A stretch of 23,651 nucleotides of DNA from positions 1-23,651 of IMG/VR virus record IMGVR_UViG_3300040815_002537; one strand, 5' to 3'. Position 1 is the first letter of the stretch; the number at the start of each line of letters is the position of its first letter. The notes below the pieces were generated by a model. The model was not told the origin of the DNA. It ran no database searches and saw only the letters and a list, made by a program, of their open reading frames with translations. Made by a program: the position numbers and the translations under genes. This document shows, one piece after another, positions 1-23,651 of the stretch. The stretch comes from a virus.

Positions 1-1
1 T

Positions 2-1264
2 ACGCCGTCAGGAATGGAAGCACCAAAAGTCGATGATGGTGGAAAACTACCAACAGGAGGCTATGATGAAGTTCCTACTAATAAATCAGGAACACCAAAA
101 TTGACTACGCCTGACGGCGCAGGTACTGGTCCAAAGGTGGATGGGACTGGTGGTGCGCCACGTTTGGTGGTTCCACAGGGCACAGGGAGGGTAGCAAGTG
201 ATGTGGCACAAGATGCTGCAAAAATGTTACCTGACCAATTTAAAATTACAACTGACATAAATGGTAACCAATCTTTACGTACAAATAAAGGTACTTTTGC
301 TTCTGTTGACTCTGCTTTGAAAGAACTTGAAAAAACACTAAACCCAAAATACTCAAAAGTATTTAAATATCTTGTAAGAGGTTTTATTGTTCTTGGTGCT
401 GTATTTACCATAGCAGATATAGTCAAACTCTACATGATCTTTAACTCTGATATGACACATGAACAAAAGTTGCAAGAGGCTGCGCCAATTTTTGGTCCTT
501 TGGTTACATCAACTATTGCTGGTGGTATTGGCGCTGCCCTTGGCCTTTCGGTTGGCGGCCCGTGGGGTGCCTTAATACTTGGCGGTGGTAGTGCAATTGC
601 TGCCGGTATGCTCACACCGCACGAATTTAGTCTCTATCTTTTAAAAGCTGTACTAGGCGAACCCGATACAGAAGCAAAAGCCCAGATGATGGCTCAAATA
701 ACCTCTGTTCCCATTACTGTTAAAGGTACTCAATATAATAGCTTAGCAGATTATCTAGGCTCAGGTGGCAAACTTAGTAGAGGGCAACAGAGATCGCTTA
801 GTAGGACTGGTAAAGCCCAATTTGGTGGTGTCAGATTCAGTCGTAGACAAATAGACATGGCAAAAGATTTAGCCGCTGGCATGTCACCTGCAGACTTAGG
901 AATCGAAGGCTTTTATACTGGAAGTGGAGGATTCAGAGATTTTGGAACTGGTACACTTGCAATGCTACATGGAACCGAAGCTGTCGTGCCTAGAAACTCT
1001 ACAGCTGGTCAGTTGTTGGCAATGATATACGACCAAGGACAGGCAATGTCAAAAAGTGTTAATGGTACCCAAGGCATTTTAAATAAAGTTGCTATGGGAA
1101 GTGGTTCTGCACCTATTACGATTGTTAATTCGCCGACAGTGGCGCCGAACGTTAATAATGTTATCCAAGGTGGCAGTGTTATGAACCAGACCACATTATT
1201 GAATAATAGTTCTGGTGGTAATGGCAATTATCCATTTTCAATGTTACCGGGTGGTGTAAACTAA
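2..1264 (+). CDS. Virion tail/tape-measure-like protein, C-terminal part (5' truncated by window edge)
   Basis: The frame is open to the left edge, so this is the last 420 or so residues of a longer protein; the first visible Met need not be its start. The visible part begins with a Gly/Pro/Thr-rich linker in which PKVD recurs (near residues 4 and 41 from the first Met). Two strongly hydrophobic stretches follow (about residues 120-145 and 160-200), the second rich in Gly and Ala. Near residue 305 is a G-F-x-D-F-G-T-G-T-x-A-x-L-H-G-x-E-A-V-V-P motif, which recurs near the C-termini of phage tape-measure and other large tail proteins. The tail end is rich in Asn, Val and Thr. It is the only + strand gene here and converges on the leftward operon. 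Structural role is well supported by the motif; whether it is the tape measure itself cannot be told from a fragment. Confidence 0.6.
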   Translation, partial: TPSGMEAPKVDDGGKLPTGGYDEVPTNKSGTPKLTTPDGAGTGPKVDGTGGAPRLVVPQGTGRVASDVAQDAAKMLPDQFKITTDINGNQSLRTNKGTFASVDSALKELEKTLNPKYSKVFKYLVRGFIVLGAVFTIADIVKLYMIFNSDMTHEQKLQEAAPIFGPLVTSTIAGGIGAALGLSVGGPWGALILGGGSAIAAGMLTPHEFSLYLLKAVLGEPDTEAKAQMMAQITSVPITVKGTQYNSLADYLGSGGKLSRGQQRSLSRTGKAQFGGVRFSRRQIDMAKDLAAGMSPADLGIEGFYTGSGGFRDFGTGTLAMLHGTEAVVPRNSTAGQLLAMIYDQGQAMSKSVNGTQGILNKVAMGSGSAPITIVNSPTVAPNVNNVIQGGSVMNQTTLLNNSSGGNGNYPFSMLPGGVN

Positions 1265-1266
1265 AA

Positions 1267-1284
1267 AGGGACCCGAAGGTCCCT
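1267..1284. terminator. Bidirectional rho-independent terminator between converging genes
   Basis: GGGACC, CGAA tetraloop, GGTCCC makes a strong hairpin, extended by an A-T pair. Five A residues on the left give a U-tract for - strand transcripts, and TCAGTTTT on the right serves + strand transcripts. It lies 3 bases after the + strand stop codon and 6 bases beyond the stop of the last - strand gene, so it serves both. Confidence 0.85.
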
Positions 1285-1289
1285 CAGTT

Positions 1290-1511
1290 TTAGTCTTTTT
1301 TGGATACGAAGGAATACATTTCCTTTGCCTTCTCCATTAGATCGTCGATTGTATATGGCTGGCAGGCTTTTTGCCACTCTTCAGTTGATGCTTTATTAGC
1401 TTCAAACTGTTGACGCCAAAAATCCATGTTAATATGGTATTGTTGATCCATATAATCTTTTGCTAATTTAAGCATTTCTGCTCTAATTTCAAACGGATTT
1501 TTATTAGACAT
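1290..1511 (-). CDS. Small conserved-type phage protein, function unknown (73 aa)
   Basis: A short, charged, mostly helical protein without signal peptide or membrane segment. It is rich in Lys, Glu, Gln and Met, with aromatic residues along helices (for example DFWRQQFEANK). It overlaps the upstream 67-aa gene by 8 bases, and an AAGGAG about 10 bases before the ATG lies inside that gene, so the two are probably translationally coupled. It is the last gene of the leftward unit and is followed at once by the shared terminator. Its general look resembles short hypothetical proteins of marine T4-like phages, but that is an impression, and no function can be given. Confidence 0.75.
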   Translation of the reverse strand: MSNKNPFEIRAEMLKLAKDYMDQQYHINMDFWRQQFEANKASTEEWQKACQPYTIDDLMEKAKEMYSFVSKKD

Positions 1512-1707
1512 TTTTAGTTAACTCCTTCATGTTATCGCCCAATTTACGAACTGAGTCGTTCATGGTTTCCAATTCATCTTTATAAAAATTGAAGGTGTAA
1601 GCATTCATTGCTTTACTAAAGGTGTTCCAACCTGTTACTTTTAGATCGACCAATTCAGCAAAAAATGTTTTGTTGTGGTCCATAAATTGTTTATTTGAAA
1701 GTATCAT
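1504..1707 (-). CDS. Small helical phage protein, function unknown (67 aa)
   Basis: A 67-residue predicted all-helical protein with alternating aromatic and polar residues (MDHNKTFFAEL, NAYTFNFYKDEL). The spacing is reminiscent of phasin-like or coiled-coil proteins, but there is no diagnostic motif. Its start is supported by AGGAG 7 bases upstream of the ATG. The 3' end overlaps the start of the next gene by 8 bases. The pair probably acts or is expressed together. I do not recognise a family with confidence. Confidence 0.75.
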   Translation of the reverse strand: MILSNKQFMDHNKTFFAELVDLKVTGWNTFSKAMNAYTFNFYKDELETMNDSVRKLGDNMKELTKNV

Positions 1708-1736
1708 GTACTTCTCCTGTGTTGTGTGTTTTAACT

Positions 1737-1856
1737 TTATGTTATGCTATGAATGCACATAGCAACGGTACTCATGGTAACTAAAAATAGTCCAATTACC
1801 ATCAAACCGTCCATAACCTGTTCGGGCTTGCCCCTCCTAGGTTTACAATTATTCAT
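1737..1856 (-). CDS. Tiny single-pass membrane protein (39 aa)
   Basis: A 39-residue reading frame with a clear AAGGAG ribosome site 6-7 bases before the ATG. The N-terminus is basic and polar (MNNCKPRRGKPEQ). One hydrophobic segment of about 20 residues follows (LMVIGLFLVTMSTVAMCIH), as expected for a membrane-anchored microprotein with its N-terminus in the cytoplasm by the positive-inside rule. It lies just downstream of a sigma70-like promoter and 29 bases upstream of the 67-aa gene. Function is unknown; small membrane proteins at such places in phages often modify the host envelope or help lysis, but nothing here shows that. Confidence 0.7.
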   Translation of the reverse strand: MNNCKPRRGKPEQVMDGLMVIGLFLVTMSTVAMCIHSIT

Positions 1857-1883
1857 TATCACTCCTTAAATTGTTATATTATT

Positions 1884-1912
1884 ATATTATCATCTTTTAT
1901 ATTGGATGTCAA
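1884..1912 (-). promoter_or_regulatory. Sigma70-like promoter for the leftmost small genes
   Basis: On the - strand, TTGACA (1907-1912) is followed after 17 bases by TAATAT (1884-1889); a GATAAT at 15-base spacing overlaps it. A T-rich stretch precedes the -35 box. Transcription would start near 1876, just ahead of the ribosome site of the 39-aa gene. Confidence 0.6.
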
Positions 1913-1927
1913 CAAAAAAGATACCTA

Positions 1928-2107
1928 TTATCGGTTATTTTGTAATTCCCCGATTTCCAACATACACTTCTTCGCTTCCTCGTGAAACCCCATTCTTGCG
2001 AGCTCCGCTGCCGCTCTCGAATATCCAACCATCTGCGTGTAGCGATCTAACGAAGACCACAAGCCCGACAATGGTGAGAAGACATAGTTTGCTACTAAAG
2101 CTGTCAT
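1928..2107 (-). CDS. Small protein coupled to the DUF1127 gene, function unknown (59 aa)
   Basis: I place the start at the Met opening MTALVANYVF rather than at an ATG 9 bases upstream. AAAGGA stands 8 bases before the chosen start but immediately abuts the upstream one, and the chosen ATG shares one base with the stop of the preceding gene (TAATG coupling). The N-terminal 20 residues are moderately hydrophobic. The rest is helical and charged (AAAELARMGFHEEAKKCMLEI). The arrangement of a hydrophobic start followed by an Ala/Arg-rich helix recalls DUF1127-type proteins such as its neighbour, but the diagnostic D-I-G-L-x-R is missing. Confidence 0.65.
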   Translation of the reverse strand: MTALVANYVFSPLSGLWSSLDRYTQMVGYSRAAAELARMGFHEEAKKCMLEIGELQNNR

Positions 2108-2340
2108 TAGACCCATCCTTTTAAATTTTCATTTGCATTTGCACGTGCTACGTAATAGATCTCGCCACGTGAGAGTCCAATATCTGCTAATTCATAATCT
2201 GATAATTTTGATAGCTCTTTTTCAGTTTCACGAATCAGTTTGCGAGCCATTCTGTTTTGGTTAAAAGCTCTTAGTGCTTCAACGATAGTTTCAATTGCCC
2301 TTGTTGAGTAGCCGTGGGCCGCTAATATTGCTTGTGTCAT
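2107..2340 (-). CDS. DUF1127-domain (YjiS-like) protein
   Basis: A 77-residue protein whose second half carries the DUF1127 pattern: Arg-rich helix, then L-S-K-L-S-D-Y-E-L-A-D-I-G-L-S-R-G-E-I (about residues 44-62). DUF1127 proteins are common in Alphaproteobacteria and some Gammaproteobacteria. Family members have been linked to small-RNA, phosphate and carbon regulation, with Arg-rich helices thought to touch RNA. The start is supported by AAGGGG 6 bases upstream. In a phage it is probably host-derived and could alter host regulation; that is inference. The family call is fairly safe because the core motif is intact. Confidence 0.8.
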   Translation of the reverse strand: MTQAILAAHGYSTRAIETIVEALRAFNQNRMARKLIRETEKELSKLSDYELADIGLSRGEIYYVARANANENLKGWV

Positions 2341-2412
2341 ATTTTGCCCCTTATGTATATGATGTGTGATCCGATCCCGACACCACGCCGAGTTTAATCC
2401 TTTTTACAAATT

Positions 2413-2420
2413 TATTTATT
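2413..2420 (-). promoter_or_regulatory. Possible late promoter (one mismatch) for the DUF1127 pair
   Basis: AATAAATA on the - strand matches the T4 late element TATAAATA at 7 of 8 positions, about 70 bases upstream of the DUF1127 start in a non-coding gap (2341-2528). No better promoter is seen in this gap. Such near-matches are easy to find by chance in A+T-rich DNA. Confidence 0.3.
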
Positions 2421-2484
2421 AGGTAAACTGACAAATAATGGTTATCAATTCCGAATACCCGCTATTCAAAATTTGCAACGAAAA

Positions 2485-2508
2485 AGGGGAAGACTATAGT
2501 CTTCCCCT
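2485..2508 (-). terminator. Rho-independent terminator after hsp20
   Basis: A perfect 10-bp stem (AGGGGAAGAC / GTCTTCCCCT) with a TATA loop, followed on the - strand by a T-run (CCCCTTTTTC). It lies 21 bases beyond the hsp20 stop and isolates hsp20 from the DUF1127 unit. Confidence 0.88.
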
Positions 2509-2528
2509 GCCCTCGTACTAAGGTAAAC

Positions 2529-3011
2529 CTATCCTTTTAAAAGATCAGGCTTTTTGGTTTTAGATGATTTAGTTTCACCAATATTGATGAACCTAGGCTT
2601 CTTTTCTTCGGGGATTATGTTTTCTAAATCAACGGTCAAGATACCGTTGTCAAGAGACGCACCTGATACCACAATGGTATCTGTGAGGGTAAATACCCTA
2701 CGGAATGACCGTGCGCTAATGCCGCGGTGAATGAAGTCCGGTTGTGACTTGTCATCATCATTCTGTGCTTTTTCGCCTTCAATGTATAATTGCCCATCCT
2801 CTACTTTAATAGTAAGTTCATCTTCTGAAAATCCAGCAATTGCTACTTCAACTGCATAATGATCCTCATCTACTTTTACTATGTTGTAAGGTGGATAATT
2901 ATTGGTTTGATTTGGCCTATGCGAATCAATTCGATTGATAAGGCGGTCGAAACCAATAAAGAAAGGGTCTTGTGGCATCATATCTGCCGTGAACCTACGT
3001 ACTGTATTCAT
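2529..3011 (-). CDS. hsp20: Small heat-shock protein (Hsp20/IbpA family)
   Basis: A 160-residue protein with an alpha-crystallin domain. PPYNIVKVDEDHYAVEVAIAG begins the core (about residues 38-59). EDELTIKVEDGQLYIEGEK forms the next strands. RGISARSFRRVFTL is the conserved loop and strand. NGILTVDLENIIPEEKKP ends in the usual short C-terminal motif. Length and layout match bacterial class A proteins such as IbpA, which hold unfolding proteins as ATP-independent chaperones. I chose the ATG at 3011: AAAGGAG lies just before it, and the longer TTG-initiated frame would contain that site. It has its own late promoter overlapping the end of dut and a strong terminator, so it is probably a late monocistronic gene, perhaps for virion protein folding. 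Hsp20 genes are common in marine T4-like phages. Confidence 0.93.
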   Translation of the reverse strand: MNTVRRFTADMMPQDPFFIGFDRLINRIDSHRPNQTNNYPPYNIVKVDEDHYAVEVAIAGFSEDELTIKVEDGQLYIEGEKAQNDDDKSQPDFIHRGISARSFRRVFTLTDTIVVSGASLDNGILTVDLENIIPEEKKPRFINIGETKSSKTKKPDLLKG

Positions 3012-3073
3012 TTTGCTATCTCCTTTTGTATTAAGCAAGATTATATTAAGGAACCCATAAGGCGTTCCATTTT

Positions 3074-3081
3074 TATTTATA
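3074..3081 (-). promoter_or_regulatory. T4-type late promoter for hsp20
   Basis: An exact TATAAATA on the - strand, about 63 bases before the hsp20 start. The dut stop codon TAA (3077-3079) is part of the element. T4 late promoters consist of this octamer alone, recognised by the gp55 sigma factor with the clamp; gp55 and gp45 are both encoded in this window. Confidence 0.75.
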
Positions 3082-3589
3082 CAGAGCCTGTCGAACCAAA
3101 CCCACCATCACGTGAAGTTTTTTGACCAGGTCTGTCTAAAATTTGTTCCATCGCATATTTTTTTACAGGTTCTAGCATTGCTTGTGCAAGCCTTTCCCCA
3201 TCCTGAATAACAACCAAACTTTCTGATACGTTCTGCATCATAATAAAAGATTCTTCCACATAGTCACTATCAATAATACCTACACTATTAGGAAGTATCA
3301 GGCCCTTTTTCAGGCCTGTACTTGATCTGTTATATAGTTTCAAAACATTATTCTTTGGAATATCAAAGATAAGACCAGTTGGAACTAATGCTCTGTCACC
3401 AGGTGTAATTTGAATAGAAGTTTTACCTGATATTACTTTAGGAACAAGTTTTGTTTTCTTATTCCACGTGTTGTAAGAAATTACATCAGAGCCCATATTA
3501 ATACAAGCTCTAACATCAAAACAAGCAGAACCTTCTGTTGCAAAAGAAGGCATAGTCGCTTTTTCATTTACCAAATATATTTTCAACAT
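3077..3589 (-). CDS. dut: dUTPase (trimeric dUTP diphosphatase)
   Basis: Hydrolyses dUTP to dUMP and pyrophosphate, keeping uracil out of DNA and supplying the precursor of dTMP. All five motifs of the trimeric family are visible in 170 residues: SACFDVRA (about 21-28), NRSSTGLKKG (88-97), GIIDSDYVEE (104-113, with the catalytic Asp), QDGERLAQAML (129-139) and the C-terminal Phe-bearing arm RDGGFGSTG (160-168). The segment between motifs 1 and 2 (residues 30-60) is somewhat longer than in the E. coli enzyme. It begins 7 bases after the regA stop, with only a weak GGGAAG site, so it is probably co-transcribed with regA and the replisome genes. Confidence 0.95.
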   Translation of the reverse strand: MLKIYLVNEKATMPSFATEGSACFDVRACINMGSDVISYNTWNKKTKLVPKVISGKTSIQITPGDRALVPTGLIFDIPKNNVLKLYNRSSTGLKKGLILPNSVGIIDSDYVEESFIMMQNVSESLVVIQDGERLAQAMLEPVKKYAMEQILDRPGQKTSRDGGFGSTGSV

Positions 3590-3595
3590 AATATT

Positions 3596-3991
3596 TTATT
3601 TCTTCCCAATGTTATATTTTACTGCCAATTCCCAATTGTCTTTTTCCTTATAGGAAATTATTTTAATCTGACTTAGCGGAGCAACTGGTTCGCTATTATC
3701 AATAGGTTCTATGAGTTCCCATTCGCTAAGTAAATTTACTATTGTATTTCTTCTTGCTTTATCTTCATCTGTAAATGTGTTATTTTTACCATCAAGTATA
3801 AACAATTCTTTAAAATGAAGAATAGCATACCTACCCTGTTTATGTAGGATATGACACGATTGATATAGTTTTCTTTCCTTACGAGAAGAAATTCCAATAC
3901 GTGTGAGTGTTTCTTTTATCTTCAAAAAGCTATCTGGAGTAGGAAGCTTGATTTCAACACCGACTCCTTTAAATATATCTTCAGTTTGCAT
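3596..3991 (-). CDS. regA: RegA translational repressor of early genes
   Basis: A 131-residue protein that aligns by eye along its length with T4 RegA. Matching blocks are F-L-K-I-K-E-T-L-T-R-I-G-I (about 22-34), LYQSCHILHKQGRYAILHFKEL (42-63), TDEDKARRNTIVNLLSEWELIE (73-95) and a C-terminal block ending in KYNIGKK. T4 RegA binds the start regions of many early mRNAs, including 44, 45 and its own, and blocks ribosome loading. Here it follows 62, as in T4. The N-terminus is about 10 residues longer than in T4. A 74-base leader with a tiny reading frame separates it from 62. Confidence 0.95.
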   Translation of the reverse strand: MQTEDIFKGVGVEIKLPTPDSFLKIKETLTRIGISSRKERKLYQSCHILHKQGRYAILHFKELFILDGKNNTFTDEDKARRNTIVNLLSEWELIEPIDNSEPVAPLSQIKIISYKEKDNWELAVKYNIGKK

Positions 3992-3994
3992 AAT

Positions 3995-4054
3995 TCACAG
4001 CACCTTCTTTTTATTATTATAGTTATCATACATGCTGATGTTCACCATGACCAT
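3995..4054 (-). CDS. Possible leader peptide upstream of regA (19 aa)
   Basis: A 19-codon frame (MVMVNISMYDNYNNKKKVL) between 62 and regA, ending 3 bases before the regA ATG. AGGTGG stands just before its first ATG and 6 bases before its third codon, also an ATG, so a 17-residue product is as likely. Its 3' codons carry the AAGAAGGTG that serves as the regA ribosome site, so translating it would affect regA initiation. Coding is not proved: it is short and the gap is A+T-rich. Confidence 0.3.
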   Translation of the reverse strand: MVMVNISMYDNYNNKKKVL

Positions 4055-4065
4055 CCACCTATTTA

Positions 4066-4473
4066 TTATTTACCAGGTCCGCCCATACTCAATTTCTCTC
4101 GTATGGCTTTTAATTGGTCGGTTGATAACATTTTTAAATACATTTTTGCTACTGTGCGATTGCAAGAATATACTTCTTGAAGGGCATCAAGATCATTATT
4201 TTTGTCTGCTTTAGGCCATTTTGACCAACGCTTACGCTTTCGTAATGCTGCACGATAATATTGGAATTGTGCATCTTGGAATAAATTAGGTCGCATATTC
4301 ATTTCATTTGCATGAAGTATGGTATCCTCAAAATTTGTAAATCCACGATTTACGATATATGCATTATATTGTTTTTCTGTAAGCTCCGGGTTATCACTCT
4401 CGTTGATAAGATCTTTTTTGGTTTCCGATGCTGCCTTGATAAAATCAAATGGGCTTATTTCGTTTTTACTCAT
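4066..4473 (-). CDS. 62: Clamp-loader small subunit gp62
   Basis: Forms the clamp loader with four copies of gp44 and opens the gp45 ring onto DNA. The 135-residue protein follows the marine T4-like form: SPFDFIKAASETKKDLI at the start, YIVNRGFTNFEDTILHANEMN (about 38-58), then a basic block RKRKRWSKWPK (about 78-88). This is shorter than T4 gp62 (187 aa), as in cyanophages. I start it at the Met of MSKNEISPF because CGGAG lies 6 bases upstream; the frame is open 26 codons further but those residues look unrelated. Order 44, (Zn-ribbon), 62, regA supports the call. Confidence 0.88.
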   Translation of the reverse strand: MSKNEISPFDFIKAASETKKDLINESDNPELTEKQYNAYIVNRGFTNFEDTILHANEMNMRPNLFQDAQFQYYRAALRKRKRWSKWPKADKNNDLDALQEVYSCNRTVAKMYLKMLSTDQLKAIREKLSMGGPGK

Positions 4474-4492
4474 ATTAAACTCCGAAACTGAA

Positions 4493-4678
4493 TCAGCGTA
4501 CTTTCTCAAGTGCTTCCAATATATCATTAAATTCCATGGCGCATGTCTCACACATCTGTACCGTATGAGGACCTTCTGCAGTTTCCATATGGACCGAATA
4601 TATTTCGTCTTTATTCAAGGTTACCTCACAGTTCATGCAGGTATGTTTTTTGATAAGACGACCCATCCATTCGCTCAT
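4493..4678 (-). CDS. Small zinc-ribbon-like protein between 44 and 62
   Basis: A 61-residue protein with two CxxC pairs, CMNC (14-17) and CETC (43-46), spaced as in a small zinc ribbon or treble-clef fold. Its ATG overlaps the 44 stop (ATGA), implying translational coupling, and 62 begins 19 bases after it. T4 has no gene between 44 and 62. Being coupled to the clamp-loader genes suggests it acts on the replisome or on transcription, but I know of no assigned role. Confidence 0.75.
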   Translation of the reverse strand: MSEWMGRLIKKHTCMNCEVTLNKDEIYSVHMETAEGPHTVQMCETCAMEFNDILEALEKVR

Positions 4679-5625
4679 TTGAACTCTGCTTCCATCATTA
4701 CTTCAGTAAGAAATGCAACCATATTTACTTCTTGGTCAGCAACAAAGTTTGCCTTGTACATATAATCGGCAAGTGTTACGCAGAAGCCAGGAAGGGTTCT
4801 AAATTCAACACGGTCAGTTCCGGCATCATATACACGTCGGAACATTTCATTCATATCCTGGTCTGAATTTTTTGCAACCCATTTACGCATATTCGTGAAG
4901 TCTTTTTCCTTGAGCAACCGAAAAAGTTCATCAATGGATTCCTGTTTGATATTAACAAAGATGCCTTCGTCAATTTTACCAGATGCCGCATATGATTGTA
5001 ATTCAGTCAATACACGACGAAAGTCAGGAAAATGTTTTTGAATTACTTTTGCAACTACAGCCTTGTCATATGCTATGTTTTCCGTTTCAAGAATTGCCTC
5101 TACCCGTTTCATAAATTGCATAGCAAGGGATGGACGTTCTGACGTTTCAATGGTAAAATCAATTTCTGAAAGTCGAGAACGGAGTGGTGCAATGATACGG
5201 TTTTTAAAGTTACAAGTAAAGATAAAACCACAGTTTGAGGAATATTCCTCAATAAAGTTTCTCAGCGCGGGTTGAACCGAGGTTGCATTAAGATAATCCG
5301 CCTCATCAAAAATAACATATTTACGGCCGCCTGTTAGGGATACAGCAGATGCATATGTTGATATATCGTATCGGAGAGTATCAATATTGACGTTGAGTGA
5401 TCCGTTTTTGACAATATAGTCACAGTCTAACTCATCAAGCATTGCTTTAGCAATTGTTGTTTTGCCAACGCCTGGACCGCCAGATAAAAGTAAATTTGGT
5501 ATAGAGGAATCAGAAACAAACTTTTGAAAAACTTCTTTTGTTTTTTGTGGTAAGATTGTATCTTGTATTTTTTGTGGACGATACTTTTCCACCCACAAGA
5601 CCTCATTCTGTTTTGCGTCAAGCAT
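4675..5625 (-). CDS. 44: Clamp-loader large subunit gp44 (AAA+ ATPase)
   Basis: The ATPase subunit that loads the gp45 clamp. At 316 residues it matches T4 gp44 (319). Visible motifs are W-V-E-K-Y-R-P near the start (11-17), Walker A GGPGVGKTT (49-57), Walker B FDEAD (106-110) and a sensor region FIFTCNFKNRIIAPLRSRL (134-152). The SRC arginine-finger motif of AAA+ loaders reads SRL here, keeping the Arg. AAGGTG lies 8 bases before the ATG. A sigma70-like promoter lies 34-62 bases upstream, so 44, the Zn-ribbon gene, 62, regA and dut can be transcribed from here. RegA probably represses it, as in T4. Confidence 0.97.
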   Translation of the reverse strand: MLDAKQNEVLWVEKYRPQKIQDTILPQKTKEVFQKFVSDSSIPNLLLSGGPGVGKTTIAKAMLDELDCDYIVKNGSLNVNIDTLRYDISTYASAVSLTGGRKYVIFDEADYLNATSVQPALRNFIEEYSSNCGFIFTCNFKNRIIAPLRSRLSEIDFTIETSERPSLAMQFMKRVEAILETENIAYDKAVVAKVIQKHFPDFRRVLTELQSYAASGKIDEGIFVNIKQESIDELFRLLKEKDFTNMRKWVAKNSDQDMNEMFRRVYDAGTDRVEFRTLPGFCVTLADYMYKANFVADQEVNMVAFLTEVMMEAEFK

Positions 5626-5658
5626 ATATTTTCACCTTTGTACATGATATAGAATAGT

Positions 5659-5687
5659 ATTATATAATAAAATGGGGAGGAAGTCAA
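5659..5687 (-). promoter_or_regulatory. Sigma70-like promoter for the 44-62-regA-dut unit
   Basis: TTGACT (5682-5687), 17 bases, then an exact TATAAT (5659-5664) on the - strand, with a start near 5652 and the 44 ATG at 5625. The -35 box lies in the loop of the terminator hairpin at 5674-5698. Confidence 0.75.
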
Positions 5688-5698
5688 CCCTCCTCCCC
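5674..5698 (-). terminator. Terminator hairpin overlapping the gene 44 promoter
   Basis: An 8-bp perfect stem (GGGGAGGA / TCCTCCCC) with a 9-base loop, followed on the - strand by ATTTTATTATA. It begins 12 bases beyond the stop of the 85-aa gene. The T-run is broken by A, so efficiency is uncertain; some read-through from 45 is likely. Confidence 0.65.
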
Positions 5699-5709
5699 TA
5701 AAAGATTGC

Positions 5710-5967
5710 TTAATTAGCAACCTTTGAACTCAAGGGTCCTTGTGGTTGTGCGCCTGCAACATCAACATCAGTATCTTCTGGCTGTTGCTGTTGAGGTGAA
5801 TTTTGTTGGACATATGCCTCCAACTTGTTACGAAGCATGCCTACGCTGGCAATCTCGTTTCCTTGCAAACCACCACGGCGGGTTACTACATCAATCAATT
5901 GAACCATAGTAGCAATGTCATTGATTGTAACAGTTACTTCTTGTTGTTGCATCATTTGGTTTTCCAT
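5710..5967 (-). CDS. Conserved-type small phage protein between 45 and 44 (85 aa)
   Basis: The N-terminal two-thirds holds a compact helical block, EVTVTINDIATMVQLIDVVTRRGG followed by NEIASVGMLRNKLEAYVQQ (about residues 10-55). A Gln-rich, acidic tail follows that looks disordered. The block resembles a small protein I recall beside gene 45 in marine T4-like phages, where its function is unknown. AAGGAT precedes the ATG. It starts 6 bases after the 45 stop, so it is translated from the same message as the clamp. A terminator follows at once. A clamp-related role is possible but only inferred from position. Confidence 0.78.
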   Translation of the reverse strand: MENQMMQQQEVTVTINDIATMVQLIDVVTRRGGLQGNEIASVGMLRNKLEAYVQQNSPQQQQPEDTDVDVAGAQPQGPLSSKVAN

Positions 5968-5973
5968 ATTTAA

Positions 5974-6636
5974 TTATCCTTTTTTATAAGTCGACTTTGA
6001 ATCAATTGCCACAAAATAAGTGACGTTTTCACCTTTGAACTCCGAGATACCTTTTGAGCAAAGCGTAACCCGATAGTCTTGGGGCAATAGTTTAAGGTTG
6101 TCAGTTTTAATGACAATATTAAAATCATCAACAGTATCACCGAGTTCAATGCCATAATCATCGGCGCCGGTGTTTGAACTGTCAATGGCCTTGAGGAAGC
6201 ATTTCCCTTCGGTACCAACGAAAGCAACCTCAGTAAATTGGAGAACCCCTGCTGCCTTGAGAACAGATTGGAGGTCATCCCATTTCACATCTACCACTAC
6301 ATCGGCAGAAGGAATAGTAATATCTTTTTCGGGTGGTGTGTGGATCATAGAAATGTCTGCATAGACATATTTTGTCCGCCGTTTACCTTCGGAGATAATA
6401 AAGTATTTATCATGGAATTCCACATCTGGGTCTTCATACAATGATAAAATTGAGAGGAATCTTGACATATCATAGATACAAGCATCTGACGGAATGGTGT
6501 CAGGAATGTTTGCAATCGCAATCAAAGTTTTTTCGGGTGTAATTGTTTTAAGTACACTACCCTGGCGAAACAAGATTGATTTGTTGATATTAGCAAAACT
6601 CTTGAGGATTGTAATTGTGCGTTCAGTAAATTTCAT
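5974..6636 (-). CDS. 45: Sliding clamp gp45
   Basis: The ring-shaped processivity factor for gp43, which in T4 is also the mobile activator of late transcription through gp55 and gp33. The protein is 220 residues (T4: 228). Matching features include the N-terminal T-I-T-I-L-K-S-F-A-N-I-N (about 8-19), an IYDMSRFLSILSLYEDPDV block (about 54-72) and a C-terminal FKGENVTYFVAIDSKS (about 201-216), equivalent to T4 FEGEHANYVVALEADS. AGGAGA precedes the ATG. Its promoter lies inside the end of the upstream glycosyltransferase gene. Neighbours 44 and 62 load it. Confidence 0.96.
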   Translation of the reverse strand: MKFTERTITILKSFANINKSILFRQGSVLKTITPEKTLIAIANIPDTIPSDACIYDMSRFLSILSLYEDPDVEFHDKYFIISEGKRRTKYVYADISMIHTPPEKDITIPSADVVVDVKWDDLQSVLKAAGVLQFTEVAFVGTEGKCFLKAIDSSNTGADDYGIELGDTVDDFNIVIKTDNLKLLPQDYRVTLCSKGISEFKGENVTYFVAIDSKSTYKKG

Positions 6637-6664
6637 TATATAAGTTCTCCTGTGGGATTAGTAT

Positions 6665-7570
6665 TCATTTATTCATTCTATTACGTTTCTTCTGTTTTGT
6701 CAACACATTTTTTGATTTATTTGTATATGTTGATTTTTTAGCAGAAGCATCACTTGTTGCAGATACACCTAAGGTTCCAATAGCACCCATGTCACCTCGG
6801 AATACATATGAACCAACATGATTTAATTTCATCCATGGGCACATCCATACAGACATCCCTGCCTCCCGTGCTTTGCGGCAGAAGAAGTAATCTTCTGAAA
6901 GATATCTTTTTGACTCGGGATCAATCACACAATCAAAATATGCATGAATGTCTCTGGTGCCATCAAAGTTTTCTGTGCGGGCATGATCTGGTCTATATGC
7001 TAATTCAGGATATGCTTTTTTGTATTTTTCAAAAACTTCCCGAGGAATAAGCATAAATCCAGTACCACCTTCTCTGATTTCCAGAGGCTCACCCAATTCA
7101 AATGATGCAGTTCCCTTTACCGGGTTAAAAACAAAATCGGAGGTATATTGTTCCAAATTAAAGGGGTTTTCATCTGCCTTACCAGCGGCCGCAGCCTTTG
7201 CTACCTTTTCCCAGGCAATTGTTTTCTTGGGATATGGGGCAGTCATAATATCATATTTTTCTGGGTTTTGGGTTTGAATCCCAAGCATACCAAGTACATC
7301 ACGAGCATCAAAACTAATGTCTGAGTCAATAAACATTAAATGAGTAAAATCCGATCTGAGGAACTCATCAACTACATAGTTCCTTGCTCTTTGTACTAAA
7401 CTTTCATTAAAAAGAAAATAATATTTTAATTTTATGCCTGCGGCTGTGCAGAGCATAGAAAGATCATTTGTTGCCTTTGTGTACATACCAGTAGCATTGC
7501 CACCGTACATCGGCGTTCCCACCATAATAGAATACGGTCTAAGTTGTTCCGTAGTAATTTCAATTTTCAT
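6665..7570 (-). CDS. Family-2/Anp1-like glycosyltransferase
   Basis: A 301-residue GT-A-fold enzyme. Visible parts are IMVGTPMYGGNATGMYT at the start (about 15-31), a region resembling Anp1/mannosyltransferase II (FNESLVQRARNYVVDEFL, about 54-71), then MFIDSDISFDARDVL (79-93) with a DxD-type metal and nucleotide-sugar site, and SEDYFFCRKAREAG (about 223-236), the usual acceptor-side E-D. The last 40 residues are low-complexity and basic. It starts 2 bases after dexA with a distant GGAG site. Acceptor unknown: host surface sugars, virion proteins or a modified DNA base are all possible. The promoter of 45 is embedded in its last codons, which may explain the basic tail. Confidence 0.82.
   Translation of the reverse strand: MKIEITTEQLRPYSIMVGTPMYGGNATGMYTKATNDLSMLCTAAGIKLKYYFLFNESLVQRARNYVVDEFLRSDFTHLMFIDSDISFDARDVLGMLGIQTQNPEKYDIMTAPYPKKTIAWEKVAKAAAAGKADENPFNLEQYTSDFVFNPVKGTASFELGEPLEIREGGTGFMLIPREVFEKYKKAYPELAYRPDHARTENFDGTRDIHAYFDCVIDPESKRYLSEDYFFCRKAREAGMSVWMCPWMKLNHVGSYVFRGDMGAIGTLGVSATSDASAKKSTYTNKSKNVLTKQKKRNRMNK
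6675..6713 (-). promoter_or_regulatory. Promoter for gene 45 inside the end of the glycosyltransferase gene
   Basis: AAAAAATGTGTTGACA (6698-6713) carries the -35 box, followed after 17 bases by TAGAAT (6675-6680; one mismatch). A start near 6668 would give a short leader to the 45 ATG at 6636. The 16-mer recurs at 11800-11815 and 18699-18714. Confidence 0.75.
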
Positions 7571-7572
7571 TA

Positions 7573-8196
7573 TTAAATTTGCTCCATATCATTTTCGGCT
7601 CTAGTAATTGCTTGCATTCTCAAGACATCAGCAAGTATGTCCCACGAACTATCGTGATGGATGAAAACACTATTCCAAAGAGTTTCATCTGCAATAGGAA
7701 CAAATCCATTTTTTCTAGGATAATCCAATTTTGCATCAATGAAAGTTCTGGTATCTCTTAAATTCCAATGAGGAAGATACTCATTTATTTTATTACCATG
7801 CCCGACAGCATCAAATAATCTCCAAAGAATAATCGGGTCAAATGAGTTTGACCTAGACCACCAGCGATCTATTTTGCCAAAGGGTGTCAAATATTCTAGG
7901 AATTCTTCTACAAATTCCTGTACAGTAATGTCAGTAGGCAAGGGTTTAATTTTTGCTCTTACTTCCTTGCCTTGCTTCTGCCAAAATGCCAGAGTATCTT
8001 CTTCTATTTTATATTGGTATTTTTCTACTTGATTAGTTACAGAAAGTTTAAATTTCTTACACTCTGAAATAGATTTAATCGTGTACGGTTTTTGCAGAAA
8101 TCTATCTGAGTCAAAAACCATGACTGAACAGTCAATTACCACGCAGTTTTGTGTATTTGTTCCAAATGTTTCAAAGTCAATTATACAGTGTTTCAT
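7573..8196 (-). CDS. dexA: DexA-like 3'-5' exonuclease
   Basis: A DEDD-superfamily exonuclease like T4 exonuclease A. In the 207-residue protein the first motif IIDFETFGT holds D7 and E9. A middle block WWSRSNSFDPIILWRLFD matches T4 (WCRGMSFDFPILVDLI). The W-N-L-R-D-T-R-T block matches T4 W-N-Q-R-D-I-R-T. The C-terminal HHDSSWDILADVL supplies the last motif, as in T4 AHDSIHDCAKDIL. I start at the second in-frame ATG (8196), where AAGG lies 7 bases upstream; it abuts the first ATG (8202). An exact late promoter lies 29 bases upstream, which is unexpected for an exonuclease of DNA metabolism. Confidence 0.88.
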   Translation of the reverse strand: MKHCIIDFETFGTNTQNCVVIDCSVMVFDSDRFLQKPYTIKSISECKKFKLSVTNQVEKYQYKIEEDTLAFWQKQGKEVRAKIKPLPTDITVQEFVEEFLEYLTPFGKIDRWWSRSNSFDPIILWRLFDAVGHGNKINEYLPHWNLRDTRTFIDAKLDYPRKNGFVPIADETLWNSVFIHHDSSWDILADVLRMQAITRAENDMEQI

Positions 8197-8224
8197 AAAC
8201 ATACCTTATCATAATCTAATGTAT

Positions 8225-8232
8225 TATTTATA
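8225..8232 (-). promoter_or_regulatory. T4-type late promoter upstream of dexA
   Basis: An exact TATAAATA on the - strand in the 43-base gap between the 95-aa gene and dexA, giving a start near 8218 and a leader of about 22 bases. It could serve dexA and the glycosyltransferase. Confidence 0.65.
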
Positions 8233-8239
8233 AGCTTTT

Positions 8240-8527
8240 TCAAGCTTCAATATCAACAAATTGCCCTTGAGTTTCTCCTGGGCTAATGGTATTTTTACCA
8301 TCAGGAGTATATCGTATTGCTGCTTGTTGTCGCAGTGTATTAATTTCTTCAATTCGATCTTCTATTTCACGCTGTTGATTTAGCTTGACTTCTGCACGTG
8401 TTGCTTGTTCCACGATCCGAATACGTTCCTTTTCCTGTGGTGGTTTGATGTGTTCACTATTAGGATACACATTAGGATGCCCATATGCTGAAGCCTGAAC
8501 GGCTTGGGCTAATTCGTTTGTTTTCAT
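8240..8527 (-). CDS. Hypothetical protein with central coiled coil (95 aa)
   Basis: A soluble 95-residue protein. Residues 30-70 form a charged helix with heptad-like spacing (EKERIRIVEQATRAEVKLNQ, then EDRIEEINTLRQQ). The ends are Gly/Pro-containing and probably flexible. Its ATG overlaps the stop of the epimerase gene (ATGA), with the last epimerase codons providing a purine-rich GAGAGA site, so expression is coupled. No family recognised. It could be a small virion or regulatory protein. Confidence 0.72.
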   Translation of the reverse strand: MKTNELAQAVQASAYGHPNVYPNSEHIKPPQEKERIRIVEQATRAEVKLNQQREIEDRIEEINTLRQQAAIRYTPDGKNTISPGETQGQFVDIEA

Positions 8528-9378
8528 ACGTTCATCTCTCTAATATATGTTTTTAAATCTTTTTTGGTATTCCAGCCAAGACCTAATGTTTTATCTGATA
8601 TTACTGGCGCAGACATTCTATTGCCTCTGCGTTCTTCTAACATTTTTGTAACCCCACCGTACATTGCGGCAACTTCTAGTATGGTGTACGAATCTGCATG
8701 CCCGATACCATACCCATCACCGGAACCTTTATCACCAACAAGCTTTAAGCCACTCACAATGTCTTGTACATGAGTAAAGTTACGTTTTTGTGTTCCTGGT
8801 GAAACAACCGTAAGAGGATCACCTTTGCGCATTGTCTCTGCAAATTTAGCAATCAAGGTTGCATATTTTCCTGTTTGAATCTCACGTGGGCCATAAACAT
8901 TGTAAAAATAAGTTATTGCATAGTCAAGCCCGAACCATTTACCGTAATTCTGTACCAACGTGGTGTTTGTTGCTTTTGTCCACGCATATGGGCTCATAAC
9001 ATAATCGTCAGTTTGATCTGCAAATTTTGTGGAAGAGCCAGAGTAAATAAGTTTTGCATTATGCTTACGAGCAAATTCTAAAACCTGAAACGTCCCTTCA
9101 ACATTATATTTATGGACTAAATCAATATCTTCAAAACTTTGTTCTACCCTAGAATATTCTCCCAGGTGATAGATAATATCTGGTTTGGGTATTCTCATAT
9201 CATTTATAGCAGTTGTATTGCCACGAATATATTGCACACCTTTGACGTGGTTGCTTTTCGATCCGGTAAAGTAATTATCCAACGAAATTACAACATGACC
9301 TTCGCTTGCAAGACTTTCACATAAATGACTTCCAACAAATCCAGCACCGCCGGTGACGAGATAGGTTTTAATATCCAT
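8524..9378 (-). CDS. NAD-dependent sugar-nucleotide epimerase/dehydratase (extended SDR)
   Basis: A 284-residue extended short-chain dehydrogenase of the UDP-glucose 4-epimerase/dehydratase type. It shows the Rossmann motif TGGAGFVGSHL (9-19), the acidic residue after strand 2 (SLDNYFTGS, 32-40), a serine-rich strand YSGSST (112-117) and catalytic YAWTK (Y131, K135). The substrate-side F-Y-N-V-Y-G-P-R-E motif lies near 158-166. It should interconvert or dehydrate an NDP-sugar. The gene overlaps the end of the TAGT gene by 11 bases, with AAGGAG before its ATG, so it probably provides the donor sugar for that glycosyltransferase. Which sugar cannot be told. Confidence 0.88.
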   Translation of the reverse strand: MDIKTYLVTGGAGFVGSHLCESLASEGHVVISLDNYFTGSKSNHVKGVQYIRGNTTAINDMRIPKPDIIYHLGEYSRVEQSFEDIDLVHKYNVEGTFQVLEFARKHNAKLIYSGSSTKFADQTDDYVMSPYAWTKATNTTLVQNYGKWFGLDYAITYFYNVYGPREIQTGKYATLIAKFAETMRKGDPLTVVSPGTQKRNFTHVQDIVSGLKLVGDKGSGDGYGIGHADSYTILEVAAMYGGVTKMLEERRGNRMSAPVISDKTLGLGWNTKKDLKTYIREMNV

Positions 9379-10585
9379 GTATAGCTCTCCTTCCAGTAGG
9401 AAAATCTGGTTGACTGAAATCAGTATCTATATATTGGTCAGGTTCCTCATAATTTCTAGCCAATACCATACCATAATTATCTACTTTGTTTAAAATGTCA
9501 ACATCTTTTTTCAACTTGAGCACATTTTGTCTGGCAGGTTGCCCTTGCTCATTTTTAATTGCTTCTAGATCAACATGATGGTGTGTACGGCCATATCGTT
9601 CAACAAGAGTCACGACATCTGGGTGCATTTCTTTTAACATTTGAGATTTACGGAGAGAAGCATCTTCTTCGTAATTATTATAAACTTCTGAAGTGTTACC
9701 ACCTTTAACGGTACCAGTTCTCAATTTACCACACAAATAAGAATAGAACAGCATGGTATTCAAACCACGCTTAAGTACACGGATAGATAAATCAACATCT
9801 TCGTTAAATTTGCCACGCCATTTTTCTGGGCAATCATTATCAATAAGAAAGCACGACATGATTCTTGTGTTTAAAATATATGGCGGGTAATCAGCATCAT
9901 CAACTACAAAGAATTTATATTGAAATCCTGCAAGAGCAACATTTTCAAATCGGTCGACATAATTCTCAGCAGATCTGAATATTGCAGAGCCTTTATCCAC
10001 ACGGTATCGTTTGTTTTTATGTGTTCGCCAAAATTCTGAAATATTATCATCCATCAACCAATGCCGTTTATGGCCATTTGCTTGTGAATGCTCCCAGCAC
10101 CAATTTCTTGCAGGGCCGGAGCCTTTACCATGATTGCTGAAAGGTAATTTTAAAACTTTACGAGGCTCAATGACCTCACAGTATTTTTCATATTCTTGAG
10201 GCTCTACAGCAATAAAATAATCAACACCCATTCGCTCGAGCGCACGACTAGTGTGACGTGTTTCCCATCTACCTTTTGAAATTATATAAATGGGATATCG
10301 TGTCTCATAAATGGCATCTGGTTCTTGCTCGATATAACGATTCATATTATTTCGTTCACGGTCTTTAGCAGGATACCAAAGCACATTTGTTTTATCAGTC
10401 AATTTGTAGCCTAAAGTCTCACCAAAATGAGCTCTATCTGCCTTTGATTTAAAGTTAATCGTCAACTGTTTTTCTGGTTCAAGTTTTAATGTATTGAACG
10501 ATGGCATTCCACCAGCATACCATTGCATGTATGCATTGCGCCATTCTTTTTGCAATTCATCAAACGATTCTGCGGGTAAATTCAT
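9368..10585 (-). CDS. TAGT/GREB1-type glycosyltransferase (predicted DNA-base glycosyltransferase)
   Basis: A 405-residue protein with an N-terminal domain (about 36-75, LTINFKSKADRAHFGETLGY then NVLWYP) and a GT-A-like catalytic domain from about 97. Signatures are PIYIISKGRWETRHTSRALE (98-117), IAVEPQEYEKY (125-135), LPFSNHGKGSGPARNWCWEH (147-166), HWLMDDNI (175-182, DxD-like), a YPPYILNTRIMSCFLI stretch, FNEDVDLSIRVL (about 264-275) and G-R-T-H-H-H-V-D. This matches the TET-associated glycosyltransferase group described in phages by comparative genomics, thought to add sugars to oxidised or hydroxymethylated DNA bases. GGAG lies 8 bases before the ATG. The upstream gene shares its N-terminal domain and the next gene is an epimerase. 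Family call strong; DNA as substrate is inferred. Confidence 0.85.
   Translation of the reverse strand: MNLPAESFDELQKEWRNAYMQWYAGGMPSFNTLKLEPEKQLTINFKSKADRAHFGETLGYKLTDKTNVLWYPAKDRERNNMNRYIEQEPDAIYETRYPIYIISKGRWETRHTSRALERMGVDYFIAVEPQEYEKYCEVIEPRKVLKLPFSNHGKGSGPARNWCWEHSQANGHKRHWLMDDNISEFWRTHKNKRYRVDKGSAIFRSAENYVDRFENVALAGFQYKFFVVDDADYPPYILNTRIMSCFLIDNDCPEKWRGKFNEDVDLSIRVLKRGLNTMLFYSYLCGKLRTGTVKGGNTSEVYNNYEEDASLRKSQMLKEMHPDVVTLVERYGRTHHHVDLEAIKNEQGQPARQNVLKLKKDVDILNKVDNYGMVLARNYEEPDQYIDTDFSQPDFPTGRRAIHGY
9474..9511 (-). promoter_or_regulatory. Weak promoter-like variant upstream of the epimerase gene
   Basis: AAAAAAGATGTTGACA (9496-9511) differs from the shared promoter 16-mer at only a few positions and carries an exact TTGACA. 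TAATTA follows after 16 bases, or GATAAT after 15. It lies within the TAGT gene about 100 bases before the epimerase start. The -10 match is poor. Confidence 0.35.
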
Positions 10586-10587
10586 TT

Positions 10588-10899
10588 TTATTCTCCAAAA
10601 AAGCCCATCAAGCCTACATCGTCTCGGTCTGCTTCATACACCAAGTTTTTTAGTTTGGGCATAGGCTTTTCATTTATGGCAAACATAAAGTCAACATAGT
10701 CTTGATGTGTTCTAAAGTTCACGGTCATTTTCTGCCAATCCTCGGGAAATTCTGAGTCACGAGGTTTTGGCTTTACCTTTGGTGGGTTGTTATCTTTAAT
10801 ACCTAGAAAATCACCTAAATTGGATGGTAAATTTTCTTCGGACACATATCCCACCATATCATCATATTCTGCAGATGTGTCATTATTGTATTCTTTCAT
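10588..10899 (-). CDS. TAGT-associated small protein sharing the N-terminal domain
   Basis: A 103-residue protein with an acidic, Pro-rich first half and a C-terminal block WQKMTVNFRTHQDYVDFMF followed by LKNLVYEA (about 56-90). This block parallels residues 36-75 of the glycosyltransferase immediately downstream: hydrophobic-V/I-N-F-basic-S/T, then D, F and N-L/V-V/L-aromatic. Small domains of this type occur in phages beside DNA-modifying enzymes. I start at the second Met (10899), because GGAG lies 6 bases upstream and the ATG overlaps the stop of the 44-aa gene before it. The likely role is as a partner of the glycosyltransferase, perhaps in DNA recognition; that is inference. Confidence 0.72.
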   Translation of the reverse strand: MKEYNNDTSAEYDDMVGYVSEENLPSNLGDFLGIKDNNPPKVKPKPRDSEFPEDWQKMTVNFRTHQDYVDFMFAINEKPMPKLKNLVYEADRDDVGLMGFFGE

Positions 10900-11030
10900 A
10901 GCTCTCTCCATACTATTTTTAAAGGATAATGTGCATCAAGCATATCGCGATATTCGCCTGCATCAAGAAAACAATCAAACGCTTTAGCAATTGTTTTGTT
11001 ACGAAATATACCGATAACCTCAATCATCAT
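10896..11030 (-). CDS. Tiny protein coupled to the TAGT genes (44 aa)
   Basis: A 44-codon frame: two Met codons, IEVIGIFRNKTIAKAFDC, then DAGEYRDMLDAHYPLKIVWREL. AAGGGA stands 4 bases before the first ATG and 7 before the second. Its stop overlaps the start of the next gene (ATGA), and its last codons supply that gene's GGAG site. It fills an otherwise unexplained gap of 150 bases. The composition is balanced and protein-like. Function unknown. Confidence 0.65.
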   Translation of the reverse strand: MMIEVIGIFRNKTIAKAFDCFLDAGEYRDMLDAHYPLKIVWREL

Positions 11031-11051
11031 CGTTCCCTTTTATTTAGACGC

Positions 11052-11747
11052 TTATGAAAAGAATGAATTTACGATCTCTAAGGCCTGATCAATATCAACC
11101 GAAGAGGTGACTTCGTAAGTCTTCTTACCTTCGAGTGTAATTTCATATCCTAGTTGTGTCAGAAACTGTTTTAGCTTGCCAACAAGTATTTTTTGCTTTT
11201 CAGGGTCATTGTGCTGAATGTCAAATCTGAGAAACTTTACACTGTCATCGTTGTTGGTAGATAACCATGGCATAATCTGTTTACCACCAGTAGTAAAGTA
11301 AATGGTAAAACTGTCTGATTTTACAATAGTTTGTGAAATTTTCCCTGCAAGCAATTCGTAGTTTTGCGTATACCATTCTGGCAGTGCAGAAAAGTTATCA
11401 TGCAAAGAGTCGTTATATTCATTAAAAAGTTCTGACCATTTAGCCATTACAAAGCACTCCTTATAGTGTCCCGATACTGAGTTATCACGTGGTTCATTTG
11501 ACGAAATTAAAAACGATTCGAGTATAAAAGATTGAATATCATCTTTATCAGTAGAAAATCGTTCCAGATTACGAGCTATAATTACTAAATTAGCAACATC
11601 ATAGCCCTTAGTTTTAGTATGAGATAAGGCACGGTCTCTATTCCCTTTGCCGATATAGACAAATTTACCATGCTCCATGTAACCATAAACATATTGGCCA
11701 AGAGTGTCCCAAAATGCCATGGGTATGGATTCATTAGTAGAAAACAT
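11052..11747 (-). CDS. GIY-YIG endonuclease-domain protein
   Basis: A 231-residue protein whose N-terminal domain fits the GIY-YIG fold in its LEM-3-like form: Q-Y-V-Y-G-Y (18-23), FVYIGKGNRDRALSH (29-43), with YIGKG, a catalytic-position Arg just after it, and Glu77 in FILESFLI as the metal ligand. The C-terminal half (about 130-231) is unassigned and ends in a helix. AAGGTG stands 5 bases before the ATG. It lies next to polymerase and modification genes, a common place for phage free-standing nucleases. It may be a homing endonuclease, a DNA-degrading enzyme or a repair nuclease. It has its own sigma70-like promoter, so early expression is likely. Active residues appear intact. Confidence 0.72.
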   Translation of the reverse strand: MFSTNESIPMAFWDTLGQYVYGYMEHGKFVYIGKGNRDRALSHTKTKGYDVANLVIIARNLERFSTDKDDIQSFILESFLISSNEPRDNSVSGHYKECFVMAKWSELFNEYNDSLHDNFSALPEWYTQNYELLAGKISQTIVKSDSFTIYFTTGGKQIMPWLSTNNDDSVKFLRFDIQHNDPEKQKILVGKLKQFLTQLGYEITLEGKKTYEVTSSVDIDQALEIVNSFFS

Positions 11748-11776
11748 GTTTCACCTTTTTCATAATTTATAATATT

Positions 11777-11815
11777 ATAATAACACAATTTTGCATCAAT
11801 GTCAACACATTTTTT
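11777..11815 (-). promoter_or_regulatory. Sigma70-like promoter of the GIY-YIG/TAGT unit
   Basis: AAAAAATGTGTTGACA (11800-11815), 17 bases, then TATTAT (11777-11782) on the - strand in a very A+T-rich gap. Start near 11770; the ATG is at 11747. TATAAATT, a 7-of-8 match to the late element, lies at 11764-11771. A long T/A run (11810-11834) just upstream may act as an UP element or as a weak end for the MazG-like message. Confidence 0.75.
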
Positions 11816-11833
11816 TAATTTTTTTAATTTTTT

Positions 11834-12097
11834 TTATAGGTCGACGAGATCCGACCACTGTTTCAATTTTTCACGTTTGGCGGCCTTATGATACATTACT
11901 TCTTCCAAATCAATGAGTCCATATTGTGCCAAAAGATCTACCATGCACATAAGATCTCCTACTTCTACCTCTAGCTTATGGACGTATTCTGAGCTTTCTG
12001 AGCCAAATCTTACAAGCTTTGATGCTTCTACAGTCAATTCTGCACATTCTTCCATTGTAATAATAAGCGCTTCTTGTTTAATCTTGTCCTGGATCAT
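11834..12097 (-). CDS. MazG-like nucleotide pyrophosphohydrolase
   Basis: An 87-residue all-helical protein with the metal-binding pattern of the MazG superfamily: EECAE early (about 16-20) and E-V-E-V-G-D-L about 28 residues later, followed by KREKLKQW. These enzymes remove pyrophosphate from (d)NTPs. MazG in cyanophages has been linked to (p)ppGpp or nucleotide-pool control, but this is a short single-domain form. Three in-frame ATGs are possible (12124, 12109, 12097). I prefer the last because GAGG lies 9 bases upstream and it gives least overlap (20 bases) with the preceding gene. Exact substrate is unknown. Confidence 0.72.
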   Translation of the reverse strand: MIQDKIKQEALIITMEECAELTVEASKLVRFGSESSEYVHKLEVEVGDLMCMVDLLAQYGLIDLEEVMYHKAAKREKLKQWSDLVDL

Positions 12098-12314
12098 CTT
12101 CTGGTACCTCATTTTCCAAATCAATTTCTGCCTTCAAATCATTGTAGGCCTTTTCCAAAGTTAGTTTATATTCTTTATTTGCTTTTACTCCATCTTCTAT
12201 CATTGTCTGGGGTGACTTGCTCATCGTCTCTATTGTGTAATTTACAAAGTCAAGTTGACTTTTTATAGATGAAAGCCTTGCTTGTTTACCAAGCCTTTTT
12301 TGATCTATTTCCAT
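12078..12314 (-). CDS. Hypothetical helical protein downstream of DNA polymerase (78 aa)
   Basis: A soluble 78-residue protein, nearly all helix, with a Lys/Glu-rich coiled-coil character (KLTLEKAYNDLKAEIDLENE) and an acidic tail. AAAGGAG lies 7 bases before the ATG, which comes 11 bases after the 43 stop, so it is read from the polymerase message. Its 3' end overlaps the MazG-like gene. No family recognised. Confidence 0.72.
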   Translation of the reverse strand: MEIDQKRLGKQARLSSIKSQLDFVNYTIETMSKSPQTMIEDGVKANKEYKLTLEKAYNDLKAEIDLENEVPEDDPGQD

Positions 12315-12325
12315 TTTTTTCTCCT

Positions 12326-14866
12326 TTAGGAAAAGAAATCCTCTAGTGTACTTACCTTTTCGGAAGTCCAGTTTAATGCGTCTAGAATATGCTCGATTGG
12401 GCTGAGGAAAACCTTTTCAAACTGGGTGTCATAGTCAATGTATTCGTGCAAGCCAAGTTCCTTCGGCAAGACACCTGGGAAAGATATTGTATTTTCTCGC
12501 AGAGGATTTGGCAATTTAAGATATACAAATTTTACCTTGTCACCACCACTGACTGTTTCATAGCGCTTATCGAGTTTATTCTGTTTAAGAAAATGGTTAT
12601 AGAGTATGGCACCGCGGACGTGAATAGGTGTGCCTTTACGATACAAGGAACCACGATCCTCATATTTAGAAATGTTGTCAGTGCCAGAAGTCTTACCAAT
12701 ATCTTCTGGGCCGTAGGATTTAAACTCCGAGCGGAATTTGGCAATAAACGCTTGGGTTTCCTCTTCGGAACCATTCATAATAACGGCAAAGGTTTCTTTC
12801 ATTTTGTCACGACATATTTCTGGAGTAGATGAGCGAACCGATTCAAGTCCTGTAACAGCAATTTTTGGCGTTTCATAATGCACACCTTCGGAATTTAGTG
12901 TATTCATAATGTAGCGCTTCTTGGCAACAAACAAGGATTTGTCCGTAATCTTTTCACGTTTCATAAACATTGCCTGTCGGTAGGCACCCATACGAGTTGC
13001 CAATGCCTCATAGCCATCATCAAGTATTTTTTCAATTTTGGTTCCGCAAACCTCATCCAAGAACTTTTCACCCTTTTCTCGAGGTATGTCAGTGGTTCCA
13101 AAGACCTGTTCAATTAATGGGCCAAAATGAACATATATAGAGTCTGTGTCGATATAAGCAATATAATCAACATCAGTAGTCTTAAGTAATTTGTTCATGT
13201 ACTCATTGACGGATTTTTGTGCCCACCGAATAGACAGTTGTCCAGATGTCGTAATTGCCTCGGCCATAGCATTAATATAGTAAAGAAAATATATGTTTGC
13301 GGTGGCACCATAAAGACTGTTCATAGCAATTTTGATAGCCATTTGCTGGTTATGTAATTGAGTCGCCTCTCGTTTCAGTTCCGCCTTTGACTGGGGGTCA
13401 GTAGCATTTTCTAAGTCTTGTTCGACCCGTAACATATTCTGTTTGATTATTTTTCGGTTACCATAATATTCATCAATAATGCCAGGAATAATACCAACTT
13501 TTTCATTATCAAAACAAACACCATTTGCACAAACAGACACCGATGGGTCATCGTTTTGGAATTTTTCATCAATTACCATATCCTGAGAAACATACTCTCT
13601 GCGATCATCAACATAGGTTTCAGGTGACATATTATATTGAAGCATGAGATGGGGATACAGTGAGTTCAAATCAAACGAGACAACCCAAGGATGCAAACCA
13701 ACATCCGGATCCTTTACAAAGCCACCGACAAGATCTTCTACCCGTTCACCAGGGCCACCTTTAATATCAGGAACAATTTTATCTGCGAGGAGCCGTCGGT
13801 AAATAGTATCCTCCCAGATACCAACGGTGCCAAATGCTGAATGATAATTACCACCACCGCCATACGCAACAGTTAATACCAAAGATAAGAGTCCGGCTTC
13901 ATCCTCTAACCTTTGGATCAATTGGGTATCCTTAAGGTTATAATCCAGATAGAGTTGAGGATTACGTTCGTACAATTCGGTAAGGTTTCCGTATTCAGAA
14001 TAATCCAATTTCTTTTCGCCAAGAACAACACTGGCAATATGGTCGAGTTTGTATGATTCCTGAGGTCCATATTTGTAACCAAACTTTTTAAAGGCATCCA
14101 TATAGTCAATTACGGCCAAACCACTGAGTGAATATGTCGATTGTTCTTTGCCGAAAAATGTTCTACTGTTCTTTTTGATTGAACGATTCGGAGACAAATC
14201 CTTTGCACGTTCCTCACCAAATAACCTAATAATTCTGGTAACAATATACATGATGTCAAAGTATTCAACGTTCCAGCCAGTAACGATATCTGGGTAATCA
14301 TATTTCCAAATATCAATGAACCGACGAAGCAATGCCTCTTCGGTATCAAATTTCATAAACTGAATGTCGTCTTGGGGAATACCGGTAATTGTTTTACTTT
14401 TATCAAAGTCTTTTCGACCGAGCAAATGGTAGGTATTTGACTTGGACGATTTATATGCAATGGAAGTAATTTCCTTATCGGCAGTATCAATATCGGCATA
14501 GCCGTCACTGATGTCAACCTCAATATCAAACGAACAGATGTTAATGTGCTTTATGTCAAATTCGATGGTACCGGGATACGTTTCCTGAATAAATTGGGTT
14601 ACGTAATTAGTAGAACCGTATATTCCCATATTGGAAATGCCTTTGTATTCCTCAACAAATTGCTTTGCATCAGACATAGAGTCAAATCGTTTGGGGTGAA
14701 GTTCTTTGTTGCCAATTAGTGACCGGTATTCACCGCCTGGCTTTCTCGTATTTAAATATAATGTTGGCTTGAAAGGCACCCTATGGGAGAACCGTTTGCC
14801 ATTTTGATAGCCACGGTGAAGGATGTTATTGCCCCAGCGTTCAACAGAAGTATAGAATTTAGACAT
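12326..14866 (-). CDS. 43: Family B DNA polymerase gp43
   Basis: The replicative polymerase with 3'-5' proofreading, 846 residues (T4: 898). Exonuclease motifs: FDIEVD (D114, E116), GWNVEYFDIMYI and YNLKDTQLIQRL. Polymerase motif A DLNSLYPHLML (about 398-408), motif B KIAMNSLYGA (about 508-517), motif C YIDTDSIYV (about 570-578). The C-terminal end, LDALNWTSEKVSTLEDFF, has the phenylalanine-bearing clamp-binding peptide at its extreme end, as in T4. AAGGAC precedes the ATG. All catalytic acids are present and the gene is intact, with no intron or split. In T4 it follows regA; here it sits between 46 and 45 with its own promoter. Confidence 0.98.
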   Translation of the reverse strand: MSKFYTSVERWGNNILHRGYQNGKRFSHRVPFKPTLYLNTRKPGGEYRSLIGNKELHPKRFDSMSDAKQFVEEYKGISNMGIYGSTNYVTQFIQETYPGTIEFDIKHINICSFDIEVDISDGYADIDTADKEITSIAYKSSKSNTYHLLGRKDFDKSKTITGIPQDDIQFMKFDTEEALLRRFIDIWKYDYPDIVTGWNVEYFDIMYIVTRIIRLFGEERAKDLSPNRSIKKNSRTFFGKEQSTYSLSGLAVIDYMDAFKKFGYKYGPQESYKLDHIASVVLGEKKLDYSEYGNLTELYERNPQLYLDYNLKDTQLIQRLEDEAGLLSLVLTVAYGGGGNYHSAFGTVGIWEDTIYRRLLADKIVPDIKGGPGERVEDLVGGFVKDPDVGLHPWVVSFDLNSLYPHLMLQYNMSPETYVDDRREYVSQDMVIDEKFQNDDPSVSVCANGVCFDNEKVGIIPGIIDEYYGNRKIIKQNMLRVEQDLENATDPQSKAELKREATQLHNQQMAIKIAMNSLYGATANIYFLYYINAMAEAITTSGQLSIRWAQKSVNEYMNKLLKTTDVDYIAYIDTDSIYVHFGPLIEQVFGTTDIPREKGEKFLDEVCGTKIEKILDDGYEALATRMGAYRQAMFMKREKITDKSLFVAKKRYIMNTLNSEGVHYETPKIAVTGLESVRSSTPEICRDKMKETFAVIMNGSEEETQAFIAKFRSEFKSYGPEDIGKTSGTDNISKYEDRGSLYRKGTPIHVRGAILYNHFLKQNKLDKRYETVSGGDKVKFVYLKLPNPLRENTISFPGVLPKELGLHEYIDYDTQFEKVFLSPIEHILDALNWTSEKVSTLEDFFS

Positions 14867-14893
14867 GTGAGTCCTTTTTTGAATGATATAACC

Positions 14894-14922
14894 ATAATAT
14901 AATACTTTGCTGGTAATGTCAA
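14894..14922 (-). promoter_or_regulatory. Sigma70-like promoter for gene 43
   Basis: TTGACA (14917-14922), 17 bases, TATTAT (14894-14899) on the - strand, start near 14886, ATG at 14866. The TGA stop of the upstream gene (14919-14921) is part of the -35 box. An AAAAAGG stretch precedes it, and GTTGACATTACC is shared with the promoter at 18677-18714. Confidence 0.78.
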
Positions 14923-15149
14923 CCTTTTTCTTTCCAAGAATCCATTTCCGTAATTATTTCGTCACCTTGTTTATCTTCAGCAATACTCAACGCCATTGCC
15001 TGTATGTCAGCAATAAGCTCTTTGCATGCATGTTTGTCATATTCTTTTAAGGAGAGTTCACTATATTCATTACGTACTCTATGAAGCATTATTGCTTTGT
15101 CTTTCATAGCTTCAATCCGTCTAATAAGATCTTCTATAGAATGTAACAT
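14919..15149 (-). CDS. Hypothetical helical protein upstream of 43 (76 aa)
   Basis: A 76-residue charged helical protein (SIEDLIRRIEAMKDKAIML, then ELIADIQAMALSIAED). It has one of the strongest ribosome sites in the window, GAGGAGG about 8 bases before the ATG, so it may be made in quantity. It lies 12 bases after the GNAT-like gene and its stop codon forms part of the 43 promoter. No recognisable domain; a helical hairpin or coiled coil is likely. Confidence 0.72.
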   Translation of the reverse strand: MLHSIEDLIRRIEAMKDKAIMLHRVRNEYSELSLKEYDKHACKELIADIQAMALSIAEDKQGDEIITEMDSWKEKG

Positions 15150-15161
15150 TTATATTCCTCC

Positions 15162-15599
15162 TCAAAGTGTATATTCAAAATTTTGGCAGGTTTTACCTTT
15201 TCTTAGTAACTTTGCCCCGTTGCGTAGATGAAACTTTTCAGCCATTTCGGTTAAAGGACTGAGGGTAACAAATCTTTTGATGTGTGGATAATTTCTTTTA
15301 ATGTATTCAGCGGTTGAAAAGATAATATCTCTGCCAGCACCTTTATCGTAACTCCAAACCGTATAGAACATAGCAGTATCTGGATCTTCTGTATTATTTA
15401 AGTCTTCCTCGACAATCCCAATACCGTTAGTATATGCAACACAGACTACAGATCTCATAGCACCATATTCTGTTTCTAAACCAAAAACCTGCCTGCCATT
15501 TGTAAGCCGCCACTCAAAATCAAGATGTGGCCTGACAGGGTCGTCTTTAATATAATTTCGTTTTAAATCATTCTTATCAAACGATATTAGGTTATCCAT
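15162..15599 (-). CDS. GNAT-fold-like protein, function unknown (145 aa)
   Basis: An alpha/beta protein of 145 residues. The C-terminal block H-I-K-R-F-V-T-L-S-P-L-T-E-M-A-E-K-F-H-L-R-N-G-A recalls the end of the acetyltransferase (GNAT) fold, where a strand leads into a helix and a final R-N-G-A-x-L-L turn. A classical acetyl-CoA P-loop (Q/RxxGxG/A) is not evident, so activity is uncertain. I start at the Met of MDNLISFDK, because GGAG lies 6 bases upstream; the frame's first ATG, directly after the 46 stop, has no site. It is co-transcribed with 46. Confidence 0.68.
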   Translation of the reverse strand: MDNLISFDKNDLKRNYIKDDPVRPHLDFEWRLTNGRQVFGLETEYGAMRSVVCVAYTNGIGIVEEDLNNTEDPDTAMFYTVWSYDKGAGRDIIFSTAEYIKRNYPHIKRFVTLSPLTEMAEKFHLRNGAKLLRKGKTCQNFEYTL

Positions 15600-15611
15600 A
15601 CTTATCTCCAT

Positions 15612-17324
15612 TCAAGCTGCAATCTCACTAAAGTTTTTTATCTTATGGAATTTTATGTGAGAAGTAAATTTCTCTGCAAACTGATCACCTCTATGGGAGA
15701 TGACAAATATATTATCGTCGGTATTTAAGTTGTGCAATGTCTCGATTAGATTTTCTACTCCAACATTATCCATTGCACCATCGAGTGTTTCATCTAGTAT
15801 AAGTAAATTAGTTGAAACCGAATTGCGAAGTTTTGCAACCGCCCTCCAAGACAACATTATGGACAAAGTAATACGCAACTTTTCACCCTCGGAAAACGAA
15901 GCATATGAGAATGTGTCACGGAATCTAGACTTAATTACTTCATTGAAGTTTTCGTCAAGTTGAAAGTCAACAAACAGATCAAATGCTGCAAGATACTTAT
16001 TAATGAGCTTATTCATTACTGGAATGTATTGCCGAATAATTTTAGCCTTAATGCCACCATCTTTTAGTATAGCAGAGACAACACCTAGAACATCTTTTTG
16101 ATTAAATAATTCTTGGCGATCTTCTTGGTAAGATTTTAAATCTCCCTTGAACTTTTCTAACTTAGAAGTATCTACTTCATCAACATCCATTTCTGCCTTT
16201 TCAAGTTCTGTTTTGAACTCTTTTAATGCATTTTTAGCCAGACGAATATGTGCTTTGTGTTCTTGTATCATCAGTGACTGATCACGGATATCATCGTCAA
16301 CCTTTGAAATTTCATCTAGTCTTACTTGATATCCCTCGAGCTTTTCAGATAAATCTTTGATACCTTCTTCAACTTCTCCAGACTTTTGGCCTTTTTCCGT
16401 AATGATTTTTTCTTTAAATTCATGGTCAATTCCTTGTTTACATGTCGGGCAATTATCATGGTCGTGGTAAAAACTAAGTTCCTTTTTATGTGCGTTTAGA
16501 GTATTTTCAAGATCACGTTTTAACGCCTTGGCCTTTTCGTTCTTATTTTGGACACTTTGTTTATCGGACGTGGTTTCAATGAGCGAGGAGACCTTACCTT
16601 CGATACTTTCGATCTTGTCTTTTTCCATTTCGATGTTCGATATATGCTCACCCATCTTCTCCTTTATTTTGGTAACTTCTGCCTCTCTTATAACACGGAT
16701 ATCTTTTGCGGATTGCTCGGCAGACTCTATTTTGGCTTGTACGATATCAATTTCATAGCCATTTTCAGAGATCGTGGTTTTATTATCACTGATTTTATCT
16801 TTAACTAATAGGTTCATGGTACTGAATACCTGAATGTCTAATAAGTCCTCAATAATATCTCTTCGTTGGCCTACAGATAATTCCATAAAAGGCACATAAG
16901 TAGCAGAACCTAAAATAACAATCTGATTAAAAGATTTGTAGTTAATCCCAAGAATATTTGTCTCTAAGTAACCCTGATAATCTCGTTTTGCAGAGTCCTG
17001 ATTAATTAATTCCCCGTCTTTCCATATTTCAAATACGGAAGGATACATGCCACGCTTAATTTTATAATTATTGCCACCGACAGAGAAATCAATCTCAACG
17101 AGTTGATCTTTCTTATTAATACTGTTTACAAGCTGTGGTTTATTAATCTTGCGGAAAGGTTTACCATAAAGTCCATAAACAATTGCATCCAGCATGGTTG
17201 ATTTGCCAGAACCATTTGAACCGCTTACCAATGTTGTTGGTTTACGGTCCAAGTCTATGGTAGTAAATGAATTTCCTGTAGATAATGTGTTTTTATATCT
17301 AATTCTTTTGAAGTGTATGCGCAT
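15612..17324 (-). CDS. 46: Recombination endonuclease subunit gp46 (Rad50/SbcC-like)
   Basis: The SMC-type ATPase that works with gp47 to resect DNA ends for recombination-dependent replication and host DNA breakdown. The 570-residue protein (T4: 560) has Walker A GSNGSGKST (35-43), a long coiled coil broken near residue 293 by the zinc hook C-P-T-C, the ABC signature FSEGEKLRITLS (about 475-486) and Walker B LLILDETLD (about 505-513). The ATG overlaps the 47 stop (TAATG), so 47 and 46 are translationally coupled and made in matched amounts. All catalytic motifs are intact. Confidence 0.97.
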   Translation of the reverse strand: MRIHFKRIRYKNTLSTGNSFTTIDLDRKPTTLVSGSNGSGKSTMLDAIVYGLYGKPFRKINKPQLVNSINKKDQLVEIDFSVGGNNYKIKRGMYPSVFEIWKDGELINQDSAKRDYQGYLETNILGINYKSFNQIVILGSATYVPFMELSVGQRRDIIEDLLDIQVFSTMNLLVKDKISDNKTTISENGYEIDIVQAKIESAEQSAKDIRVIREAEVTKIKEKMGEHISNIEMEKDKIESIEGKVSSLIETTSDKQSVQNKNEKAKALKRDLENTLNAHKKELSFYHDHDNCPTCKQGIDHEFKEKIITEKGQKSGEVEEGIKDLSEKLEGYQVRLDEISKVDDDIRDQSLMIQEHKAHIRLAKNALKEFKTELEKAEMDVDEVDTSKLEKFKGDLKSYQEDRQELFNQKDVLGVVSAILKDGGIKAKIIRQYIPVMNKLINKYLAAFDLFVDFQLDENFNEVIKSRFRDTFSYASFSEGEKLRITLSIMLSWRAVAKLRNSVSTNLLILDETLDGAMDNVGVENLIETLHNLNTDDNIFVISHRGDQFAEKFTSHIKFHKIKNFSEIAA

Positions 17325-18385
17325 TAAATATTCAAAGCCTCTATATAGAGATCATCAATTAATTTCTTAATTTTAGGTTTCTCAATGGTGGTTTCAAGTG
17401 AGTCAATATAGTCGTGAAGAATATCCTTTGTGTCCTTGGTTTCATCCAAAATCTCGTCGACCCCTGCTGCTTCAAGATTAAGAGCATCATCTATTGCCTT
17501 CACATCGGCTGCGCCAGAGTCTGATAATCTGCTCATAAACATATCGTAAATATAGGGGTTAGTTCTATTCTTTACCACGACCTTAATATAGGTGTCTTTT
17601 AGCATGGAAACATCGAGATTTGCAATATCATCAATAGTCATATCCGTATCGTCATAGTCTAATTTATAGAAAATGTAATTTGGATTTAGTACACGAGTAA
17701 CTTCACGTGTTTCTGTATCAAACACATTAAACCCTCGCTTGCCTTGATAATCGGACCAGGTCATCTCATATGGGGCGCCTAGATACTCGATATTTTTATA
17801 TCTGGACGGGTGGTGAAAATGACCTGAATATACAGATTCAAATCCTTTAAACACATCCATATTCATACCATGTGTGCACAATTGACCTTTCATCATTTCA
17901 AAGCCTTGAACTTCAAGATGGCCCATTAATACGTGTGCAGTAGATTCCTGTACAGCCTTCATGCACTCTTCGGCATTTGCTTTTGAAATCCATGGCAGCA
18001 TTAAGAATTTGGTAGACCCAAAAGTTATTTCCTCAGGAGAATGCTCGTATATGTGAAAATTATCGTATTCTCTAAGTAGCAAATTCATTGAATTGACTTC
18101 GTTGGTATTGGTATAATATGTAGTATGATTACCAACTAGAGCATGATAATTGATATTTCTTTTGGCTAGTTGGTCAAAAAAGTATTTCTTGCCACGCTGT
18201 AATGAAACATAATTAATAAACTTGCGCCTATCAAATGTATCACCCAAATCAAATACGGTATCAATACCATGCTCATCCAGATATGGAAAAAACACTTCCA
18301 TAAAGAATTTTTCTTGGTGGTTCTGAAAGATATTACTATCCCCTCTGACACCAATATGCATATCTGTTACAATTGCAATTTTCAA
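17324..18385 (-). CDS. 47: Recombination endonuclease subunit gp47 (Mre11/SbcD-like)
   Basis: The nuclease partner of gp46, a 353-residue calcineurin-like phosphoesterase (T4: 339). Metal-binding motifs run in order: D-M-H-I-G (8-12), D-L-G-D-T-F-D-R-R (near 46-54), V-G-N-H-T (near 91-95), M-G-H-L-E and S-G-H-F-H-H. The start codon is TTG: GAGGG lies 6 bases before it, it overlaps the stop of the upstream gene by 3 bases, and the protein begins KIAIVTDMHIG, leaving no room for a later ATG before the first motif. The weak start may set the 47:46 ratio. Confidence 0.96.
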   Translation of the reverse strand: MKIAIVTDMHIGVRGDSNIFQNHQEKFFMEVFFPYLDEHGIDTVFDLGDTFDRRKFINYVSLQRGKKYFFDQLAKRNINYHALVGNHTTYYTNTNEVNSMNLLLREYDNFHIYEHSPEEITFGSTKFLMLPWISKANAEECMKAVQESTAHVLMGHLEVQGFEMMKGQLCTHGMNMDVFKGFESVYSGHFHHPSRYKNIEYLGAPYEMTWSDYQGKRGFNVFDTETREVTRVLNPNYIFYKLDYDDTDMTIDDIANLDVSMLKDTYIKVVVKNRTNPYIYDMFMSRLSDSGAADVKAIDDALNLEAAGVDEILDETKDTKDILHDYIDSLETTIEKPKIKKLIDDLYIEALNI

Positions 18386-18792
18386 AGTTTACCCTCTTGT
18401 CTCATCTTTGCTCTAATTTTGGTAGCAGAAATGCTATGGGTCTCAGCACCAAGATCATGCTCTGTAAATGTATAGCCAACACCCCTACCATAGCTTATGT
18501 CGACAATGTTTGGTACTTCCAAAATAAGATATTCCCTGCCGTTTTCATATCCATGAGGAAGTAATCCTTTTTCAATATTTTCAATAACATCAATCATGCC
18601 AAAAGGATTGTCATCTTGTTTAGCAGTACGTCCTGCACCAGCATCATTTCCTACAATCCCACCTACATCTCTTACCATTATAACAACTTGTCCGGTAATG
18701 TCAACACATTTTTTGAACAACGCTGTATGTCCGTCATGCCATGGCTGCCAACGTCCTAACATCTGCACTGTCGGCTTTTTATAATCAAACAT
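18382..18792 (-). CDS. Cytidylyltransferase-like nucleotidyltransferase
   Basis: A 136-residue HxGH-type nucleotidyltransferase. It shows GRWQPWHDGHTALFKK (13-28; the HxGH equivalent is H19-D-G-H22), the second-strand block VVIMVRDV and the C-terminal ISATKIR (121-127; ISxTxxR). This family adds AMP or CMP to phosphorylated substrates such as NMN, glycerol phosphate or FMN. Similar genes in marine T4-like phages are usually called cytidylyltransferase. AAGGAG precedes the ATG. It overlaps the flanking genes at both ends. A strong promoter-like sequence lies inside it. A role in NAD or cofactor salvage, or in making an activated sugar, is possible; the substrate cannot be deduced. Confidence 0.85.
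   Translation of the reverse strand: MFDYKKPTVQMLGRWQPWHDGHTALFKKCVDITGQVVIMVRDVGGIVGNDAGAGRTAKQDDNPFGMIDVIENIEKGLLPHGYENGREYLILEVPNIVDISYGRGVGYTFTEHDLGAETHSISATKIRAKMRQEGKL
18677..18714 (-). promoter_or_regulatory. Intragenic promoter ahead of 47-46
   Basis: AAAAAATGTGTTGACA (18699-18714), 16 bases, exact TATAAT (18677-18682), inside the nucleotidyltransferase gene on the same strand. A start near 18670 would give a leader of about 285 bases to 47. It has the best -35/-10 match of the three copies of this 16-mer. Confidence 0.65.
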
Positions 18793-19025
18793 TAGAATCT
18801 CCTTGTTACCGGAAGTGCTTTAGGACCTGAAGAAGTCATTTCCATGCCTAGAGCATTACCTACAAAAATTTTACCATTCCATTTCATTTTTATTTTATTG
18901 CCTGCAACATAGGCATCAAATGATTCACCCATTCGTATATTATCTGCTTCAGCATCAACAGCAATATCTGTTCGAGTACTAATTAATGTGGCAGTTTTTT
19001 CATAATAAACTTTTTCATTTCTCAT
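18792..19025 (-). CDS. Hypothetical small beta-rich protein (77 aa)
   Basis: A 77-residue soluble protein with alternating hydrophobic residues suggesting short beta strands (KVYYEKTATLISTR, then NKIKMKWNGKIFVGNALG). Its ATG overlaps the stop of the DUF2061 gene (ATGA) with GGAG 7 bases upstream. Its stop overlaps the ATG of the nucleotidyltransferase gene (TAATG). It is thus the middle of a tightly coupled set. The sequence gives no clear family. Confidence 0.7.
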   Translation of the reverse strand: MRNEKVYYEKTATLISTRTDIAVDAEADNIRMGESFDAYVAGNKIKMKWNGKIFVGNALGMEMTSSGPKALPVTRRF

Positions 19026-19237
19026 TTTTTAACTCCAAATGTAATATACCTATACCACAATCTTTCATGGCCATAATACAAAATAAACTTGATAATCAAG
19101 TCTGCAACAAAAATACCACCTACTGCTTGCGGCGGTAAACCAAATAACAATGCAATTATTGCAGTCGTTATGCTTGCAATTATCCTCCATGTTACTGCTT
19201 TAGCTAAATGTCGTTTTCTTGTTACCCCTTCACTCAT
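19022..19237 (-). CDS. DUF2061 inner-membrane protein
   Basis: A 71-residue protein with two membrane segments (about 17-33 and 37-54). The DUF2061 pattern is clear: K-A-V-T-W-R-I-I-A-S-I-T-T at the first segment and the closing Y-Y-G-H-E-R-L-W-Y-R. DUF2061 proteins are found in many bacteria and in marine phages, with no known biochemical role. GAGG lies 9 bases before the ATG, and the upstream gene ends 1 base away. Inner membrane location is predicted. Confidence 0.85.
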   Translation of the reverse strand: MSEGVTRKRHLAKAVTWRIIASITTAIIALLFGLPPQAVGGIFVADLIIKFILYYGHERLWYRYITFGVKK

Positions 19238-19238
19238 T

Positions 19239-19679
19239 CTATGCTACCTCATTTTCCTTTGAATAAACAGTTCTTACCATTTTACCGTTCTTTACTTTCC
19301 ATAATTCTGCTTCACCGCTGTGACGAATATATCGGCGACCACCATCAATCATTTTGCCGTCAACAAACAGGCAGTCGTGATGTGATTGGCTATACCAATA
19401 ATTACCATCTTTGTCTTGTATCATTCCAAACTCAAAATCCTCAACCTTATCGGCATTCGTAATCATTAGATGTCCGTCTGATGCTGGATCTGGATTACGA
19501 AAGAGACCGAAGTATTTGTTGCCAAACTCAGGATGCGGAGTATCTCTATAGAAAATATCCATAGGTACATCACTCGCATCAAGATCAGTACTACATACGT
19601 AAGTAATATCAACACCGTCTTTCTTACTGTATAGTTTTTCAACTCTTTCGGTATCGAAAATGGGTGCGTGTTTAATCAT
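19239..19679 (-). CDS. Hypothetical protein, Asp/Tyr-rich (146 aa)
   Basis: A soluble 146-residue protein, acidic and rich in Asp, Tyr, Phe and His (IFYRDTPHPEFGNKYFGLFR, then GNYWYSQSHHDCLFVDG). The regular strand-turn pattern suggests an all-beta fold. It overlaps the kinase gene by 8 bases. The paired His and Asp in SQSHHDC might bind a metal, but no family signature is clear. Function unknown. Confidence 0.72.
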   Translation of the reverse strand: MIKHAPIFDTERVEKLYSKKDGVDITYVCSTDLDASDVPMDIFYRDTPHPEFGNKYFGLFRNPDPASDGHLMITNADKVEDFEFGMIQDKDGNYWYSQSHHDCLFVDGKMIDGGRRYIRHSGEAELWKVKNGKMVRTVYSKENEVA

Positions 19680-20094
19680 TACGTTCCATCCATGTTTTTA
19701 CAACAGGTAATAGTTGTTGGTGTGTATCGGTAAACCATCCTTTAACATGATAATCACACATGATGGGATTCTCGAACATTTTATTAGTATCCTCAAATCG
19801 TCCTTCATCAATCGTATCCATCCAAACGCTAAAGTCAGGATCAAACTCAAGTCGTGCAGCTTCAGTAGGACAAACAAAATCTGCTACAGCAATTTTACCT
19901 GCCATTACTGCCCCGTCCGAAAGATGTTTCATTCTTGCAGCTTGTCTCATTCTACCTTCTGGCGTAAAGTCCCAGTCGTCATACCTCGTGCGTACCTCGT
20001 CTGCATTAATATGGACACCGCCTAGTAGATCAGCAAAAGGTTTTGCTAATGTACTTTTGCCACTTCCAGGTAAGCCAAAAATCAAAATTTTCAA
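19672..20094 (-). CDS. P-loop kinase, adenylylsulfate-kinase-like (TTG start)
   Basis: A 140-residue P-loop kinase: ILIFGLPGSGKSTLAK (3-18) with Walker A GLPGSGKST, then H-I-N-A-D-E-V-R-T-R (near 29-38) as in APS kinase (DGDxxR), a Met/Arg/Ala-rich helix, and a V-A-D-F-V-C-P-T-E-A-A-R block matching the xxSPxxxxR of CysC. APS kinases make PAPS from adenylylsulfate; phage members may phosphorylate something else. The start is TTG at 20094: AAGGAG, inside the end of gene 55, lies 6 bases upstream. The longer ATG frame would overlap 55 by about 90 bases. Confidence 0.82.
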   Translation of the reverse strand: MKILIFGLPGSGKSTLAKPFADLLGGVHINADEVRTRYDDWDFTPEGRMRQAARMKHLSDGAVMAGKIAVADFVCPTEAARLEFDPDFSVWMDTIDEGRFEDTNKMFENPIMCDYHVKGWFTDTHQQLLPVVKTWMERND

Positions 20095-20095
20095 G

Positions 20096-20608
20096 TTAAT
20101 CTCCTTGCTTAGTAGTAGTTTTTTTAGTTTTAATCTTGTCTTCATAATCCTCAATGAAATCGTTGATATAGTCGGGTGGAGCATTCATATGTATTGCTGT
20201 ATCATTTGAGTCATGTACAGATGCTTCCGTCATCATATGCTGTGATGACTTGAACCTAATATACATTTGTTTCTTTTCATTTTGAATCCTACGGAGAAAA
20301 GCATACCAAATAATTTGAGTAAAATATGCGAATGGATTCTGAGATTTTTCAGGATCAAAGTTAAGAATATATCTAAGACAATTTTCAATGCCATCAGAGA
20401 TCATATCATCCTTGTATGAGTATCCAGAGAAATTGGGTTTTGTTGCCAGTCTAGTAGCAATCTGATATATGCAGTTACCAATGTAGTCAGGAACCTTAGG
20501 TCGTTCCTCTCCAGCGTCTTCTGCCTCATGGCACAATTTACGGTAAACAATCAGTGCATCTAGTAAGTCACCGTTGTTTACATAATTTTTCTTCTTACGT
20601 CGAGCCAT
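20096..20608 (-). CDS. 55: Late-transcription sigma factor gp55
   Basis: The sigma factor that directs host RNA polymerase to TATAAATA late promoters, with gp45 as sliding activator. It is 170 residues (T4: 185). Matches to T4 are the N-terminal YVNNGDLLDALI (about 9-20), F-S-G-Y-S then DDMISDGIENCLRYILNFDPEK (67-88) and NPFAYFTQIIWYAFLRRIQNEKK (91-113), equivalent to sigma region 2. The C-terminal tail is Lys/Thr-rich. Four exact late elements in this window are its expected targets. A sigma70-like promoter lies upstream, fitting expression before the late phase. Confidence 0.95.
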   Translation of the reverse strand: MARRKKKNYVNNGDLLDALIVYRKLCHEAEDAGEERPKVPDYIGNCIYQIATRLATKPNFSGYSYKDDMISDGIENCLRYILNFDPEKSQNPFAYFTQIIWYAFLRRIQNEKKQMYIRFKSSQHMMTEASVHDSNDTAIHMNAPPDYINDFIEDYEDKIKTKKTTTKQGD

Positions 20609-20644
20609 GTGATATGTTTCTCCAATTATTGTTAAGTTATATTA

Positions 20645-20673
20645 ATAGTACACCATCTTTGCATATAAGTCAA
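20645..20673 (-). promoter_or_regulatory. Sigma70-like promoter for gene 55
   Basis: TTGACT (20668-20673), 17 bases, TACTAT (20645-20650) on the - strand; start near 20637 and ATG at 20608. The -10 box matches at 4 of 6. It lies in the 153-base gap between uvsW and 55. Confidence 0.55.
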
Positions 20674-20708
20674 CCATTATTTTTATTGAATTTTTTTCAT
20701 TTTAGGGG

Positions 20709-20736
20709 TTGACAAGTGCTCAAGAACGGTTATAAT
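20709..20736 (+). promoter_or_regulatory. Consensus sigma70 promoter on the + strand, antisense to uvsW
   Basis: Exact TTGACA (20709-20714), 16 bases, exact TATAAT (20731-20736), start near 20743. It points into the 3' end of uvsW. No + strand gene lies downstream, so any product would be an antisense RNA. AAGAAC (20722-20727) and GTTCTT (20747-20752) form an inverted repeat around the -10 box. Confidence 0.5.
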
Positions 20737-20761
20737 AGAACTATCGGTTCTTAATACACCA

Positions 20762-22249
20762 TTATATTTCTACTGTGTATATCTTGAACTTGAATTGCTC
20801 CTCAGAGTAGATATTGATTCTTTTTCTGAAATGTTTGAGCGTGTAATTTTCAAACGATCCGTTTGAAAGGTCATCGGTAATATCGTATAAGGTTGCCTTA
20901 TCGGCATCATTACCCTTCCTTAGAGTCCTACCTATTGACTGAAGCACTTTGATCTCTGATTTGGATCCAGATGCAAAGATTACATTGTCAAGTTTCTTCA
21001 AGTTCACTCCAGTAGAGAATACACCATAGGATGCAAGGATATCATGCTGTTTGATAGGATCATTTTCAATCAAGTGTCTAATTCTTTCCCTATCATCACC
21101 AGAGGTTCCTCCGTATATAAAATGTAACTGCCTATCTTCTTTTTGTAGCAAAGGTTCAAGTATCTTCCCGTGTTTCTCTACCAGATCAAATAGTACAAGA
21201 TTGTTTTGACCCTCTAGCGACCATAGAAGATTTCGTATAAACATATTTCTTTTTGGATGATTTACAATAAATTCCCGTTCGGCAGGATATTTTTTAACCG
21301 TATCAACCTTATTTATGGCGTCTTTGAAAACTTTTCTAGCTTCTTTATTGTGTGATAGGATAATTGCCTTTACATTAAAGTCAGCAATCGTTCCCTCATC
21401 CATAAGATCTTTAGTACTTACAAATTTGACTACTGGTCCAAATGATCCTTCCAAAACCATTCTGTGTGTTTTTGACTCCGAGGATTTTAAAGTACCGGTA
21501 AAGCCATGTCTGTAATCACAATCAGTAAGTTTTTCCATAATTTTGGTGAGGGATTTTGCTTGGAACAAATGAGCTTCATCACCCAAGACAACTCTGAATT
21601 GGTCGAACCATTCTTTATCTAGCTTTATTAGAGATTGCCACGTGGATATAACAATGGGTGCTGAGGTATTTTTATCTACCCCACCTTGAATAGTATAGAT
21701 AATATCGGGATCACAACCGTAATCAATGAAGTCACCTTTCATCTGGTGTACTAGGCCGATCGTAGGTACGATTATAAGAGTGCGATGGTTATATGCATTG
21801 TAGTAGTGTTGCTGTATAAGATATATTATGAGTGACTTACCAGACGATGTGGGAGAGACCGACAATGATCTCTTTTTTCTTATTGCGTTTACAACATAAT
21901 CATTCTGGTAATCTCTTGGCTCGAATTTACACTTTATTTCTTTTGCAAGTTCATAGCCGTAGTCGGATTCACATTCTGTTTCTTGGAATTGTGTATCCAT
22001 TCTGAGTTCGTAATCTCTTACCTCACAGAATTGCTTTAATTTTTCAAGTAGACCTACATATAGGACAGGCCTCATCGGATTATAAAGTCGGATCACACCA
22101 TCCCAATACCTTGCTTTGTAACTAGGATGAAATTGATATCCTTCGGGTTTGAATGAGAAGAACTCTGAGATTTCATGGCGAGTAGAAGCATCAGCCGTTA
22201 CTTTCATGTAGACAGAATCCATATATTCAACATTCACCACATCACTCAT
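20762..22249 (-). CDS. uvsW: UvsW RNA-DNA/branched-DNA helicase
   Basis: A superfamily 2 helicase that unwinds R-loops and branch-migrates recombination intermediates, shifting T4 from origin- to recombination-dependent replication. The 495-residue protein (T4: about 500) has the N-terminal block EISEFFSFKPEGYQFHPSY with WDG, Walker A SPTSSGKS (132-139), DEAH (about 225-228), TGTL (motif III) and QSIGRTLRKG (motif VI, about 437-446). It starts 6 bases after uvsY. In T4 uvsW is a late gene; no exact late element precedes it here, and it probably shares the uvsY promoter. Confidence 0.96.
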   Translation of the reverse strand: MSDVVNVEYMDSVYMKVTADASTRHEISEFFSFKPEGYQFHPSYKARYWDGVIRLYNPMRPVLYVGLLEKLKQFCEVRDYELRMDTQFQETECESDYGYELAKEIKCKFEPRDYQNDYVVNAIRKKRSLSVSPTSSGKSLIIYLIQQHYYNAYNHRTLIIVPTIGLVHQMKGDFIDYGCDPDIIYTIQGGVDKNTSAPIVISTWQSLIKLDKEWFDQFRVVLGDEAHLFQAKSLTKIMEKLTDCDYRHGFTGTLKSSESKTHRMVLEGSFGPVVKFVSTKDLMDEGTIADFNVKAIILSHNKEARKVFKDAINKVDTVKKYPAEREFIVNHPKRNMFIRNLLWSLEGQNNLVLFDLVEKHGKILEPLLQKEDRQLHFIYGGTSGDDRERIRHLIENDPIKQHDILASYGVFSTGVNLKKLDNVIFASGSKSEIKVLQSIGRTLRKGNDADKATLYDITDDLSNGSFENYTLKHFRKRINIYSEEQFKFKIYTVEI

Positions 22250-22255
22250 AATATT

Positions 22256-22693
22256 TTAATATTCTCCTGCCTGGAATTTCAGCACATCTATCATATTCTT
22301 AATGATAAAATTTCTACTATGAATAGTTTTAATAATATCTTCCAGAAAATCTGCTCTAGCCTTATGATAATCCATTTTAAGGCTTAATTGAATAACATCC
22401 TTGTCCGATTGTAGATATTTATCTAAGTCAGACCGAAGAACTTTGAGTTGGAATGGCTTCCAGCCTCTTTCCCGCATAGTTTCTTCATCTAGTGATCCAG
22501 TGTAATATTCGAACTTCATTCGTTCTAGTTCTTTATAATCAAATCGTAATTTTTTTACTCTCAATACTTCTTTATAGTACATATTATAATACTTACTATG
22601 GAGTGCAGGGATTTTCTTGGATTCACCTACAAGATTTGTTTCATCTATTTGGGAGTCTTTTGCCCATACTTCACTTATATCGTCAGTACTCAT
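22256..22693 (-). CDS. uvsY: UvsY recombination mediator
   Basis: Loads the UvsX recombinase onto single-stranded DNA coated with gp32. The 145-residue protein (T4: 137) follows T4 UvsY: a basic helical middle (YYKEVLRVKKLRFDYKELER), Y-Y-T-G-S-L-D-E-E (T4 Y-Y-S-G-R), then DKDVIQLSLKMDYHKARADF (T4 DKDVLKVDTSLQYWGILLDF) and a closing IHSRNFIIKNMIDVLKFQAG (T4 IKSRGFAIKHIQDMRAFEAG). I start at the Met of MSTDD (22693), as GAGG lies 6 bases upstream; the ATG 12 bases earlier has no site. Followed by uvsW. Confidence 0.93.
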   Translation of the reverse strand: MSTDDISEVWAKDSQIDETNLVGESKKIPALHSKYYNMYYKEVLRVKKLRFDYKELERMKFEYYTGSLDEETMRERGWKPFQLKVLRSDLDKYLQSDKDVIQLSLKMDYHKARADFLEDIIKTIHSRNFIIKNMIDVLKFQAGEY

Positions 22694-22722
22694 TTCAAAC
22701 CTCATTTCATTTCAATAATATA

Positions 22723-22750
22723 ATTATATCACATATAATATAGCTGTCAA
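22723..22750 (-). promoter_or_regulatory. Sigma70-like promoter for uvsY-uvsW
   Basis: Exact TTGACA (22745-22750), 16 bases, exact TATAAT (22723-22728) on the - strand, start near 22716, ATG at 22693. The stop TGA of the tail gene (22747-22749) is part of the -35 box. Confidence 0.8.
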
Positions 22751-23220
22751 TCTACATCTTCAATATTAAAATATGTATATTTGAATGTTGCAGTTACTTC
22801 TGGGTATATTACGTCTTGGTTTTTAATGTCCAAGTTAATTGCAGATAGATCAGTAGGAAAACAATCAATGAACGTAAACTTTTGATTTGGATTTTTAGCA
22901 CTACTGTTTAATATAATGCTAATGTCAGAAGTTGATAGTTCAGCATTATATGCAGTTTGATTTTGGGGCAATGCGTTTTGTTCTATCCAGTAATAAATTT
23001 CCTTATAATTTTTCATGTTCTCATCTATTACAAATGTAACATCCAAGTCGGCATAATTAAGACCTGTCTTAGGAGTATATAAGGTATTTAAAGGTGTAAG
23101 TGTTTCAGTTGTGCCAGTATTCAGCCCAGGTATATTTACCATTTGAGTAAAAAACTCAACATTCGGAATACGTTGTATTACCAGGGAGAACGATGTAGGC
23201 TGTAAATAATTAGTAATCAT
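22747..23220 (-). CDS. Tail-tube-fold (gp19-like) virion structural protein
   Basis: A 157-residue protein with the layout of the T4 gp19/gp54-type tail tube fold: an N-terminal strand (SFSLVIQRIPN), V-N-I-P-G-L (about 33-38; compare T4 A-T-A-L-P-A-G), the L-N-Y-A-D-L-D-V-T-F-V-I-D strand with N-Y-K-E-I-Y-Y-W-I-E helix (about 57-85), and a closing FIDCFPTDLSAINLD then EVTATFKYTYF, equivalent to T4 GLWPTNVGELQLD. It could be the tail tube subunit or a baseplate relative. The start is ATG 23220, with GAGG 6 bases upstream; an upstream TTG (23244) is unlikely. Two late promoters precede it, as for a virion gene. Confidence 0.8.
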   Translation of the reverse strand: MITNYLQPTSFSLVIQRIPNVEFFTQMVNIPGLNTGTTETLTPLNTLYTPKTGLNYADLDVTFVIDENMKNYKEIYYWIEQNALPQNQTAYNAELSTSDISIILNSSAKNPNQKFTFIDCFPTDLSAINLDIKNQDVIYPEVTATFKYTYFNIEDVD

Positions 23221-23247
23221 ATTTGCCTCAATGTGTTTATCCAATAC

Positions 23248-23255
23248 TATTTATA
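23248..23255 (-). promoter_or_regulatory. Proximal T4-type late promoter of the tail gene
   Basis: Exact TATAAATA on the - strand, 28 bases before the ATG at 23220. Start near 23242 would give a leader of about 22 bases, as at the dexA late promoter. Confidence 0.8.
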
Positions 23256-23338
23256 TAGAGAGTACGACAGACTATAACCGACTTCAGAGGGTGGTCTATA
23301 TTAAGCGTCACGCCCCATAACGCTCTGTCATACTGTTA

Positions 23339-23346
23339 TATTTATA
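23339..23346 (-). promoter_or_regulatory. Distal T4-type late promoter of the tail gene
   Basis: A second exact TATAAATA on the - strand, 91 bases upstream of the first and just downstream of the terminator at 23358-23376. Transcription from here would give a non-coding leader of about 110 bases holding a 7-codon frame and an AGCGT/ACGCT hairpin. Confidence 0.65.
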
Positions 23347-23357
23347 CGGACAAAAAA

Positions 23358-23376
23358 AGACCGCCAAAAGCGGTCT
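23358..23376 (-). terminator. Rho-independent terminator after the gp52-like gene
   Basis: A 7-bp perfect stem (AGACCGC / GCGGTCT) with a 5-base loop, followed on the - strand by seven T residues (23352-23358). It begins 26 bases beyond the stop codon. Confidence 0.92.
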
Positions 23377-23402
23377 AGTTGAAACAGTAAGTAGAAAGCA
23401 AG

Positions 23403-23651
23403 TTACATGTTGCTTAGGTCTTCTATAAACTGTTCCTTAGGTGAAGTCTTTTTCCAGTAACTCAAGTTGCCTTTTGCTTCTTGGATATTTTCTTTTAACT
23501 TAATAACCATTTCTTTTGTTAGAGACAGGATGTTAATTCCTAGAAGTTTATCCATATCACTATCAAGTGCAGATGTATTATCCAAAGTTTGTTTCATTAC
23601 TGAAACTTTGTTTCTATTCTTGAACACAATTTTGCTATCAAGTACAGCAAT
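23403..23651 (-). CDS. 52: Probable DNA topoisomerase II medium subunit (gp52-like), C-terminal end
   Basis: The frame is open to the right edge, so this is the last 82 residues of a larger protein; a GTG at 23627 is not a convincing start. It has a basic strand (KIVFKNRNKVSVMKQ), then D-M-D-K-L-L-G-I-N-I-L-S-L-T, then a coiled-coil helix (KEMVIKLKENIQEAKGNLSY) and W-K-K-T-S-P-K-E-Q-F-I-E-D-L. This layout is typical of the end of type IIA topoisomerase cleavage subunits: a helix pair with L-x-x-T-x-x-x-I/V, and T-T/S-P then a D-L ending. T4-like phages carry this subunit as gp52. With only the end visible the call is provisional. Confidence 0.55.
   Translation of the reverse strand: MAVLDSKIVFKNRNKVSVMKQTLDNTSALDSDMDKLLGINILSLTKEMVIKLKENIQEAKGNLSYWKKTSPKEQFIEDLSNM

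Follow-up and report, generated by a model that had tools for sequence, protein, structure and literature searches.

How can a phage end one operon and begin the next when both signals appear to lie on the same bases? The question is raised by a short gap in a minus-strand replication cluster of T4 type, found in a 23,651-base virus record, the whole of which was analysed and is called the window here. Ahead of the clamp loader gene 44, a hairpin with the features of an intrinsic terminator takes in a -35 box, and a -10 box follows directly after its tail. Judged from the window and its relatives, 5698-5659 probably holds an overlapping intrinsic terminator and sigma-70-type promoter. What the overlap is for is a separate matter, and the readings of it are weighed below where the evidence bears on them.

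Genomic setting

The genes and signals of the region are collected in Table 1. Gene 44 is less than 60% identical to its match in all 2,510 annotated phage records, the best-ranked annotated match being that of DLP_6 (55.9% identity). Among the matches listed from uncultured viral contigs (80 loci), identity rises to 87%, and one further contig (L091), with a 100% identical gene 44, comes from the same phage. The 85-aa ORF, which is Gln-rich in parts, has relatives in uncultured contigs at the same place and found no match in comparisons with PHROG and Pfam.

Two observations concern other parts of the window. The ORF at 9368-10585 (minus strand) matches the beta-glucosyl-HMC-alpha-glucosyltransferase family (PHROG 842), a hint of glucosylated modified DNA. 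At 20709-20736, on the plus strand and in a gap between minus-strand ORFs, lies a consensus promoter TTGACA-16-TATAAT, which would give an antisense or short RNA.

Table 1. Signals and genes around the 45-44 junction of the window
Feature	Position	Strand	Details
45-unit promoter TTGACA-17-TAGAAT	6675..6703	(-)	expected start ~6668
Gene 45, sliding clamp	5974..6636	(-)	PHROG 223
85-aa ORF between genes 45 and 44	5710..5967	(-)	relatives at same junction
Predicted intrinsic terminator hairpin	5674..5698	(-)	10 pairs, loop GTTGA, -21.1 kcal/mol, z -4.4
-35 box TTGACT	5682..5687	(-)	loop and top of hairpin 3' arm
U-rich terminator tail ATTTTATTA, second half of promoter spacer	5665..5673	(-)	
-10 box TATAAT	5659..5664	(-)	17 nt after -35 box; expected start ~5652
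TATATCATG, counterpart of TATAT(T/C)ATG element, candidate RegA operator	5643..5651	(-)	
Likely ribosome-binding site of gene 44, AAGGTGA	5632..5638	(-)	read from sequence
Gene 44, clamp loader large subunit	4675..5625	(-)	PHROG 168, E 2.2e-108
Gene 62, clamp loader small subunit	4066..4551	(-)	PHROG 225
regA, translational repressor	3596..3991	(-)	PHROG 242

Architecture of the composite element

The hairpin (5698-5674) reads GGGGAGGAGG-GTTGA-CTTCCTCCCC; 7 of its 10 pairs are G-C, and none of 200 shuffles gave an RNA fold as good. Directly after this GC-rich stem comes the U-rich tail, which is interrupted (ATTTTATTA) and carries at least five T in eight letters, the rule applied to terminators. 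The promoter scores 11/12, its hexamers being close to the sigma-70 consensus TTGACA/TATAAT and its spacer of 17 falling in the range of 16-18. The -35 box lies within the hairpin and the -10 box begins 9 nt past its end. In the 6 kb scanned, this hairpin is the richest in G-C pairs among 10 terminator-like sites and the promoter has one of the two best scores. From the expected start, a 27-nt leader containing AAGGTGA runs to the gene 44 ATG.

The first-pass annotation had recognised the hairpin, both boxes and the 17-nt spacing, and had pointed out that the same 25 bases are common to terminator and promoter, all of which was confirmed here. The eight pairs of its 8-bp stem are right, but the best fold has two more, a G-U and a G-C. 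It had placed TTGACT in the loop, where TTGA indeed lies, whereas CT belongs to the 3' arm. The hairpin was also thought to close the gene 45 unit; a unit with its own promoter would end here, but the 85-aa ORF intervenes after gene 45.

The pattern TTGAC...TATAAT has four matches in the window against 0.15 expected. The composite arrangement, a -35 box inside a terminator hairpin, occurs once, against a mean of 0.1 and a maximum of 2 in 40 dinucleotide shuffles, none of which gave a composite that combined a promoter of 11/12 with at least 8 stem pairs. A search allowing up to 3 mismatches found no second copy of the element in the 23.7-kb window. The gap between the 85-aa ORF and gene 44 measures 84 bases, and where a terminator and a promoter are both needed in such a gap, their overlap is by itself not surprising; the weight is therefore carried by conservation and recurrence. 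The shortness of the gap speaks for tight packing, in which the two signals were overlapped without functional coupling, and this explanation is quite possible.

Conservation in the lineage of the window

The exact pattern from -35 to -10 box occurs in 12 viral contigs, in all of which the -35 box lies 61-64 nt before gene 44. Because a search with this pattern presupposes the element, further searches were run with flank-only patterns, free of hairpin and promoter, that were taken from sister contigs and represent either the leader or the end of the upstream ORF. Each pattern recovered 11 contigs, all within the 12 that carry the exact pattern, and TTGACT-17-TATAAT is kept in 11 of the 11 recovered through either flank. 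Only these flank searches are free of circularity, since the clade is defined by the promoter pattern and its own promoter count (6/6) is circular.

Six of the 12 contigs were compared with the window. Their 41-nt composite is 85-98% identical to that of the window, a value that includes 27 letters fixed by the search pattern. Gene 44 DNA reaches only 76-78% (third codon positions 47-52%), and the stretch of 90 nt before the gene 58-62%. Stems of 10-12 pairs are present in all six. The stem hardly varies within this lineage, so that evidence from covariation comes only from the distant group described below. In a 63-row tree of gene 44, built from the matches listed, the promoter label, carried by 8 rows, fits one change (support 71/89), which gives moderate support (71) to a single origin of the promoter.

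An origin of the element as a mobile cassette found no support, all 12 exact matches lying at the same gene junction and no second copy occurring in the window. A near-mode DNA search of annotated phages with the window region gave no match, and the hits of the 87-nt intergenic piece in a distant-mode search (E 0.8 to 9, best 15 of 88 records) were taken as chance.

Upstream regions of genes 44 and 45 in wider relatives

Of 80 listed gene 44 loci, 79 were read upstream; L063, with a partial gene 44, was left out. The counts before genes 44 and 45 exclude upstreams shorter than 110 nt and matches that start beyond the first 3 residues, and the promoter counts also exclude rows of 100% identity. 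Six flanks flagged as duplicates were dropped as well. By eye, many of the 79 loci have a GC hairpin with a T-rich tail, of varied sequence, before gene 44. Among the matches listed, 41 of the 60 distinct upstreams whose gene 44 is at least 70% identical have a stem at z < -2 before that gene; before gene 45 the figure is 4 of 43. The z-score comes from letter shuffles and misses hairpins visible by eye; several of the 19 gene 44 upstreams short of z -2 have a shorter hairpin when read in this way. Stable hairpins protect RNA 3' ends, and the stem could act mainly in the stability or processing of the 3' end of the gene 45 message instead of in termination. With a T-rich tail following the stem in the window and in many relatives, this alternative is highly improbable.

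Promoters are distributed differently from stems. Among the matches listed and outside the clade, gene 44 is preceded by a promoter of at least 10/12 in only 1 of the 53 distinct upstreams that have at least 70% identity (2 of 5 at 50-70%), whereas gene 45 has such a promoter in 35 of 38 (6 of 7 at 50-70% identity; shuffles 26/760). The gene 45 promoters are mostly TTGACA with a spacer of 17. Since gene 45 has a conserved promoter of its own, the element forms the border between two units, 45-orf85 on one side and 44-62-regA on the other. The predicted gene 44 promoter is a lineage-specific addition at a junction where a putative terminator is common in relatives. The simplest reading is that in the older state gene 45 would have had its own promoter, with a partial stop after its unit and gene 44 reached by read-through, unlike the lineage of the window, where a start would have been placed inside the stop.

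These counts also bear on what the first-pass annotation had made of the element. The conservation of stem and loop that it put forward as a check was found, hairpin and promoter being kept in the sister contigs and the stem being common in wider relatives. Its idea of a switch between clamp and loader did not hold up as a general one; the gene 44 promoter is missing in nearly all other relatives and is thus a feature of the lineage.

The same rarity of the promoter favours the view that the element is a terminator only, the promoter match being a by-product and gene 44 being read through from the gene 45 promoter, as in most relatives. The frequent stems fit this view, as does phage T4, in which a small hairpin, seen by eye, stands just after gene 45. 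It is nevertheless unlikely. TTGACT-17-TATAAT survives in every contig found through its flanks, consensus promoters are far more frequent in the window than expected, and the in-loop geometry recurs in unrelated places.

Some weaker or different arrangements were seen at these loci. In L077 (2943-2980, plus strand), a TATAAT lies inside a hairpin loop at the 45-44 junction, with a weak -35 match 17 nt upstream; this -35 match, TTGATT (4/6), falls within the end of gene 45, as read by eye, and the locus was not counted. TAGACC-18-TATAAT in L053 and L054 is weak and was likewise not counted as the window element.

A further element accompanies the gene 44 start. Among the matches listed, 50 of 63 distinct relatives have TATAT(T/C)ATG within the range from -45 to +9 around the start, at a chance expectation of 0.006 per 54-nt stretch. 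At other starts it was found for gene 45 in 9 of 74 and for gene 43 in 1 of 1, and near the starts of regA (0/55) and gene 62 (0/6) it was not found. According to PMC3014915, RegA binds at or just before AUGs; as regA is also encoded nearby, the counterpart in the window is a candidate RegA operator.

The same geometry in a distant T4-like group

When the first loci were scanned for strong promoters, three unrelated sequences from distant T4-like contigs (L074, L075, L081) also proved to have the -35 box within a terminator hairpin. The distant group consists of relatives found with the gene 44 of L081, and 79 of its 80 listed loci were scanned, L076 being left out. Among the matches listed, 34 of 329 distinct promoters of at least 11/12 are composites, all 34 with a spacer of 17. 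Over 82 loci, again among the matches listed and with copies not removed, 42 of 368 strong promoters are composite; shuffling the letters that flank the boxes gives an expectation of 0.4. These composites lie 441-1102 nt after regA and therefore mostly represent a single syntenic locus met repeatedly; an Hsp20-family gene comes just before the composite in both loci that were tested. When no U tail was required, 43 of the 51 distinct loci with enough sequence (among the matches listed) have the -35 box of a promoter of at least 10/12 inside a hairpin, and in the remaining 8 a promoter scoring 11 or 12 is present, its -35 box lying outside any such hairpin.

Stem covariation was assessed in the largest register; of the 41 distinct sequences, it comprises the 19 that were selected for pairing in that register. 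The covariation score of these 19 rows is 0.433, against 0.192 in shuffles (0 of 500 as high) and at most 0.193 when slid. In this register 94.2% of cells pair and 5 of 9 pairs change on both sides, a measure that 27 of 500 shuffles also reached.

Tight packing accounts less well for this group than for the window. One geometry is favoured, the -10 box following the hairpin by 5-14 nt in 34 of 47 promoter-hairpin pairs among the matches listed. Moreover, the nearest upstream ORF (from a mechanical ORF list) ends at least 60 nt before the hairpin in 29 of 42 rows among the matches listed, which makes lack of space a weaker reason here.

In many composites of the distant group (L074, L081, L135, L188 and others), GGTAAATA or GGTAGATA is seen by eye a few nt before the hairpin. 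This may be a box of the late-promoter kind, with a start that would lie within the hairpin.

Recurrence across viruses

The layout was also searched with the pattern GGGNNNTTGACANNNCCC-N11-TATAAT, which matched at least 120 viral stretches, against 24 (a complete count) for a control unpaired by GGG in place of CCC. A full terminator hairpin, defined by a stem of at least 7 pairs, 4 G-C pairs and a T-rich tail, is present in 74 of the 120 listed paired-arm matches and in none of the 24 controls. Among the matches listed, 50 of these 74 lie 300-1300 nt after a regA gene, 4 are at other places on loci that have T4 core genes, and 20 are on loci without a detectable T4 core gene; a few of the latter have poor hairpins by eye (e.g. 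L220) and three (L204, L205, L226) look T4-like. Genes at the other loci include those for PhoH, ribonucleotide reductase, DnaB helicase, a phosphate transporter subunit and virion proteins (a match was obtained for 8 of the 10 proteins tested). Grouped by alignments of at least 100 nt, the 74 fall into 15 clusters among the matches listed, the largest of 52; an earlier grouping into 7 clusters was dropped, short matches having chained unrelated loci. The layout has thus either arisen or been passed on in several contexts.

Beyond the pattern sites, 10 further composites were found among 304 strong promoters in the same 113 loci, against 1 of 59 in the 24 control loci; all 10 are on L209, L258, L266, L269, L294 and L296, and some of their tails are poor. 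In genome contigs, a stricter pattern with three extra fixed T gave 6 matches, to be set beside the 47 of 120 listed viral matches that conform to it, the two collections being unmatched in size. The scanned stretches of T4 (11 kb), DLP_6, Melnitz-3 and ACG-2014d contain no composite. At one locus (L208, 4075-4186, plus strand), a composite with a stem of 9 pairs has its expected start about 2 nt before a tRNA-Arg(tct) gene at 4112-4186.

Comparison with known systems

The nearest described kind is the PeSL (promoter-early stem-loop) cassette of T4-like phages, which reportedly combines a strong sigma-70-like promoter with a stem-loop terminator (Arbiol 2010 and Comeau 2014 are the names attached to it), is said to occur in several similar copies per genome, between non-essential genes, as recombination points, and has a type case in the PeSL papers that we take to be RB49. 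As in a PeSL, promoter and stem-loop terminator are joined in one intergenic unit in the window. The window element differs in being a single copy, within the 23.7-kb window, and in sitting in a replication cluster. In a scan of RB49, 10 of 16 promoter-hairpin pairs are in tandem, terminator first, the -10 box beginning 35-40 nt past the hairpin, a distance that sets them apart from the 9 nt of the window, and none of the 72 strong promoters of RB49 has its -35 box in a terminator hairpin. Although stop and start are joined alike, the window element is not classed as a PeSL, because geometry and location differ. PeSLs are also treated in PMC4503421.

The 45-44 junction of RB49 is the closest single comparison, as it carries the same boxes, TTGACT-17-TATAAT, and a hairpin; unlike in the window, the hairpin comes after the -10 box, and this same junction with another order is in keeping with tight packing. 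Two hairpins in RB49 fill promoter spacers. Near 3179, this phage also has a -10 box that lies within the loop of a hairpin, a stronger case than L077. In T4, the hairpin after gene 45 is a small GC hairpin with TATAAT in its tail (by eye), a likeness to the window, whereas the 11 kb examined held no composite. Judged by its listings, a literature search for terminator loops that contain a -35 box, or for a start signal overlapping a stop, returned nothing on point; its coverage took in few subscription papers and neither of the two PeSL papers.

A model for the junction

We infer that both signals work in infected cells and that the element separates the units 45-orf85 and 44-62-regA, a division for which the sequence gives good support. 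Polymerase from the promoter at 6703-6675 would transcribe gene 45 and the 85-aa ORF, form the GC hairpin in its RNA and mostly stop in the U-rich tail near 5665. With TTGACT in the loop and TATAAT after the tail, the 3' stem arm and the tail would together make up the 17-nt spacer, and a new polymerase would start near 5652 and transcribe 44-62-regA from a short leader. As both need the same 30-40 bp, stop and start would exclude each other. A balance of clamp against loader through the element is plausible, since without the gene 44 promoter the loader messages would depend on leakage through the terminator.

A more far-reaching reading takes the in-loop geometry as a distinct, repeatedly evolved hand-over station, at which a terminated polymerase would restart with sigma on the -35 and -10 boxes and an initiating one would block, and help to stop, an arriving one. 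The spacer made of stem arm and tail, the covarying stems and the near-constant loop TTGAC are compatible with it, and we regard it as rather unlikely. The restart is a speculation based on single-molecule work in which polymerase, once it has terminated at an intrinsic terminator, often remains on the DNA and is able to restart from a promoter close by (PMC6978380, PMC6978322); the accessible parts of these papers treat neither a promoter inside a terminator nor the phage of the window.

Implications

What emerges is a layout that is simple and can be searched for, the predicted stop of one phage operon sharing its bases with the predicted start of the following one; various other phages show the same space-saving design in other letters. 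Because its boxes are fixed and its stems covary, the layout can be found by sequence across uncultured phages, where it can mark operon borders without RNA data. It also offers a natural construct for asking if a terminating polymerase passes to the next promoter. For this T4-like phage group, the element suggests how the messages for clamp and clamp loader may be set apart.
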